A stretch of DNA of 64,000 bases from Tolypothrix sp. PCC 7910 (GTDB taxonomy: Bacteria; Cyanobacteriota; Cyanobacteriia; Cyanobacteriales; Nostocaceae), in the NCBI RefSeq assembly GCF_011769525.1, contig NZ_CP050440.1, forward strand, positions 7,674,001-7,738,000, written 5' to 3'. Numbering within the stretch: position 1 is the stretch's first letter; every line of letters starts with the position of its first letter. Made by a program: the position numbers and the translations under genes. Below, one piece after another: positions 1 to 64,000 of this stretch. The notes under the pieces are model-generated. The model searched no databases, was not told where the DNA came from, and was given only the letters and a program-made list of their open reading frames with translations.

Positions 1-3000
1 AATCAACCTCTACAATTTGCTAGAAATAATAGCATACATCACTTCTCTACAATTACCGCAACCCTAATTATTTCGATAGTTGCAGCTGTGTCTGGTCTAC
101 CAAAAATCTACAGTGCTGTAGCACAAACACCAAATACGGGTAAAGTCAGCCCAGCGCCAAACCGTAAGGCTGAAGCTGATAAGCTTGTGGAAACAGGAAC
201 TAAGCAACTTGATGAACATCAATATCAAGCTGCTTTGCAATCTTTTCAACAAGCACTGACTATTTATAGAGAAATTCAAGACCGCCGAGGAGAAGGTAAA
301 GCATTGCAAGGGTTAGGTAGTGCTTATGTTTTCTCGGATAAGAATGATCAAGGGATTGAGTATTCTCAGCAAAGTTTAGCAATTGCCAGAAAAATTAAAG
401 ACCTGGTAATAGAAGGAAAATCTTTAAGTATTTTAGGCGTAGCCTACAAATCGTTAAAAGATTATACTAAATCTCTAGATTACCAACAGCAAGCGCTAGT
501 CATTGCTAGACAAACTAAAAATGGTGAACTAGAAGTAGATATTCTGCGACGGTTTGGGCATATTTACTATGCTCAAGAGAATTACCAAAAAGCAAATGAC
601 TACTATCAGCAAAGTTACACAGTTGCAGAACAGATTCATAAACCTGAATTAAAAATTCTTGCACTAAACAGTTTGGCAGATAGCTATAAATCACTAAACA
701 ACTACCAGAAAGCTATTGAATACTATCAGCACAGCTTAGTAGTTGCACAGCAAATTAGCAATGGTTACTTAACAGCTTCTATCCTATTTGGTTTAGGTGA
801 TTGTTATAACTCACTCAAAGATTATCAAAATGCAATCATCTACTATCAGCAAGCTATCAAAATTTCTCAAGCAATTAATCGGCGTGATGCTCAGTCATAT
901 ACTCTTCGGGCTATAGGTAATATTTACTATAATTCTCTCAAGGATTATCAAAAAGCCATTGATTATTATCAGCAAACTTTAGCGATCGCCAAAGAAATTA
1001 AAAATAGTGAATATCAATCTATCAGCCTGCAAGATATTGGTGATGTTTACAACTATAAGCTCAAAAATTACCAGCAAGCAATTAATTATTACCAACAAGC
1101 ATTAGTACCTACGCGAGAGATAAAAAATAAGGATAGGGAATCCAGTATTTTATATAACATTGGCAAAGCTTACCAGTCTTTGAAAGATACACCAAAAGCT
1201 TTAGATTACTTTCAACAGAATGCCAAAATTAATTTAGAAATCAACAAACTCAATTGTGAATCACTCGATATTTATTCTCTTGGTGCAGCTTATGCAGAGT
1301 TAGAAGAATATACTAAGGCAATTGATTATTATAACCAAGCATTAGTAATTGAGCGAAAAAGTAACAAGCGTGATTGTGAGTTAAGTATTCTAAAATCTCT
1401 GGGTGACACCTATAATTCTCTTAAAGATTATCAAAAAGTAATTACTAATGCTCAACAGGCTTTGATAATTGCTAGAGAAATTAAAGACCGGGGAAGTGAA
1501 TTTAAAATATTAGCTTACGGTTTGGGGAGGACATATAATTTCCTACAGGAATATGTTAAAGCAGTTGATTATTATCAGCAGAGTGTTGCTATAGTTCGCG
1601 AACTGAAAAAGCGCGATCAAGAGTCTGATTTATTGAATGATATCGGTAGTATTTACCATGATTCTCTCAAAGATTACCCAAAAGCTATTGAATATGACCA
1701 GCAAGCGCTAGCTGTTGCTCAAGAAATTAAAAATCGACCAGCACAACTCACATCTTTGAGAGGTCTGGGTCTCGCTAATTATAATTTACAGAAATACCAA
1801 AAAGCAATTGAATACTATCAGCAAGCACTAGCTATTGCTCAAGAAATCCCAGATGTCAAAAATCAAGCGCTACTGCTGATAAATTTAGGTCAGGCTTTTA
1901 ATAAAGCTCAAGAGGAAGCTAAAGCAATTAATTACTATCAGCAAGCTATTAAAATAGTGAGGGATAGCAAAGACCGAGATTTAGAAGAACGTACCCTAAT
2001 GCAAGTGGGAGCGGATTATTTTTTACAGGGAAACTTACCTCAAAGCATTGAATACAATCAGCAAGGCCTAGTAATAGCAAGGGAAACTAAAAATCGTGAT
2101 GATGAGGGTAAGATTTTAATGCTTTTAGGTAGTGCCTACGGCTACATGGGTAATTTACCAAAGGGACTTGAGCTACTTCAGCAAGCATTATCTATTACTA
2201 AAGGAACTAAATTTGAAGGTTATGTTTTGGGAAATATTGCTTATATTTATATGGGACAGGGAGATTATCTCAAAGCCATTGACTTGAGTCAGAAATCCTT
2301 AGCAATTGCTAGAGGAGAAAATCCCTCAAAAAATGGACAGATCATTAAAGATCCTGATTTGGAAGGGTTGGCATTATTTGTTTTAGGTAATACTTACTCT
2401 ATAAAAGAAGATTATCAAAAAGCCATTGAGTTTCTACAACAAAGCTTGGCTATGGTGCGAGAGAGTAAAAACCGTTTTTTAGAATCGCAGGTTTTGGGTG
2501 CTTTAAGTCTTGCATATATAGATCTCCAAGAGTATGCGAAAGCAATTGATGTTGCCAAACAGGGTTTAGCTATTGCTCAAGAAATTAAAAATCCAATAGC
2601 AGATGTAGTGTCCTCCTTTCCGCTAGGTATTATTTACAATAATTTAGGAGACTATCAACAAGCAATTTCCTTTTACCAACAAACGCTGACCAGTGCGCGC
2701 AAAACGCAAAATCATTTAGCTGAAGGTGTTGCGCTGCTAGCGTTAGGCGGTATTTATGATAACCAAGGAAATTCTCAAAAAGCACTTGAATTGGTGCAAC
2801 AAGCAGCAACAGCATTTGAGGAAAGTAAAAGTCCTTTGTTAAAATCTGTGGCGCTAATAAATTTAAGTGGTGTTGATGAAAGCGTAAAAGATTATCCAAA
2901 AGCTATTGCTACAGCCCAAGAAGCATTGACTATTGCGAGACAGCTAAAAGAGCGATCGCTAGAATATAGTGCTTTAAATCAACTTGGTTATATTTACCGC

Positions 3001-4740
3001 AAATCAGGGCAAATTCAACAGGCGATATCCCTATATGAAGAAGCACTGAAAACAAATCCCACTCCCAATATTCCAGGGAGTGGTAGTGGTGCTTATACAG
3101 GTTTAGCTCGTGCTTATCGCAGTTTAAATCAGCCACCGAAGGCTATTGAATATTATCAAAAAGCTGTTCGTGGAATAGAGGAAGTGCGACAAAAAATTCA
3201 AGGATTACCTCCACAGTTGCAAACATCCTTCCTAGAAGCTGGTGCTAAAGGTGAAACTGGAGCAGATATCTATCGCGAGTTTGCTGACTTGTTACTTTCC
3301 CAAGGTAAGACAGCTGAAGCACAGCAGGTTTTAGATTTGCTCAAACTGCAAGAGTTAAAAGATTTTCTACATATTAGCCAGAAAAATACATCACCACAAA
3401 AACCTACCAACCCCAATACAAATGCGATTCTGGAGAAAGCAGTAGCCTTGGGTAAGGAGTTAGACTCACTAGAAAAAATTCAACCTGCAAGTAAAAGAAC
3501 AACTAGCCAACAACAGCGAATTGTCGAATTGCGGAAATTACAAACAGATATTCGCAAACAGTTTGGTGAATTTCTCAAAGATCCAGAAGTAGAAAAATTG
3601 GTAGCAGAGTTACAACAAAGCACCGGAGGAGAAAATATCAACTTAGAAACCCAGGTAAAAACCATTCAAGATAGTTTACAAAGATTGGGTCAGGATGCAG
3701 TAATTCTTTATCCATTAGTTCTTCAAGACCGATTAGAACTAGTTTTAGCAACTCCTTATGCTCCTCCTATCCATCGCACAGTTGCAGTAACACAAGAACA
3801 ACTCAACAAATTTATTGAGAAATATCGCCGCGATTTACAAACTCCTACTACTAATCCGAAAGCTGCTGCTAGTCAATTATATGAATGGTTGATTAAACCT
3901 ATAGAAAAAGATTTAGTTGCAGCTAAAACTAAAACTATTGTTTACGCCCCTGATGGTAAACTGCGTTATATTCCTTTAGCGGCTTTATATGATGGTAAAC
4001 AATGGTTAGTACAACGCTTCCGCATCAATAATATTACTGCTCTGAGTTTGACCAATTTTACTACTAAACCACAATCACAATTGCAAGTTTTAGCAGCAGC
4101 GTTTGCTAATGCTCAACGTAGTGTCAATGTGAAAGTTGCTAACCAAGATTTTAACTTTCAAGGGTTACAATTTGCTGGTCGAGAGGTAAATGAAATAGCA
4201 GCGACAATTAATAATACTAAAAAAGTGGTTGATGACCAATTTAACCCAGATATTGTTTACTCAATGAATGACTACAACATTGTACATTTGGCAACTCATG
4301 CAGCTTTTGTTGCTGGTCAGCCGGAGGATTCATTCATTTTGTTTGGCAATGGTAAATATGCTACTTTGCGCGATGTGCAAAACTGGAACTTACCCCATGT
4401 AGACTTATTTGTACTGAGTGCTTGCGAAACTGGCTTAGGTGATAAATTAGGTGATGGCAAAGAGATTTTGGGCTTTGGCTACCAAATTCAAAGAACAGGC
4501 GCTAGAGCTGCGATCGCTAGTTTATGGTCTGTTGATGATGGTGGTACCCAAACTTTAATGAATAATTTTTATTCTGCATTGAAAAAGCCCAACACAACGA
4601 AAGCAGAAGCCTTGCAAGCGGCGCAAATAGCTTTAATTACTGGGAATTATCAGACTTCAGGTAAACAGCAAGATGGTGCGGATAATTTCAGCCATCCTTA
4701 TTATTGGGCACCGTTTATTCTCATTGGCAACGGATTATGA
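1..4740 (+). CDS. TPR-repeat protein with C-terminal CHAT (caspase-like) protease domain, 5' end outside window
   Basis: The frame is open from base 1 to the stop at 4738-4740 (1579 residues in window), so the gene starts upstream. The first in-window start, a GTG at 88, falls just after a hydrophobic stretch that looks like a signal or membrane segment (about residues 18-38), so it is unlikely to be the true start. Residues ~60-1060 are about 24 tetratricopeptide units of ~40 residues, each carrying a DYQKAIDYYQQ-like core. Residues ~1240-1579 form a CHAT domain. Its expected His-Cys dyad is present: His1433 in HLATHA (bases 4297-4299) and Cys1475 in SACETG (4423-4425). CHAT domains are caspase/separase-fold proteases and TPRs usually bind partners, so this is probably a protein-sensing protease at or outside the membrane. 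Its substrate cannot be read from sequence. It is convergent with purN. Confidence 0.93.
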   Translation, partial: NQPLQFARNNSIHHFSTITATLIISIVAAVSGLPKIYSAVAQTPNTGKVSPAPNRKAEADKLVETGTKQLDEHQYQAALQSFQQALTIYREIQDRRGEGKALQGLGSAYVFSDKNDQGIEYSQQSLAIARKIKDLVIEGKSLSILGVAYKSLKDYTKSLDYQQQALVIARQTKNGELEVDILRRFGHIYYAQENYQKANDYYQQSYTVAEQIHKPELKILALNSLADSYKSLNNYQKAIEYYQHSLVVAQQISNGYLTASILFGLGDCYNSLKDYQNAIIYYQQAIKISQAINRRDAQSYTLRAIGNIYYNSLKDYQKAIDYYQQTLAIAKEIKNSEYQSISLQDIGDVYNYKLKNYQQAINYYQQALVPTREIKNKDRESSILYNIGKAYQSLKDTPKALDYFQQNAKINLEINKLNCESLDIYSLGAAYAELEEYTKAIDYYNQALVIERKSNKRDCELSILKSLGDTYNSLKDYQKVITNAQQALIIAREIKDRGSEFKILAYGLGRTYNFLQEYVKAVDYYQQSVAIVRELKKRDQESDLLNDIGSIYHDSLKDYPKAIEYDQQALAVAQEIKNRPAQLTSLRGLGLANYNLQKYQKAIEYYQQALAIAQEIPDVKNQALLLINLGQAFNKAQEEAKAINYYQQAIKIVRDSKDRDLEERTLMQVGADYFLQGNLPQSIEYNQQGLVIARETKNRDDEGKILMLLGSAYGYMGNLPKGLELLQQALSITKGTKFEGYVLGNIAYIYMGQGDYLKAIDLSQKSLAIARGENPSKNGQIIKDPDLEGLALFVLGNTYSIKEDYQKAIEFLQQSLAMVRESKNRFLESQVLGALSLAYIDLQEYAKAIDVAKQGLAIAQEIKNPIADVVSSFPLGIIYNNLGDYQQAISFYQQTLTSARKTQNHLAEGVALLALGGIYDNQGNSQKALELVQQAATAFEESKSPLLKSVALINLSGVDESVKDYPKAIATAQEALTIARQLKERSLEYSALNQLGYIYRKSGQIQQAISLYEEALKTNPTPNIPGSGSGAYTGLARAYRSLNQPPKAIEYYQKAVRGIEEVRQKIQGLPPQLQTSFLEAGAKGETGADIYREFADLLLSQGKTAEAQQVLDLLKLQELKDFLHISQKNTSPQKPTNPNTNAILEKAVALGKELDSLEKIQPASKRTTSQQQRIVELRKLQTDIRKQFGEFLKDPEVEKLVAELQQSTGGENINLETQVKTIQDSLQRLGQDAVILYPLVLQDRLELVLATPYAPPIHRTVAVTQEQLNKFIEKYRRDLQTPTTNPKAAASQLYEWLIKPIEKDLVAAKTKTIVYAPDGKLRYIPLAALYDGKQWLVQRFRINNITALSLTNFTTKPQSQLQVLAAAFANAQRSVNVKVANQDFNFQGLQFAGREVNEIAATINNTKKVVDDQFNPDIVYSMNDYNIVHLATHAAFVAGQPEDSFILFGNGKYATLRDVQNWNLPHVDLFVLSACETGLGDKLGDGKEILGFGYQIQRTGARAAIASLWSVDDGGTQTLMNNFYSALKKPNTTKAEALQAAQIALITGNYQTSGKQQDGADNFSHPYYWAPFILIGNGL

Positions 4741-4769
4741 TATTAAGTCGGGATTTTAAGACTTGTTCG

Positions 4770-4812
4770 GTCAGGAAAAAAGGGAAGAGGAACAACTCCC
4801 CTTTCTCCTGAC
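4770..4812. terminator. Hairpin between convergent TPR-CHAT and purN genes
   Basis: The arms gtcaggaaaaaaggg and ccctttctcctgac pair with one mismatch around a short loop. The hairpin lies 30 bases after the CHAT stop and 14 bases before the purN stop, so it could end transcription from both sides. Confidence 0.6.
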
Positions 4813-4825
4813 AAACAATTATTGT

Positions 4826-5500
4826 TTAAGCATGATTGAGGATGAGCGATCGCCTTTGTGCGGCTAGGGCGATCGCCTGTGGTAAAATTCGATGTTCCTC
4901 TACTTGAATTCTGGCATGGAGCGTTTCAGCGGTATCATCTGCTAACACTGGTACTGCTGCTTGGATGATAATGGGGCCGCTATCTACTTCCAAACATACT
5001 AAATGCACCGTACAACCAGTAATTTTTACCCCAGCGGCTAAGGCTTGTTCTACCGCATGAATACCCTTGAAACTTGGTAGCAAGCTGGGATGAATATTAA
5101 TAATTCTGTCAGGAAAAGCATCAATTAATACTGGTGTTAATAGCCGCATCCACCCTGCTAAAATTACCCAATCTACATCGTACTGCTGTAAGGTCTGTAC
5201 AATTTGCCCATCAAACTTTTGTCGATTTTTGTAATCGCGGTGATTCAACAATACCGCCTCTACACCCCAATTTGCCGCCCGCACAGCAGCTTTAGCATCA
5301 GGGTTATTGTAAATTAAAACTTGAATTTGGGCGTTTAGCTGTCCCGATGCAATAGCTTGTGCTACCGCCTCAAAATTGCTGCCATTTCCTGAGGCGAGAA
5401 GACCTAATTTTAAAGGAGTGCTGGTTTTTAAGGCATCAATGGAAATGTTGGGCGAAATTAAACTAGTCGTAGCAGTATCGATTGTAGAATTATGACTCAT
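4826..5500 (-). CDS. purN: Phosphoribosylglycinamide formyltransferase (GART), de novo purine synthesis
   Basis: This 224-residue protein matches the formyltetrahydrofolate-dependent GAR transformylase family, which converts GAR to formyl-GAR in step 3 of IMP synthesis. Residues ~32-43 hold the N-terminal phosphate loop (LGLLASGNGSNF). The catalytic Asn-His pair is in INIHPSLLPSF, and the later Asp is in VDSGPII. It is about 25 residues longer than most PurN proteins because of an N-terminal extension before the Rossmann core. Its ATG overlaps the stop of the upstream secreted-protein gene in an ATGA junction (5497-5500), implying translational coupling. The functional link between those two genes is unclear. 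Confidence 0.95.
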   Translation of the reverse strand: MSHNSTIDTATTSLISPNISIDALKTSTPLKLGLLASGNGSNFEAVAQAIASGQLNAQIQVLIYNNPDAKAAVRAANWGVEAVLLNHRDYKNRQKFDGQIVQTLQQYDVDWVILAGWMRLLTPVLIDAFPDRIINIHPSLLPSFKGIHAVEQALAAGVKITGCTVHLVCLEVDSGPIIIQAAVPVLADDTAETLHARIQVEEHRILPQAIALAAQRRSLILNHA

Positions 5501-6081
5501 AATTGCGGGTTAATAAACTTGGTATTCTCCGGTAGCTTCGTGGTATCAGAAACTTTTGTGAATAAGGTTGCTGTCGGAGAGAAAGCTGTCGGTCGTGGTT
5601 TACCAGGGTCGGTATTATCTAATTGCAGTCGTAATTGACCATCAGCTGTAAATTCAAAAATTGTCAGGACTGGTTGTTTTTCTTTAGAGACTATGATAGT
5701 CAAATGCATTGGTTGTGCTGTCGGGTTAATTTGATACTGAAATTCCACAGCTACAGGAGTTTTTGTATCAGGCGACAGAACATATAATTTACCATCTGGT
5801 GAGAACATAAAAGTTAGCGTCACAGGTGATGAAGGGTCTTTAGTTTGCCATTCACCAATTAATTTTTGAGCAATGGTGTTTGTAGACTGTTCTGTAGGCG
5901 CTGGATTAGGGATTGGTGTTGGTATCGCCTGATTTGTAGGTGCTGGATTAGGAATTGGAACTTTTGCAGGTTGAGCCAGCACAACTGTATTCAGTGTCAT
6001 TGATAATGCTATAAGTACGCTAGAGGTCAGCCTTGTGCTGGCGATCACAAATTTGCCAAAGTAGGGGAAAATGTGAGGCAT
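5497..6081 (-). CDS. Secreted protein with Pro-rich linker and conserved beta-rich domain, unknown function
   Basis: A 194-residue protein with a signal peptide (residues 1-~36, hydrophobic core IALSMTLNTVVLA, likely cleavage after VLA). Next comes a proline/alanine/threonine linker containing the repeated block IPNPAPT (residues ~42-66), then a compact domain starting near LIGEWQTKDPSSPVTLTF and ending near TATLF. The C-terminal domain looks like a type I remember from several cyanobacterial secreted proteins, but I cannot give it a function. It is the first gene of a two-gene unit with purN (ATGA overlap) and diverges from the sugar permease gene. Confidence 0.75.
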   Translation of the reverse strand: MPHIFPYFGKFVIASTRLTSSVLIALSMTLNTVVLAQPAKVPIPNPAPTNQAIPTPIPNPAPTEQSTNTIAQKLIGEWQTKDPSSPVTLTFMFSPDGKLYVLSPDTKTPVAVEFQYQINPTAQPMHLTIIVSKEKQPVLTIFEFTADGQLRLQLDNTDPGKPRPTAFSPTATLFTKVSDTTKLPENTKFINPQL

Positions 6082-6167
6082 TCGTTTGAGCCAAATAGAA
6101 TTGACAGGATCTTAGCAGTACCTCTGCGTCGAATCACACCCTACCGCATTCAACAGCCAAAACCGCT

Positions 6168-7055
6168 ATGAAAACATCCCGTTCCTCTCAGATGCAACTG
6201 CTAGATAATGATACAGTTGCCGCCTGGGTTTTTCTTACACCCGCACTGATCTTACTAGGTCTGTTTATCATTTGGCCGATCGCCTATTTGTTTTATCTTA
6301 GTTTTACTGCCGGTAGTTTTACCTCAAAAGGCACTTATCTTGTCGGCTTCAAAAATTATTGGCGCTTGCTGTTCAATTCCGATTTTTGGCAAGTTTTATT
6401 GAATACCGCTTATTTTACGATTGCTACGGTGATTCCCAGTTTAGTGATTCCCCTAGTCCTAGCAGTACTATTAAACCGTTCTTTGGCTTTGCGAGGTCTC
6501 ATCCGCAGTGCCTATTTTCTACCTTCAATTATTTCTCTTGTAGCCGCTGGGTTAGGATTTCGCTGGCTATTTCAAACCACTGGCCCCGTTAACGGATTTT
6601 TAAATATATTTGGTATTCCATCGATTCCTTGGCTAGGGGATACATTTTGGGCTATGCCAGTACTGATTTTATTGAGTATTTGGAAACAACTCGGCTTTAA
6701 TATGGTGGTGTTTTTAGCAGGGTTACAAGCCATTCCCCCCAGCCGTTACGAAGCTGCGGAATTGGATGGTGCAAATGGCTGGCAACAATTTTGGCATATC
6801 ACCCTCCCCGGATTGCGCCCGACTTTAATATTTGCCATTGTTACCACAGCTATTTTTAGCTTGCGGAGCTTTGAGCAAGTTTACGTGATTACAGGCGGCG
6901 GGCCTTTAAATTCGACGAATTTGCTAGTTTATTACATTTACCAAGAAGCTTTTGGTCAATTTGATTTTGGTTATGCAGCCGCAGCCGCAACGGTGTTATT
7001 AGCAGTAACTCTAGTTTTGGTGTATTTACAATTGCGAACTTGGGGAGAGGAGTAG
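6168..7055 (+). CDS. Sugar ABC transporter permease, MalF/UgpA type
   Basis: This 295-residue protein has six predicted membrane segments and a binding-protein-dependent permease domain. The EAA cytoplasmic loop that docks the ATPase is clear at residues ~198-218 (EAAELDGANGW, then ITLPGLRPT). MalF/UgpA-type permeases work as heterodimers with a MalG/UgpE partner, a substrate-binding protein and an ATPase. None of these lies nearby, so this is an orphan permease gene whose partners must be elsewhere. The substrate is most likely a sugar or glycerol-phosphate-type solute, by family only. The start is the ATG at 6168. Confidence 0.88.
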   Translation: MKTSRSSQMQLLDNDTVAAWVFLTPALILLGLFIIWPIAYLFYLSFTAGSFTSKGTYLVGFKNYWRLLFNSDFWQVLLNTAYFTIATVIPSLVIPLVLAVLLNRSLALRGLIRSAYFLPSIISLVAAGLGFRWLFQTTGPVNGFLNIFGIPSIPWLGDTFWAMPVLILLSIWKQLGFNMVVFLAGLQAIPPSRYEAAELDGANGWQQFWHITLPGLRPTLIFAIVTTAIFSLRSFEQVYVITGGGPLNSTNLLVYYIYQEAFGQFDFGYAAAAATVLLAVTLVLVYLQLRTWGEE

Positions 7056-7061
7056 GTATTG

Positions 7062-7132
7062 GTAATGGGTAATTGGTAATTGGTTTTTCTCTCTGTCTCC
7101 CTATGCCCTATGCCCTATGCCCTATGCCCCAT
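7062..7132. repeat. Heptanucleotide tandem repeats (STRR type)
   Basis: Two short arrays with a 7-base period: a ggtaatt-like set at 7062-7084 and a ccctatg-like set (about four copies) at 7100-7129. They fill most of the gap after the permease gene. Short tandem heptamers are a known feature of heterocystous cyanobacterial genomes. Confidence 0.75.
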
Positions 7133-7226
7133 ATAAAACACAAGTTGATACAGCTGACAATCTGTCCCAGGATGTGTATCCTAGTTGAGGATTATTAACT
7201 TACTGCAATATTTAACGCATCTTGAT

Positions 7227-7466
7227 ATGGATAGAAAAACTAAACGCCTTTTAATGCTGGTTGTTTTCTGTAGTTTAAGTGGTGTCATTTTAGGAGGCAC
7301 TACCAGCTGGGCAGAAAGTACTATGTGTTTGGAAGCCAAGACAGTTACTAGTGACTGCTTGACTCAAGACCCTATACAAAAAACTATACAAGGAATGAGC
7401 ACTGGTTTAGTAGCCGGTGCGGGAGCAGCTTTTGGCGTGGCTTGGCAGTTACGTCAACAAGACTAA
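7227..7466 (+). CDS. Small secreted or membrane-anchored protein, unknown function
   Basis: From the ATG at 7227 this encodes 79 residues. A TTG at 7185 would add 14 residues ahead of the signal sequence and is less likely. The N-terminus is a clear signal peptide (MDRKTKRLLMLVVF, then SWAES). The mature part has two cysteines (near MCLEAKT and DCLTQ) that could form a disulfide, and a glycine/alanine-rich segment (GLVAGAGAAFGVAW) that could insert in a membrane. I do not recognise the family. A strong hairpin follows, supporting a monocistronic gene. Confidence 0.6.
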   Translation: MDRKTKRLLMLVVFCSLSGVILGGTTSWAESTMCLEAKTVTSDCLTQDPIQKTIQGMSTGLVAGAGAAFGVAWQLRQQD

Positions 7467-7500
7467 ACAATTCGTAATTGATAATTCGTAATTCGTAGTT

Positions 7501-7544
7501 AAAGCGGCTATTTTGCGATTGATTATCCCAAAATAGCCGTTTTA
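7501..7544. terminator. Hairpin terminator between convergent genes
   Basis: Perfect 11-base arms, cggctattttg (7505-7515) and caaaatagccg (7529-7539), are followed by tttt. It lies 38 bases after the small secreted-protein gene and 55 bases before the stop of the convergent GDYXXLXY gene. Confidence 0.75.
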
Positions 7545-7593
7545 CATATACAAGGGTGTGTTATGCCGTAGGCTAACGCACCTTAAATACTAA

Positions 7594-8352
7594 TTATTCA
7601 AAACGATAGTTGCGATCGCGCACCCATAAACTAATGGGTACGGCATTACCTTGAGGATCGACTTTGACTTTGACTACTATTGGTTGTCGTCTTCCTTCTC
7701 GAGAGTCTAAAGCGCGGGAAATGTCTCTACTAATCCGTTCCCGCTGTTCCTCTGGAATGTAGTATGTCTCTACACCATAATTGACAACGCCATCCCGATA
7801 TACGCCTTTTAAGGCGACCTGATCGTTTGCTAGGTTTGTGGGTCGTCTTCCGCTAACTCTTATTGGCCTCCAAGCAGACGGAACACCACGACCAGAAAAT
7901 TCTCTCTCTTCCAGAGTTACATACAAATTGGTTCCGTCTGCCAATTGTCTATTTCTACCCCTATTTTGCCTTAGCAACTCCTGCCAGCCAGGTAGTCTTC
8001 TCAAAGTTGCAATCCGGGAGATGTTATAGTCTAAATTGATGGCGTAGTTTTGCCGCACATCATCAGGATCTACAGACGCACTTTGCAAAATTACTGTTTT
8101 GCCTGCAACGTCTGTGTAAACAGCTTGAGTGGGTACTGCCATAATCAACCCTGTTTGAATTAACAGGGGAACCAGTAGCCGCCAAAAAGGTAAGGGCTGG
8201 TTTGCTTGTTGTTCAGTAGCAATCAAATAATCCCGAAAAGTCAGCTTTCCAGAAAATTCAGCTTCGGGAGACCAGCTTTGATTAGATTTATTCGATGATT
8301 TATTTGATTCAGAACCGCTGGATTTATTGGATTCAGAGGCATTACTTTTCAT
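7594..8352 (-). CDS. GDYXXLXY-type membrane-anchored protein, partner of a DUF2157 protein
   Basis: A 252-residue protein with a low-complexity Ser/Asn/Lys-rich N-terminus (residues ~1-30), one membrane segment (~58-80) and an extracytoplasmic domain. LDYNISRIATL near residue 107 resembles the GDYXXLXY family motif, with the leading Gly replaced. Proteins of this family commonly sit beside DUF2157 membrane proteins, as here (next gene upstream on the same strand, 303 bases away). The biochemical role of the pair is unknown. The assignment rests on this motif and the neighbour. Confidence 0.65.
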   Translation of the reverse strand: MKSNASESNKSSGSESNKSSNKSNQSWSPEAEFSGKLTFRDYLIATEQQANQPLPFWRLLVPLLIQTGLIMAVPTQAVYTDVAGKTVILQSASVDPDDVRQNYAINLDYNISRIATLRRLPGWQELLRQNRGRNRQLADGTNLYVTLEEREFSGRGVPSAWRPIRVSGRRPTNLANDQVALKGVYRDGVVNYGVETYYIPEEQRERISRDISRALDSREGRRQPIVVKVKVDPQGNAVPISLWVRDRNYRFE

Positions 8353-8655
8353 GGGCGTAGTCCTGAAAGGAGAGGAAAATAACCGGGATTAGGACTTACG
8401 CAGAGACAGGCTAAGGGAATTTCAACTAAAAAAGATATTCCACCACTATGCCAGCAGAGAAAGCGGAGGAAGCAGAGGAGAAAGAATTTGTTCCTCTGAA
8501 GGTTGGATCATTTATTTTCCGAAAATCCCTAACTACTCAAATATTAGGAATACACAGAGATAACATTCTATCGAATTCTTCGTAATAAACAATTACGAAA
8601 TGTGAATAGGCTTAAATCTTTTACCAATGACAAAGGACAAAAGACAAATGACAAA
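8353..8655. other. Intergenic region with heptamer array
   Basis: This 303-base gap separates two same-strand membrane protein genes. It ends in four tandem heptamers (gacaaag, gacaaaa, gacaaat, gacaaat; 8629-8656) that run into the DUF2157 stop codon. I see no gene in it. Confidence 0.7.
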
Positions 8656-10092
8656 TTACGAATTGCTTTTTTTACTTTTTCCTTCAGATTGGCGACGTTC
8701 AAACCACAGTCCGGCGCTAATTAGTACAGAACCGCACATTACAAAAACCAGCGACTTGACTAGCAAGTCTGTATTGTACTCCCACACCCGACTGAGGACT
8801 TGTAAAGTTAACAATAGCATACCGCCCCAGAAGGCGGGTCTATCGTTAAGTTTCAATCCTTCTTGAATTAGTTTCCAGGCTAAGATGACTAACAGAACGT
8901 TGAAGGCAAAAATTCCCAGTTCGCTAATACGGGTAATACCTTGATGCCAAAAAGGTACTAAAGCCGTAATGCCAATAAATATCCCAATCAGGATCAGGTT
9001 GAAAACCATTTCTCGACGGGCAGGATTGTTGCGTTGACGCAGCAGAAATAACCATTGTAATACTGCCAAACCGCTAAGAATCCCTATATCGATGATGGGA
9101 AGACTTCTGAGAATGTTGCTGTTAGTAGTTGGCGGTATATAACCATTTTCGGGAAATTGCCATTGCCAACGGAAGGACAAGATATAAAATGCAAAACCAA
9201 AACAGAATAAAGCAAGACTCCGCGCTAGGGGTTGAAACAAGCGATAATTTACTGTGGGAAATAGTAAGTCATCGTAACTCCACAATAAAGCTGGTGGGAG
9301 TGCAAAGGCAAAGGATGCTACCCACGGCGCAATATCAGTGTAGGTTAGTACTTGTAAGGGATTGAGGTTGAATTGCAAGGAACTGACAAAAGCAAAAACT
9401 GCTAATCCAAAAATCCAGCGCGATCGGCAAAAATAGGCTAAGGGTACAAAAAATAGCCAGGATATCAAGGGCATATGTCGCACAATTAGTCGTGCCCAAG
9501 TCCATTCACCCTGAGTGTACCACCAGTCTCCGAGTCCACTCCAATAGCCAATGAGGACGAGGACAATGCCCAGAATACCCAAGGAATTTAAGGATAGACT
9601 GTAAGCCATGATCACAACCCCAAATCCCCAAGCAATAAAGAGTTCCGCAGTGGAACCAGCAATATTGAATACTTGAGCCATTAAGAGGATATTTGCGCCT
9701 AAAATAAAAGCGCCTAATATCAGTAAAGCCTCTCCCAATAAGCGTTTGCTGCGGTCAAGTTTTTTGCCTTCCGCTTTCCGCTGTGCAGGTTCTCGCCAAG
9801 TGTAAAAACCAGTGATAGTAACAGATAGAAACAAACTGATCATCAAGATAAACTTGACATCTCGCGACCATTCTTGCCAGTTGGCGGCGATAAAAATAAT
9901 CACACCTAAGACTAACAAGATACCGCCAACTGCGATCGCAATCATCCGCGAGCGATCGCGCGTTGCTGCTTCTATGTTATTAAATTGATAACGGTCTGCT
10001 AGCTGTTGGTATTGTGAAGCACTAATTATGCCTTCGTCTCGCCATAGTTGTGCTTCTTTGCGTATTTTTCGCTGAAAATTATCTAATATCAT
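8656..10092 (-). CDS. DUF2157 domain multi-pass membrane protein
   Basis: Read from the ATG at 10092 (MILDNFQRKIRKEAQ) this gives 478 residues. A longer frame to 10227 only adds residues encoded by intergenic repeat DNA, so I reject it. The N-terminal ~70 residues carry the DUF2157 signature (LWRDEGIISASQYQQLADRY), followed by about twelve hydrophobic segments. The C-terminus is basic. Members often occur with DUF4401/GDYXXLXY proteins, matching the downstream gene. No function is established and a transport or envelope role is only a guess. Confidence 0.8.
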   Translation of the reverse strand: MILDNFQRKIRKEAQLWRDEGIISASQYQQLADRYQFNNIEAATRDRSRMIAIAVGGILLVLGVIIFIAANWQEWSRDVKFILMISLFLSVTITGFYTWREPAQRKAEGKKLDRSKRLLGEALLILGAFILGANILLMAQVFNIAGSTAELFIAWGFGVVIMAYSLSLNSLGILGIVLVLIGYWSGLGDWWYTQGEWTWARLIVRHMPLISWLFFVPLAYFCRSRWIFGLAVFAFVSSLQFNLNPLQVLTYTDIAPWVASFAFALPPALLWSYDDLLFPTVNYRLFQPLARSLALFCFGFAFYILSFRWQWQFPENGYIPPTTNSNILRSLPIIDIGILSGLAVLQWLFLLRQRNNPARREMVFNLILIGIFIGITALVPFWHQGITRISELGIFAFNVLLVILAWKLIQEGLKLNDRPAFWGGMLLLTLQVLSRVWEYNTDLLVKSLVFVMCGSVLISAGLWFERRQSEGKSKKSNS

Positions 10093-10111
10093 GACCCTCT
10101 TTGGTGTAGTT

Positions 10112-10290
10112 TGGGGGCTGGGGATTGGGGAACTCGGGGTTCCCTCTGGGGATAAGGGGTAATGGGGACTGGAGACTGGGAAGATAAGGGAATATGGGGG
10201 AAAGGGGAAATAATCAATTACAAACACCTCAAGCCAAACACCAAATGCTTAATGTCCAATGCCCTATGCCCCATGCCCTATGCCCTATTT
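10112..10290. repeat. Repeat-rich spacer with degenerate heptamers
   Basis: The spacer upstream of the DUF2157 gene is made of G-rich runs (ggggattgggg, gataaggggtaatgggg) and then heptamers of the tgcccta/tgcccca type (about 10258-10287). It gives spurious open frames and looks like STRR material. Confidence 0.6.
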
Positions 10291-10365
10291 CAAATGACAT
10301 GATTTTTTCAGTATGCAGCTAAACCTTAGCTAGGCATTGTTCTTTCATAACAGTTTGATTTATCG

Positions 10366-11325
10366 ATGGAAAAACCTTCAAATCTATTAATTAAACTTGC
10401 AAAGCGTTTGTTTGCAAACGCTGATATTCAAGAAAAATTTATTGAAGCGCTGATTAATCCTCAACCTTTTCATCCTTGCATTTTATGGTGCCAATCAAGA
10501 CCAAATATTTCACCTTTTTCTGTAGAAACACCAGCCAGTTGGCAACCGCAATTTGTCGATAGGTTACCTTTAGGAGAAAAGCCAGGTAAACATCCTCTAC
10601 ATGACCAAGGAGATTTTTATTGTCTGGATTTTTCTTCTGTATTTGCAGCTGCACCTTTATTAACAATTCCGCCATCGGTAAAGCTGATATTTGATATGTG
10701 TGGTGCACCAGGGGGCAAGAGTATCTTTGCGTGGAAAGCTTTACAACCTGAGTTATTAATTAGTAATGAGGTAATTGGGAAACGTTTAGGAATGCTTATT
10801 TCTAATTTGAAACGTTGCCAGATTAAACCCAGCTTTGTAGTTAATCGCGATTCTAGTATTTTGGCGGAAACTATACCATTATCTAGTAATTTAGTTTTAG
10901 TCGATGCTCCTTGTTCTGGACAATCTTTACTCGCTAAAGGTGAAAAAGCACCAGGATGTTTTCACCCAACTAATATTAATAAATGTGCTAATCGGCAAAA
11001 ACGCATCATAGCTAATTCTGCTCAAGTTGTAGCGCCTCAAGGCTATTTAGCTTATATGACTTGTACTTATTCTCCAGAAGAAAATGAGGAAGTATGCCAA
11101 TGGTTTTTACAGCGGTTTCCCCAATTTGAGGCAATTGCAATGAATAATTTACAAAATTACCAATCCCATTTAACCGATATACCTTGTTATCGCCTCTTTC
11201 CCCAAGATAGGTTAGGAGCAGGAGCATTTACAGTACTGTTCAAAAATACAGATGTTGGTGAGCCAAATGAGGTAGATGAAGAGATTTTTAATCAGCTTGG
11301 TTGTAGAGAAATTTTACCTAAATAA
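10366..11325 (+). CDS. RsmB/NOP2/Sun-family RNA (cytosine-5) methyltransferase
   Basis: A 319-residue SAM-dependent methyltransferase. Motif I is DMCGAPGGKS (residue ~107), motif IV with the releasing cysteine is DAPCSGQ (~183), and motif VI with the catalytic cysteine is MTCTYSPEEN (~228). These are the paired cysteines expected of RNA m5C methyltransferases. It lacks the N-terminal NusB-like domain of full-length RsmB, so it is a shorter NOP/Sun-type enzyme. The target (16S rRNA or tRNA) cannot be decided from sequence. The gene stands alone. Confidence 0.9.
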   Translation: MEKPSNLLIKLAKRLFANADIQEKFIEALINPQPFHPCILWCQSRPNISPFSVETPASWQPQFVDRLPLGEKPGKHPLHDQGDFYCLDFSSVFAAAPLLTIPPSVKLIFDMCGAPGGKSIFAWKALQPELLISNEVIGKRLGMLISNLKRCQIKPSFVVNRDSSILAETIPLSSNLVLVDAPCSGQSLLAKGEKAPGCFHPTNINKCANRQKRIIANSAQVVAPQGYLAYMTCTYSPEENEEVCQWFLQRFPQFEAIAMNNLQNYQSHLTDIPCYRLFPQDRLGAGAFTVLFKNTDVGEPNEVDEEIFNQLGCREILPK

Positions 11326-11490
11326 TGATTAAAGATTATCAATCAAAGTAACGCAAAATTTAATTTTATGCTTAGTGCTTTATATCATTTAATTTTCATA
11401 ATGATACAAATATATGGTACAAGCATATATCTCAATACGCTTGGATTAAGCTCATTAGTGATTGATTTCCCACTTATTAACAAAGCCAGC

Positions 11491-11557
11491 AGCATTGGGG
11501 ATTCTCCCCCAAACCCCCGATTGGGTGACGGTTGCGTCCCCCAAACCCCCTCCAAAA
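11491..11557. repeat. C-rich interspersed repeat with two small hairpins
   Basis: ttgggg...ccccaa and ttgggtgacg...cgtcccccaa form two adjacent imperfect stems. Sequence of this style recurs in intergenic DNA of Nostoc-like genomes as I recall it. Confidence 0.5.
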
Positions 11558-11581
11558 TTATGGATACATACTTCTTCTATC

Positions 11582-11620
11582 AGAGAGGCTACGCATAGCT
11601 TGCTTCTCTACAGGGGTTCA
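11582..11620. repeat. Palindromic gctacgc-type interspersed repeat
   Basis: agagaggctacgcatagc followed by ttgcttctctac is a degenerate copy of a palindromic repeat frequent in filamentous cyanobacteria. Confidence 0.5.
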
Positions 11621-12007
11621 GCTTTGTTCTACTAGCTATGTAATTCCTTTATCTCAAAAACGCTGTGTAGTGCTGGCATCAATCCTAAATATTTATTTAT
11701 GCCAATTTATTTAATTAAAAATGTAGTGACCATAACATTTGTCTTGAAGATACTACATTATCTTTTTTAAAGATTCAAATAATTTTTATCTTTTCAGGGT
11801 CAGCTATCACTTCGTTAAGCTACCTAATGCATCTAAAAAAGCTACATCTATCCTAGTGTATAAGCTTGGAGGTGATTACTTGTATTTACTATAAAGCAGG
11901 TGCAAAATTTCTCTAAGTTCATCAAGCCTTAATAGTATCCTCGTATTTCTGCTAGGAAGAATAAGGTAGAGTAGAGGTCTTATAACTCTATACATTAAGT
12001 AATTTCC

Positions 12008-12556
12008 ATGTTCCGACAAACTGCTTTTGGCATAGCTTTAAGTACGCTTGTCCTTGCCAGTGGATTAACAACTACTCCTATTGCAGGTCACAGTTCTCCA
12101 CAAAAAAGCCCTCATAATAAACCGTTATCGATCGCTTCAAATCAGGTTGCTGCATCAAATACTGTTTTTAAAACTACATCTCTAGAAAAATCAGTTTTTG
12201 ACCAAATTAATCGATATCGTGTTTCTAAGGGTTTATCAAAGTTGACTCTAAATGCAAATATCACTCGGCAGGCAAGAATTCATAGTCAAAATATGGCTAA
12301 TGGTAAAGTTCCTTTTAGCCATCAAGGTTTTGAGAGGCGAGTCACTGTTCTGCCCATTATTTACAAAAGTGCGGGAGAAAATGTTGCTTTTAACCAAGGA
12401 TATAGCGATCCAGCCTCACAAGCTGTAATTGGTTGGATGAACAGTCCAGGGCATCTCAAAAACATCCAAGGAAAGTATAACCTCACAGGGATTGGCGTTG
12501 CTGCTAATAAAAAAGGCGAAGTCTATCTCACACAGATTTTCTTGCAAACTAATTAG
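12008..12556 (+). CDS. Secreted CAP (SCP/PR-1) domain protein
   Basis: A 182-residue protein with a signal peptide (residues 1-~27, TAFGIALSTLVLASGL) and a short linker, then a CAP domain from ~residue 62 (VFDQINRYRVSKGLSKL) to the end. The conserved cavity residues are present: His in RIHSQNMA and SHQGF, the Glu of AGENVAF, and His in NSPGHLKNI. Bacterial CAP proteins are exported and of mostly unknown activity; lipid or cell-wall binding has been proposed for relatives. It is monocistronic. Confidence 0.9.
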   Translation: MFRQTAFGIALSTLVLASGLTTTPIAGHSSPQKSPHNKPLSIASNQVAASNTVFKTTSLEKSVFDQINRYRVSKGLSKLTLNANITRQARIHSQNMANGKVPFSHQGFERRVTVLPIIYKSAGENVAFNQGYSDPASQAVIGWMNSPGHLKNIQGKYNLTGIGVAANKKGEVYLTQIFLQTN

Positions 12557-12733
12557 TGCTGAGTACTGGGTTGAATTTTGTACTAATTAGGGATTTTTGC
12601 CAATCCGCACTAGTAAATTAAAAAAGATTGCTACTTAAGGATGGCTAGAAATTCTGCTTTTTTTGCACAATAATAATGTAGTGTCTCATAGAACTGGCTT
12701 CTGTTTGACACTGCAATTATTCTTGAGTGATTC

Positions 12734-13363
12734 ATGACATTACAAGATTTTCAGGTGAGCGATCGCGACCTTAGCGAAACTGCTCTCTCTCAGTATTTAA
12801 AATCAGAGGCGATTGCTGTAGATACGGAAACAATGGGATTACTACCACAGCGCGATCGCCTTTGTCTTGTCCAGCTGTGTAACCTAGAGGGTCAAGTAAC
12901 TGCAGTTCGCATCACTAAAGGGCAAACTGAAGCACCAAACTTACAAAAACTGTTAGAAGCAGCTAATATCCAGAAGGTATTTCACTTTGCGCGTTTTGAT
13001 ATAGCTACTTTACGTTACAACTTAGGCATTACGGTTCAGCCTGTTTTTTGCACAAAAATAGCTAGTAAATTAGCACGTACTTACACCAATCGTCACGGGC
13101 TAAAAGATGTAGTGCAGGAATTAGAAAAAGTCGAACTTGATAAAAGCGCTCAAAGTTCTGATTGGGGTAACGCTGTTAATTTATCTGTAGAGCAGCTGAA
13201 CTATGCCGCTAATGATGTGCGCTATTTACTCAGTGTTAAAGACAAATTAATTGCTATGCTTAAAAGAGAAGAACGTTGGCAAATTGCTCAAGAATGTTTT
13301 CAGGTTCTACCAACAATTGTTTCTTTAGATTTATTGCAATATAAAGATATATTTGAACACTAA
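12734..13363 (+). CDS. RNase D-like 3'-5' exonuclease (DEDDy)
   Basis: A 209-residue exonuclease with all DEDDy residues: Asp and Glu in VDTETMG (residue ~30), Asp in FHFARFD (~83), and the Tyr-Asp pair in YAANDVRYL (~160). RNase D trims 3' ends of tRNA and other structured RNAs. The protein lacks the HRDC domains of E. coli Rnd, as is usual for the short cyanobacterial form, so substrate choice may differ. A convergent hairpin follows the gene. Confidence 0.9.
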   Translation: MTLQDFQVSDRDLSETALSQYLKSEAIAVDTETMGLLPQRDRLCLVQLCNLEGQVTAVRITKGQTEAPNLQKLLEAANIQKVFHFARFDIATLRYNLGITVQPVFCTKIASKLARTYTNRHGLKDVVQELEKVELDKSAQSSDWGNAVNLSVEQLNYAANDVRYLLSVKDKLIAMLKREERWQIAQECFQVLPTIVSLDLLQYKDIFEH

Positions 13364-13412
13364 ATTGAGTTCCTGGCTAATATAGCAATTCTATTTTTTT
13401 TGAAAAATTTCA

Positions 13413-13445
13413 GTAACGCACCAAAAGCCTGTCATGGTGCGTTAC
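13413..13445. terminator. Strong hairpin between convergent RNase D and DUF4385 genes
   Basis: Perfect 11-base arms gtaacgcacca (13413-13423) and tggtgcgttac (13435-13445) enclose an 11-base loop. An A/T-rich flank lies on the side used by the minus-strand gene. It resembles the interspersed gtgcgttac palindromes of cyanobacteria and could terminate both genes. Confidence 0.65.
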
Positions 13446-13477
13446 GTGTTGTAAGTACTTGTATTTTAGCAATCGAA

Positions 13478-13951
13478 TTACTCTAGCTCATACATTCGTT
13501 TATGTTCCGCTAAAAGCTGGAGATACTTTTCATTTGTCTTTGCTTGTATCCACTTGGCTTTAAATATTGCTGCTGATTCTGCTTTAACTGGGTCTACATC
13601 ATAAGGTAAAACTTCTTTTTTATCACCTGATTCTGGCGAAATAGATTTATATTTTCTGCCGCTTTTATGATTAGCATAACGGCGCGATCGCGTATAACCC
13701 ATTTGTAAAAACTTCCGTGCCATGTCTGCACCAATAAAATCATTGTTTTCTAAATAAACTAAAAAAATCTCATAAATCTTTTCACTCGATTCTTTAGCAA
13801 TCTCTGGGGTCTTAAATCGCCAGTAAGGAAGAATTTCCGATTTGTATGGCTCTACCAAAAGTACACCCTGTTCACCTTTACCAACACGATAGAGTTCCGG
13901 ATGTTGGCGAAAATTAATATTGGGAAAGTCTAAAGAATAATCGAAAGGCAT
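13478..13951 (-). CDS. DUF4385 family protein
   Basis: A 157-residue soluble protein that I recognise as DUF4385 from the N-terminal block (SLDFPNINFRQHPELYRVG) and the central MARKFLQMGYTRSRRYANHK region. The family is known from bacteria and some viruses and has no assigned function. The central stretch is basic, and the C-terminus is a charged helix. It is divergent from the VOC gene. Confidence 0.8.
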   Translation of the reverse strand: MPFDYSLDFPNINFRQHPELYRVGKGEQGVLLVEPYKSEILPYWRFKTPEIAKESSEKIYEIFLVYLENNDFIGADMARKFLQMGYTRSRRYANHKSGRKYKSISPESGDKKEVLPYDVDPVKAESAAIFKAKWIQAKTNEKYLQLLAEHKRMYELE

Positions 13952-14027
13952 GGTAAGTTTTTAGGATAAATAATAAACTTTGAGCAAAAAGTTTATCTTC
14001 TATCTTTGTAGAGAAGTTGATTCTGCC

Positions 14028-14495
14028 ATGCTATCTAGCTCTTGTGCTGCGAACAGTGTCTTAGCTCCTGGTGTTCTACGTAAGGTACATCACATTGCTC
14101 TCAACGTTCAAGATATGCAAGCATCCCGACATTTTTACGGCAATATTTTAGGTTTACATGAACTTACAGGTGATGAAGTACCTGCAACCTTGGTTGAACT
14201 TGTCGCTGCTGGTAAGGTAGCTAACTTCATTACTCCTGATGGCACAATTCTAGATTTATTTGGGGAACCGGATTTATCACCACCAGATCCCAATCCAGAG
14301 AAATCTTTCACCAGAGCATACCACCTAGCGTTTGACATCGATCCGCAATTATTCGATCAAGCAGTAGCAGTAATTAAAGATAATCAAATTGCGATCGCTC
14401 ATGGCCCGGTTACCCGCCCCACTGGTAGAGGTGTATACTTCTACGACCCTGATGGTTTTATGATTGAGATCCGTTGTGATCCAGTCGCAGATTAA
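14028..14495 (+). CDS. VOC superfamily (glyoxalase/dioxygenase-like) protein
   Basis: From the ATG at 14028 this gives 155 residues; a TTG at 13980 would add 16 residues that do not belong to the fold. It has the two beta-alpha-beta-beta-beta halves of the vicinal oxygen chelate fold. Metal ligands are visible as His in KVHHIAL, His in RAYHLAF and Glu in GFMIEIRC. The substrate is unknown. It could be a glyoxalase, an extradiol dioxygenase or a resistance-type protein. Confidence 0.85.
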   Translation: MLSSSCAANSVLAPGVLRKVHHIALNVQDMQASRHFYGNILGLHELTGDEVPATLVELVAAGKVANFITPDGTILDLFGEPDLSPPDPNPEKSFTRAYHLAFDIDPQLFDQAVAVIKDNQIAIAHGPVTRPTGRGVYFYDPDGFMIEIRCDPVAD

Positions 14496-15140
14496 GAAAC
14501 CCTCACAGTCTGGCTGCAAGTATATAGAATTCGCCTTTAGCGTTTCCTAGGGAATGCAGTTATTTGCTGTATCTCCTAGAAGAATTGCTTGTGTTTGATC
14601 AATGAATCAGTTTTATAGAGCGATTATATTTTGGTGAAAGTATTGTATTGAGGTAAAGACTTTCACCATTTCTTTGTTGCCATACATCTTTACCGCAAAT
14701 TAATATAAAGCAATTTTTTATATTTCATCATTGAATACTTTATATATTTATTGTTAGTTTTGATAAATATACGAACCAGCTTTTGAGGTGAGAATTCCGG
14801 ATTTATGTGCAGAAATCCGTAATTTTTCTCTTATGTAAAGAATGACTATACAAGTATATTTATTGGTAGTTGCACAAGCTGATTTCTCAAACAAGATATC
14901 TAAAGAATAAGTGTATTAACAATACATAAATACTTCAATTAGCAACCTAATATTTAATTGCTTAATAAAAAAGTTGTTAATGAAGTTTCAATATTTAGCA
15001 TCAAGATAGTTTGTGATTACAGCGTTCTGCAAGATAAAAAGTTAACTCCACCAACTTTAGTAATTAGAAAATTGGTGAGCTAAGAGTTCAGTGCATCTCC
15101 CTTGTTCACAAGTCTAACCCCTCATCACATCAATAAGAAT
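14496..15140. other. A/T-rich gene-free region with one hairpin
   Basis: About 645 bases with no supported gene. A stem-loop with perfect 9-base arms (ggtgaaagt at 14633-14641, actttcacc at 14659-14667) could be the VOC gene terminator or part of an RNA. Nothing else stands out. Confidence 0.5.
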
Positions 15141-15479
15141 ATGCACCAATACTGTCAAAATATCATTGCACTGGCTGTAGTTTCAATTTCTGCTTTGACT
15201 GTGATGCCATGCCAAGCACAAACTGTACCAGAGTCAAATAACAACGATACTAATAAGATTAGCCCCATATCTACAGAACCATCTATTGGCATCAATCCAA
15301 CTGCGCCATCTCAAGGTAATAATTCCAGTTTTTCTACAAATAACCAACCAAATATTTTATCTGAAAACCTGAGTGATCCTTCTACTAATGCTACTGTCAC
15401 TACACCAGAGACAGCTAAACCTAGTACAAGGATTCCTATTGGCAGCAGAATTTTTGCTGTACCTACAATGGAACAATAA
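15141..15479 (+). CDS. Small secreted low-complexity protein
   Basis: From the ATG at 15141 this is 112 residues (a TTG at 15102 would add 13). A signal peptide (IIALAVVSISALTVMPCQA) precedes a mature region that is almost entirely Asn/Ser/Thr/Pro with no obvious fold. No family is recognised. It could be an envelope or exopolysaccharide-associated peptide, but only secretion is supported. It converges on the GT4 gene 23 bases away. Confidence 0.6.
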   Translation: MHQYCQNIIALAVVSISALTVMPCQAQTVPESNNNDTNKISPISTEPSIGINPTAPSQGNNSSFSTNNQPNILSENLSDPSTNATVTTPETAKPSTRIPIGSRIFAVPTMEQ

Positions 15480-15502
15480 TTAAATTGTGAATCAGCAATA
15501 GT

Positions 15503-16738
15503 TCAAATTTCATAATTCCCATCAGTTCCACAACAAACTTTTTCATAGCGTTCACCGGCAATATCCCAGGTAAATTCTGTTTCTATCAGTTCTCTGCCAT
15601 TAATAGATAACTCGGCTCTCAGTTGTGAATTATCAAACAGTTGAGTAATAGCGCTAACATACTCAGCTGGTGTATTTGCTCTCAATGCTCGTAAAGGTGT
15701 ACCAGATTCATCTACCGCTAACCCTTCTAAACCGCGATCGCTTGCAACTATCGGTACACCAGCAGCCATTGCTTCTAGAGTTTTATTTTTAATTCCAAAA
15801 CCCGTCCGCATTGGTACAATGCAGACGGTTGATTTATGTAAATATTCGGACATTGAAGGTACACGTCCGGTTACAGTAATTCCCGGTAGTTTTTTTAGTG
15901 CTAAAACCTCTGGGTTTGGATGACTACCAACAATATCCAAAGTTGTATCAGGATAATTTTTTTGGATTTCTGGCAATACTTCTTGGCTAAAGAAGCATAC
16001 CGCATCAATATTTGCCAAATTATCCATTGCACCAATAAAAATTAAGCGATGTCCTCCCGGATCACTAGTTCTGTAGGGAAATGACACTAAATCAACGCCA
16101 TTAGGGATAACTGTAATTTCACTATTAGAGTTAAATTCTTGTAATTGAATTTTATCTTCTGCCGTTGTCACCACAATTTCAGAAAACTTAGAGCAATAGC
16201 TTTGTTCGTAACGGCGTAAAAGTGGCAGATTAATTTTATCCCTTAACTTATTTTCGGAAATACCAGTTGCCAGCTGGTTATAGCAGCTACCGTATACAGA
16301 ACTATGAATATTGACTACAGTTTTTAGCTGTTTTCGGAAGTGCGATCGCACATAAATTTCATTTACGCTATGTTCGCAGGTAATGACATCGCATTTTCCC
16401 GCCTCTACAAAGTTATCAATCCACTCTTGCATTTCAGTAGAGTAGCGGTTGATGACACTTGGTGGTGTTCCCTGTTGCAAAAATGAGCTGAAGCGCTGGA
16501 TTTTCTGGAATATTCCTGCGGAGGTTCCTGATTCTGGGGGACGTTCAAAAACCACTAGACGATCCACACAATCTTGTAATGCTAGTATTTCTGCTTCTGT
16601 GACAGTAGCATCACGTTGAGTTAATAGCGTAATACTATGACGTTGACTTAAATACTTAAGTAAATTAAACGTCCTAACCTGTGTTCCTCCGCGTGTTGGT
16701 GGATAGGGAAAGGTGGAAGATAGCATTAAAATATTCAT
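15503..16738 (-). CDS. GT4-family glycosyltransferase
   Basis: A 411-residue GT-B glycosyltransferase. The N-terminal acceptor half starts with MNILMLSSTFPYPPTRGG (the GGT loop is typical), and the C-terminal donor half carries VIPNGVDLVSFPY and the signature ETLEAMAAGVPIVASDRGLEG-like block near residue 335 that binds the nucleotide sugar. GT4 enzymes transfer sugars, usually with retention, in exopolysaccharide, LPS or glycolipid synthesis. It opens a local glycosyltransferase cluster (15503-20956). Acceptor and donor cannot be predicted. Confidence 0.9.
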   Translation of the reverse strand: MNILMLSSTFPYPPTRGGTQVRTFNLLKYLSQRHSITLLTQRDATVTEAEILALQDCVDRLVVFERPPESGTSAGIFQKIQRFSSFLQQGTPPSVINRYSTEMQEWIDNFVEAGKCDVITCEHSVNEIYVRSHFRKQLKTVVNIHSSVYGSCYNQLATGISENKLRDKINLPLLRRYEQSYCSKFSEIVVTTAEDKIQLQEFNSNSEITVIPNGVDLVSFPYRTSDPGGHRLIFIGAMDNLANIDAVCFFSQEVLPEIQKNYPDTTLDIVGSHPNPEVLALKKLPGITVTGRVPSMSEYLHKSTVCIVPMRTGFGIKNKTLEAMAAGVPIVASDRGLEGLAVDESGTPLRALRANTPAEYVSAITQLFDNSQLRAELSINGRELIETEFTWDIAGERYEKVCCGTDGNYEI

Positions 16739-17139
16739 ATAAGTGGTAGTCTCAGAATACGATTAATAAGTGATACATATACCATCACCTCATTCCAGGC
16801 TATATGTCATCACAAGTATCCCTTAATATTGCTTATAAAATTTCGATATATTAAAGTCAATATAAAGCAGATTAGAGCTGATTCATAAAGAAAATATTTA
16901 CGATGCCCAATTAATTGCTGGGTAAGAATTTCAGCGAATAAAAGCTTGATTGTCCCAAATTCCTGAAACCCTTACAAAACTGAGATTTTACCTGGTTTAC
17001 AAATTAGCTCTTACTGATGAATCACAATAACAGTAAATTTACTATATACTTTACTATAAACTGTTGTTTATAGTGAAAATAATAACAGAGAATATCAATA
17101 TAAGAAAATTTAACTCTTTAATTATTCGGGTTTAAAACC
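16739..17139. other. Divergent intergenic region with hairpin
   Basis: 401 A/T-rich bases between the divergent GT4 and GT-A-like genes. A perfect 9-base inverted repeat with a 4-base loop (actataaac at 17053-17061, gtttatagt at 17066-17074) lies 66 bases before the plus-strand start and could be an operator or attenuator. No gene is seen. Confidence 0.5.
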
Positions 17140-18168
17140 ATGACTCCATTCGGTATTTATACACTTGCTAATGATATCGTTTATGATCAATTAGTTGCCT
17201 TGCTCAACAGTATAGAATTGAATGTAAATGCAGATATTCCTATTTGTATTATTCCCTATGATGATCAATTAGAGAGAGTGCTGCAGGAAATAGCATTTAG
17301 AAAAAATGTTTTTTTATTTGAAAATAAAATTTCGATGCAGCGCTGGGAAGAATTTTATAATTACATATGGAATCTTCATCCTCAAGCCCATAAAAAAATG
17401 CAAGGGCATTATAAATGGTATAGAAAAAGCAATCTATTTAGAAAAATGTCTGCTTTTGATGGTGAATTTGAAAGATTTGTGTTTTATGATGCTGATAGTT
17501 TAGCAATGAGTTCATTGGATAAAGTTGTAAATAAATTAGACGACTATGATTTTATATTTGATGACTGGGAACACCGCAAATCACCTTCTGTAGCAGCATT
17601 AAATTTTTCAGTAATTGAAAACAAAATGTCTTTACCAGAATCTCAAATCCGTCCTCAATTACATTGCTCTAGTTTTTTCGGTTCAAAACGTGGGATTTTT
17701 GGAGATAAAGAAATAAACAGTCTTAGAGACTTGCTAGCTAATCAGCAAGAGTATACCTATATTAATGAGCATTCTTGGTGGTGTGATGCAGACTTGTTTA
17801 CTTATATGAGTTGGCGCAGCGATAGACCAATGTTTAACTTTACCCTGAGTCCCGATCCTCAAGATAGAACTGGTAATTGTGCAGATGCTGATCCATTTAC
17901 TAATATTAACAATATTCTCTACAATCAAGAAGGTTTAAAGCCAATTCACCGACTGCATTATATGAATTATTCATCCTTAGACTTTCAAAGATTGTGCCAA
18001 GGTGAAGCCGTTAATATACGTTATGCAAATGAATTTTTATACTACAGATTTCTCAAAAATCCAGGACTAAAACCCAAATATCTGCAACCTCCAAGCCTAC
18101 AAAAAAAGATGAATAGATTTGGACAAAAAGTACTAAAGAAAGTGAGAAATATAGTTGAATCATTATAA
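17140..18168 (+). CDS. GT-A-fold, nucleotide-diphospho-sugar transferase-like protein (Npun_R2821/R2822-like)
   Basis: A 342-residue soluble protein. FVFYDADSLAM near residue 117 has the DxD-type motif of GT-A glycosyltransferases, preceded by a Rossmann-like start (FGIYTLANDIVYDQLVALLNSI). The opening resembles a cyanobacterial family that I recall as Npun_R2821/Npun_R2822; that naming is from memory. It sits between GT4 and GT2 genes, so a role in building a surface polysaccharide is likely. Acceptor and sugar are unknown. Confidence 0.65.
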   Translation: MTPFGIYTLANDIVYDQLVALLNSIELNVNADIPICIIPYDDQLERVLQEIAFRKNVFLFENKISMQRWEEFYNYIWNLHPQAHKKMQGHYKWYRKSNLFRKMSAFDGEFERFVFYDADSLAMSSLDKVVNKLDDYDFIFDDWEHRKSPSVAALNFSVIENKMSLPESQIRPQLHCSSFFGSKRGIFGDKEINSLRDLLANQQEYTYINEHSWWCDADLFTYMSWRSDRPMFNFTLSPDPQDRTGNCADADPFTNINNILYNQEGLKPIHRLHYMNYSSLDFQRLCQGEAVNIRYANEFLYYRFLKNPGLKPKYLQPPSLQKKMNRFGQKVLKKVRNIVESL

Positions 18169-18222
18169 AAAATATTCACTACATATAAAATATTATTTCT
18201 CCAATCATTGTGAATATTGAAA

Positions 18223-19170
18223 ATGCCAAAAATTTCTGTTGCTATTCCTACTTTTAATAGATATCATCTCCTTCCTTATGCCATTGAGAGTGTAATCCAG
18301 CAGAGTTACGAGGATTTTGAATTAATTGTCTGTGATGACGGTTCTAGTGATGGTACACCTGAGTTGATGTCACAGTATACAGATAGCCGTATTAAATACA
18401 TTCGTCATCAGCAAAATATTGGTAAAAGTAATAATATGCGCTCTGGCTTTAACGCAGCTAGTGGCGATTATTTTATCAAATTTGATGACGATGATCGGCT
18501 GACACCTGATTTTCTAGCACGTACTGTTGCCATTCTTGAGCAAGATTCAAGCATTGATTTTGTGGGTACTGATCACTGGATTATCGATATTAATAATGTC
18601 CGCAATGATGAGATGACTAAGAAGAATTCTCGTCGTTGGGGTCGAGAAACATTATATGCTGGTGTTGTCGATAATTTACTAGAGGTGGTATTTGTTTACC
18701 AAAGTTTTCAAGTTGGCGCAACATTATTCCGTCGCCAAGCATTACAAGAATTGGGTTTTATGCTTCCCAATATGCAAAATTGTGAAGATAATGATTTGTT
18801 TGTGCGGCTAGCTTTGGCTGGGAAAAAAGGCTATTATCTGCCAGAATTATTGATGGAATATCGCTACCATGCAGAACAGCAGGGAATTGAACGGGCTATT
18901 CCTTATTTGTTTGATAAAATCCGGTATTTAGAGAGTTATAAATTCGACTCAAAGAACTTAGAAAAAATTCGTAAAAGTCGTTTAGATGAAGCGAAGCTGT
19001 TATTAGGTTTGCGTTTAATTAAGAAGGGTGAAATACTAAAAGGCAGAGAGCTAGTTTTAGCAGGAAAATCTGCTTCAGCTACTAAGGCTTGGACTGGTTT
19101 ACTGTTGTCATTGTTAACAGATAGTTTACGGAGTAAGATATTTACGCTTAAACTCTCAAAAAGGCTATAA
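18223..19170 (+). CDS. GT2-family glycosyltransferase with a probably altered C-terminus
   Basis: From the ATG at 18223 it is 315 residues (a TTG at 18217 is unlikely). The GT-A core is complete: ISVAIPTFNRYHLL at the start, VCDDGSSDGT near residue 37, and the DxD motif in KFDDDDRL (~88). Family 2 enzymes are inverting transferases for polysaccharide assembly. The last ~9 residues are read, out of frame, from DNA that in the neighbouring frame encodes the LRLNSQKGY element of a GT4 protein. The C-terminus therefore appears to have been changed by a deletion that joined this gene to a GT4 gene. The catalytic part is untouched. Confidence 0.87.
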   Translation: MPKISVAIPTFNRYHLLPYAIESVIQQSYEDFELIVCDDGSSDGTPELMSQYTDSRIKYIRHQQNIGKSNNMRSGFNAASGDYFIKFDDDDRLTPDFLARTVAILEQDSSIDFVGTDHWIIDINNVRNDEMTKKNSRRWGRETLYAGVVDNLLEVVFVYQSFQVGATLFRRQALQELGFMLPNMQNCEDNDLFVRLALAGKKGYYLPELLMEYRYHAEQQGIERAIPYLFDKIRYLESYKFDSKNLEKIRKSRLDEAKLLLGLRLIKKGEILKGRELVLAGKSASATKAWTGLLLSLLTDSLRSKIFTLKLSKRL

Positions 19171-19660
19171 CGACATTATTCCAACTATTGCTCCTATTGT
19201 TGAAGAGTTTGCTGATGTAAAATTTATTTGGATTGGTGAAGGCGAACAGCATAAATATTTATTTAAAAAATTAAAAGAATGTGGTTTAGAAGATAATGTA
19301 TTATTCTTAGGTTACCGTTCTGATATTTCTAGATTATTAAAAGCTGCTGATATTTTTGTTTTTCCGACTCATTTTGAAGGGCTGCCTTTTGCGCCCATAG
19401 AAGCAATGGCTCATGATCCACCAATTGTGGCATCGGATGCAAGTAGTATTCCAGAATTAATCGAAGATAAAGTACATGGTCTACTATTTTCGGTAGGCAA
19501 TAGTAATTAATTACTGGAAGCTATTCGTTGGGCACTTAGACATCCTGAATCTATGCAAGAGATGGCTCAAAAAGCACAAATGCGGGTTCAGGAATTTTCG
19601 GAAGAGAGAATGGTCGAAAAAACCCTTCATCTATTCAAATATTTGGCTCTTCCCTGTTAA
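19143..19660 (+). pseudogene. GT4 glycosyltransferase remnant (C-terminal half, with in-frame stop)
   Basis: In the frame one base ahead of the GT2 gene, bases 19142-19660 translate as the donor half of a GT4 enzyme: RLNSQKGYNDIIPTIAP, FIWIGEGEQ, then the GT4 signature HFEGLPFAPIEAMAHDPP and VASDASSIPELIEDK. No N-terminal half exists; the fragment starts directly at the GT2 3' end. A TAA at 19508-19510 interrupts it, after which the homology continues (LLEAIRWALRHPES) to the stop at 19658-19660. The TAA sits where a CAA Gln codon would fit, so a single C-to-T change is enough. This is a decayed gene left after a deletion. Confidence 0.85.
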
Positions 19661-19693
19661 TTCCTGAAGCATAATTTTGGTGCTCAATAAATC

Positions 19694-20956
19694 TTAATGA
19701 AGAGATGAACTCGCAAATTCAGGCAGTAACTCTTGGACAGTCTGCTCTACCTTACTGCCTACTGCCTCCCAAGAATATTCTGCCTGTACTAGTTCATAGG
19801 CAGAATTAGCTAATTTTTGAGCTAAGGAAAGATCAGATAATAGTTGGCACACACCCTCAACTAGCTCTTCCACTTCGTTTCTAATTAGCAAGTGTTCTCC
19901 ATCTTGAGCTTTGATTCCCTCAGCCCCCTTGGTAGTACTAACTACAGGACACCCAGCAGCAAAAGCTTCTACGATTTTCAAGCGTGTGCCTCCACCGTGA
20001 AGTAATGGTACAACCATGAGGTTGGCAGCAGCCAAATAGGGACGAACATCTGGTACACCACCAGTAACAATAATACCAGGCTCTCGCTTAGCAGCTTCCA
20101 GCATAAATTGAGTGGGTTTGCGCCCTACTAATAATAAGCGACTATCTGGGTAACGTTCCCGTATTCGGGGATAAATTTGGTTTATCAGTAATTCCACTGC
20201 CACTGCATTGGGTGGATATGAAAGCTGACCAAGAAAGAGTATATTTTGCCGTCCATCTTCCAATTCTTGTGGAAGTCTGCATTCTTGGGAACGCACATAA
20301 TTGTAGTGTGAGATGTTAATTCCATTAGGGACGACGTGAGTAGGCGATTTTTGACCGTACAACTTGAGAACTAAGCTGGCATCCTCTTTGCTACATACCC
20401 ATACTTGGTTTGCTTGGCTGATAAAGTCGCTTTCTATAGATTTAAGATGTTGTAGCAGAATTTTAGCTTTTAACTTTGGCTTTAACCCTTGAACAAAACG
20501 GTGTGTTTGCTCCCACAGAGATGCTTCTATATTATGGTTGTCGAAGATAATGCGACATTTATGAGACTTCACCAAACTCAAATAGGGATACAGCCATACC
20601 TCTTCTATAACTACTAAATCTGGTTGAAATTGTGTCAGGAGTTTATCTAATTCCTGAGCAGCAGTTTTTGAATAAGCCCAATCTGCATCTGAATGTCTAC
20701 GGGGGTAAAACCACCACAAACGAGTTGCAAACTTTTCCCAGCTTGAACGTTGTATAGCAACGTTACAATGTTTCCATACAGCAACTCCTGGGAGAGATGT
20801 ATTTTGAGGATTCCAGTTAGAAGCTGAAAAAACGCCAACAGGGCCAAACTTCATCATGATATTGATGTTTTGCCAAATGCGTAAACTTAATCCGGCGATC
20901 GTTGGGTAAGGTACTTCTTTAGTGATGAATAAAGTGCGAATTGAGGAAGTCGTCAC
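19694..20956 (-). CDS. GT4-family glycosyltransferase
   Basis: A 420-residue GT-B glycosyltransferase. The N-terminus has FITKEVPYPTIAGLSLR, VIFDNHNIE occurs near residue 140, VVPNGINISHYNY near 213, and the donor-site block VEAFAAGCPVVSTTKGAEG near 340. It is related to but clearly different from the GT4 at 15503. It lies convergent with the GT4 remnant (34 bases apart) and closes the glycosyltransferase cluster. A surface polysaccharide role is inferred from context. Confidence 0.9.
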   Translation of the reverse strand: MTTSSIRTLFITKEVPYPTIAGLSLRIWQNINIMMKFGPVGVFSASNWNPQNTSLPGVAVWKHCNVAIQRSSWEKFATRLWWFYPRRHSDADWAYSKTAAQELDKLLTQFQPDLVVIEEVWLYPYLSLVKSHKCRIIFDNHNIEASLWEQTHRFVQGLKPKLKAKILLQHLKSIESDFISQANQVWVCSKEDASLVLKLYGQKSPTHVVPNGINISHYNYVRSQECRLPQELEDGRQNILFLGQLSYPPNAVAVELLINQIYPRIRERYPDSRLLLVGRKPTQFMLEAAKREPGIIVTGGVPDVRPYLAAANLMVVPLLHGGGTRLKIVEAFAAGCPVVSTTKGAEGIKAQDGEHLLIRNEVEELVEGVCQLLSDLSLAQKLANSAYELVQAEYSWEAVGSKVEQTVQELLPEFASSSLH

Positions 20957-21509
20957 TTAAGTATGTCTCCTGTAAATTAAGATAGTTTTATATAGCCAGT
21001 TTTTAAACTGCATCTCTTTTGCAACCTGGAGCTTTTTCAATACATATGTGATTAGGTTCTAGCTTGAGTTGTAAGCTGTAATTTAATGACAAAAAATTAC
21101 GGTTTTAACGATATTTTTTCAAATAAATATGTAGATAATACTACTCTTAATTAATAAAGGCGAACAGGCGATCGCATAATTTTTCTTATTCATTGGCACC
21201 AATTATAGCTACGATAGACAAGGGGTGTCAATTTTAGCAATTATAGTTACAGTAGTGCTGAATTAAATATAGGCAAGATTACGAATATAGGAACAAATAG
21301 ACCCGTCCGGAAATTAAATTTAAGTAAAAATATGTATAAAGTTTATCATTATAAATATTGATATGTGGAATATATAAGTTTTGCAGTTTATACAGGATAA
21401 TAAATCCTGTTGATGCTGAAAATTTAAAAATTTTATTTTCGGTTTTTAAACTATCATCAGCTATGTCAACCCTTATTCCTGTGTCCTGTCTATTGACTAG
21501 CCAATTTCA
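20957..21509. other. A/T-rich gene-free region
   Basis: 553 bases between the GT4 gene (minus strand, starting here) and the stop of the ParB-like gene. It presumably holds the GT4 promoter. I see no gene, clear terminator or repeat array. Confidence 0.5.
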
Positions 21510-22238
21510 CTAATTCTGTGACCACAAATCAACTATCTCAAGCATTTTTTCACTGCTTATTGCTTTATTCATTTTTTTACCATGTGGGATTCTAACTCTT
21601 TCCACTACATCATTTAATGACTTAAACTGCCCTTTGCTACGCTCATTTTCTACTGATTCTGCAATCTGTTCGGCTTTTTTTGGTGCAAAACCAGCATTAC
21701 GTAATTTGTTAGCAATCTCTACTTTTCCTAACTTATTAAACACTTTTAATGGCTCATATATATTTGCTATTTGCTTCTTAAGAGCTTTGATTTCATTTTC
21801 TAGCTTGACATTAGCTGTAGCCTGTTCTAACACTTGATTAGTTATTTTTTCAAAACGTGCCTCTAAATTTATTAAGAATTTTTCAAAATCAATTGAGTTG
21901 AAGTTTGTCTTCTCAGAGATAGTAGATTTCTGCTGCCTGAAAATCTGTATTTGATTAGTTAAAGCTTCCTCATTCTCAGGCTCAATGATAAATACTCCAA
22001 TCATTTCTCCTTTACGAGGATCTATTTCTCTAGCTCTAGCAGCAGCATAATACTCAAAGTCGCCATCTATTACTTCGTATGATTGTAAACTTGTCCTGCG
22101 AACAACTATGGGATTAATAACGCCTTCAGAGTCTAAAATTAGTTGAGCAGCTTTTTCTATTTCATCATCTGCAAAAGTCGAGCGCAATTTGTTCGATGTA
22201 ATTTTTTTGACTGCAACTAGTGATGTAGATAACTTCAT
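21510..22238 (-). CDS. ParB-like protein with coiled coil and helix-hairpin-helix-like C-terminus
   Basis: A 242-residue protein. Residues ~5-95 resemble the ParB/sulfiredoxin N-terminal domain (INPIVVRR, then VIDGDFEYYAAARARE in place of the usual GERR box). Residues ~100-165 are charged and probably coiled coil. Residues ~170-242 contain two helix-hairpin-helix-like segments (ANKLRNAGFAPKKAEQIAES and FKSLNDVVERVRIPHGKKM). The KorB/ParB central HTH is missing, so DNA recognition would differ from a classical ParB. Its ATG overlaps the upstream ParA stop by one base (TAATG at 22236-22240), so the two are translationally coupled and likely form a complex. Plasmid-style partition, or a nuclease-linked DNA sensing role, are the main options. 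Confidence 0.8.
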   Translation of the reverse strand: MKLSTSLVAVKKITSNKLRSTFADDEIEKAAQLILDSEGVINPIVVRRTSLQSYEVIDGDFEYYAAARAREIDPRKGEMIGVFIIEPENEEALTNQIQIFRQQKSTISEKTNFNSIDFEKFLINLEARFEKITNQVLEQATANVKLENEIKALKKQIANIYEPLKVFNKLGKVEIANKLRNAGFAPKKAEQIAESVENERSKGQFKSLNDVVERVRIPHGKKMNKAISSEKMLEIVDLWSQN

Positions 22239-23602
22239 TAATCTAATCCTATTTTCTTTAAAACTTCTATTGCTAATAACTCAAATTCATGCGCTGATAG
22301 GGAGTCTGGTTTAAAATCTAATACTGATATAGGATCAGCTATTTCTATTTCTCCAACAATCTGAATCCTTTCAGCGCACTTTGCCAAATCTTCTCTTTCA
22401 TAAATCACAGCATCCATGACATTAATCCCATATCGGCTAGAAATTTTTTCTATCCTATTTTTTAATGTAGATTGTACAAACCTAGCATTTGTTGAGATTT
22501 TGCAAGGGAGGACTCCTATAATTTCAATTTGAGCCTTTCTTATTTGTTTCCTATATGCATTAATACTTTTGATAAATTCTTTAACATTTATTAGACCTTG
22601 GTTGGCAAAAGGTTTTAAATCCGAGGGAATTATTAAATAATCTGCTGCTATCAAGGCAATTTTTGCATATAGGTTTAAAGAAGGTGGCGTATCAATAAGT
22701 ACAACATCATATTTGTCCTTAACTTCCTCTAATTTTTCAAGTAGTATGAGTCGGCTATAATCGAGGGCATTTAGTTCTGTTTCTTGCCTAATTAAATCAA
22801 TATGTGCAGGAATTACATAAATTTCGGGATTACTAAAATTAGATTTTCTAGCTACTTCTGAAATAGAGTAAAAATCTTCAGATTGCAATACATGAAAAAC
22901 ATTAGAATCTTTTATATCATCAAACTCTTCATCATCAAATTTAACTAAACCTGTGGCAAATGTAGTGTTTGCTTGGCTATCTAAATCAATCACTAGTACT
23001 TTCTTACCTTTTTTTCTGATAGCAGCAGCTAAGTTAACTACAGTTGTAGTCTTACCAACGCCACCTTTATTATGATAAACAGCAATTATTTTCATGAAAT
23101 GCTCCTTTGGGTTTTCATTGATTAGATTATTTTCAATTCTTTGAATCTGTAAATTATCGATAATGTGTCTTGCTTGTAAACTATTTCTACCAATTAAATT
23201 GTGAATTTCTTTGAGCTTTGTTTCTACTTCTCGTCCACTACAGCAAAAAACTAGTCTAATATCATATTGAAATTTTTCATAAATTCTAATTTCTTTGCCA
23301 TTTGTTAATAATCCATAGTGTACATTTAGGCTTGTCAAATAATGCCTAAGTCTGGGAACGTGATTATTTAAGTTCTGTTTAGGATGCTTGGCCTCCATCA
23401 CAACACTCAGAGGCGAGTTTGCATCCAAAACAAAGGGAATAACTTGTGCTGCAAATGCTAAAAAATCTAAGCGGATACTACCAAAAACAACTTCTTGATG
23501 CCAGGTATCAGCAGTATACCCTAGCTCTGGTAGCAAATATTGAACTATGAGTTTACTTTCAACTTCGCTCTCGTTGCGGCACAGTTCAGGATTAAAAGGC
23601 AA
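22238..23602 (-). CDS. PD-(D/E)XK (HsdR-N-like) nuclease domain fused to ParA ATPase
   Basis: A 454-residue fusion. Residues ~10-110 look like the restriction-enzyme HsdR N-terminal / PD-(D/E)XK fold: Glu in ESEVESK, Asp in SIRLDFLAF (~45), and Glu-x-Lys in VVMEAKHP (~69-71), the catalytic pattern of this nuclease class. From residue 170 it is a complete ParA: deviant Walker A KGGVGKTT (~180), DLDSQANTTF and IDTPPSLN. An ATG with a good ribosome binding site lies exactly at the ParA start (23095), so a free ParA could also be made. The downstream ParB-like gene overlaps by one base. Known: ParA ATPases move DNA cargo and HsdR-N domains cut DNA. Inferred: the fusion may tie partition to DNA cleavage. 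Confidence 0.85.
   Translation of the reverse strand: MPFNPELCRNESEVESKLIVQYLLPELGYTADTWHQEVVFGSIRLDFLAFAAQVIPFVLDANSPLSVVMEAKHPKQNLNNHVPRLRHYLTSLNVHYGLLTNGKEIRIYEKFQYDIRLVFCCSGREVETKLKEIHNLIGRNSLQARHIIDNLQIQRIENNLINENPKEHFMKIIAVYHNKGGVGKTTTVVNLAAAIRKKGKKVLVIDLDSQANTTFATGLVKFDDEEFDDIKDSNVFHVLQSEDFYSISEVARKSNFSNPEIYVIPAHIDLIRQETELNALDYSRLILLEKLEEVKDKYDVVLIDTPPSLNLYAKIALIAADYLIIPSDLKPFANQGLINVKEFIKSINAYRKQIRKAQIEIIGVLPCKISTNARFVQSTLKNRIEKISSRYGINVMDAVIYEREDLAKCAERIQIVGEIEIADPISVLDFKPDSLSAHEFELLAIEVLKKIGLD
23096..23107 (-). promoter_or_regulatory. Internal Shine-Dalgarno for a stand-alone ParA start
   Basis: On the minus strand AAGGAG (23107-23102) is followed after six bases by ATG at 23095-23093, which begins MKIIAVYHNKGGVGKTT, exactly where an independent ParA would begin. 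This is better spaced than the signal I can see before most other starts here. It suggests a second product from the same frame, or a remnant of two formerly separate genes. Confidence 0.65.
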
Positions 23603-24085
23603 TCTCTTACTCCCTCTAGAAAACTGTAATCTTGGGAAAGAACCTCATACCTGTTTGATTATGGCATCAACTCAGTAGTATTTAGTAAAAAAAGTACTTA
23701 TTTAAATGTAAAAAATAATAACATTTTTAGTATTTATACTAGAATTTATGGACATTATTTAAAATCCGCAGTAGTCAGATTTGAACAAAACCATGAGTAT
23801 AAATACACTAAGGCTGTAATAAAAAATCAGGGCTTGAAGAAGCTAGTTAACCAAAATTAAAGCTCTTTCTCTTGCAATTGATAAAAAATCTGAAAATATT
23901 GATTTATCTTTGCTGGGGTTTCGCAACTTCTCTCGGCTTGCTATATAATTCTGACTGCCTCAATCACGGCAATATCACTGGAATACTTTGTGTATTCCAG
24001 AAATATTAAATTTAACGAAAATTTTCATATATCAGGAGGGGTGTACGCTACCTAGATGGGGATGCGTCACCAAAGGACTTAACCA
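23603..24085. other. Divergent promoter region between two ParA-type loci
   Basis: 483 A/T-rich bases between the nuclease-ParA fusion (minus) and the second ParA gene (plus). It contains a perfect hairpin, ctggaatac / gtattccag with a 5-base loop (23978-24000), 85 bases before the plus-strand start. That could be a ParA/ParB operator or an attenuator. Before the plus-strand ATG an aaagga signal is visible (24073-24078). No gene is seen. Confidence 0.55.
23978..24000. promoter_or_regulatory. Perfect inverted repeat upstream of ParA gene
   Basis: Arms of 9 bases (ctggaatac, gtattccag) flank a 5-base loop. The position between two divergent partition-type genes makes an operator or centromere-like site plausible, but only a single copy is present. 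Confidence 0.4.
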
Positions 24086-24970
24086 ATGGGATATGTAATT
24101 GCAACTGCAAATATGAAAGGTGGTGTCGGTAAAACCACCATTACAGTCAATTTAGCTACTTGTTTAGCTAAGTATCATGGCAAGCGGGTGTTGGTTTTAG
24201 ATTTAGACAGCCAAATTAGCGCCACACTCAGTTTGATGTCGCCTTTGGAATTTGCCAAGCGTCGCAAAAACAGGAAGACATTTAGATATCTAATAGACCA
24301 AGTTATCACCCCAGAACCGGATGCTAAATTGACGATTCAAGATATTGTTTACCCTAATGTTTGTAAGCTGCCTGGATTAGATTTATTACCAGGAGATATC
24401 GATTTATACGATGAATTTGTTGTCTCTGAAATGCTGCATCAACAATCGGTGGCTTTGGGTGAGCAGGATTTTGAAATGGTTTGGAACCGATTTGAAAGGG
24501 TGTTAATTAATAACATCTTAAAATCAGTTCGCCAAGAGTATGATTTTATCATTTTAGATTGTGCCCCTGGCTATAATCTCTTAACTCGTAGTGCTTTGGC
24601 TTGTAGTGATTTCTATATTTTACCTGCTAAACCAGAACCATTATCTGTAGTAGGTATTCAATTATTAGAAAGACGTATTGGACAATTAAAAGATAGTCAT
24701 GAACATGAAGCGAAAATCGATATAAAAATGCTGGGTATAGTATTTAGTATGTCGAGTTCAAATCTTTTAACTAGCAGATACTACAAACAAGTAATGCATC
24801 GCGTTGTGGAAGATTTTGGTGTAGAAAAAATTTGTAAAAACCAAATTCCCATTGATGTGAATGTGGCTAAGGCTGTTGATAGTTTTATGCCAGCTGTTTT
24901 AATGAGTCCGCAATCTCCTGGTTCTAAGGCATTTTTGCAGTTAACTCAGGAGTTGTTGCAGAAGTTATAG
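24086..24970 (+). CDS. ParA/MinD-superfamily ATPase (stand-alone)
   Basis: A 294-residue P-loop ATPase with the deviant Walker A NMKGGVGKTT (residues ~9-18, two lysines), Walker A' LDLDSQISATL (~40) and Walker B FIILDCAPGYN (~150). ParA ATPases position plasmids, chromosomes or protein machines on nucleoid or membrane. There is no MinD-type C-terminal amphipathic helix and no ParB beside it; the only ParB-like gene nearby belongs to the divergent fusion locus. It may serve protein or carboxysome-type positioning, or share that ParB. It is a different subtype from the neighbouring ParA (long insert after LMSPLEFAKRRKN). Confidence 0.88.
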   Translation: MGYVIATANMKGGVGKTTITVNLATCLAKYHGKRVLVLDLDSQISATLSLMSPLEFAKRRKNRKTFRYLIDQVITPEPDAKLTIQDIVYPNVCKLPGLDLLPGDIDLYDEFVVSEMLHQQSVALGEQDFEMVWNRFERVLINNILKSVRQEYDFIILDCAPGYNLLTRSALACSDFYILPAKPEPLSVVGIQLLERRIGQLKDSHEHEAKIDIKMLGIVFSMSSSNLLTSRYYKQVMHRVVEDFGVEKICKNQIPIDVNVAKAVDSFMPAVLMSPQSPGSKAFLQLTQELLQKL

Positions 24971-25048
24971 GGGATGGGGGATAGGGGAATGGGGAATGGG
25001 TAATGGGTAATGGGGAAACAAAGCCCCATACCCAATGCCCATTACTTA
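24971..25048. repeat. Inverted heptamer arrays between convergent genes
   Basis: G-rich heptamer-like units (gggaatg, ggtaatg) at 24971-25014 are followed by their complement-like units (ccccata, cccaatg, cccatta) at 25023-25047. The gap between the ParA and ileS stops can thus fold into a long imperfect hairpin and may act as a two-way terminator. Confidence 0.55.
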
Positions 25049-27928
25049 AAACGTACCTGCTAGGGCGGAAACGCAACGTTCGCAGAGTAGGGGATGGTCT
25101 TTTGATTCTCCTACGTGGGTGGAGTAGTTCCAACAGCGATCGCATTTTTCGCCATCTGCATTTACTACAGCAATTGTCCAGTCTTCTGTCTGTGCTGTGT
25201 ATTTCAATCCTTGCAGTTTCTCGGCGGAATTCAATAATTCCACTTGCGAAGTCAGCAATAAGTACCGCAGTTCGTCAATACCGTTACCGCTAGCAGGGTT
25301 GAAAGCTTTGATTGCATCGCCTAACTGTTGGTTGGGGATGTGAATTAAAGCTTTCGCTTCTAGGGAAGAACCGATGAGTTTTTCTATTCTCGCTAGTTCT
25401 AACACCTTGTTGACATCGGTGCGGAGTTGTCGCAATGTTTGCCACAACTCGCCTAATTCTGGGTTTAGCCATGCTTCTTCTACTTGCACCCAACCGGCTT
25501 CAAATACTGATTTATAAGGTGTTTTGTAGGGGAGATGTTGCCAAATATCTTCCGCAGTGTGGCATAACACAGGTGCGATCGCTCGTGCTAAATTCTCTAA
25601 AGCTATCTTTAGTACTGTTTGACAACTGCGACGGCGGAAAGCGTTCGGGGCGCTGATGTACAATCTATCCTTAGCAACATCCAAATAAAAGTTGGATAAA
25701 TCCACAACGCAGAAATTTTGCACCGTTTGGAAGAAGCGGAAGAATTGGAAACTTTCAAAGGCTTCTGTGACTTCCTTAAATACCTCGGTGATGCGATGCA
25801 ACATATAGCGGTCGAGTTCGGGTAACTCCGCTAAAGGGATTGCATCCTTTTCGGGGTCGAAGTCATGCAAGCTACCTAGTAAGAATCGCGCTGTATTGCG
25901 AATTTTACCTCGGACATCATTTAGCTGCTTGATGATGTTGCCACCCAGACGCACATCGGAAGTATAATCTACCGACGACACCCACAAACGCAACACGTCA
26001 GCACCGTAAGGGGGTTCTTTTTTCTGGTCTTTACCGCCTGCAATCATCACCTGCGGATCAACCACATTCCCCACAGATTTACTCATTTTCCTGCCTTGTT
26101 CATCCAGTACAAAGCCGTGAGTTAGCACGGTTTTGTAAGGTGCAATGCCATTCACCGCTACACTGGTGAGCAAACTTGACTGGAACCAACCGCGATGTTG
26201 GTCGGAACCTTCCAAATACATATCTGCGGGGTAACGCAATTCTGGACGATGTTTTGCGACAGCAGCCCAAGATGAACCAGAATCAAACCAGACATCCATT
26301 GTGTCTGTACCTCTGCGGTAGGAACAGCCATTACTCCGGTATGGTTCGGGTAATAATTCCTCTACGGAAAGTTCCCACCAAGCATCGGAACCTTTTTCGG
26401 CGATGATGGCTTGGATGTGGTTGATGGTTTCCTCATTTAGCAGTGGTTCCCCAGTTTCTTCATCATAGAACACGGGAATTGGCACACCCCAGGAACGCTG
26501 ACGGGAGATACACCAATCAGAACGTTCCGCTACCATTGGCGTGATGCGATTTTCACCTTGGGCTGGAATCCATTTTACCGAAGCGATCGCTTTTAATGCT
26601 TCTTCTCTAAATCCTTCTACAGAAGCAAACCATTGTTCGGTAGCACGGAAAATTGTCGGTTTCTTTGTTCGCCAGTCGTAGGGATATTTATGGGCGTAAG
26701 CTTCTTCTTTCAACAAAGAACCCGCAGCCGTTAACGCATCAATTACCGCCTGATTTCCATCACTCAACACATTCAAGCCCGCAAATTGTCCGGCTTCTGA
26801 GGTAAAGTTGCCGTTATCATCCACTGGCGCAAGGATAGGTAAACCATAGCGCTGACCGACGATGTAGTCTTCTTGACCATGACCGGGGGCAGTGTGAACT
26901 AACCCTGTACCAGACTCAGTGGTAATGTAATCGCCACCTACTACAACCGGACTTTCACGGTCAAATAAGGGATGACGGTAAGTGATATGTTCTAAATCTT
27001 TCCCCTTGAATGTGGCTTTTACGGTTAATTCAATTCCCAAAGTTGCAGATAAGCGTTCTGCTAAATCAGCCGCAACTATGAGATATTTAAATCCCGTCTG
27101 CGTTTCTGCATCTTTAGCCGAAACTTCCACCACAGCATATTTAAGGTCTGCATTCACAGCCACAGCCAAGTTACCTGGAATTGTCCAAGGTGTGGTTGTC
27201 CAGATAGCGACACCCAAATCTGGCAGATATTCACCTAATACTGATTTTGCAGCTTCCGCAAGACCTGTAACGGGAAAAGCTGCATAAATACTTCGGGAAG
27301 TGTGACCTTCTGGATATTCCAACTCAGCTTCAGCCAAAGCAGTTTTAGAACTGGGGCTCCAGTGAACAGGCTTTAAACCGCGATAGATATATCCTTTTAA
27401 GAACATCTGCCCGAATACGCCAATTTGAGCAGCTTCATACTCTGGCTTGAGAGTCAGATAAGGGTCATCCCAATCACCCCAAACACCATAACGTTTAAAA
27501 CTTTGGCGTTGGTCATCTACTGTTGCTAAAGCAAATTCCTTAGCTTTCTGCCGCAGTTGTAAAGGCGTGAGATTTTGCCGTTCTGCTGACTTCATATTCT
27601 GCAAAACTTTCAGTTCAATGGGCAAGCCGTGACAGTCCCAACCAGGCACATAACGAACCTTACGCCCCCGTAGCAGTTGGTAGCGATTAATAATATCTTT
27701 GAGAATTTTATTTAAGGCATGACCAATATGAAGCGAGCCATTTGCGTAGGGAGGCCCATCATGTAGTATAAATAATTCGCCAGGGTTGTTTTGCGACAGG
27801 CGATCGTAAATGTTATTTTCTTCCCAAAATTTTTGAATCTCCGGCTCACGCTTCAGTGCGTTCGCCCGCATATCAAAACTAGTCTTGGGTAGGTTTACAG
27901 TATCTTTGTAGCTTCCAGTTTCTGTCAC
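25046..27928 (-). CDS. ileS: Isoleucyl-tRNA synthetase
   Basis: A 960-residue class I synthetase that charges tRNA-Ile. The HIGH motif is in YANGSLHIGHALNK (residue ~60), the KMSKS loop in RKMSKSVGN (~617), and the editing CP1 insertion lies between. The C-terminus has a zinc-binding four-cysteine pattern (CDRCW and CERCV), as in bacterial IleRS. Length is normal for the family. It is monocistronic and convergent with the ParA gene. Confidence 0.98.
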   Translation of the reverse strand: MTETGSYKDTVNLPKTSFDMRANALKREPEIQKFWEENNIYDRLSQNNPGELFILHDGPPYANGSLHIGHALNKILKDIINRYQLLRGRKVRYVPGWDCHGLPIELKVLQNMKSAERQNLTPLQLRQKAKEFALATVDDQRQSFKRYGVWGDWDDPYLTLKPEYEAAQIGVFGQMFLKGYIYRGLKPVHWSPSSKTALAEAELEYPEGHTSRSIYAAFPVTGLAEAAKSVLGEYLPDLGVAIWTTTPWTIPGNLAVAVNADLKYAVVEVSAKDAETQTGFKYLIVAADLAERLSATLGIELTVKATFKGKDLEHITYRHPLFDRESPVVVGGDYITTESGTGLVHTAPGHGQEDYIVGQRYGLPILAPVDDNGNFTSEAGQFAGLNVLSDGNQAVIDALTAAGSLLKEEAYAHKYPYDWRTKKPTIFRATEQWFASVEGFREEALKAIASVKWIPAQGENRITPMVAERSDWCISRQRSWGVPIPVFYDEETGEPLLNEETINHIQAIIAEKGSDAWWELSVEELLPEPYRSNGCSYRRGTDTMDVWFDSGSSWAAVAKHRPELRYPADMYLEGSDQHRGWFQSSLLTSVAVNGIAPYKTVLTHGFVLDEQGRKMSKSVGNVVDPQVMIAGGKDQKKEPPYGADVLRLWVSSVDYTSDVRLGGNIIKQLNDVRGKIRNTARFLLGSLHDFDPEKDAIPLAELPELDRYMLHRITEVFKEVTEAFESFQFFRFFQTVQNFCVVDLSNFYLDVAKDRLYISAPNAFRRRSCQTVLKIALENLARAIAPVLCHTAEDIWQHLPYKTPYKSVFEAGWVQVEEAWLNPELGELWQTLRQLRTDVNKVLELARIEKLIGSSLEAKALIHIPNQQLGDAIKAFNPASGNGIDELRYLLLTSQVELLNSAEKLQGLKYTAQTEDWTIAVVNADGEKCDRCWNYSTHVGESKDHPLLCERCVSALAGTF

Positions 27929-28208
27929 AGTCTCATGCCTAAGATTTATTTGTGCAGGTTTTATAAATTATAGAAGATGGCATGAAGACCAAAATTAGCA
28001 ATTTCCCTATATTGGCAGGTAAGTGAACCCTATCCCTCAATAGCTTGGCATTATTCAGATATTTTAAATTTCTCCTGGCCTCAGCTAAACAACCTTTTTC
28101 TATACAGAAACCATTCTACCGATGGTTAATTCCAAAGCTAATAGTTCAAATCTACTTGAGATTGAGCGGACTTGCCCTATTAGCCTTTGAACTTTACTGC
28201 TGGGCGAC

Positions 28209-30464
28209 TTATGAAACAATAATATCGTCAGGAATACTAAACAGAGAATTATTGTTTAGAGTAGCCAACAGAATAGGATTAGTTCCATTATTAAAGGTCA
28301 AAGCGCCTGTACTGTTGTCATAGCTGAACAGACTCAGGTTAGTGCCAAAGCTAGAACCAATTTTGATTTTATCTCCTTCTGAACGAGAAAAATCTGCGAT
28401 CGCATCTGTCCCCTCTGAGAGAGAATTGAAGACAAAGGTATCTGCTCCAGAACCACCTGTGAGAGTGTCGTTATTCAGACCGCCTATCAAAATATCATTA
28501 TCATCACCGCCTGTTAACACATCTCTGCCATTACCTCCTATGAGAGTGTCATTGCCAGCACCACCTGTAAGGGTATCGTTGCTAGAACCACCATTGAGGT
28601 TGTCATTACCTGCTTCACCAATGAGGTTATCATTGCCACCCTCGCCATTGAGGTTGTCATTTCCAGGGCCGCCGTTGATTCTGTCATTGCCAGCGCCGCC
28701 ATTGGCTGTATCATTACCAGCACCACTGGTTATGATGTCATTACCATTTTCGCCATTCAGAACGTCGTCACCATTGCCGCCGTCAATGGAGTCATTGCCA
28801 TCATTACCATAAATGGTATCGTTGCCTGAAGCACCACTAAGGCTATCATCACCAGCGCCGCCATAGATAGTATTATTATCAGCATTGCCAGAGATAGTGT
28901 CATTGCCGCTACCACCGTAAGCTGTGGTGGTGGGAACCAAGTCAATGTAGTTGAGATTGAAATCATCTGAGAGTACATTGAGGCGCAGTTCATGACTACC
29001 TGCACTCAAACTCACTCCTTGAGCGATCGCATCTGTCCATACTTGATTAGCGCCTGTAGCAGCAAAACTCACAGAACGCTCTAGCTGATTGTCAATTAAA
29101 GCCTGAAGTTGCTTTTGAGCGTTACCCTCACCGGCAACTCGGAATACAACGTTATAAAATCCAGCATTGGCCTCGAAACGATATTTTAACCATTCTCCGG
29201 CTTTCATTCCAGTGACATTAAAGCCACCACCATTATCAGCAGTCCTCTCAATATCTACACCTAAATCTGAGCGATAAACTCGTCCTTCATTATTGGGTGT
29301 AGTATCAGACGCATCTTGATAATTTTCGGCTTGAATCCGAACTGCTTCTGCAGCAGATGTATTAGCCGCATTATTGGTTAAACCATCTGGATTAGTTCCT
29401 GTTTTTGGTAGAAATTTTGATAATTGAGACAAATCTAAGTATCCACCAGTATTCACCTTGCCTTGCAAAGAAGGGACTTGCTGAACGCTGGAGAGTATCG
29501 CATGTCTAAGTTCTAATACTGTGAGCTTGGGATTAGCCGCCAAAAGTAAAGCCGCAGCACCAGTCACATAGGGAACAGCCATTGAGGTGCCACCCCATGT
29601 AGCATATGTCTTATCAGGGTAAGTACTATAAATATCTACCCCAGGTGCAGCTATATCTATGCTTTGGAAACCATAGCTCGAGGTCTTAGCTAGGTTGTCG
29701 CTTTGATCGAGAGATGCAACGGTAATTATATTAGGCAAATCGTAGCTGGCTGGATAGTATGGAGTCACATCATTATCGCGACCATTATTACCAGCTGAAG
29801 CTATGACTAAAACACCTTTATCGTTTGCATACTTCAGAGCCTCAAATTGTGCTGGGTCATTATAGCTGGAGCCTAAACTGAGGTTGATAATTTGAGCGCC
29901 ATTGTCTACAGCGTATTTGATACCTTTGGGAACATCCCACAAATACCCTTGTGAATCACTTGCTCGGTAATGCTTTGTGGCCATGATGGAGACATTGGGG
30001 CTGACTCCGGTGATACCTAGGTTGTTGTTTCCTACAGCACCCAGAATACCTGCTACGTGAGTGCCATGACCGTAACTGGCTTTAGTGGTGTCATTTTCAT
30101 TCGGATCGCTGTCGTTATCACCAAAATCCCAACCATAAATGTCATCAATATAGCCGTTGTTATCGTCATCAATGCCATTACCAAAGATTTCTTTGGTATT
30201 CCTCCAAATATTCGCAGCTAAGTCAGGGTGGTTGTAATTCACACCTGTATCAACAACAGCTACAACTACACTTTTACTACCTTGAGTATAATTCCAAGCT
30301 GCGGGTGCATTTATCTTCTCTAAACCCCACTGACGGTTATAAGAAGGATCATTTGGCCTTTTAGCATCTGGGTTAATTCCCTCTTCCTGTGCTGCTGTCT
30401 CTATTTCGCTGCTGACGACATCATCTTTCGTAGTTGACGAAGCATTATTATCTATATTTTCCAT
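28209..30464 (-). CDS. Subtilisin-like (S8) protease with CBM6-like domain and RTX calcium-binding repeats
   Basis: A 751-residue protein without a signal peptide. Residues ~60-340 are a subtilase with the full triad: Asp72 (VVDTGV), His133 (GHGTHVAG) and Ser294 (GGTSMAVP), plus the oxyanion Asn226 (SAGNNG). Residues ~378-518 resemble a carbohydrate-binding module of the CBM6 type (AENYQDASDT to LNYIDLVP). Residues ~520-700 are RTX nonapeptides (GGxGxDxxx) that fold on calcium. The C-terminus matches type I secretion substrates. It probably acts outside the cell on protein, anchored to polysaccharide. No type I exporter is beside it. Confidence 0.93.
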   Translation of the reverse strand: MENIDNNASSTTKDDVVSSEIETAAQEEGINPDAKRPNDPSYNRQWGLEKINAPAAWNYTQGSKSVVVAVVDTGVNYNHPDLAANIWRNTKEIFGNGIDDDNNGYIDDIYGWDFGDNDSDPNENDTTKASYGHGTHVAGILGAVGNNNLGITGVSPNVSIMATKHYRASDSQGYLWDVPKGIKYAVDNGAQIINLSLGSSYNDPAQFEALKYANDKGVLVIASAGNNGRDNDVTPYYPASYDLPNIITVASLDQSDNLAKTSSYGFQSIDIAAPGVDIYSTYPDKTYATWGGTSMAVPYVTGAAALLLAANPKLTVLELRHAILSSVQQVPSLQGKVNTGGYLDLSQLSKFLPKTGTNPDGLTNNAANTSAAEAVRIQAENYQDASDTTPNNEGRVYRSDLGVDIERTADNGGGFNVTGMKAGEWLKYRFEANAGFYNVVFRVAGEGNAQKQLQALIDNQLERSVSFAATGANQVWTDAIAQGVSLSAGSHELRLNVLSDDFNLNYIDLVPTTTAYGGSGNDTISGNADNNTIYGGAGDDSLSGASGNDTIYGNDGNDSIDGGNGDDVLNGENGNDIITSGAGNDTANGGAGNDRINGGPGNDNLNGEGGNDNLIGEAGNDNLNGGSSNDTLTGGAGNDTLIGGNGRDVLTGGDDNDILIGGLNNDTLTGGSGADTFVFNSLSEGTDAIADFSRSEGDKIKIGSSFGTNLSLFSYDNSTGALTFNNGTNPILLATLNNNSLFSIPDDIIVS

Positions 30465-31470
30465 TTACTGAAAAGCACCTCCAAGAAAGTCATTAATGAC
30501 TAGAGAACAACAAATATTTTTTCTCAAAAAAGAAAATTATCAACAACAATTTACAGAATATAGATGCAAGTAAAAATCCTTTGAGGAAATTCCTCATCAA
30601 CTTAGAAATTATTTGCAAGTCACCCTGTTAATAATAAATAAGTTAGTAAATTCACCCTGTATACTCTGATCCCGGCCAAATTATATTAGCTGGATTTTTC
30701 CAGAGTATTATGAAGTTTCTGTGAAATTATGATAGTTAAATACTATGTATTTTGCAATACTTTATTGCAAAGGATATACCTCTGTAAGGTGAGTTAATAA
30801 CAGACAAAATAGTATATGATCTATAGGCTGTATAAGATGTAGGATAATAAAAGTCTTGGTATAAAATTTTACAAAATATAATACATAATAAGTAAGATAG
30901 CTAAAAAATAGATGTATTTATCCGGCAGTAATAGTTGAAAAAAGACAAATTTTCATAATTGCTTGTAAGATTTTCTCTTCAGTGCTAGGAGTCAAAATAT
31001 AACTTACGGCATAAAGCATGGATATTCATGCTTGCTTATGGGCGATCGCCTAGCAATAGCTGAGAGCAAAATGCTAATAAAGTCAATATATTTAGTTGGC
31101 AGAAAGAAAGAACCAAAAAGACAACTCTTGCCTTATAATTTTTAGTCAAATAAATTAGATTCTCTAAAATTAGAGCCTTTAAGCAGAATTTTAACCTTCA
31201 CTGAACTAAGCATTAATAATTTTATTGATTAAGTCGCTAGATATTTGCTGTGTAGTGAAAGAGGCAGGGGGCAGGGATCAGGGGGAAAATAAATGACCAA
31301 TTACCCATTACCCATTACCAATTACCAATTACCCATTACCCATTCCCCCATGCCCAATGCCCAATGCCCCATTCCCCATGCCCATTGCATCTAGAAAATG
31401 TCAAAATTGAATGTGTTTTGTAACCGTCGCTGGACATAGGGCGGATTTGAGATAACTAAACTGGAAACTT
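30465..31470. other. Long gene-free region between divergent protease and trpS genes
   Basis: About 1 kb, strongly A/T-rich at 30500-31250. It holds a short hairpin (aagcatg at 31014-31020, catgctt at 31027-31033) and, near trpS, heptamer repeats at 31297-31387. Promoters for both divergent genes must lie here. I find no convincing gene or RNA. Confidence 0.5.
31297..31387. repeat. Heptamer tandem repeats upstream of trpS
   Basis: Units of the ttaccca/ttaccaa type and then cccaatg/ccccatg type recur with a 7-base period over about 90 bases. Confidence 0.75.
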
Positions 31471-32481
31471 ATGGGCAAGCAGCGCGTTCTGTCGGGAGTT
31501 CAACCAACCGGAAATTTGCATTTAGGCAACTATTTGGGAGCAATTCGTAATTGGGTAGAAGCCCAAAGTGATTACGACAATTACCTTTTCGTCGCTGATT
31601 TGCACGCAATCACTGTGCCACACGACCCTAAGGAGTTGGCATCTAATACCTATACTCTTGTGGCTCTCTATTTAGCTTGTGGTCTAGATTTAAATCATTC
31701 CACTATCTTTGTACAGTCTCACGTCTCGGCACACAGCGAACTTACCTGGTTGCTCAACTGCATTACACCCCTCAACTGGCTGCAAGACATGATCCAGTTT
31801 AAGGAAAAGGCTGTAAAACAAGGGGAAAATGTTGGTGTCGGCTTGTTGGATTACCCTGTGCTGATGTCTGCTGATATTTTGCTGTACCAAGCAGATTTTG
31901 TTCCTGTGGGTGAAGACCAAAAGCAACATTTAGAATTGACGCGGGATATTGTGAATCGCTTTAATCACTTATTTGCCACACCGGATCAACCAGTGTTAAA
32001 GCTACCAGCACCTTTGATCCGCAAAGAAGGTGCAAGGGTGATGAGTTTGACCGATGGTACCCGTAAAATGTCCAAGTCTGATCCATCAGAATTAAGCCGG
32101 ATTAACTTGTTAGATACACCAGAGCAAATCGCCAATAAAATTAAGCGTTGTAAAACCGATCCAGTTCGGGGCTTAACTTTTGACGATCCAGAGCGTCCAG
32201 AGTGTAATAACTTGTTAACTTTATATATGCTGTTGTCTGGTAAAAATAAAGCAGAGGTAGCGGCAGAATGCGAGAATATGGGTTGGGGACAATTTAAGCC
32301 TTTGTTAACAGAAACAGCGATCGCAGCTCTCAAACCGATTCAAGAGAAATATCAGGCGGTAATGGCAGACAAAGGCTATTTAGAATCTGTATTGCGAGAT
32401 GGCCGCCAAAAAGCCCAAGCAGTTGCCAACCAAACCCTAGCAGAAGTCAAAGCGGCTTTGGGCTATTCTGTTCCTCTTTAA
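31471..32481 (+). CDS. trpS: Tryptophanyl-tRNA synthetase
   Basis: A 336-residue class I synthetase that charges tRNA-Trp. The HIGH-type motif is PTGNLHLGNYLG (residues ~12-23) and the KMSKS motif is RKMSKSDPSE (~198-207). Length and order match bacterial TrpRS. metF follows 60 bases downstream on the same strand and may be cotranscribed. Confidence 0.98.
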   Translation: MGKQRVLSGVQPTGNLHLGNYLGAIRNWVEAQSDYDNYLFVADLHAITVPHDPKELASNTYTLVALYLACGLDLNHSTIFVQSHVSAHSELTWLLNCITPLNWLQDMIQFKEKAVKQGENVGVGLLDYPVLMSADILLYQADFVPVGEDQKQHLELTRDIVNRFNHLFATPDQPVLKLPAPLIRKEGARVMSLTDGTRKMSKSDPSELSRINLLDTPEQIANKIKRCKTDPVRGLTFDDPERPECNNLLTLYMLLSGKNKAEVAAECENMGWGQFKPLLTETAIAALKPIQEKYQAVMADKGYLESVLRDGRQKAQAVANQTLAEVKAALGYSVPL

Positions 32482-32540
32482 AGATTTCACTTTTAGGTGT
32501 AATTTGCTTTACCCTGTAAGAAAATTGAAATCTGAATGTT

Positions 32541-33470
32541 ATGCCTGATACCCAGATTCCGACAGTCTTGAACACCTTCCGCAGCGCCGCGCAAGCTGGC
32601 GAATTTTTGATAACTGCAGAAGTAGCACCTCCTAAAGGTGGAGATCCAAAACATATGCTTGATATGGCGGCGACCCTTAAGGGGAGGGTTCATGCCGTCA
32701 ATGTTACCGATGGTAGCCGCGCAGTATTACGGATGTCTTCCTTAGTGGCATCAGCAATTTTGTTACAACATGGCATTGAACCAATTTGTCAGATTGCTTG
32801 CCGCGATCGCAACCGGATTGGTTTACAAGCTGATCTGATGGGCGCTCACGCCTTGGGTATCCGTAACATCTTAGCTCTCACGGGTGACCCAGTCAAAGCA
32901 GGCGATCACCCCGATGCTAAGAGTGTATTTGATTTAGAAGCTGTCCGCCTGCTGCAATTAATTCGCAACCTCAATCAAGGTGCTGACAGTAACGAGCAAC
33001 CCTTGAGTGATGGCGCACTGGATTTATTTGTCGGTGCAGCAGTCGATCCACAATGTGCTAGTTGGTCAGGCTTGCAAAGTCGCTTTGAACGCAAATTACA
33101 AGCAGGAGCGCAATTTTTTCAAAGTCAATTAATTACCGACTTTGAGCGCTTAGAGAAATTTATGGACAAAATTGCCACAGGTTGTAATAAACCAATTTTG
33201 GCAGGAATTTTCCTGTTGAAATCTGCGAAAAATGCCCAATTTATTAATAGGTGCGTTCCTGGCGTAAATATTCCGCAGCACATAATTGATCGGTTAGCCA
33301 AAGCCAAACACCCCCTAGAGGAAGGTGTAAAAATTGCTGCCGAGCAAGTGCAGATAGCACAGCAATTATGCCAAGGTGTACACATGATGGCTGTGAAGCG
33401 AGAAGACTTAATTCCGCAGATTTTAGATTTAGCAGGAGTTAAGCCAATGAATTTGGTATTAACTAAGTAA
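32541..33470 (+). CDS. metF: Methylenetetrahydrofolate reductase family protein
   Basis: A 309-residue TIM-barrel flavoprotein of the MTHFR family, which reduces methylene-THF to methyl-THF for methionine synthesis. The catalytic Glu is in ITAEVAPPKGGD (residue ~27), the flavin/folate region includes ALTGDPVKAGDHP (~113-126), and a core strand is HAVNVTDGSRAV. Its N-terminus is of the cyanobacterial type rather than the E. coli EFFPP form, so the electron donor may differ. A hairpin follows. Confidence 0.9.
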   Translation: MPDTQIPTVLNTFRSAAQAGEFLITAEVAPPKGGDPKHMLDMAATLKGRVHAVNVTDGSRAVLRMSSLVASAILLQHGIEPICQIACRDRNRIGLQADLMGAHALGIRNILALTGDPVKAGDHPDAKSVFDLEAVRLLQLIRNLNQGADSNEQPLSDGALDLFVGAAVDPQCASWSGLQSRFERKLQAGAQFFQSQLITDFERLEKFMDKIATGCNKPILAGIFLLKSAKNAQFINRCVPGVNIPQHIIDRLAKAKHPLEEGVKIAAEQVQIAQQLCQGVHMMAVKREDLIPQILDLAGVKPMNLVLTK

Positions 33471-33492
33471 GCGAGTAATAGCATATCTAGGT

Positions 33493-33516
33493 AGAGGCGC
33501 AAAATTTTGCGTCTCT
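33493..33516 (+). terminator. Hairpin terminator after metF
   Basis: agaggcgcaaaa pairs with ttttgcgtctct with one G-T pair and is followed by attattt. It separates metF from the next operon. Confidence 0.6.
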
Positions 33517-33637
33517 ATTATTTGGGCAGATAGTAGCATAGGAGTATGCCAGTTAAAAAGCTTCATTCGCTAATTTAGTAACACCCGGTATCACCAATAA
33601 CTCAATTAGTAAGTGTTGATAATAAGGAGTAAAAACA

Positions 33638-34777
33638 GTGACAGATTTGAATAACTACAACGCAGAACTAGCTGATAAAGAAACCTTAGAGGAAGAAGAT
33701 AAAGAGGAAGAAGATGAAAAAGTTACTTTCCAGTATGATCCTGAAAAAATCAACATTGTTACAAGGGAGCCAACTATTGAGCAATTACTCAGAAGAATTG
33801 ATGAAGAAGCCCTTGACTTAGCACCTGATTTTCAACGACAAGCGAATATATGGACTCCAGAAGCAAAAAGTAAATTAATTGAATCTATTCTGATTAGAAT
33901 ACCATTACCAGCTTTTTATATAGATGCTACCAATGAAGATAAATGGGTAGTTGTAGATGGATTACAACGATTATCTGCCATGAAGCAATTTATGATTGAC
34001 AAAACTGATAAGAGACTTAAATTAGCTGGCTTAGAATACTTGAAAGATTTAAATAATAAAACTTATGATGAATTAGAACGGAGATATCAACGTCGTATCC
34101 TAGAAACTCAAGTTACAGTATATTTGATAGAAAAAGGTACACCTTTACAAGTAAAATATAATATTTTCAAACGTATTAATACAGGAGGTGTCCGTCTTTC
34201 AAATCAAGAACTGCGACATGCTTTGAATCCTGGTAAAGCTACAAAAATTTTGGCTGATTTAGCTTCTTACCCAGAGTTTAAACGTGTTGTTAATCTTAGT
34301 GAATCTAAGAGAAAAAGAATGGATGATAGAGAGTTTATCCTAGGATTTATAGCTTTTTATCTAATCTCTTACAAAGAGTATCAAGATGAAACCAGAGACT
34401 CTTTTTTAAGTAAAGCTTTGTCGAAAGTAAATAGTTTATCTCAGGAAGAAATAACAAAATTAGAAACGGCTTTTAAAAAATCTATGATAGCAGCATTCGA
34501 TATTTTCAATGGTAATGCTTTTCGTAAAATATCTAGAAAAAATACAAGAAAATTCCCTATTAATAAATCATTATTTGAAGTTTGGTCTGTAAATCTTGGA
34601 AAGCTAGATATTCAAAATATTGAAATTTTAAAAGAAAGAAAAAAAGAACTAATAGATAATTTTATTAAATATGTAGATAATGATACAGAATTTCTACTAT
34701 CAATATCTCAAGCAGCCAATAAAATCGAGCATAGATTTGAAACTGTCGAAAAAATTATCCAAGAAGTATTATCATGA
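33638..34777 (+). CDS. DUF262 (GmrSD-N/ParB-like fold) protein
   Basis: A 379-residue protein starting at GTG 33638, with aaggag at 33624-33629. After an acidic Glu/Asp-rich tail (residues ~10-35), it has the DUF262 blocks: APDFQRQANIW (~65), VVDGLQRLSA (~108; the usual DGQQR is DGLQR here) and FKRINTGGVRLSNQELRHAL (~180). DUF262 domains occur in the GmrSD restriction enzyme and in many defence-associated proteins, with proposed NTP-dependent nuclease or sensor roles. The stop overlaps the next ATG (ATGA, 34774-34777), so it is made together with the ATPase. It is the first gene of a three-gene operon. Confidence 0.88.
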   Translation: MTDLNNYNAELADKETLEEEDKEEEDEKVTFQYDPEKINIVTREPTIEQLLRRIDEEALDLAPDFQRQANIWTPEAKSKLIESILIRIPLPAFYIDATNEDKWVVVDGLQRLSAMKQFMIDKTDKRLKLAGLEYLKDLNNKTYDELERRYQRRILETQVTVYLIEKGTPLQVKYNIFKRINTGGVRLSNQELRHALNPGKATKILADLASYPEFKRVVNLSESKRKRMDDREFILGFIAFYLISYKEYQDETRDSFLSKALSKVNSLSQEEITKLETAFKKSMIAAFDIFNGNAFRKISRKNTRKFPINKSLFEVWSVNLGKLDIQNIEILKERKKELIDNFIKYVDNDTEFLLSISQAANKIEHRFETVEKIIQEVLS

Positions 34778-35901
34778 TTAATTCTCTGAAGCTGACTAAT
34801 TACAAAGCTTTTGAAAATCAGTTACTAGAATTTAAACCATTAACCTTACTTTCTGGTCTAAATAGTACAGGAAAATCTTCTGTGCTGCAATCCCTACTTT
34901 TACTGCGTCAATCTTATCAACAAGAATTGTTGCCAAATATCGGTTTAGCATTGAATGGTGAATTAGTACGTATTGGTACTGCTCAAGATGCTTTTTGTGA
35001 AAGAGCCAAAGAAGATTATCTGGGTTTTGAAATTCTTTGGAATGATGGTAAAAAAGGGATTTGGCGTTTTATCTATGACCAAATTAAAACAGATGCAGAT
35101 ATTTTAAATAATTTAGATTCACAATTCTCAATTGATGCGGGTGTTTATAAATCAAAAAGTGTTTTTAATAAAAGATTTCACTATTTACAGGCGGAACGTC
35201 TCGGGCCACGAACATCTTATGATATGTCAGATTATCAAGCGCGACGATTAGGACAAATAGGTTCTAGAGGTGAATATACTGCACATTTTTTAGCAATTAA
35301 TCAAGATAGAGACGTTCTTCAAAGTAAGCTAAGACATCCGATGGCAAAATCTAACGCTCTTAGCAGCCAGGTTGAAGGATGGATGAGAGAAGTTAGTCCT
35401 GGTACAAGGATTAAAATCAATTCAAATTCAGATATAGGTTTGATGAGTTTGCAGTATTTCTATGGGGATAGTAACCCTTATCGCACAACTAATGTCGGAT
35501 TTGGAATTAGCTATACATTACCAATTATAGTAGCAGTTTTAGCCTCTTCTCCAGGTACACTAATTCTAATTGAAAATCCAGAAGCACATCTACATCCTAA
35601 AGGGCAAGTTAAGATGGGTGAATTATTGTCACTTGTAGCTAGTTGTGGAATTCAAGTAGTAATAGAAACCCATAGTGATCATGTTTTAAATGGTATTCGC
35701 CTTTCTGTTCATGGAGGTAAAATTAAGCCGGATGATGTTCAATTACATTATTTTCAGCGACAAGAAAAACAAGGACAATCTGTTACAGAGGTAGTATCAC
35801 CCCGTATTGATAGAAACGGAAGAATTGATAAATGGCCTGACGGTTTCTTTGATGAATGGGAAAGAAGTTTAGATATTTTACTTGAGCCCGCGGGGGATTA
35901 G
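34774..35901 (+). CDS. AAA/ABC-like ATPase with DUF3696 C-terminus
   Basis: A 375-residue SMC/OLD-like ATPase. Walker A is GLNSTGKSS (residues ~29-37). The ABC-type Walker B is LILIENPEAHLHP (~264) and the following switch is VVIETHSDHVLNG (~293). The C-terminal ~50 residues match DUF3696. Such ATPases occur as the energy module of several anti-phage systems and pair with a nuclease or toxin. It overlaps the DUF262 gene and ends three bases before the third gene. The role is inferred from operon and family. Confidence 0.9.
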   Translation: MINSLKLTNYKAFENQLLEFKPLTLLSGLNSTGKSSVLQSLLLLRQSYQQELLPNIGLALNGELVRIGTAQDAFCERAKEDYLGFEILWNDGKKGIWRFIYDQIKTDADILNNLDSQFSIDAGVYKSKSVFNKRFHYLQAERLGPRTSYDMSDYQARRLGQIGSRGEYTAHFLAINQDRDVLQSKLRHPMAKSNALSSQVEGWMREVSPGTRIKINSNSDIGLMSLQYFYGDSNPYRTTNVGFGISYTLPIIVAVLASSPGTLILIENPEAHLHPKGQVKMGELLSLVASCGIQVVIETHSDHVLNGIRLSVHGGKIKPDDVQLHYFQRQEKQGQSVTEVVSPRIDRNGRIDKWPDGFFDEWERSLDILLEPAGD

Positions 35902-35904
35902 AAG

Positions 35905-36888
35905 GTGGATTTTGACTTAATATTAAATGAGTTATCTTTGCGGCATCCTGCTCCAAATGAACAAGTAGCACGGCAAAGAATGTCTGATTTGATTAAGACC
36001 ATAAAAGCAGTTAAAGCTCAGGGGGTGAAAGTAAACCTTCGCACTAAAGAAGATTTTCATACAATAATACTTGCACCGAATTATCCTCTGCGCCGCTGGC
36101 TTAATGACGCAGAACAGGTTGAGCGAATTTTTATCAAAACTCTTGCAACTAAAGCACCTTTCTCAAGTGATATTGTAAATTCTGAGATCCAAGATATTGA
36201 AAATAATGCTAGCTTGTCTGAATTTCGTTATCAGGGAGAATTAGCTATTGGGCTGGGTATTGCTTATGTACTTAATACGATCACAATTAATACAATTGCA
36301 ATTAGCTTGCTCTCTCAGGAATGTTGGGATTGTAACCGTGTAAAACTGGAATTTCGATGCTTGGATGAGGATGGAGAGATAATTAGCGAGATTGTAGAGA
36401 TTATCCATGCTAGCCGTAGCAGCCATGTACAAGAACACGCAGGTCTAATTCAACAAAATCAAGAGCGCATTTATCAAGAAGTGAGCAATGGTGTAAAACT
36501 TTGGGAGCGAAGACGGGAATTATTTCCTAATTTAGAGTTCTGTGATGCTGTTAGAAAACAGTTAGAAAATATCCTTACTAGACAGTTAGAATTACAACCT
36601 GTTATCAACATATTATTGGAACTTCAGAAATGTTGCCAAAACTGGAATAGCGGCTATTTTAATCTTGAAGGTTACTCTATTGAGGAGTCTGGAGAGAGTG
36701 AACCAACACTGAAAAAATATGGCAAGGAAAGGACTTTTTTATGTCCTGATGGCCAAGAACGTTTATTTGAAAGGCATATTAAATTGAGATTTTGTAACTG
36801 GCGAATTCATTTCTTCCCACTCAAAACAGGAACAATCATTATTGGCTATGTTGGTCGCCATCTTCCAACAGTGAAGTATAAAACTTAG
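35905..36888 (+). CDS. Unknown protein, third gene of DUF262/DUF3696 operon
   Basis: A 327-residue soluble protein from a GTG at 35905, three bases after the ATPase stop. I do not recognise the whole family. Residues ~20-90 are basic. The C-terminal segment (HIKLRFCNWRIHFFP, then GTIIIGYVGRHLPT) has the alternating pattern of a small beta-sheet domain reminiscent of RelE/HigB-type toxins, with conserved-looking His, Arg and Lys. That likeness is only by eye. The tight coupling makes it the probable effector or specificity subunit of the operon. Confidence 0.7.
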   Translation: MDFDLILNELSLRHPAPNEQVARQRMSDLIKTIKAVKAQGVKVNLRTKEDFHTIILAPNYPLRRWLNDAEQVERIFIKTLATKAPFSSDIVNSEIQDIENNASLSEFRYQGELAIGLGIAYVLNTITINTIAISLLSQECWDCNRVKLEFRCLDEDGEIISEIVEIIHASRSSHVQEHAGLIQQNQERIYQEVSNGVKLWERRRELFPNLEFCDAVRKQLENILTRQLELQPVINILLELQKCCQNWNSGYFNLEGYSIEESGESEPTLKKYGKERTFLCPDGQERLFERHIKLRFCNWRIHFFPLKTGTIIIGYVGRHLPTVKYKT

Positions 36889-36922
36889 CCAAAGGAAGTG
36901 CGATCGCCTCTCTTCTCATTGA

Positions 36923-36962
36923 ATTGCTAAACTAAAAAACAACCCTTACCCCTGCAAAGGTA
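36923..36962 (+). repeat. ~40-bp direct repeat, upstream copy
   Basis: attgctaaactaaaaaacaa followed by cccttacccctgcaaaggta. It matches 37261-37302 with a few differences, 338 bases away, and brackets the minisatellite together with that copy. Confidence 0.8.
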
Positions 36963-36996
36963 GTATTCTGAGCACAAAATAGGGTTTTCAGCGTCG

Positions 36997-37206
36997 CAAT
37001 TGCTATTTTGCACACTACAATTGCTGTTTTTGATACTACAATTGCTGTTTTTGATACTACAATTGCTGTTTCGGACACTACATTTGCCGCTTCCGACACT
37101 ACAATTGCTATTTCGGACACTACATTTGCTGCTTCCGACACTACAATTGCTATTTCGGACACTACATTTGCTGCTTCGGATACTACAATTGCTATTTTGG
37201 CGATCG
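36997..37206. repeat. 21-bp minisatellite, about ten copies, with 42-bp higher-order pattern
   Basis: Ten consecutive 21-base units with no interruption (36997, 37018, 37039, 37060, 37081, 37102, 37123, 37144, 37165, 37186). Units start caattgct or catttgct/catttgcc and mostly end acacta or atacta. From 37060 two unit types alternate (tttcgg type and gcttcc type), giving a 42-base super-period. The last unit runs into a HIP1-like gcgatcgc. Because 21 is divisible by 3, all frames through it can stay open, which makes heptapeptide-repeat reading frames on both strands without evidence of coding. Confidence 0.92.
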
Positions 37207-37260
37207 CAAAAACATCTCTTGAGTTTCTTCTAAAGAGTGCGATCGCTCTTTTGCACCCAA

Positions 37261-37302
37261 ATTGCTAAACTAAAAAACAATCCTTACCCCTGTGCAAAGG
37301 TA
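37261..37302 (+). repeat. ~40-bp direct repeat, downstream copy (leader of Uma2 gene)
   Basis: The second copy of the 36923-36962 repeat sits just before the Uma2 start codon at 37308 and probably includes its 5' untranslated region. The first copy ends in tattctg where this one has cattatg, so the upstream copy lacks the start codon. Confidence 0.8.
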
Positions 37303-37307
37303 ACATT

Positions 37308-38009
37308 ATGACCTCTGCAATCAATTTCACAGAAGAACTCACACCTTTCCCCGACCATACGCAGCTACCAGAGTCTGATGGTACTTTCGTGAAGAATTTT
37401 CAGGAACATCCCCAAAGCAGTTTACTTACCGACTCCATTAAACCGATATTGCAAAAACGCCATCCTGATGGGCAATACTGCATAGGTCAAGATAGCGGGA
37501 TATATTGGCGGATGACTGACCCCCCAGAAAAAGGTGCAGAAGCACCAGATTGGTTCTATGTACCGAATGTACCACCCTTACTGGATGGGCAAATTCGTAG
37601 GTCTTATGTGTTATGGCGAGAGTTTATCGCTCCATTAATTGCTTTGGAGTTTGTTTCTGGTGATGGTAATGAAGAACGAGACAAAACGCCTTGGAAGGGG
37701 AAATTTTGGATTTATGAGCAAGTAATTCATCCGTCTTTTTATGGTATTTATGAAGTGAATAAAGCCAGCGTTGAAGTTTATGAATTAATTGGCGGACAAT
37801 ATCAATTAATGTCACCTAATGAACGCGGACATTATCCCATAACACCTTTGGGAGTAGAGTTAGGTATTTGGCAGGGACAATATCAAAACGCGGAATTACC
37901 TTGGCTGCGCTGGTGGGATGAGCAAGGTAATTTGTTGTTAACTGGGGAGGAAAGAGCCGATCGCCTAGCTGCTCAATTACGAGCTTTGGGTGTTGACCCA
38001 GAAGTATAA
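37308..38009 (+). CDS. Uma2 (DUF820) family putative endonuclease
   Basis: A 233-residue protein of the Uma2/DUF820 group, which is greatly expanded in cyanobacteria and has a PD-(D/E)XK-like fold. The core runs from residue ~105 (LIALEFVSGDGNEERD) through GKFWIYEQVI to FYGIYEVNKASVEVYEL. The C-terminal tail is the usual LLTGEERADRLAAQLRALG. Activity is unproven for most members; nuclease function is by fold. It directly follows the minisatellite. Confidence 0.85.
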   Translation: MTSAINFTEELTPFPDHTQLPESDGTFVKNFQEHPQSSLLTDSIKPILQKRHPDGQYCIGQDSGIYWRMTDPPEKGAEAPDWFYVPNVPPLLDGQIRRSYVLWREFIAPLIALEFVSGDGNEERDKTPWKGKFWIYEQVIHPSFYGIYEVNKASVEVYELIGGQYQLMSPNERGHYPITPLGVELGIWQGQYQNAELPWLRWWDEQGNLLLTGEERADRLAAQLRALGVDPEV

Positions 38010-38141
38010 TCTGGTTAGTGCGATCGCTAATTGTCGCGTCAGGAAGATGCGATCGCATTATCAAGTTAATAATGTAATTAGCTGTAAGGCTATAGAGTCA
38101 AATTCCGCCCAAAGCTAGCTCGATTTTAGCCTTTTAAGTAC

Positions 38142-38161
38142 AGACGCGATTAATCGCGTCT
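38142..38161. repeat. Perfect 20-base palindrome upstream of ATPase gene
   Basis: agacgcgatt followed by its exact reverse complement, 26 bases before the ATG at 38188. It resembles an interspersed palindrome of cyanobacterial genomes (gacgcgat/atcgcgtc type) and may also act as an operator. Confidence 0.75.
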
Positions 38162-38187
38162 CTGCAACCCTTGACCTAATTACATTA

Positions 38188-39456
38188 ATGTCACAAAATC
38201 CTTTCTTTGTTGGTGGCCCAGTACCACCAGAATACTTTTTCGGACGCAGTGCAGAAGTCAGAACTGCTTTTGATCAAATTTCTCGCCGCGCGCACTTGGC
38301 TATCTATGGTAGTCCTGGAATGGGGAAGTCTTCGCTATTGCGGTATATTGCTTCACCAAAAATTTGGGAAGTGCGGGGACGAGATATATCGAAAGCGTTG
38401 ATTGTTTCTATTAACTGTACAGGTATCAGTCCTTTTACCGCCTCTGGTTTTTGGCGAGAAATTCTCAGCTTGCTACAAGATGCAACGGAAAATGATGAGC
38501 CTCTCCAAGCTGATATTAAACAGTTATTGCAGGAAGAAAAGGTAGAAAAGGGAGACTTGCGGCGAATGCTGCGGAAAATTGGGCAGCGTGACAAGTTTTT
38601 GTTGCTACTGTTAGATGATTATGATGCAGCGCTGCAACCCAATGAGCAATACACCGAAACCCAAATGCTCACTTTCTTAAGTGAGTTTCGGGATTTGGCA
38701 GTTCACAGCAACGAAGGCAAATACCTTTCAACTATTGTTACTACTTTTCGCCGCCTCAATGAATTGGGGCCGACCATCAAACCGGGTGGTTCGCCGTGGT
38801 ATAATCATTATCTCTTCCGGTTATTAAGACCATTACCTGCTACGGAAGTTAATAATCAGCTAGCCATACCCATTCCGGGAACTTTGCGCGCCGGAGTTTT
38901 AGAAATTATCGATGGACACCCAGCGCTGCTGCAAAATGCCGGTTATTTATTGTACGACACCCTATTAGCAGGAAATACCCCTGATATTCAGTCTTTTGCT
39001 CAGGATTTTGAAAGCGCTACTGAGCAATATTTCCGCGATACTTGGAGGTTTTCCACTGAAGAAGAACAGATTCTTTTAATGCTAATTGCCTTGGTGCGTT
39101 TGCAAGGTCGCTTAAACAGAAGTACTCGCTATGCTTTAGGTGATATTGATTTAGTTTTTAGCCAACGCAGCCGGGAACTAGTAGATTTAGAGGAACGAGG
39201 AGTAATTCAGCGCACATTAGATGAAGGAAAAACTATCTATACTTTTAATTCATCAATGATGGAGTGGTGGGTAATCCAAGAAATCTACAACACTAATGAA
39301 GCGCAACTAGACGGACGCGAGAAAGTTTTTCTCAATTTGATGAGCCGGGAACAAGCAGGTACAGTCAAAAAAGCGATTCGTTGGGTATGGCAGCATCGAG
39401 ATATCGTCCAGTCTTTAGTTTGGATTGTTCGCAAACTAGCAGGCGATCCTACTTGA
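38188..39456 (+). CDS. AAA ATPase, Orc1/STAND-like, with winged-helix C-terminus
   Basis: A 422-residue protein. NPFFVGGPVPPEYFFGR at the start is the lead-in of cyanobacterial ATPases of this kind, followed by Walker A YGSPGMGKSS (residues ~40-49) and Walker B LLLLDDYDA (~147). The second half (from about residue 280) looks like a winged-helix segment ending in a basic helix. No effector domain is visible. The next gene, 21 bases downstream, encodes a second ATPase with the same lead-in, so the pair may assemble together. Confidence 0.83.
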   Translation: MSQNPFFVGGPVPPEYFFGRSAEVRTAFDQISRRAHLAIYGSPGMGKSSLLRYIASPKIWEVRGRDISKALIVSINCTGISPFTASGFWREILSLLQDATENDEPLQADIKQLLQEEKVEKGDLRRMLRKIGQRDKFLLLLLDDYDAALQPNEQYTETQMLTFLSEFRDLAVHSNEGKYLSTIVTTFRRLNELGPTIKPGGSPWYNHYLFRLLRPLPATEVNNQLAIPIPGTLRAGVLEIIDGHPALLQNAGYLLYDTLLAGNTPDIQSFAQDFESATEQYFRDTWRFSTEEEQILLMLIALVRLQGRLNRSTRYALGDIDLVFSQRSRELVDLEERGVIQRTLDEGKTIYTFNSSMMEWWVIQEIYNTNEAQLDGREKVFLNLMSREQAGTVKKAIRWVWQHRDIVQSLVWIVRKLAGDPT

Positions 39457-39477
39457 GAAGTAATTATCACGTGCCGT

Positions 39478-41505
39478 ATGCTTAAAGTACAAGCTAGATC
39501 TACTTCCTCTGGGGAGGAGTTGGCGAGAATGGTGTCTTCAACCAATTGGGAAGATAATCCGTATGTTATTGGTCGTCCAATTTATGAACCAGAGTTATTT
39601 TTTGGGCGTGAAGACCTATTCAATTTTATTTATGACAATCTCAATCAAGGCGCACAGGTAATTTTACTCCACGGTCAGCGCCGGATTGGTAAGTCGTCTG
39701 TGCTGTCTCAAATTCCTCACTTTATCGATTTAGAAAACTTTTTCTTTATACCTTTGTCCCTAGAAGGGAAAAGTCAGAAGTGCTTAAGTGAGGTTTTATA
39801 TGAGCTAGCAAGAGAAATTATTGATTATTTAGATGATTATCGCCATCCACATCGCCGCCAACTTGCTTTACCAACGAAAAAACAACTGCAAAAAGATGCA
39901 GGTATATTTTTCAATGAATTTCTACCCCAAGTTTATCAAGTAATTAATGGTAAAAACTTAGTACTCTTGCTGGATGAGTTTGATGTTTTAGGTGATTCTG
40001 GTCAAGATTCTTCTGTTGCTGACTTTTTTCCTTGTCTCCAATCGGTTGTTTATTCCCAAAAAGAACTTTTTATCATTCCAGTTATTGGGAGACAATTGGA
40101 TGATTTACCGAATTTACTGAGTTTATTTAGGCAAGCACCAAATCGAGAAATAGGTTTATTAGATAGACAAAGTGCAGAGCAATTAATTACCAAACCTGCA
40201 GAAAATATTCTTAGATATGAGCCTGATGCTATAGATGCAATTTTAGAATTATCAGCAGGACATCCTTATTTTACGCAAGTAATTTGCTTTGCGCTTTTTT
40301 CTCAAGCTAGGGAGGAACAACGCTGGCAAGTAACTCGCAGTGATGTACAAAATATTGTAGAGGAAGCCATTGAAATTGGTGAAGCTGGTTTAGCTTGGTT
40401 CCGAGATGGTTTACCGATTACTGAGCGAGTAATTTTCTCTGCGGTAGCAGAAGTTCAACAACAAACAACCTCTGTAGCTAAGGGAGAACCGTTAAAACTG
40501 CTGGTGCAATGTGGTGTAGTTTTAACTGAGCCTTTTCACATAGCAGAAGAGCGATTATTGCAATGGAATTTTTTACATAATATAGCACCAATAATCTCTC
40601 TACCATTACGCTGGAATAACTATAAGGTAACAGTTGAGTTAGTCCGTAAATGGTTAGTTAAAAGATATCCGCTAAGGCGAGAAATTTGGGAATTAGAAAA
40701 GCTGGATGCTCAAGCTAATCGCCTTTATCAACAAGCAGTAAAGTTATCTCAAAATAGCGATTTACAAAATGCAGCCAATCTCTACGAGCAAGTATTACAG
40801 GCTAATCCTAACCATTTTGATGCACTGTTTAGATTAGCTGAAATTTGCATAGATATTAGAGATTTTGACCAAGCTGTAGAACTTTATGCTAGAGCTTATA
40901 AAGTCGATTCGATTAGAACTCAGGAAGGATTTATTCAAGCTTTACTGAGTTATGGACAAGAACTAATGGAGCAAGGAAGATTTGAAGCCGCAAAAGAACA
41001 ATTTAAACAAGCATTAGTACTGCAACCTCAAAACTCTGTAATTCAGGCGGTTTTAGTTGCCGCTCAACAGAGAAGAAGAATTGTCAAAACTGATGAAATG
41101 GTGGTGATTACTAGCGGTAACTACATTGAAAAATTGAGCGAATCAATGGTAAGTGAAGTTACTATTAATGAAGCGAATAACCTTGTTAATAGTAGTATTA
41201 ACCAACTTGAAAATTTAGATTCTCCAGAAGCAGCAAAATTAGCTAACCTGCTGAAACAGTTGCAATCAGAAATTGAAGCGAATAGAGAATTACAACCTGA
41301 AGATAAAGCCGAAGCGTTAGAGCAGGTAATGGCTTTAGCTGAAGCTGGGAAAAATCCAGAAGAAGGGCATATACGCAGGTTAGCCAGAACTGCGTTTAAG
41401 ATTTTGATTGGTACGCTGGCTAGTTTACCCAGTTCTGCAAAATTAGTAAAAACTGGGCATAAGTTATTACCTGCTATCTCGCAATTGTTGGATTTGAATC
41501 TTTGA
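39478..41505 (+). CDS. STAND-like ATPase with TPR repeats and helical C-terminal domain
   Basis: A 675-residue protein (ATG at 39478; an ATG at 39529 is a weaker alternative). Residues ~25-50 repeat the NPYVIGRPIYEPELFFGR lead-in, Walker A is GQRRIGKSS (~63) and Walker B is LVLLLDEFDVLG (~162). The winged-helix-like part is ~290-400, then TPRs at ~415-530 (NLYEQVLQANPNHFDAL, FKQALVLQPQNS). The C-terminal ~130 residues are helical (EALEQVMALAEAGKNPEEG, LASLPSSAKLV). I recall similar tails on other cyanobacterial multidomain proteins. ATPase plus TPR is the usual switch-and-sensor layout of STAND proteins. The ligand is unknown. Confidence 0.83.
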   Translation: MLKVQARSTSSGEELARMVSSTNWEDNPYVIGRPIYEPELFFGREDLFNFIYDNLNQGAQVILLHGQRRIGKSSVLSQIPHFIDLENFFFIPLSLEGKSQKCLSEVLYELAREIIDYLDDYRHPHRRQLALPTKKQLQKDAGIFFNEFLPQVYQVINGKNLVLLLDEFDVLGDSGQDSSVADFFPCLQSVVYSQKELFIIPVIGRQLDDLPNLLSLFRQAPNREIGLLDRQSAEQLITKPAENILRYEPDAIDAILELSAGHPYFTQVICFALFSQAREEQRWQVTRSDVQNIVEEAIEIGEAGLAWFRDGLPITERVIFSAVAEVQQQTTSVAKGEPLKLLVQCGVVLTEPFHIAEERLLQWNFLHNIAPIISLPLRWNNYKVTVELVRKWLVKRYPLRREIWELEKLDAQANRLYQQAVKLSQNSDLQNAANLYEQVLQANPNHFDALFRLAEICIDIRDFDQAVELYARAYKVDSIRTQEGFIQALLSYGQELMEQGRFEAAKEQFKQALVLQPQNSVIQAVLVAAQQRRRIVKTDEMVVITSGNYIEKLSESMVSEVTINEANNLVNSSINQLENLDSPEAAKLANLLKQLQSEIEANRELQPEDKAEALEQVMALAEAGKNPEEGHIRRLARTAFKILIGTLASLPSSAKLVKTGHKLLPAISQLLDLNL

Positions 41506-41540
41506 GGGGTTGGGGATTGGGGATTGGGGATTGGGGATTA
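41506..41540. repeat. Heptamer array (ggggatt)
   Basis: About four tandem copies immediately after the ATPase stop. Confidence 0.8.
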
Positions 41541-41548
41541 GTGTTTTT

Positions 41549-42328
41549 TTAGGCAAAGAGTGCGGCAAAGAGGAATAGGCTGTCTACTAAAATTGTGCTT
41601 AAAACTGCACCACTGAAGGCGTACCAATGTTTTTGCTTAGTAAATAGCGGGATAATACCTGTTGTTAATAATACTAAAGCTAAGGCGATCGCCCATGCTT
41701 GTCCCCAAGGTGTTCTGACTTGGATAACAGCATTTTGTAATATTGCTGAAACTCCCTCAGGTTCGACTTGCATGATTTGTCGCCAATAGGGGATTAAATC
41801 TACTAAATAAAAGTACACATCCGTTAAGACTGTCCCAAACAAGGAACCTAAGTAAAACCAGTTACCGACTTTGCCCCAATTTCTGAACAAACACCAACAA
41901 GCAAAGGGTAGCCCAATCGATTCTACTGGTAAATGCCATAACGGTTCCCAGCGGAACCATCCCCAGTAAATTGCGCCTGCTAGCCAACTCCAGCTAAAAC
42001 CTAAAAGCAAATCGCCCCAAAGATATGTTGCGGGACGTGACATTAAATTAAAACTCAGCCACACCCACAAGCCTGCGATCGCTAAACTTAAACTAGGGAG
42101 CGATCGCACTAATGGCGCTTCGATAAATACTGGTACAGATACCAAAAATACCGCCGCCGCAAACACTAACCAAACTTTTGTAGAAGCTGGAGATATTGGT
42201 AAATTAGGCGAATTTGAGAGTGTTGTCTCTAATTCACCTATGCCTTTGCGTCCTTGATTAATGGATTGTAATTCAGTATCTATAGAGCCGGTAGGAGTAC
42301 CGTATGAGGACAATGTATTATTAATCAA
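41549..42328 (-). CDS. DUF3120 multi-pass membrane protein
   Basis: A 259-residue protein with a ~50-residue hydrophilic N-terminus and about six membrane segments. The block RPATYLWGDLLLGFSWSWLAGAIYW and PLWHLPVESIGLPFACW are features I associate with DUF3120, a family of cyanobacteria and plastid-bearing organisms. Its function is unknown. It converges on the TPR ATPase gene. Confidence 0.8.
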   Translation of the reverse strand: MINNTLSSYGTPTGSIDTELQSINQGRKGIGELETTLSNSPNLPISPASTKVWLVFAAAVFLVSVPVFIEAPLVRSLPSLSLAIAGLWVWLSFNLMSRPATYLWGDLLLGFSWSWLAGAIYWGWFRWEPLWHLPVESIGLPFACWCLFRNWGKVGNWFYLGSLFGTVLTDVYFYLVDLIPYWRQIMQVEPEGVSAILQNAVIQVRTPWGQAWAIALALVLLTTGIIPLFTKQKHWYAFSGAVLSTILVDSLFLFAALFA

Positions 42329-42761
42329 TGTTTTTAATAATTGTTACTAAACTTTATCTTACTTAAGATACCACACTTCAAAATCCCCCCCAGGGGCATA
42401 TTTATTTTACATTAATTTTGGGCATGGGGCATTGGTCAAAAGTCAAGGGTCAATAGTAATTTATCCCCTTGTCCCCAGGAGTTCTTTAATTTTGAATTTT
42501 GAATTTTGAATTTTGAATTGATTTGTCCCCAATCCCCAACCTATTCACACGAACTTTAAGAGATTGTCGTCAAGGCTTCATCTATTTTTGCGAAACTCTA
42601 GCTATTAACCGCTACCCTCTGAGTTGGAGAATGCTAAATTAATGTCGCGTCTTTGTGGAAATTAATGATAATCCACAGCTTTGTTTTGTGATTATCCTGG
42701 CAAGTTCTCCAGGTAGTTGTTTTTGTAATAGGTTGTATGATTAGCGATCGCAGGTAAACTA
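42329..42761. other. Divergent intergenic region with heptamer array
   Basis: 433 bases between the DUF3120 and uppP starts. It contains four tandem aattttg heptamers (42488-42519) and G/C-run fragments, plus a HIP1-like gcgatcgc just before uppP. No gene is seen. Confidence 0.6.
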
Positions 42762-43724
42762 ATGGCTCTATTAAAACGACAACAGTTTGTCATGTTGAGT
42801 GCGGTATCTGCTGCTTTGTCAGTAGCTGCATTTCCGCTGCAAGTTCTTAGCGCCCAGCCTCACACCGGAGGCGAAGGGGTGCAACAAATGAATATTTTGC
42901 AAGCGATTATTTTAGGTTTCGTACAAGGAATCACGGAATTCTTACCCATTAGTAGTACAGCCCACTTAAAAGTTGTACCTGTAGTTTTAGGTTGGGGAGA
43001 TCCGGGGGTAGCGTTTACGGCGATTATTCAATTGGGTAGCATTGCAGCGGTGCTGTGGTACTTCTGGCCGGATTTGGCGCGAATTATTAAGGGTTCAGCC
43101 AGAGCGATCGCTCTCAAAGATTACAATGACTATGACTTGCGGTTAGCCTTGGGGATAATTTTGGGAACTGTGCCAATTGTCTTCTTTGGGTTGTTGATTA
43201 AAAAGTTTATTCCCGATTTTGATAATTCTCCCATTAGAAGCTTAAGTGCGATCGCCATTGCTTCTATCTTTATGTCGCTGTTACTGGGATTAGCAGAACA
43301 ACTAGGTAAGCGTCAACGTAACTTTGAAAAGCTGACCATGAAAGATGGCTTATTAATGGGTTTGGCGCAATGTTTAGCTTTAATTCCTGGGGTATCTCGT
43401 TCTGGTTCTACCCTCACAGGGGGGTTATTTATGGGATTAGAACGGGAAACCGCAGCCAGATTTTCATTTTTGCTAGGGATTCCCGCCATTACCTTAGCGG
43501 GGTTAGTGGAGTTAAAAGATGTTGTCGGCGCAGGCTTAAGTAGCGATGCGATGATTCCCCTAGTGGTAGGCGTAATTTCTGCTGCTATCTTCTCCTATAT
43601 TGCGATCGCCGGCTTACTACGCTTCCTCAAAACCCAAAGCACCTGGGTATTTATTTGGTATCGCTTGGTATTTGGTGTAGCCATACTTGGGGCGATTAGT
43701 GCTGGTTTGTTGAAGAATATTTAA
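42762..43724 (+). CDS. uppP: Undecaprenyl-diphosphatase (bacitracin resistance protein)
   Basis: A 320-residue multi-pass membrane enzyme that recycles undecaprenyl diphosphate for peptidoglycan and polysaccharide synthesis. The two family motifs are present: GFVQGITEFLPISSTAHL (residues ~46-63) and LIPGVSRSGSTLTGG (~207-221). The N-terminus has ~45 additional residues with a hydrophobic segment that is absent from the E. coli enzyme but common in cyanobacteria. Length is otherwise normal. Confidence 0.96.
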   Translation: MALLKRQQFVMLSAVSAALSVAAFPLQVLSAQPHTGGEGVQQMNILQAIILGFVQGITEFLPISSTAHLKVVPVVLGWGDPGVAFTAIIQLGSIAAVLWYFWPDLARIIKGSARAIALKDYNDYDLRLALGIILGTVPIVFFGLLIKKFIPDFDNSPIRSLSAIAIASIFMSLLLGLAEQLGKRQRNFEKLTMKDGLLMGLAQCLALIPGVSRSGSTLTGGLFMGLERETAARFSFLLGIPAITLAGLVELKDVVGAGLSSDAMIPLVVGVISAAIFSYIAIAGLLRFLKTQSTWVFIWYRLVFGVAILGAISAGLLKNI

Positions 43725-43731
43725 TAAAAAA

Positions 43732-43758
43732 TCAGTGGTCAGTGCAACTGACCACTGA
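43732..43758. terminator. Hairpin between convergent uppP and RHS-RTX genes
   Basis: Perfect 11-base arms (tcagtggtcag, ctgaccactga) with a 5-base loop, seven bases after the uppP stop and about 50 before the stop of the RHS-RTX gene. Confidence 0.75.
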
Positions 43759-43809
43759 ATCATTTAACAATATTGACAAAATTGCAACTGTCTGATTCTG
43801 ATGCCTTGG

Positions 43810-46800
43810 TTAAGCTATGACAACAATGTCAGTGTAAGCCAAAGAAGGCTTGGAACTCAGTACAGCAATTTGCGTAGCTGCTAAAGCACCTGTACCGTCA
43901 ATGTCAAACAATAAATCTCCATTAACCGAGTTATAGATAAACCTATCAGAAGCGTCACCCGCAGCTGTGCCGATCACAAATTGATCGGCAGTAATTGTTC
44001 CACCTGCTACTAAACCACCGCCAAAACCAGAAGCAGAAACAGAAATTTTATCGCTTTGATTACTCAAGAAATCAATAATGATATCAATTCCCTGATTACC
44101 ATTATTGAAACTAAATCTGTCAGTTCCATTACCACCAATCAAAGTATCATTGCCTAGGCCGCCAATCAAAATATCATTCCCAGCACCACCGTCTAAGCTA
44201 TCATTACCACCGCCACCGTTAATGCTGTCATCACCAGCACCACCGAGTATGGTGTCGTTACCTGCTCCTCCTTCCAAGCTATCGTTTTTAGTTGTACCCG
44301 TTACCTGAAGGCGGTTAATCCCGCTGAATGAGATATAGTCCAGATCATTATTATTCGCCACCTGGTCGCGATAAGCACTGCCATAAGACTCACCATTGCT
44401 GGAATTAGTGTTGAGGCGCATTTCTTTGCCCACATCATCAATGGAGTAGTCCAAGATGAGTAGGTCATCGCCTACACCACCATTGACTGTGTCGCTGCCT
44501 AAGCCAGCATTGATGGTGTCGTTTCCTGCGCCTGTAGTGAAACTGTCATTGCTACGGTAGGCTATTCCATTGACTAGGCTCGGTTGAGTAATACTGTCGT
44601 TACCCGAACCTGTGGTAATGGTGAAATGCTCAAAGTTTTTGGCAGTTACACCTGCAACTGTGAGATTGTTACTCAGGCTGAGGTTGAGGTTGCTGGTTTG
44701 GGTTGAAAGGTTGAGGATAAGGCGATCGCTACCTGCGCCACCATCCAAGCTGTCGTTACCACCGCCACCGTTAATGCTGTCATCTCCTGCACTACCGAGT
44801 ATGGTGTCGTTACCTGCTCCTCCTTCCAAGCTATCGTTTTTAGTTGTACCCGTTACCTGAAGGCGGTTAATCCCGCTGAATGAGATATAGTCCAGATCAT
44901 TATTATTCGCCGCCTGGTCGCGATAAGCACTGCCATAAGACTCACCATTGCTGGAATTGGTGTTGAGGCGCATTTCTTTGCCCACATCATCAATGGAGTA
45001 GTCCAAGATGAGTAGGTCATCACCCACACCGCCATTGACTGTGTCGCTACCTAAACCAGCATTGATGGTGTCGTTTCCTGCGCCTGTAGTGAAACTGTCA
45101 TTGCTACGGTAGGCTATTCCATTAACTAGGCTCGGTTGAGTAATACTGTCGTTACCCGAACCTGTGGTAATGGTGAAATGCTCAAAGTTTTTGGCAGTTA
45201 CACCTGCAACTGTGAGATTGTTACTCAGGCTGAGGTTAAGGTTGCTGGTTTGGGTTGAGAGGTTGAGGATGAGGCGATCGCTACCTGCGCCACCATCCAA
45301 GCTATCATTCCCACCACCACTACTAATGCTGTCATCTCCTGCACCACCGAGTATGGTATCGTTACCTATTCCTCCTTCCAAGCTATCGTTTTTCGTTGTC
45401 CCTGTGACCTGTAATCGGTTGATGCCACTGAAGGAAAGATAGTCGAGGTAAGTGTTAGTCGTGGCTTGATAGCGATAAGCACTACCAGAGGATTCACCAT
45501 TGCTGGAATTAGTGTTCAGGCGCATTTCTTTGCCCACATCATCAATTGAGTAGTCCAAGATGAGTAGGTCATCGCCTACACCACCATTGACTGTGTCGCT
45601 GCCTAAGCCAGCATTGATGGTGTCGTTTCCTGCGCCTGTAGTGAAACTGTCATTGCTGCGATAAATCGCACTGTTAACGATTGTCGGTTGAGTAATACTG
45701 TCGTTACCCGAACCTGTGGTAATGGTAAATTGCTCAAAGTTTTTAGCAGTTACACCTACAACTGTGAGATTGTTACTCAAGGCGAGGTTGAGGTTGCTGG
45801 TTTGGGTTGAGAGGTTGAGGATAAGGCGATCGCTACCTGCGCCACCGTCCAAGCTGTCGTTACCACCGCCACCGTTAATGCTGTCATCTCCTGCACTACC
45901 GAGTATGGTGTCGTTACCTGCTCCTCCTTCCAAGCTATCGTTTTTCGTTGTCCCTGTGACCTGTAATCGGTTGATGCCACTGAAGGAAAGATAGTCGAGG
46001 TAAGTGTTAGTCGTGGCTTGATAGCGATAAGCACTACCAGAGGATTCACCATTGCTGGAATTAGTGTTCAGGCGCATTTCTTTGCCCACATCATCAATTG
46101 AGTAGTCCAAGATGAGTAGGTCATCGCCTACACCACCATTGACTGTGTCGCTGCCTAAGCCAGCATTGATGGTGTCGTTTCCTGCGCCTGTAGTGAAACT
46201 GTCATTGCTGCGATAAATCGCACTGTTAACGATTGTCGGTTGAGTAATACTGTCGTTACCCGAACCTGTGGTAATGGTAAATTGCTCAAAGTTTTTAGCA
46301 GTTACACCTACAACTGTGAGATTGTTACTCAAGGCGAGGTTGAGGTTGCTGGTTTGGGTTGAGAGGTTGAGGATAAGGCGATCGCTACCTGCGCCACCGT
46401 CCAAGCTGTCGTTACCACCGCCACCGTTAATGCTGTCATCTCCTGCACTACCGAGTATGGTGTCGTTACCTGCTCCTCCTTCCAAGCTATCGTTTTTCGT
46501 TGTCCCTGTGACCTGTAATCGGTTGATGCCACTGAATGAAATTGAGTCAATCCAAGTTCCTGTAGTTGATGTACGTCCTGCACTTCCTGAAGATCCTTCT
46601 GATCCTGTATAGCTGTTAAGGGCTATACCTTTGCCAACATCATCTATAGAATAGTCAAGAACAAGCAAGTCATCTCCTGCACCACCGCTAACTTGATCGT
46701 TTAACCCTAAACCAGGATTAATGGTGTCATTACCTGCACCACCATTGAAGATGTCATTACTGCGGTAAACTACTCCCCCAACTACCGCAGATTGCAACAA

Positions 46801-49800
46801 TTGGTCATTACCACTACCTGTAGTAATTGTAAATTTCTCAAAATTAGTAGCAGTAACAATTCCTGGGAGAGTAATGCCATTGTTAGGGTTGGTAATCGTT
46901 AAATTAACGGTTTGATTGGATAGATCAAGATAGAGACTATCAGTACCATTACCACCATCAAGGGTATCAATTCCTAGTCCACCTCTAATGGTGTCATTAC
47001 CATCATTGCCACTGACGCGATCATTACCAAAACCCCCATCCAGGTTATCATCACCAGCCCCACCGTTAATTACATCATCACCTAAGCCACTGTTAATTCG
47101 GTCATTTCCTAACCCGCCATTGATGATGTCATTACCCGATGTTCCGCCAACTACATCATCGGCAATAGTCAAAAAGTTAGGTTGGCGTAAAGTATTTAAA
47201 TAACCTGAAAGTTGACTAGAAGCTAAAGCTTGGTTGATGCGTTGATCGTAGTCAGTTTGTGATAGTCCAAATCGGTTTTCATAAGCATCTAATCCGCTAA
47301 TGACCAAATTCCAGTAAATAATAGCTTGGTCTTGATCGGTAGGTGCATTGCTTACTAAACTATTGAGAACTGTATTGAGATCGCTAGTATTTTCTAGGCT
47401 GTCATTGTCAAGGTTGTATATTGTATCAGGAAATAAATGGCGCAATGAACCTTGAACCAACAAGCGTCCACTAAATTCACGTAATAATTGATTCCAAATT
47501 CCTAATAAAATGTTAGATGCTTGGGGGCCTGGGTCAGCTGGTGTTGGGCCACCTAAGCTTCCCCCACCTACTTGATAGAAGTTGTCGCCAAAGAAAGTTT
47601 CTAAAAAGGCTAACTTCTTACCATCAACATAAGTACCCCGGCTATTAGTAGCAATGTTTTGTACACCAGCCCAACGATAGATAAGGGCTTCAGCTTGGGT
47701 AATAAACTGGTTATAGAATTGTTCAAAGTTGCTAGTATCTAAACTTACTAGATTTCTCATCATGCCGAGCAGAGTTGAGTCTTTGCTCATAGCAATGTAC
47801 AGATCTGGTAGGTTGCCGTAGCCTCTGAGGGTTGGTAAAAAGAGAGTTTCAGCTTTGAGTTGATAGTCCTTGTTGTAGTAACTTGTAACTTGATCTAAAG
47901 CAAACCAAACATCAACAATTTGTCGGGTTGTGCCATTGGCAAGGGTATAAGTACTAGTACTACTGATGCGGTTACCTTCGTTAGTTAGATCTACAGCTTG
48001 ATAGTTGAGATTAATGTTTTTAATTCCCCAATCATTTAAGCTTCTGAGTTCACCAACATCTGAAAAAGCATCTTGATTTGTATCCCGCCAAACTCTCAGG
48101 TTGTTAAACTGAGTATCTTTGGAATCAATAATTCCATCATTATTACTGTCTAACTGTTTGAGAATAATAAATCCGTCAGTTGTGGCATTACCAAACAATT
48201 CAGTAATATCATTAATTTCTCCATCACCATTCTTGTCCCATGCAAGAATGCCATCATCTGCTTTTACCCATCCAGTTCTTTCCGCAAAGCCATCTGCATC
48301 AAGGTCGAAGAAGGTTGTGGAGTTTTGTAAGGAGATAAGTTCAATTCCATCGTTGTCGAGGTCGAAAACAAGAGGGGAAACTGTTTTTTTTGCGTCTCCC
48401 CATGCTGAACTAGGAGCACTTGGAGCAGGGGAGGGTGCATTGCAATTACCAGGTCTATCTCCTAAATCTTTTCCTATTACTACACCACCAGTAATTCCAA
48501 TAGCTATAGCACCTATACGGGGTACTATCGGAATACCTTGTCCTGCCGGAAAAGCCGCTGTTATTCCTCCTGTTAATGTACCTCCAATAGCACCTCCAAT
48601 AATTTTATTACGAAGTTCTTCCCAGCAAAATTTACGTCCTCTGTTAGTAACTTCATATAGGTAATCTATTCCACCGGCGAAACCACCTCCTATCCCACCA
48701 ACTACTGCACTTACAAATGCTCTACCTAAAGGTGTGGCCAAAAGCGCTGGTATTATGGGCAAAGTTCCTTCTGGATCAATAAAGGTAATAGGATTATTTA
48801 AACTATAAGCATAAATATTCCAGCCACCTGCTTGACCAAGCGGATCGGGATTCATGAACCGACCTAATGAAGGCGAATAATATCTCGCTCTCATGTAGTC
48901 GAGTCCATTGCCATCATTCATTACTCCCCATTGCCCTACATATTCAAAGGGGTTAGCTACTCCCTCTGTGGCTGTGAGGGTTTCACCAAAAGGACGGTAA
49001 CTGTAGCGGTTAACGTAGCTTCCATTGGCACCAGTTAAGCCAACTGTGGAACCGATCGCATCAAAATCATAATAATGTGCTGTACCACCCGTACCAAAAC
49101 GTCCGACTAAGCCTATACCATGTGTGTAATTGGCAATTAATCCACCGCTACCGTTATACTCGCCGATCACGTGTCCCCATCCCAAGGGATCGACTAAATA
49201 TTCTGTGCGCTGTCCATTCTGCACAACAGCAGTGCGGTTCCCCAAAGCATCATACTCATAAGTAAATGTCCCTTGGGGTGTTGTACCGCTAATTAAACGA
49301 TTTTCATCATTGTAAACATAAGTCCAAGTCTGAGTGCCATCGACAACCTTAATTAAATTGCCATCTGCATCATAGGTATAGGTCGCACTACCAACCTGGG
49401 TGTATTGATTGAGATTATTTGCTGTATAGTTTGTTGTGACTCCATTGACAGTGCTACTAATGCGATTCCCTGCACCATCATAGACATAACGCAAATCTTG
49501 ATCTGTCAAACTTGCATTGGTGTAATCCAAAAAAGCACGGGTTAACTGTCCTGAAGCATCATACTCATAGGTCGTTTTTCCTTCTGCTGTGGTGACGCTA
49601 GTTTTCCGACCTAAATTATTGTAGGCGTAGCGTTGGTAAGAATTGACTGTACCATTGGCAGTATAATTTGAGATATCTGTCAGTTGATCGGCAGCATCAT
49701 AAGTATAGGTAGTGTAAGTGCCATTACCGTTGGTTTCTCGGCTTAAACGCCCTACTGCATCATAAGTATAAGTAATTAAACTCCCACCACTGGCATTAGT

Positions 49801-50553
49801 TAACCCAGTTAAGCGATTCTCACTATCGTAGTTATAGTTAACGGTGAATCCACTTTGATCCACCATCTTTGTCCGCCTTCCTGTAGTGTCGTAGGTATAT
49901 TGCAGCCAGCGTCCATTAGGATAGGTAACTTTCGTGAGGCGATTCTCTGTGTCATAGCCGAAGCTAATGGTGCTACTTCCCTTAGTAATGGCACTAATCT
50001 TCCCGTTGGCGTTGTAAGTATAACTTTCAAAAGTCCCATCATCAAAGGTTTTGCGCGTCAATTTACCCTGACTGTCGTAGGTATATTGAAAGGTATCGCC
50101 GCTACGTTCTTTTGCCTGAACTACATTACCTGATAGATCGTAACTAAAAGTTTGGGAAGTCCCGTTGGCATGAGTAATTCCGGTCAACTCGCCATAGGTG
50201 TTATAGCTATATTGAGTTACTTGTCCCTTATTATCTGTGACAGTAGTCGGCGCATCCAAATTCCCTGTATAGGTAAAGCTGACTTTCTGATTTAATGGAT
50301 CGGTTTGACTCAGTAGTCGCCCTTGGGCATCATAGCTAAATTTAAAAATGCTATTTCCTGGCGCGGTGATTTGACTAAGATAGTCATTGGCATCATAACT
50401 AAATTGAGTTAAGCGGTTGAGCGGATCTTGTATGCTTTGAAGCTGACCAGTGCTGGTGAAGCGAATTTGTGTTGTAGAACCAGTTGCATCCTTGATGTTA
50501 ATTACACCAGGAGAAACGTAATTATAAGCAAATGGGCGAGTGTTAGTACTCAT
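43810..50553 (-). CDS. Giant RHS/YD-repeat protein with EF-hand-like segment and RTX calcium-binding C-terminus
   Basis: A 2247-residue protein. Residues ~20-540 are YD repeats (GYDTENRLTKV, TYTYDAVGRL). Residues ~545-600 are the RHS core (GLDYMRARYYSPSLGRFMNPDP to NPITFIDPEG). Residues ~600-700 are Gly/Ala-rich and may be membrane-active. Residues ~725-815 have calcium-loop motifs (DLDNDGIEL, DKNGDGEIND, DSNNDGIID). A ~300-residue linker leads to RTX repeats from ~1125 to 2200 and a terminal domain (DRFIYNSVNGDLLFDIDG) typical of type I secretion substrates. There is no signal peptide or PAAR domain. RHS proteins often encase a toxin; here the RHS tip is followed by RTX instead. It is probably a secreted adhesin or toxin-like surface protein. 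Confidence 0.9.
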   Translation of the reverse strand: MSTNTRPFAYNYVSPGVINIKDATGSTTQIRFTSTGQLQSIQDPLNRLTQFSYDANDYLSQITAPGNSIFKFSYDAQGRLLSQTDPLNQKVSFTYTGNLDAPTTVTDNKGQVTQYSYNTYGELTGITHANGTSQTFSYDLSGNVVQAKERSGDTFQYTYDSQGKLTRKTFDDGTFESYTYNANGKISAITKGSSTISFGYDTENRLTKVTYPNGRWLQYTYDTTGRRTKMVDQSGFTVNYNYDSENRLTGLTNASGGSLITYTYDAVGRLSRETNGNGTYTTYTYDAADQLTDISNYTANGTVNSYQRYAYNNLGRKTSVTTAEGKTTYEYDASGQLTRAFLDYTNASLTDQDLRYVYDGAGNRISSTVNGVTTNYTANNLNQYTQVGSATYTYDADGNLIKVVDGTQTWTYVYNDENRLISGTTPQGTFTYEYDALGNRTAVVQNGQRTEYLVDPLGWGHVIGEYNGSGGLIANYTHGIGLVGRFGTGGTAHYYDFDAIGSTVGLTGANGSYVNRYSYRPFGETLTATEGVANPFEYVGQWGVMNDGNGLDYMRARYYSPSLGRFMNPDPLGQAGGWNIYAYSLNNPITFIDPEGTLPIIPALLATPLGRAFVSAVVGGIGGGFAGGIDYLYEVTNRGRKFCWEELRNKIIGGAIGGTLTGGITAAFPAGQGIPIVPRIGAIAIGITGGVVIGKDLGDRPGNCNAPSPAPSAPSSAWGDAKKTVSPLVFDLDNDGIELISLQNSTTFFDLDADGFAERTGWVKADDGILAWDKNGDGEINDITELFGNATTDGFIILKQLDSNNDGIIDSKDTQFNNLRVWRDTNQDAFSDVGELRSLNDWGIKNINLNYQAVDLTNEGNRISSTSTYTLANGTTRQIVDVWFALDQVTSYYNKDYQLKAETLFLPTLRGYGNLPDLYIAMSKDSTLLGMMRNLVSLDTSNFEQFYNQFITQAEALIYRWAGVQNIATNSRGTYVDGKKLAFLETFFGDNFYQVGGGSLGGPTPADPGPQASNILLGIWNQLLREFSGRLLVQGSLRHLFPDTIYNLDNDSLENTSDLNTVLNSLVSNAPTDQDQAIIYWNLVISGLDAYENRFGLSQTDYDQRINQALASSQLSGYLNTLRQPNFLTIADDVVGGTSGNDIINGGLGNDRINSGLGDDVINGGAGDDNLDGGFGNDRVSGNDGNDTIRGGLGIDTLDGGNGTDSLYLDLSNQTVNLTITNPNNGITLPGIVTATNFEKFTITTGSGNDQLLQSAVVGGVVYRSNDIFNGGAGNDTINPGLGLNDQVSGGAGDDLLVLDYSIDDVGKGIALNSYTGSEGSSGSAGRTSTTGTWIDSISFSGINRLQVTGTTKNDSLEGGAGNDTILGSAGDDSINGGGGNDSLDGGAGSDRLILNLSTQTSNLNLALSNNLTVVGVTAKNFEQFTITTGSGNDSITQPTIVNSAIYRSNDSFTTGAGNDTINAGLGSDTVNGGVGDDLLILDYSIDDVGKEMRLNTNSSNGESSGSAYRYQATTNTYLDYLSFSGINRLQVTGTTKNDSLEGGAGNDTILGSAGDDSINGGGGNDSLDGGAGSDRLILNLSTQTSNLNLALSNNLTVVGVTAKNFEQFTITTGSGNDSITQPTIVNSAIYRSNDSFTTGAGNDTINAGLGSDTVNGGVGDDLLILDYSIDDVGKEMRLNTNSSNGESSGSAYRYQATTNTYLDYLSFSGINRLQVTGTTKNDSLEGGIGNDTILGGAGDDSISSGGGNDSLDGGAGSDRLILNLSTQTSNLNLSLSNNLTVAGVTAKNFEHFTITTGSGNDSITQPSLVNGIAYRSNDSFTTGAGNDTINAGLGSDTVNGGVGDDLLILDYSIDDVGKEMRLNTNSSNGESYGSAYRDQAANNNDLDYISFSGINRLQVTGTTKNDSLEGGAGNDTILGSAGDDSINGGGGNDSLDGGAGSDRLILNLSTQTSNLNLSLSNNLTVAGVTAKNFEHFTITTGSGNDSITQPSLVNGIAYRSNDSFTTGAGNDTINAGLGSDTVNGGVGDDLLILDYSIDDVGKEMRLNTNSSNGESYGSAYRDQVANNNDLDYISFSGINRLQVTGTTKNDSLEGGAGNDTILGGAGDDSINGGGGNDSLDGGAGNDILIGGLGNDTLIGGNGTDRFSFNNGNQGIDIIIDFLSNQSDKISVSASGFGGGLVAGGTITADQFVIGTAAGDASDRFIYNSVNGDLLFDIDGTGALAATQIAVLSSKPSLAYTDIVVIA
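44267..46474 (-). repeat. Four 552-bp tandem repeats inside the RHS-RTX gene
   Basis: The marker cctccttcca occurs at 44267, 44819, 45371, 45923 and 46475, always 552 bases (184 codons) apart. Units 45371-45922 and 45923-46474 look identical by eye, while the two units from 44267 resemble each other more than the others. A diverged fifth unit follows to about 47000. Each unit encodes RTX nonapeptides and an LILNLSTQTSNLNL-type strand block. Confidence 0.92.
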
Positions 50554-50911
50554 AAATTCTTGATAGAGGACTTTAGAGTTGAAATTTGATACTAATTTCA
50601 GTCTCCCTATTTCTACTTAAATAAGTAATGTGATTTCGTAAATTTTTTAGTGATTTTTATAAAGAAATTACTGATTCAGGTATAAAAAGACTTTTAGCGA
50701 TCGCTTAATTTCCGAGTAATTAAATCCACAGCATAGACCGCTAACCTTAAAATCAAGAAAGTGTAAAATTATTAAAAAATTTTATGAATATTCAATAAAT
50801 TACTAATGAGTTGTTAGTTAGGTTTTGCACTATGAATTACGTAATTTTCCTTAAAAAAAGCATAATACTAATCATCAGAGATAATTATTAAACGATCACG
50901 GTACTAAGTTT
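50554..50911. other. Divergent promoter region
   Basis: 358 A/T-rich bases between the RHS-RTX gene and the radical-SAM gene. No gene, array or clear operator is seen. Confidence 0.5.
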
Positions 50912-52240
50912 ATGAGTGCGTTGACTATTCGTCCTGCCAAAATTAGTAAAGTATTACCAGATTCCATCGCGGCTGAAGTTGGCTTTGAGGTGGGGGATGC
51001 GATTGTTGCGATTAACGGTACTTGTCCCCGCGATTTAATTGATTACCAATTTTTATGTGCTGATGAAGTTCTAGAACTAGAGGTTTTAGATACATCTGGA
51101 AAAACTCATCACGTAGAAATTGAAAAAGACTACGATGACGATTTAGGGCTAGAATTTGAAACTGCGCTGTTTGATGCTTTAATTCAGTGCAATAACCGCT
51201 GTCCCTTTTGCTTTATTGACCAACAGCCGCCAGGTAAGCGTTCTAGCTTGTATTTTAAAGATGACGATTACCGTCTGAGCTTTTTGTATGGTTCCTATTT
51301 AACTCTCACCAATTTACCAGAACGGGAATGGCAGCGGATTGAACAGATGCGTCTGTCTCCTTTATATGTTTCTGTTCATGCTACAGAACCAGAAGTGAGA
51401 ATTAGACTGCTGAAAAATCCCCGTGCGGGACAAATCTTACAACAACTCAAGTGGTTTCAAGAAAGACGGCTGCAAATTCACGCCCAAGTAGTGGTTTGTC
51501 CTGGTATAAATGATGGCTTTTATTTGGAACAAACATTACATGAATTAGCGTCATTTTATACTGGCGAAGTGCCGACAGTGGCATCAGTAGCAGTAGTCCC
51601 TGTGGGTTTAACAAGGTTTCGCCCTCAAGAAGACGAACTCATTCCTGTCACCAGAGAAAAAGCTAAAGAAGTAATTTCCCAAGTGCGATCGCTTGCTTTA
51701 GAATTTCGCCAAAAGTTCGGTTCTAGCGTGGTTTGGTTGGCTGATGAGTGGTTTTTAATTGCAGGTGAAGAGTTACCTAGCGAAGCTGAATATGAGGAGT
51801 ATCCCCAAATTGATAATGGCGTTGGTTCGATTCGGTTATTTCTCAAGCAATTTGCAGCTGCAGCGGCATCTCTCCCTGCTAAAATTTCTCCCGAAAAGAA
51901 ATTAACTTGGGTAGTTGGTAATGCAGTTGAGCAAGCATTTCAACCCATCCTCACACAATTAAATAATGTGGAGGGTTTGCAGGTAACTATGCGTGCCTTA
52001 GCTAGCGACTATTGGGGACAGAATATTAGTGTGACTGGTTTATTAACTGGCCATGATTTAATTCTAAACTTAAAAGGGCAAGATTTAGGTGATGGCATTT
52101 TGCTGCCAAATGTCATGCTTAAACATGGTGAATTAATATTTTTAGATGATATGAGTATTGCAGAAGTCGCTAGCAAACTAGAAACCAAAATCTTTCCTAT
52201 ATCAGGGATTGAGCAATTAATCAATACCTGTATTGGATGA
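50912..52240 (+). CDS. PDZ/radical-SAM/DUF512 cyanobacterial FeS protein (TIGR03279-like)
   Basis: A 442-residue protein. Residues ~5-70 form a PDZ-like domain (ISKVLPDSIAAEVGFEVGDAI). CNNRCPFCF near residue 93 is a CxxxCxxC radical-SAM cluster motif, followed by IDQQPPGKRSSLYFKDDDYR. The second half matches DUF512 (GEVPTVASVAVVPVGLTRFR). The family is conserved across cyanobacteria and annotated as a putative FeS oxidoreductase; the reaction is unknown. The start ATG at 50912 fits the PDZ domain. Confidence 0.92.
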   Translation: MSALTIRPAKISKVLPDSIAAEVGFEVGDAIVAINGTCPRDLIDYQFLCADEVLELEVLDTSGKTHHVEIEKDYDDDLGLEFETALFDALIQCNNRCPFCFIDQQPPGKRSSLYFKDDDYRLSFLYGSYLTLTNLPEREWQRIEQMRLSPLYVSVHATEPEVRIRLLKNPRAGQILQQLKWFQERRLQIHAQVVVCPGINDGFYLEQTLHELASFYTGEVPTVASVAVVPVGLTRFRPQEDELIPVTREKAKEVISQVRSLALEFRQKFGSSVVWLADEWFLIAGEELPSEAEYEEYPQIDNGVGSIRLFLKQFAAAAASLPAKISPEKKLTWVVGNAVEQAFQPILTQLNNVEGLQVTMRALASDYWGQNISVTGLLTGHDLILNLKGQDLGDGILLPNVMLKHGELIFLDDMSIAEVASKLETKIFPISGIEQLINTCIG

Positions 52241-52244
52241 AAAA

Positions 52245-52288
52245 TGAAGGATGAAGTGTAAAGTGTAAAGTGTAAAGGATGAAGTAAG
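52245..52288. repeat. Heptamer array (gtgtaaa) after radical-SAM gene
   Basis: Three tandem gtgtaaa units flanked by gaaggat/gaagtaa fragments, five bases after the stop. Confidence 0.75.
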
Positions 52289-52426
52289 AAATCAGTAAAT
52301 GTCTTGCTGAGTTTGGGCAAGCAAATATTTAAATGCTGACAATTTATGCAAATTCCTTTGAGGATAGGATATTTTTATACTTTATACTTCCTACTTCAGT
52401 TAATTATTAAACACAGAATTAATCTA

Positions 52427-52447
52427 AGTGAGGAGTGAGGAGTGAAG
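52427..52447 (+). repeat. Heptamer array that carries an RBS and start codon
   Basis: Three units, agtgagg, agtgagg and agtgaag (52427-52447). The GTG start of the GHL10 gene (52442) is inside the third unit, and the gaggag of the units ahead serves as the Shine-Dalgarno. Confidence 0.65.
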
Positions 52448-55228
52448 AATCAGGAAAAGCGTGTTACCAAATTACAGTTACAAATAAAAAAAGCCGGATT
52501 CTTCATTTTTAATCTGCAATTTTTACTATTAAATAGTTTAGGTATTTTACCAGCAATTGCCGCAGATGAAGAACCAGTATTGAGCATAGTTTATAGTCAA
52601 GAAAATAGTAATCAATGGTCAACCATTACTAATCGCTTGCAAGCGGCTGGAGTGAACTATTGTGTGATACCCCTAGCGGATGTGCGAAGTGCGACAGATT
52701 GGGGCGATCGCAAGGTGTTATTTTTGCCCAACATTGAGACAATAACACCAGCACAAACAATCGCCTTAGAAGAATGGATGAGCAAAGGCGGGCGTTTAAT
52801 TGCTAGCGGACCTGTAGGAAGTTTGTCAGCGCCAGGAGTGCGTCAGTTGTTGCGGAGTCTTGTAGGTGGTTTTTGGGGATTTAGCTTGAGTGAAAAGCAA
52901 GAGCTACAACCAGCAAAAACCAAGCTACCAGAAGACTGGATTAACCAAGGGGCGATGTTTGGTCAAGTACATGGTGGCGTAATCTTACCTGATAGCGTCA
53001 GTACACCTGCGGCAGTGTGGAATAGTAATGATAATCAAGCAGCTGTGGTCACTACTGACCGTTCCACTTTGTTAGGCTGGCGCTGGGGCGTAGATGCAGT
53101 TGCAGGTGCGGAGTTAGATAACGCTTGGTTAAAAGCCGCGATCGCGCGTTATATGAAACTACCACCCAGCGCTAGTAGAAAGGTCGAAGGTGGTTCACCA
53201 ACTTGTTCTACTTCCACAGTGGCGAAATCCACAACACCCTCGCCATTACCACCAGTTATTACCAGTGCGATTCAACCAGTTGTCAAACCGCCAATTATTA
53301 ATGCGCCAAACCCACAAACTAAAACGCCACCAAAAGCGATCGCCACTGCTCCCCAACCTAGACAATTAGTGAATGTCACACCTCAGAATTCACGGGAGCC
53401 GATTGACGCATTAGAAGACACAGTGCGGTTGGATGTAGTACCCAACTCGAATGCGCCAATTAGTAGCGGTGATGCGATCGCTCTCCAGCAGGAGTTAGAA
53501 AATCTCATTGGACGCGTCGAAAGTTCCAATCTAGCGGCTGCTACTAATGGTAATAATGAAGATATCGCTAGCAATACCGAAGGGCTGAAGGTAGACCGCT
53601 CCAACTTGATCGCCAGTCGGTCTGGTGTACAACTACCAGAAACAGCCGTAGCAATTACTCAAGCTAGAGAAATTGCCAAAAACATACCCGTGTTGGTGGC
53701 GCAAAAAAATTATGCTTTAGCGCGTCAGCAGTGGCTCACAGCCAAGGCGAGTTTATGGAAGCAGTTTCCCCTCAACCGTAGATTGGCTCAACCAGAAATT
53801 CGCTCAGTTTGGTTAGACAGGGGGACAATTGTCCGTGCTGGTAGTGAGCAAGGGCTGGCGCAAATTTTTGATCGCTTGGCACAATCTGGAATTAACACAG
53901 TATTTTTTGAAACCCTCAACGCCAGTTATACAATATATCCCAGCCAAGTTGCACCCCAACAAAATCCCTTAGTTCGCGGTTGGGACCCCTTAGCCTCAGC
54001 CGTAAAATTAGCCCATGCGAGAAATATGGAATTACACGCTTGGGTTTGGGCTTTTGCAGCAGGTAATCAGCGTCACAATGAAATTATTAACGCCAAGCCA
54101 GATTATCCCGGGCCAGTATTAGCTGCTAACCCAGATTGGGCAAACTACGATAATCGTGGCAACATGATTCCTATCGGTCAAACCAAGCCATTTTTTGACC
54201 CAGCAAATCCCCAATTGCGGCAATATTTACTCAGGCTGTATGAAGAAATTGTCACACGCTATCAAGTTGACGGTCTTCAGTTAGATTACATTCGCTATCC
54301 CTTCCAAGACCCCGCCGCCGGGAGAAGTTATGGTTATGGGAAAGCTGCTAGAGAGCAATTTCAGCAACTTACAGGGGTAGATCCCACAAAAATTTCCCCC
54401 AGCGATCGCGATTTATGGCAAAAGTGGACAGAATTCCGTACCGCACAAGTTGATAGTTTTGTCGCCCAAGTTTCCCAACAACTGCGACAAAAGCGCTCTA
54501 ATTTAACTATCTCCGTAGCTGTATTTCCCTTACCAGAAATAGAACGCATTCACAAGCTGCAACAGCACTGGGAAGTTTGGGCTAGGCGCGGAGATATCGA
54601 TTTAATTGTGCCTATGACTTATGCTTTGGATACTCCTCGCTTCCAACGACTAGCACAACCTTGGATTTCTTCTACACAATTAGGCGCAACCTTATTAGTA
54701 CCGGGAATTCGGCTGCTTTCCTTACCAACGGTGGGTGCATTCGATCAACTGCAATTGGTGAGGGATTTACCTGTTAGCGGTTATGCACTTTTTGCTGTCG
54801 ATAATTTGAACAACGAGTTCCACAAAATCTTTAGTAATACTCAAGGTAAAGCACAACCCACCAGCACTGAACCTATTCCCCATCGTCAACCTTTTCAAGC
54901 AGCTGCTGTGCGTTATAACGCTTTACAACGAGAATGGAAATTTGTCTTGCAAAACGATCAAATGCGAATGCCAGCAACTACAATTGTTGAGTTTAATAAT
55001 CAAGCACAAGTTTTACAAACAGCTTTATCTCAACTAGCAGCCTCACCTTCTGCTAGTAAGTTCATCAACGCCAAAGCTGCACTCGGTCAATTCCAATCTC
55101 AATATCGAACCTGGATGCGCCAAGAAGCAATAGAGAATCCCTATCAAGTCAAAGTCTGGGAAAATCGTCTCGCTACGATTGAGCGTTTATTGCGTTACGG
55201 CGAAAGGCGCTTGCAGTCTCGTCCTTAG
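52442..55228 (+). CDS. Secreted GHL10-type (DUF187) family 10 glycoside hydrolase-like protein
   Basis: A 928-residue protein from a GTG at 52442. A signal peptide covers residues ~17-40 (FFIFNLQFLLLNSLGILPAIA). Residues ~45-240 resemble a glutamine-amidotransferase-like Rossmann domain (CVIPLADVRSATDWGDRKVLFLPN), followed by a Pro/Thr-rich linker (~245-320) and helical region. Residues ~450-780 match the GHL10/DUF187 barrel (EIRSVWLDRGTIVRAGSEQ, NTVFFETLNAS, HAWVWAFAAGN, VDGLQLDYIRYPF, IDLIVPMTYALDTP). Such proteins are thought to act on envelope or extracellular polysaccharide. The C-terminal ~130 residues are helical. It is monocistronic. Confidence 0.88.
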   Translation: MKNQEKRVTKLQLQIKKAGFFIFNLQFLLLNSLGILPAIAADEEPVLSIVYSQENSNQWSTITNRLQAAGVNYCVIPLADVRSATDWGDRKVLFLPNIETITPAQTIALEEWMSKGGRLIASGPVGSLSAPGVRQLLRSLVGGFWGFSLSEKQELQPAKTKLPEDWINQGAMFGQVHGGVILPDSVSTPAAVWNSNDNQAAVVTTDRSTLLGWRWGVDAVAGAELDNAWLKAAIARYMKLPPSASRKVEGGSPTCSTSTVAKSTTPSPLPPVITSAIQPVVKPPIINAPNPQTKTPPKAIATAPQPRQLVNVTPQNSREPIDALEDTVRLDVVPNSNAPISSGDAIALQQELENLIGRVESSNLAAATNGNNEDIASNTEGLKVDRSNLIASRSGVQLPETAVAITQAREIAKNIPVLVAQKNYALARQQWLTAKASLWKQFPLNRRLAQPEIRSVWLDRGTIVRAGSEQGLAQIFDRLAQSGINTVFFETLNASYTIYPSQVAPQQNPLVRGWDPLASAVKLAHARNMELHAWVWAFAAGNQRHNEIINAKPDYPGPVLAANPDWANYDNRGNMIPIGQTKPFFDPANPQLRQYLLRLYEEIVTRYQVDGLQLDYIRYPFQDPAAGRSYGYGKAAREQFQQLTGVDPTKISPSDRDLWQKWTEFRTAQVDSFVAQVSQQLRQKRSNLTISVAVFPLPEIERIHKLQQHWEVWARRGDIDLIVPMTYALDTPRFQRLAQPWISSTQLGATLLVPGIRLLSLPTVGAFDQLQLVRDLPVSGYALFAVDNLNNEFHKIFSNTQGKAQPTSTEPIPHRQPFQAAAVRYNALQREWKFVLQNDQMRMPATTIVEFNNQAQVLQTALSQLAASPSASKFINAKAALGQFQSQYRTWMRQEAIENPYQVKVWENRLATIERLLRYGERRLQSRP

Positions 55229-55735
55229 AGGCAGAGGGGCAGGGGGAGTAAAATTTGTGTAACCCTATTAATTTATATTCTCCCCTTCATGTTGTGTTTG
55301 GAAAAAGGTTAATCTTTATTGAACTCTGTTAGAGAAACAAGGCGCAGGATTGAGAGAGAAAGTAAGATAATTGATGTTTCCGTACTTTTTAAAGTACAAA
55401 CCATGATTTTTTGAGAAATAACCCATATTTCATTACCTATTACCTATTACCTATTACCTATTACTTAACCCCCAATCCCTAATAATTCTTAAGAATGTTG
55501 TATCTACATAACATAAATTTTCCAGTGTTAATACGCGAGTGCTAATTAACTATTAGAAAGAAAATATTACAATATCTGGGAATAATCTCATGGAGGGTAA
55601 CAATCAGTTATCTAAGTTTGAGCTATTGCTTTTAACCCTCTGTCAAGCCTACAACTTTATCTAAGTGGTAAATTCTGGCTTTTAAAATAAAAACCTACAG
55701 TAAGTATTTTCTGCTCGGAGTTATCCTCAACATTT
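55229..55735. other. Gene-free region with heptamer array
   Basis: 507 bases upstream of the sensor kinase. It contains tandem attacct heptamers at 55432-55466 and A/T-rich sequence before the ATG. No gene is seen; the kinase promoter is presumably in the last 200 bases. Confidence 0.55.
55432..55466. repeat. Heptamer array (attacct), five units
   Basis: Four exact attacct units and a fifth (attactt), perfect 7-base period. Confidence 0.9.
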
Positions 55736-58700
55736 ATGCAAACCGTACCTCAACTGATGTGGCTAAGAGACTTAAAGTCAATGCTTGACTTTCAGCCGTT
55801 GACGGTTGGGCCGGAAACATTGGTGTTAGATGCGATCGCTCTCATGGCAAATCAAGGTAAAAGCCTGTTAGTTGGCTCGGCTACCGATATTATCGGTGGG
55901 TTTAGCCAAAAAAATGTAGTGAATTTGGTAGCTTCTGGGGTAGATTTCAAAACCACTAAGATTTCAGAGGTGATGCATACTCCCATCATCAAGCTCAAGC
56001 TATCTGAGGTTAACGATCTACCAACGCTGCTTTGTCAATTACGCCAATCTCATTTGGATTTACTACCAGTTGTCGATGACGATGATAGACTGCTTGGTAC
56101 AATCACATTAGATAATATTTGTCAAGCGTTAGAGCAACAGCCCCAGCCAGCCACAGATCAATGCGATCCCATTCAGAAACAATTATGGTTGTTAGATTCG
56201 GTAATAGCTAGTGCTAACGATGCCATTGTGATTACAGAAGTAGGCTCACTAAATGAACCAGACCCGCGAATAGTTTATGCGAACACAGCCTTTACCCGGA
56301 TGTGCGGCTACAGCTTGGGTGAAATTGTGGGCAAAACACCCCGGATTTTACAGGGTGAGCAAACTTCTCAGACAGAACTGGCAAAAATCCGCACAGCACT
56401 GCAAACAGGATCGGCAATTAAGACAGAATTACTCAACTATAAAAAGGATGGTACTCCCTACTGGATAGAGATGAACATCTATCCCATTAGAGATGAAGGC
56501 GGAACAATCATTTATTTTGCCGCCATCCAGCGAGACATTACCACACGCAAACGTGATGAAGCTGCTCTGCAACAAACAGCGGAATTATTTCAACAACTTA
56601 CAGAAAATATTCCGCAAGTATTATTTGTGCGGGATGCAAAACAAGAAAAAATTTATTATGTCAGTCCCGCTTACACAAAAATTTGGGGCGTAAACAGCGA
56701 TCGCCTGTATGAAAACCCCCAAGAATATCTTGATTTGATCCATCCCCAAGACCGCGATCGCATTATTGCAGCAAGAGAAAATCTTTTATTAGGTGAGTCT
56801 TTCAACGCAGAATATCGTATTATTCGCCCTGATGGTGAATTGCGTTGGATTGCCAGTAAAACTTTCCCCATTAAAAATGAATTCGGAGAGATTTATCGCA
56901 TTGTAGGCATTGCCGAAGATATTACCATACTCAAGCAAGTTCAAGCAGATTTAAGTCAAACAAACGCAGAGCTAGAAAAGCGAGTATTAAAGCGCACTAT
57001 TGCTTTAGAAGAAATCAACCAACAGCTCATGTCTGAAATTTTGGAGCGCCAAACTATCGAAGAGCAATTGCGAGAGAGCGAACAGCGTTATCAAACTATT
57101 GCCACTATCTCACCTGTAGGCATTTATCGCACAGATGCATCGGGAAATTGCCACTATGTCAACGAACAGTGGTGCAACATGACGGGAATGACACAAAACC
57201 AAGCCGTAGGAAGAGGCTGGATAGCAGCTCTTCACCCTGAAGATAGAGAAAGGGTACAGACAGAATGGTTGCAATCTGTAGACCAAAACCAGCCCTTTCG
57301 TTCAGAATATCGGTATAAGCGTCCAGATGGTAGTGAAATCTGGGTTTTTGGTCAAGCCGTTACCGAACGCAACGAAACAGGGGAAATCATTGCTTATGTA
57401 GGGACAGTCACCGACATCAGCGAACAGCAAGCAGCACTGCGCGATCGCCAACTCGCCATCCAAGCACTTAGAGAAAGCGAAGAACGTTTCCGCAACTTAG
57501 TAGAAACCAGTAGCGATTTAGTCTGGGAAGTGGATGAAAACGCACTTTATACTTACGTTAGTCCGAAAATTCAGGATATTTTGGGTTATAAACCAGAGGA
57601 AGTACTCGGTAACAGCCCCCTTGACTTTATGCCCTTGCCTCATAGAAAAATGTTGGCAGAGACTTTTGCAGCAGTTTTCCTGACACCACAAACGTTTCAA
57701 TGTCTGGAGAACATCCAGATGCATCAAGATGGCCATTTAGTTGTGCTAGAAACTAGTGCTGTGCCTGTATTTGATACCCAAGGTAAATTCATTGGTTATC
57801 GGGGGATAAGTCGTGATGTTACCCAACGCCACCAAGCAGAAGCATCCTTAAGGGAGACACAAAAGCAGCTACAGGCAATTTTAGATCATTCCTCAGCATT
57901 AATTTATGTAGTAGATATTCATCATCGATTCCTACTGATCAATAGCCAGTATGAAAAATTATTTAATGTAACGCAAGTAGAGGTTGTAGGCAAAAGCATT
58001 TACGATATTTGGGATAATGAGACTGCCGATAACTTTGCAGTCAACAACCGCCAAGTAATTACCAATGGTGTCCCCATAGAAGTAGAGGAAGCTGTTCCCC
58101 AAAGCGATGGCTTGCATACTTATTTATCGAGCAAGTTTCCTTTAAAAGATAACAATGGCAATATCTATGCTGTTTGTGGCATTTCTACAGATATTACTGA
58201 ACGTAAATTAGTTGAGGAATCACTACTCAGCTTTCGCAAGGCAATAGAAAGCACGAGTGATGGCGTTGCTATTGTGGATATCACAGGTAAAGGTATTTAC
58301 TTTAATCCAGCATTTCTCAATTTATATGAATATACCCAAGCGGAATTACAAGCACCAGGCGGGTTGGCCGCGATTTTTCAACAGCCACAAGATCGTGAGG
58401 AATTATATCAGACACTTGTGCAAGGCAATTCCTGGCATAAAGAATTAACCATGCGATCGCGCAGTGGTCGCACCTTACAAGTATATCTGCGCGCAGATGC
58501 CATTAAAGATGCGACTGGCAAGGTCTTAGGAATAGTCTGCAACCATACTGATATTACCCAACGCCAGCTAGTAGAGGCAGGTTTACGACTTCGCGATCGC
58601 GCGATCGCAGCTAGTAGTAATGGGATTATTATTGCTGATGCCAGTATACCCAACGGGCCCATTATCTATGTTAATTCTGCCTTTGAGCGGATGACTGGAT

Positions 58701-60079
58701 ATACTGCGACAGCAGTGATTGGGCAAAACTTTAATTTATTCCACAACAATGAAAATCAAGCACAATTAAAACAACTGAATGCCGCAATGCAAGCAGGTGA
58801 AGACTGCACCGTTATTCTGCGTAACTATCGTCAAGATGGCGAAATTTTTTGGACTAAGCTCAACATTTCTCCTGTTTATGACATTGCAGGGACACTTACT
58901 CACTATATTGGCATTCAAACAGATATCACTGAACGCAAACAAGCAGAAACAGCACTACTTCTTAGCCAACAAAGACTGCAATACTTACTAGCTTCAACCC
59001 CAGCTGTAATTTATAGCTGCAAAGTCTCCGGAGATTTTGGCGCAACTTTTATCAGCGAAAATGTCAAAGCCATGATGGGATATGAACCCAGAGAATTCCT
59101 CGAAGATTCTAGTTTTTGGGCTAGTCGTATCCACCCAGACGATGTATCAGATGTTTTTGCTCAAATATCGCAGGTTTTTACTCAGGGATATCATACCTAT
59201 GAGTACCGTTTTTTACACAAAGATGGTAATTATCGTTGGGTTTATGATCAAGTCCATGCCATCCAAGATGAAGCTGGTAACTTTGTGGAACTTGTCGGTT
59301 ATTGGGCAGATATTACAGAACGTAAACAATTAGAACAGGAGTTAATAACAGCACTGGAGAAAGAAATAGAACTCAACGAACTCAAATCTCGGTTTATCAC
59401 CATGACTTCTCATGAGTTCCGCACACCGTTGAGTACCATTCTCTCTTCTTCAGAGTTACTAGAACACTACCGCCACAAATGGACAGACGAAAAACAACTC
59501 ATTCACATTCACCGTATCCAAACTTCTGTCCATCGCATGACAGAAATGTTGAATGATATTTTGTTTATTGGCAAAGCCGAAGCGGGAATACTAGAATATC
59601 ACCCAACATCTTTTGATTTAGTAGCATACTGCCATAAATTAGTTGCAGAAGTTCAACTAGATCATCACAACCAACACCGCATTTCTTTTCACAGCCAAGC
59701 TGAATTTATAGAATGTTACATAGATGAGAAATTACTAAAACATATTCTTAGTAATTTGCTCACCAATGCCATCATATATTCCCCAGATGATCGCAATGTC
59801 AATTTCACTCTGACTTGTCAAAATGGTCGAGCAATCTTTGAAATTCAAGACCAGGGAATAGGCATTCCAGAAACAGACCTACCGCATCTCTTTGCATCTT
59901 TTCATCGAGCTAGTAATGTAGGTAATATCATCGGTACTGGATTAGGGCTAGCAATTGTGAAAAAATGTGTTGATATCCATCAGGGTGAAATCTTTGTCAC
60001 TACTCAACTAGGAGTTGGGACAACGTTCACAGTAACTCTCCCAATTGGTAAGCATCATGAATTACTAACATCAGAGTAA
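55736..60079 (+). CDS. Hybrid-input sensor histidine kinase: CBS pair, about eight PAS domains, HisKA, HATPase
   Basis: A 1447-residue cytoplasmic kinase without membrane segments. Residues ~1-135 are two CBS motifs (adenosine-nucleotide type ligand sensing). About eight PAS domains follow (roughly 150-275, 280-400, 445-565, 580-700, 705-820, 825-945, 950-1070, 1080-1200). Two of them look LOV-like (GKTPRILQGE and GQNFNLFHNN) but lack the flavin-binding Cys of LOV domains. The HisKA H-box is MTSHEFRTPLS with phospho-His1226, and the HATPase has NLLTNAI, DQGIGIP and GTGLGLAIVKK. It is followed 81 bases downstream by a REC-EAL gene, the likely partner. The signal is probably redox or a small ligand. 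Confidence 0.95.
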   Translation: MQTVPQLMWLRDLKSMLDFQPLTVGPETLVLDAIALMANQGKSLLVGSATDIIGGFSQKNVVNLVASGVDFKTTKISEVMHTPIIKLKLSEVNDLPTLLCQLRQSHLDLLPVVDDDDRLLGTITLDNICQALEQQPQPATDQCDPIQKQLWLLDSVIASANDAIVITEVGSLNEPDPRIVYANTAFTRMCGYSLGEIVGKTPRILQGEQTSQTELAKIRTALQTGSAIKTELLNYKKDGTPYWIEMNIYPIRDEGGTIIYFAAIQRDITTRKRDEAALQQTAELFQQLTENIPQVLFVRDAKQEKIYYVSPAYTKIWGVNSDRLYENPQEYLDLIHPQDRDRIIAARENLLLGESFNAEYRIIRPDGELRWIASKTFPIKNEFGEIYRIVGIAEDITILKQVQADLSQTNAELEKRVLKRTIALEEINQQLMSEILERQTIEEQLRESEQRYQTIATISPVGIYRTDASGNCHYVNEQWCNMTGMTQNQAVGRGWIAALHPEDRERVQTEWLQSVDQNQPFRSEYRYKRPDGSEIWVFGQAVTERNETGEIIAYVGTVTDISEQQAALRDRQLAIQALRESEERFRNLVETSSDLVWEVDENALYTYVSPKIQDILGYKPEEVLGNSPLDFMPLPHRKMLAETFAAVFLTPQTFQCLENIQMHQDGHLVVLETSAVPVFDTQGKFIGYRGISRDVTQRHQAEASLRETQKQLQAILDHSSALIYVVDIHHRFLLINSQYEKLFNVTQVEVVGKSIYDIWDNETADNFAVNNRQVITNGVPIEVEEAVPQSDGLHTYLSSKFPLKDNNGNIYAVCGISTDITERKLVEESLLSFRKAIESTSDGVAIVDITGKGIYFNPAFLNLYEYTQAELQAPGGLAAIFQQPQDREELYQTLVQGNSWHKELTMRSRSGRTLQVYLRADAIKDATGKVLGIVCNHTDITQRQLVEAGLRLRDRAIAASSNGIIIADASIPNGPIIYVNSAFERMTGYTATAVIGQNFNLFHNNENQAQLKQLNAAMQAGEDCTVILRNYRQDGEIFWTKLNISPVYDIAGTLTHYIGIQTDITERKQAETALLLSQQRLQYLLASTPAVIYSCKVSGDFGATFISENVKAMMGYEPREFLEDSSFWASRIHPDDVSDVFAQISQVFTQGYHTYEYRFLHKDGNYRWVYDQVHAIQDEAGNFVELVGYWADITERKQLEQELITALEKEIELNELKSRFITMTSHEFRTPLSTILSSSELLEHYRHKWTDEKQLIHIHRIQTSVHRMTEMLNDILFIGKAEAGILEYHPTSFDLVAYCHKLVAEVQLDHHNQHRISFHSQAEFIECYIDEKLLKHILSNLLTNAIIYSPDDRNVNFTLTCQNGRAIFEIQDQGIGIPETDLPHLFASFHRASNVGNIIGTGLGLAIVKKCVDIHQGEIFVTTQLGVGTTFTVTLPIGKHHELLTSE

Positions 60080-60160
60080 ATACGCATTTAATAGCTGATA
60101 AATGACCTATAAAATGTCACGAAAGCTAATTACAGAATCAAATACAAACAGATTTAAATT

Positions 60161-61354
60161 ATGACTAAAATTTTAGTAATTGAAGATGAAGAACTAGTAC
60201 GGGAAAATCTATTAGATTTACTTGATGCTGAAGATTTTGATACCATTGCTGCGGCTAATGGCAAAATCGGGATAAATTTAGCCTTTGCGGAAATTCCTGA
60301 TTTAATTTTGTGTGACATGATGATGCCAGAAGTTGATGGTTATGGCGTATTAACTACATTACGTCAAGACCCATTAACGGCAACAATTCCCTTTATTTTC
60401 TTGACGGCTAAATCTGCAAAAGCCGATTTTCGTCAAGGTATGGATATGGGCGCAGATGACTACTTGACAAAGCCTTTCACCCGCGCTGAATTATTAAGCG
60501 CTATTGTTAATCGCCTAGAAAAACAAGCTGCTTTAAAAAAGCACTTATTGTCCACACAAACTGCAAATATGGCATTATCGCCAAAGATGCAGTTACTAGA
60601 AAGTTACTTACAACAAGTAGTTAAAGCGGAAAAATTTTCGGAATTCGAGTTGTATTATCAACCAATAGTAGATATCGCTTCCGGAAAAATTATTGCCGCC
60701 GAAAGCCTATTGTATTGGGAAAGCCCAGAATTAGGTTTAGTTCCGCCTTTAGAGTTCCTACAATTAGCCGAATCTACAGGTTTAATTCTGCCAATTGAAC
60801 AATGGATTATAACCAACGTCTGCTCTCAAATCAAAAGTTGGCAATATAATCTTGACTTTATGCCCTTGAGTATCAATGTCAATGTATCTGGAAGTCAATT
60901 TTATCATCCAGATTTTATCTCAACGATATCTGAACTTTTAGCCAGCAAGAAAGTCGCATCCCAGCACCTGGAAATCGAACTGAGTGAAAGCACTCTCATG
61001 CAAGACACCACTAATGCGATCGCTATTCTAGGGAAATTATTTTCTTTAGGTGTAAAAATCAGTCTTGATGATTTTGGTATTGGCTCTTCTTCTTTAGTTA
61101 ATTTGAAAGAGTTACCTATTAATACCTTAAAAATCGGCCGATATTTTATTCATAATATTGACTCGAATCTACAGAAATCAGCCTTAACTACAGCCGTAAT
61201 TGAAATGGCTCATAAGCTAAATATACGGGTAATCGCTGAAGGTGTAGATACAGAAGCCGAACTAGATTTCTTACGTCAATCTAATTGTGATGCGATGCAA
61301 GGATTTCTCTTAAGTCGTCCATTACCAGCAGCTGAATTAGAAAACTTCTTTTAA
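60161..61354 (+). CDS. Response regulator with REC and EAL (c-di-GMP phosphodiesterase-like) domains
   Basis: A 397-residue protein. REC domain residues 1-~125: acidic pocket EDEE, phospho-acceptor Asp52 (LILCDMMMPE), Lys in YLTKPF. EAL domain ~155-397: the first Glu in IIAAESLLYWE (ESL for EAL), NVNVSGSQF, IELSES, LDDFGIGSSSL, AEGVDTEAEL and MQGFLLSRPLP. One unusual position: the KID motif reads KIG (Gly326, bases 61136-61138), losing an Asp generally conserved in active enzymes. It may thus be a weak or inactive phosphodiesterase that binds c-di-GMP as an effector. Its gene follows the CBS-PAS kinase and is probably its output. Confidence 0.93.
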   Translation: MTKILVIEDEELVRENLLDLLDAEDFDTIAAANGKIGINLAFAEIPDLILCDMMMPEVDGYGVLTTLRQDPLTATIPFIFLTAKSAKADFRQGMDMGADDYLTKPFTRAELLSAIVNRLEKQAALKKHLLSTQTANMALSPKMQLLESYLQQVVKAEKFSEFELYYQPIVDIASGKIIAAESLLYWESPELGLVPPLEFLQLAESTGLILPIEQWIITNVCSQIKSWQYNLDFMPLSINVNVSGSQFYHPDFISTISELLASKKVASQHLEIELSESTLMQDTTNAIAILGKLFSLGVKISLDDFGIGSSSLVNLKELPINTLKIGRYFIHNIDSNLQKSALTTAVIEMAHKLNIRVIAEGVDTEAELDFLRQSNCDAMQGFLLSRPLPAAELENFF

Positions 61355-61403
61355 ATACAAACTGCTGAAAAAATTTAACTCTCATACCTTTAAATTAAAT
61401 AAA

Positions 61404-61455
61404 AGCTTCGGCATTGCATAACAAGGAAATATTTTGTTTAGCAATGCCATAAGCT
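61404..61455 (+). terminator. Imperfect hairpin after REC-EAL gene
   Basis: ggcattgc (61410-61417) pairs with gcaatgcc (61441-61448), with an outer agctt/aagct pair. It has no strong T-tract. Confidence 0.4.
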
Positions 61456-61601
61456 AGTTGGGTATGTAGAATTGGCTGACTTGAAAACTATTATAAATAG
61501 CTTATATTAGTGATTGTGTTGGGGTTCAAGTATAAGTTTTCGTATAAGTTGTATATTTTGTATACAAACAGCCAATTTCTATATATTTTTTTGGTGAGAG
61601 C

Positions 61602-63920
61602 ATGGCAAAAAGATCTCTTCAAGCATCAGATGAAGGTATTAGAAAAGCAAAACAGGCTTTTAAGCGCAAAGGTTGGACGCAAGAATATCTAGCTGCTACG
61701 GTCGGTTTAGAAACCCGTCAGCCAATTTGGAAGTTTTTTACTGGTAAACCCATAGACCGCCAAGCTTTTAACGAGATTTGTTTAGTTTTGGACTTAAACC
61801 CCTTAGAAATCTCGCAAAACTGTACTGAGGATGAATTAACACCTTTAGAACAGCCACTTCATATCAGTACGAATTTCAATCTAGACGTTGACAGTTTAGT
61901 AAAAAAGCTCAGATCAGCTCAATATGAAAGGATTCAGTCCCAGTGTGGTACGGTGCATATTTTGGATATTGCGCGGCCTATTGGGATAAATGAGTTATAT
62001 GTTGATGTCAATATCCTAGAAGAAATTAATAGTAAAAGATGGATAGATATTAGCGATTTACAGAAGGTTGATAGGGATAAATTTGAGCGTTTTGGTTTAG
62101 GACAAGTCCGTCAGAAACGAATTAGCGGACAAGATGTAGTATTACAATACTCTAAGTTGATGTTGTTAGGAAAACCAGGCTCCGGTAAAACAACATTTTT
62201 ACAGTCACTAGCTATAAATTGTAATCAAGGCAACTTTCGTCCTGATTGTTTGCCCATATTTATAAATTTAAAAAACTTTGCTGAAGACACAAGAGACCTT
62301 CTGCAACCTAGCCTAGTAAAATACATTCATAAATATTTTGCAGTTTTTGAGATCACAGAACAGCAAATTATCTCTGTATTATCTCAAGGAAAAGTATTAC
62401 TTTTATTAGACGCTTTAGATGAAGTTGCAGAACAAGATAGTGAAATAATTCTCAAAAATATTCGACAGTTTATTGAGATTTATCATAAAAATATTATAGT
62501 TATTACTTGCCGTGTAGCTGCCCAATATTATAGATTTCAAGGCTTTACAGAGGTAGAAATTGCCGATTTTACCAAATCGCAAATTGCTACTTTTGCTAAT
62601 AAATGGTTTTTATCTGTTGCCAAAAAAAGTCCCGCTAAAGCGCAGTCCTTGGCGCGTAAGTTTATCCAAAAATTAGAACTTGCAGAAAATGCCCAAATTT
62701 TAGAGTTAGCGTCTACACCAATTTTGTTGAATCTCACTTGTTTATTATTTCAGTTTGTCGAAGATTTTCCTTGTCAACGTGCTGAACTATATAAACAAGG
62801 ATTGGATCTACTACTAGTACGCTGGGATGAAGCAAGGGGTATCAAACGCGATCAAGTGTACCGGAATTTGTCACTGCTACAAAAAATTAAGCTGCTTAGT
62901 CGTGTTGCAGCAGTTACCTTTGCTCAAGGAGAGTATTTTCTTCCCGAAAAAAAAATGTATCAGCTAATTGCTGACTATCTGTCTCATCTTCCTCAAGGGA
63001 CACATGATGCCGATGCTTTAGAATTAGAGAGTGCAGCTGTTGTTAAAGCAATTGAAGCGCAACATGGATTATTAGTAGAAAGAGCCAGAGGAATTTATTC
63101 TTTTTCTCATTTGACGTTTCAAGAATACTTCACAGCTAGAGAAATTTTTGCTAATGCTAATACTCAAACACTACAAGAGCTAGTTAACCAAGTCAATGAA
63201 GAACGTTGGCGGGAAATATTTTTACTCACTGTAGAAATGTTGCAACCGGCTGATGAAATATTACAGCTAATGAAGCAAAAAATTGATAAGTTGGCAACCG
63301 CCAACGAAAAATTAGAAGATTTTCTCAACTGGTTAGTAGAGAAATCATCTACAGTCAAAGGATGTTATCATCCTGCTAGCGTGCGTGCCTTTTACTTTAC
63401 AATTGCGCTACCACCTGAGCATCCTTTAGCTCGTACCCAAAATTTTGCGATATCTTTAGACCCTCAAATGGCCGGGAATCTATCTCTTGATTTAGCATTA
63501 GATTTGGCTCTAACTCATGCCCTATCTGTAAGTGTAACAATCACTGCTGATATATTTAGCCAACGCTTATTTGCTTTAAGTTTAGCTCTCGACCTAGAAC
63601 ATTTACTAACAGATGAGCCATCTTTACAAACATCACTAAAATTATTAAAGAATCAATTACCATCACCAAAACAAGGTAGAGAAGCATTAAAAATGTGGTG
63701 GCAAACTCATGGTGAAGGTTGGATTAGGAAATTGCGAACTTTAATTATTGGTTCCCGCCAAATTGGTCATGCTTGGCAGTTTAACGAACAGGAATGGCAG
63801 GATTTACAACAGTATTGGTATGCCAATCAATTACTACTAGATTGTCTTAATAGCGCTACTAATGTCACTCCAAATGTACGAGAGTCAATAGAAAATAGTT
63901 TGCTGTTGGTTTGTGGTTAA
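61602..63920 (+). CDS. HTH-NACHT NTPase (bacterial NLR-like)
   Basis: A 772-residue protein from ATG 61602 (ggtgag just upstream). Residues ~8-70 are an XRE-like HTH (KGWTQEYLAATVGLETRQPIWKF), typical of cyanobacterial NACHT proteins. The NACHT NTPase runs ~180-480: Walker A GKPGSGKTT (~189), Walker B LLLLDALDEV (~266), and NIIVITCRVAA sensor-like strand. A helical region with FSHLTFQEYFTAREI (~505) follows. The C-terminal ~220 residues form a domain with SLDLALDLALTHALS repeats. NACHT proteins are STAND switches, several act in anti-phage defence. Role here is unproven. It reaches the repeat array at the window end. Confidence 0.9.
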   Translation: MAKRSLQASDEGIRKAKQAFKRKGWTQEYLAATVGLETRQPIWKFFTGKPIDRQAFNEICLVLDLNPLEISQNCTEDELTPLEQPLHISTNFNLDVDSLVKKLRSAQYERIQSQCGTVHILDIARPIGINELYVDVNILEEINSKRWIDISDLQKVDRDKFERFGLGQVRQKRISGQDVVLQYSKLMLLGKPGSGKTTFLQSLAINCNQGNFRPDCLPIFINLKNFAEDTRDLLQPSLVKYIHKYFAVFEITEQQIISVLSQGKVLLLLDALDEVAEQDSEIILKNIRQFIEIYHKNIIVITCRVAAQYYRFQGFTEVEIADFTKSQIATFANKWFLSVAKKSPAKAQSLARKFIQKLELAENAQILELASTPILLNLTCLLFQFVEDFPCQRAELYKQGLDLLLVRWDEARGIKRDQVYRNLSLLQKIKLLSRVAAVTFAQGEYFLPEKKMYQLIADYLSHLPQGTHDADALELESAAVVKAIEAQHGLLVERARGIYSFSHLTFQEYFTAREIFANANTQTLQELVNQVNEERWREIFLLTVEMLQPADEILQLMKQKIDKLATANEKLEDFLNWLVEKSSTVKGCYHPASVRAFYFTIALPPEHPLARTQNFAISLDPQMAGNLSLDLALDLALTHALSVSVTITADIFSQRLFALSLALDLEHLLTDEPSLQTSLKLLKNQLPSPKQGREALKMWWQTHGEGWIRKLRTLIIGSRQIGHAWQFNEQEWQDLQQYWYANQLLLDCLNSATNVTPNVRESIENSLLLVCG

Positions 63921-63973
63921 TTGGTAATTGGTAATTGGTAATTGGTAATTGGTAATTGGTAATTGGTAATGGG
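63918..63973. repeat. Heptamer array (taattgg), about eight units
   Basis: Seven exact taattgg units and one taatggg. The first unit begins with the TAA stop codon of the NACHT gene, so the array grew directly from the gene end. Confidence 0.9.
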
Positions 63974-64000
63974 AATTTTTTCCTAGTCCCCAATCCCCAG

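Follow-up and report, generated by a model that had tools for sequence, protein, structure and literature searches.

The locus comprises two genes on the minus strand of a 64,000-nucleotide stretch of Tolypothrix sp. PCC 7910 DNA, the whole of which we call the window. The first (22238-23602, TTG start) encodes a 454-aa protein that joins a predicted nuclease to a ParA ATPase. The second (21510-22238, ATG start) encodes a 242-aa ParB-like partner, and the two open reading frames (ORFs) have a single base, 22238, in common. ORFs and Pfam matches bear out this arrangement, which a preliminary description had proposed from the letters. Within the fusion, a predicted N-terminal PD-(D/E)XK domain of the HsdR_N type (23108..23602; residues 1-165) is followed by a ParA domain (22241..23095), both on the minus strand. 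An internal ATG at Met170 (23093..23095, minus strand), the predicted start of a ParA-only product, stands 6 nt behind a Shine-Dalgarno match, AAAGGAG (23102..23108, minus strand). The partner consists of a ParB/Srx CTPase-type fold (21915..22238; residues 1-108) and a C-terminal helix-hairpin-helix (HhH)-like region (21513..21785; residues 152-242), again on the minus strand. A divergent orphan ParA on the plus strand (24086..24970), here termed ParA2, marks a chromosomal site that the module has in common with an FtsK-nuclease system; we do not claim it as a component. Rfam and tRNA scans of the window gave no match, and we found no convincing repeats or parS near the genes.

A search of cyanobacterial genomes established that the module is real: the gene pair is kept together, with conserved catalytic and Walker residues. 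Of 386 genomes sampled from the phylum, 64 have a match to the nuclease domain (E <1e-18), mostly in frames of ~450 codons or more with some shorter, and the best 80 of 243 matches to genome contigs were all cyanobacterial. Using type letters A-D coined in the present analysis, divergent fusions of the same plan comprise type B (for example L074-L077, L196, L202-L207 and L211), type C and one type D (L195). Type C was found in 12/58 genomes and also occurs in this genome (G000:C1:2026546-2027883), with a ParB_N/Rho_N partner; it shows a D and an E-L-K motif by eye and an HSDR_N_2 match at E 1.8e-6. One genome has a different architecture, in which an AAA_12-ParA fusion with a ParB-like partner follows an AAA_11 helicase that has weak MTES_1575/DUF559 nuclease matches.

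A predicted nuclease with conserved active-site residues

HSDR_N matches fusion residues 62-112 (E 1.8e-5) with 25.1 bits, which is the curated Pfam cut-off, and HSDR_N_2 matches residues 17-109 under its own cut-off (E 1.7e-4). These matches are not due to chance, because HSDR_N_2 is found in 43/43 and HSDR_N in 42/43 aligned homologous N-termini (E ≤0.01). A D...E-x-K active site lies inside the HSDR_N profile match, and the LDF and EAK pattern noticed earlier is real, corresponding to L-D46-F and E70-A-K72. We examined 113 distinct ORFs (>400 aa, fusion-profile match at E <1e-60, identical DNA counted once) from three locus sets whose genomes partly overlap. E11 and D46 are each present in 111, and E70, K72, Y88 and G102 each in 112. 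The missing residues are gaps in L072, which has no N-terminal part, and in L068, where a helicase part replaces the nuclease domain. The nuclease part has a median dN/dS of 0.097, and ParA one of 0.087 (150 pairs each, 80-97% DNA identity). When the family profile is aligned with three restriction-type nucleases of a plasmid collection, E-x-K, Y and TNG coincide in all three; L342 and L344 also align at the D, which in L343 falls beyond the aligned stretch. The nuclease profile found no credible nuclease among PDB sequences. By profiles and by alignment with restriction-type nucleases, we predict that the fusion N-terminus is an HsdR_N-type PD-(D/E)XK nuclease.

A complete ParA with a conserved internal start

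The remainder of the fusion matches AAA_31/ParA at residues 170-350 (E 1.3e-56) and is the complete ParA that had been described. It has the deviant Walker A motif KGGVGKTT with its signature (K179) and Walker A (K184) lysines, and the switch and Walker B aspartates (D206, D208 and D304); all five residues are present in 113/113 ORFs. At the native ParA start, 98 of these ORFs were recognised by pattern, with ATG in 89 and GTG in 9; the remaining 15 have Met in 14 cases and none in L202. Every valine at this position is encoded by GTG (9/9), compared with 517/3683 valine codons overall. A Shine-Dalgarno match of ≥4 bases lies ahead of the native ParA start in 78/98 ORFs, compared with 83/832 other internal ATG/GTG codons. 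We give these counts without a p-value because related sequences are not independent. Since the internal start is conserved and mostly preceded by a Shine-Dalgarno match, we infer that ParA is probably also translated by itself from it, as a second product. We considered and rejected programmed frameshifting at the run of A that follows the P-loop, as the breaks lie off such runs in the inspected stretches of L199 and L201.

ParA-ParB pairs without any nuclease also exist. Within 2.5 kb upstream of ParA-only copies, we found no match to a degraded nuclease in L051, L059, L066, L067 or L073. One 31-residue nuclease match lies upstream of the ParA-only copy L053_10064, and the split L069 keeps its nuclease.

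A ParB-like partner without the canonical DNA-binding domain

The partner matches ParB_N at residues 9-69 (E 4.9e-8, Pfam), and its ParB matches reach residues 1-109 at most. Its predicted structure (mean pLDDT 81.3, pTM 0.46) has a ParB CTPase-type fold at residues 1-108, a long helix and then the C-terminal HhH-like region, without an HTH domain; Pfam likewise returned no HTH family at E ≤1. Both the missing classical HTH and the HhH-like tail had been anticipated in the preliminary description. A weak HHH_6 match at residues 190-216 (E 0.013) is under cut-off, and 4/4 other partners scanned have a Rho_N domain at their C-terminal region. The protein has the N-terminal CTPase-type fold of a canonical ParB and lacks the parS-binding HTH that would follow it. 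GERR and ENLQR are present in 3/3 plasmid-contig ParBs of this genome. The window protein has GDFEYYAA in place of GERR, and arginine at either of two aligned positions occurs in 1/45 (A2) and 0/55 (A5) ParB-like proteins. Judged by its residues, the partner lacks the GERR phosphate and ENLQR motifs of a CTP-binding ParB.

Searching with the canonical consensus, we found no parS in the genome at ≤1 mismatch and none in the window at ≤3. Contigs C2, C4 and C7 are the only ones with a canonical ParB over the cut-off; C1 has three sub-threshold matches. Passages of a ParB-fold fusion survey from 2025 name fusions to HNH and other domains, and helix-hairpin-helix or Rho gave no match there (PMC12704722).

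The ParA-ParB half appears to be an exchanged cassette

The two halves of the module have different histories. L049, from the same genus, is 88% identical to the window in the nuclease, 55% in ParA and 35% in ParB, with ParA2 at 95% and IleS at 90%; for L036, from another family, the corresponding values are 79, 77, 57, 63 and 78%. We compared identities by Mantel tests among named genomes, using the window and 73 of the best 80 of 243 loci, picked by nuclease similarity. Identity of the nuclease half tracks that of the flanking genes ParA2 (rho 0.80, n 35), IleS (0.77, n 24) and GT2 (0.84, n 43), and that of the ParA half gives rho 0.06, -0.04 and 0.01, respectively (Mantel p 0.14, 0.65 and 0.42). 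ParA and ParB identities go together (rho 0.72, n 74), and ParB correlates weakly with flanking genes (0.23 and 0.27, p 0.01; 0.05 with GT2). The halves are not fully independent, with rho 0.10 for nuclease versus ParA and 0.29 for nuclease versus ParB (both p 0.001). ParA2 and IleS correlate at rho 0.83, and therefore the orphan ParA2 does not shuffle. Mapping two ParA classes (42 and 32) onto the nuclease tree requires 24 changes, versus a shuffled mean of 24.3, with 106/200 shuffles requiring as many or fewer. The GT2 tree requires 16 changes (shuffled 14.2) and the ParA2 tree 12 (shuffled 12.2).

Closely related loci have sharp borders. The DNA of Anabaena lutea and A. catenula (L153 and L154) is 87-100% identical up to ~+540, 25-82% from ~+570 to ~+2130 and 92-100% again thereafter. 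Breakpoints were sought in 104 pairs with nuclease identity ≥93% and ParA <70%, of which 102 (27 loci, pairs non-independent) were profiled. The left border has its median position 19 nt ahead of the P-loop codons (IQR -154 to +11; 102 pairs), with the internal ATG close to this edge. The right border, taken from the 51/102 pairs with a clean right flank, lies at a median of +96 nt past the ParB stop (IQR ~+29 to +202), and its tenth percentile, -440, is inside ParB. L091/L105 and some other pairs have ParB in common and a different ParA, so exchange does not always involve the whole ParA-ParB pair. Together, these comparisons suggest that the ParA-ParB half is a cassette. It appears to be exchanged while the nuclease stays resident and is inherited along with its flanking genes.

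The module and an FtsK-nuclease system largely exclude each other

Many relatives without the fusion carry beside ParA2 the genes for a wHTH-like protein (~290 aa, no Pfam match) and an AAA_16/KAP ATPase (~690 aa). A third gene there encodes ~860 aa with DEDD exonuclease, PD-(D/E)XK, FtsK-alpha and FtsK domains (PADLOC SspH, E 1e-69). Passages of PMC10853773 describe operons of Orc/CDC6 ATPase, REase, wHTH and FtsK as likely anti-selfish-element systems, and in some of them a 3'-5' exonuclease is fused to the FtsK component. In our reading, the gene set beside ParA2 may be an operon of this anti-invader kind. The earlier pointer to a defence context is borne out to this extent, in that some related genomes have neighbours resembling anti-invader systems.

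We scored both systems in 98 genomes, many of them drafts, from presence lists compiled by hand. The fusion counts exclude types C and D, and FtsK fragments were omitted (for example in G020, G046 and G095), while the ParA-only relatives of G053, G056, G082 and G091 and the helicase-ParA of G096 were counted as fusion-present. A fusion or ParA relative is found in 49/98 genomes (45 type A, 4 type B), an FtsK gene in 48/98 and one or the other in 88/98. Both systems are present in 9, the fusion only in 40, the FtsK gene only in 39 and neither in 10 (p 1.4e-9); without the four ParA-only copies, 7 have both and 12 neither (p 5.5e-10). The corresponding counts are 7, 21, 27 and 3 in the window's own family and 2, 19, 12 and 7 in other families (p 6.5e-4). 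Of 15 independent pairs on the ParA2 tree (93 genomes) that differ in the fusion, an average of 10.3 differ in the opposite direction for FtsK, 0.1 in the same direction and 4.6 show no FtsK difference (median p 0.002, range 0.0005-0.039). Within the own family, 8.5 of 11 such pairs are opposite (median p 0.008, range 0.002-0.125).

In the own family, 20/28 fusions and 25/33 FtsK genes lie ≤8 kb from ParA2. Among its 12 genomes that have ParA2 and at least one of the two systems but no copy within that distance, 6 have the fusion only, 5 the FtsK gene only and 1 both. In G043, G053 and G056, one system occupies the site and the other lies elsewhere (8.4 kb off in G053), and therefore copies that are apart can coexist. 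Both systems lie ≤12 kb apart in G027, G028, G036, G050 and G053. FtsK-system parts, often fragments, are found in the examined flanks of 12/79 named fusion loci. In this genome, the sole FtsK-exonuclease match at E ≤1e-60 covers residues 1-192 of that protein. The module and the FtsK-nuclease gene largely exclude each other and often use one common site.

A candidate DNA-interference system

We tentatively read the module as a chromosomally encoded, ATP-switched DNA-interference system, giving this a little less than an even chance, and infer that it may recognise and cut DNA under ParA control. Several results argue for interference. The catalytic residues are conserved and the nuclease part is under purifying selection (median dN/dS 0.097). 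HSDR_N_2 is found in 43/43 N-termini, and the family profile aligns with restriction-type nucleases. The ParA-ParB cassette is exchanged, as judged from the Mantel tests, trees, breakpoints and L153/L154 borders, and another effector architecture exists in the AAA_12-ParA fusion and AAA_11 helicase with their ParB-like partner. Finally, the module largely excludes an FtsK gene whose operon kind is a candidate anti-invader system (passages of PMC10853773). Other results count against interference. PADLOC matched the ParA part only (PDC-M28B, E 3e-11 and 4e-4; mad8, 0.016), nuclease-free ParA-ParB pairs occur, the halves are not fully independent (nuclease versus ParA 0.10, versus ParB 0.29), and some of the exclusion may stem from the two systems competing for a single chromosomal site. 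Moreover, the presence of either system in 88/98 genomes is more regular than expected of defence and fits housekeeping.

The main rival, which we consider somewhat unlikely, is chromosome maintenance. On this view the module and the FtsK-exonuclease system would be interchangeable means of processing or segregating entangled, unreplicated or broken chromosomal DNA in hosts without canonical chromosomal parS, with ParA-ParB diversifying against cross-talk with plasmid ParABs. That genomes so regularly (88/98) have at least one of these unrelated systems makes a housekeeping role possible. Alternation among the 12 own-family genomes without a copy near ParA2, the lack of parS at ≤1 mismatch in this genome, the confinement of canonical ParB over cut-off to C2, C4 and C7 (three sub-threshold matches on C1) and a nuclease half that tracks its flanking genes all agree with it. 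However, near-free exchange of the ParA half would be unusual for housekeeping genes, 10/98 genomes have neither system, and operons of the FtsK-nuclease kind have been proposed as anti-invader (passages of PMC10853773). Plain site competition, in which two accessory systems replace each other at a recombination hotspot beside ParA2-ileS with no common function needed, strikes us as quite improbable. It would account for the many copies ≤8 kb from ParA2 and for the coexistence of separated copies in G043, G053 and G056, but the exclusion also holds away from the site (6, 5 and 1 genomes, as above) and in other families (p 6.5e-4), and five genomes hold both systems ≤12 kb apart.

The preliminary description had also considered a partition locus of an integrated element, and homologs confined to plasmid partition loci. 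If the nuclease domain were incidental, the module could be the partition locus of a plasmid or integrated element; the ParA and ParB-fold pair and the existence of ParA-only pairs would be consistent with this reading, but it now seems very improbable. The module occupies a common chromosomal site beside ParA2-ileS in many relatives, its nuclease half is inherited like the flanks, its catalytic residues are conserved and its partner has no HTH. In tblastn searches of plasmids, the whole fusion gave ParA-type matches among the 40 listed of at least 5000 records, many of them unannotated; one record covers ≥80% of the query and was not recognisable among those 40. Fusion residues 60-300 gave RepA among the 8 listed of 2115, with the 2 records covering ≥80% outside those 8, so that a distant fusion may still occur on a plasmid. 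The nuclease part matched 11 plasmid records, all N-6 DNA methylase, HsdR-type/type I restriction or DUF5655, and 20 phage records, all RM or methylase save two hypothetical proteins; neither set includes a ParA annotation. For the ParB-like protein, neither plasmids nor phages gave a matching record, and the nuclease profile found no relative in viral contigs. A plain plasmid partition locus is unlikely because the plasmid and phage nuclease matches are only restriction-type or unnamed and the ParB-like protein has none; among the matches listed, no fusion was recognised on plasmids, phages or viral contigs.

Under the interference reading, the ParB-like protein would use its C-terminal domain, HhH-like or Rho_N, to mark DNA or a complex bound to it, choosing where the module acts. 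Type Ia ParA proteins have an N-terminal DNA-binding HTH domain, and the predicted nuclease would sit in that position. ParA-ATP dimers may assemble at the mark and pair two nuclease domains, both of which would be needed for double-strand cleavage. The ParA-only product from the internal start could dilute the nuclease-bearing subunits and so set a threshold, and ParB-stimulated ATP hydrolysis would free the complex. Likely targets would be DNA that invades or competes, for instance that of plasmids or phages. The ParA-ParB half may be the specificity or evasion part, and this would explain its diversification, through conflict either with invaders' targets or inhibitors or with resident plasmid ParABs.

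We further suggest, with considerable doubt, a 'ParA-capture' class. Its members would place a nuclease under a partition ATPase and a parS-less ParB-like protein, mix nuclease-ParA with ParA-only subunits, carry exchangeable ParA-ParB specificity cassettes and be interchangeable with FtsK-nuclease systems, most genomes of the order keeping one. If this is true, a partition motor that normally keeps DNA has been wired to a nuclease that destroys it. The specificity of partition could then be exchanged in the way that restriction systems exchange a specificity subunit, and cyanobacteria would use two unrelated segregation-ATPase/nuclease systems in place of one another. A testable question also arises: what task requires the majority of these genomes to keep either system?

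Comparison with known systems

The module resembles ParABS in its complete deviant-Walker-A ParA and in a ParB-fold partner encoded downstream with an overlap. It differs in its predicted N-terminal nuclease, in a partner that lacks HTH, GERR and ENLQR and ends in an HhH-like or Rho_N domain, and in that canonical parS was not found in the genome (≤1 mismatch) or window (≤3). It uses the same Pfam nuclease families (HSDR_N/HSDR_N_2) as type I and IIG restriction enzymes, but has a ParA ATPase in place of helicase, methylase and specificity parts. Pfam placed no helicase domain, such as that of HsdR, over cut-off in the 454-aa protein, and no HsdM or HsdS was recognised as a recurrent neighbour family, most neighbours being without annotation. 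SspE is a GmrSD-type enzyme with a ParB-like domain. As in such DNA-conflict enzymes, a ParB/Srx-type fold is present here, but the ParB-like protein is separate and the predicted nuclease domain is on ParA, whereas in GmrSD-type enzymes, according to passages of PMC12839542, the ParB-like domain goes with an HNH nuclease.

HerA/FtsK capture systems, described in passages of PMC10853773 as comprising Orc/CDC6 ATPase, REase, wHTH and in some cases a 3'-5' exonuclease, likewise join a nuclease to a DNA-segregation ATPase, and a similar gene set stands at the same site in relatives. They have an FtsK translocase where the module has ParA, consist of another gene set and largely exclude the module, which falls outside their class because it carries ParA instead. 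Searches of a literature collection without preprints and most subscription papers showed no description of a nuclease-ParA fusion. Set beside these systems, the module looks like an undescribed way to handle DNA, possibly invader DNA.

Other ParA architectures and a possible partition link

Nuclease-less ParA copies belonging to the same family as the window's nuclease-ParA fusion were observed in loci of other genomes (L051:14638, L053:10064, L059:3769, L066:7260, L067:9162 and L073:9335), and all except L053:10064 have a partner gene directly 3' of the ParA gene. One further locus encodes a helicase-ParA fusion (L068:7773-10973), in which ParA is joined to AAA_12, the second half of an SF1 helicase. 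AAA_11, the first part of that helicase, is encoded by the preceding open reading frame and shows weak similarity to MTES_1575/DUF559 nucleases; a ParB-like partner gene lies downstream. On the Thermus thermophilus plasmid pTthSNM3-3c (L342:1-1479), an N-6 DNA methylase carrying a nuclease domain related to that of the fusion sits 3 nt downstream of a ParB/RepB/Spo0J partition gene, an adjacency that is perhaps a further nuclease-partition link.

The fusion reading frame itself is interrupted in several genomes (L069, L198, L199 and L201), with the break at or shortly past the P-loop in L069, L199 and L201.

Genomic surroundings and a third gene

Elsewhere in the window, consecutive genes encode a GmrSD_N protein, an AAA_15/DUF3696 ATPase and a 327-aa protein with no Pfam match (33638-36888); this row, about 10 kb from the module, is perhaps a second defence-type operon. 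The window also encodes a putative Uma2-family restriction endonuclease (37308-38009) and a NACHT protein with a C-terminal NCH2 (61602-63920).

A third gene of about 235 aa recurs directly 3' of the ParB-like gene in several loci (for example, L051:6591-7298), and none was found behind the window's ParB-like gene. Its product ends in a stretch judged by eye to be hydrophobic, and its winged-helix-like N-terminus resembles the C-terminus of ZorC (PADLOC, E = 5e-7).
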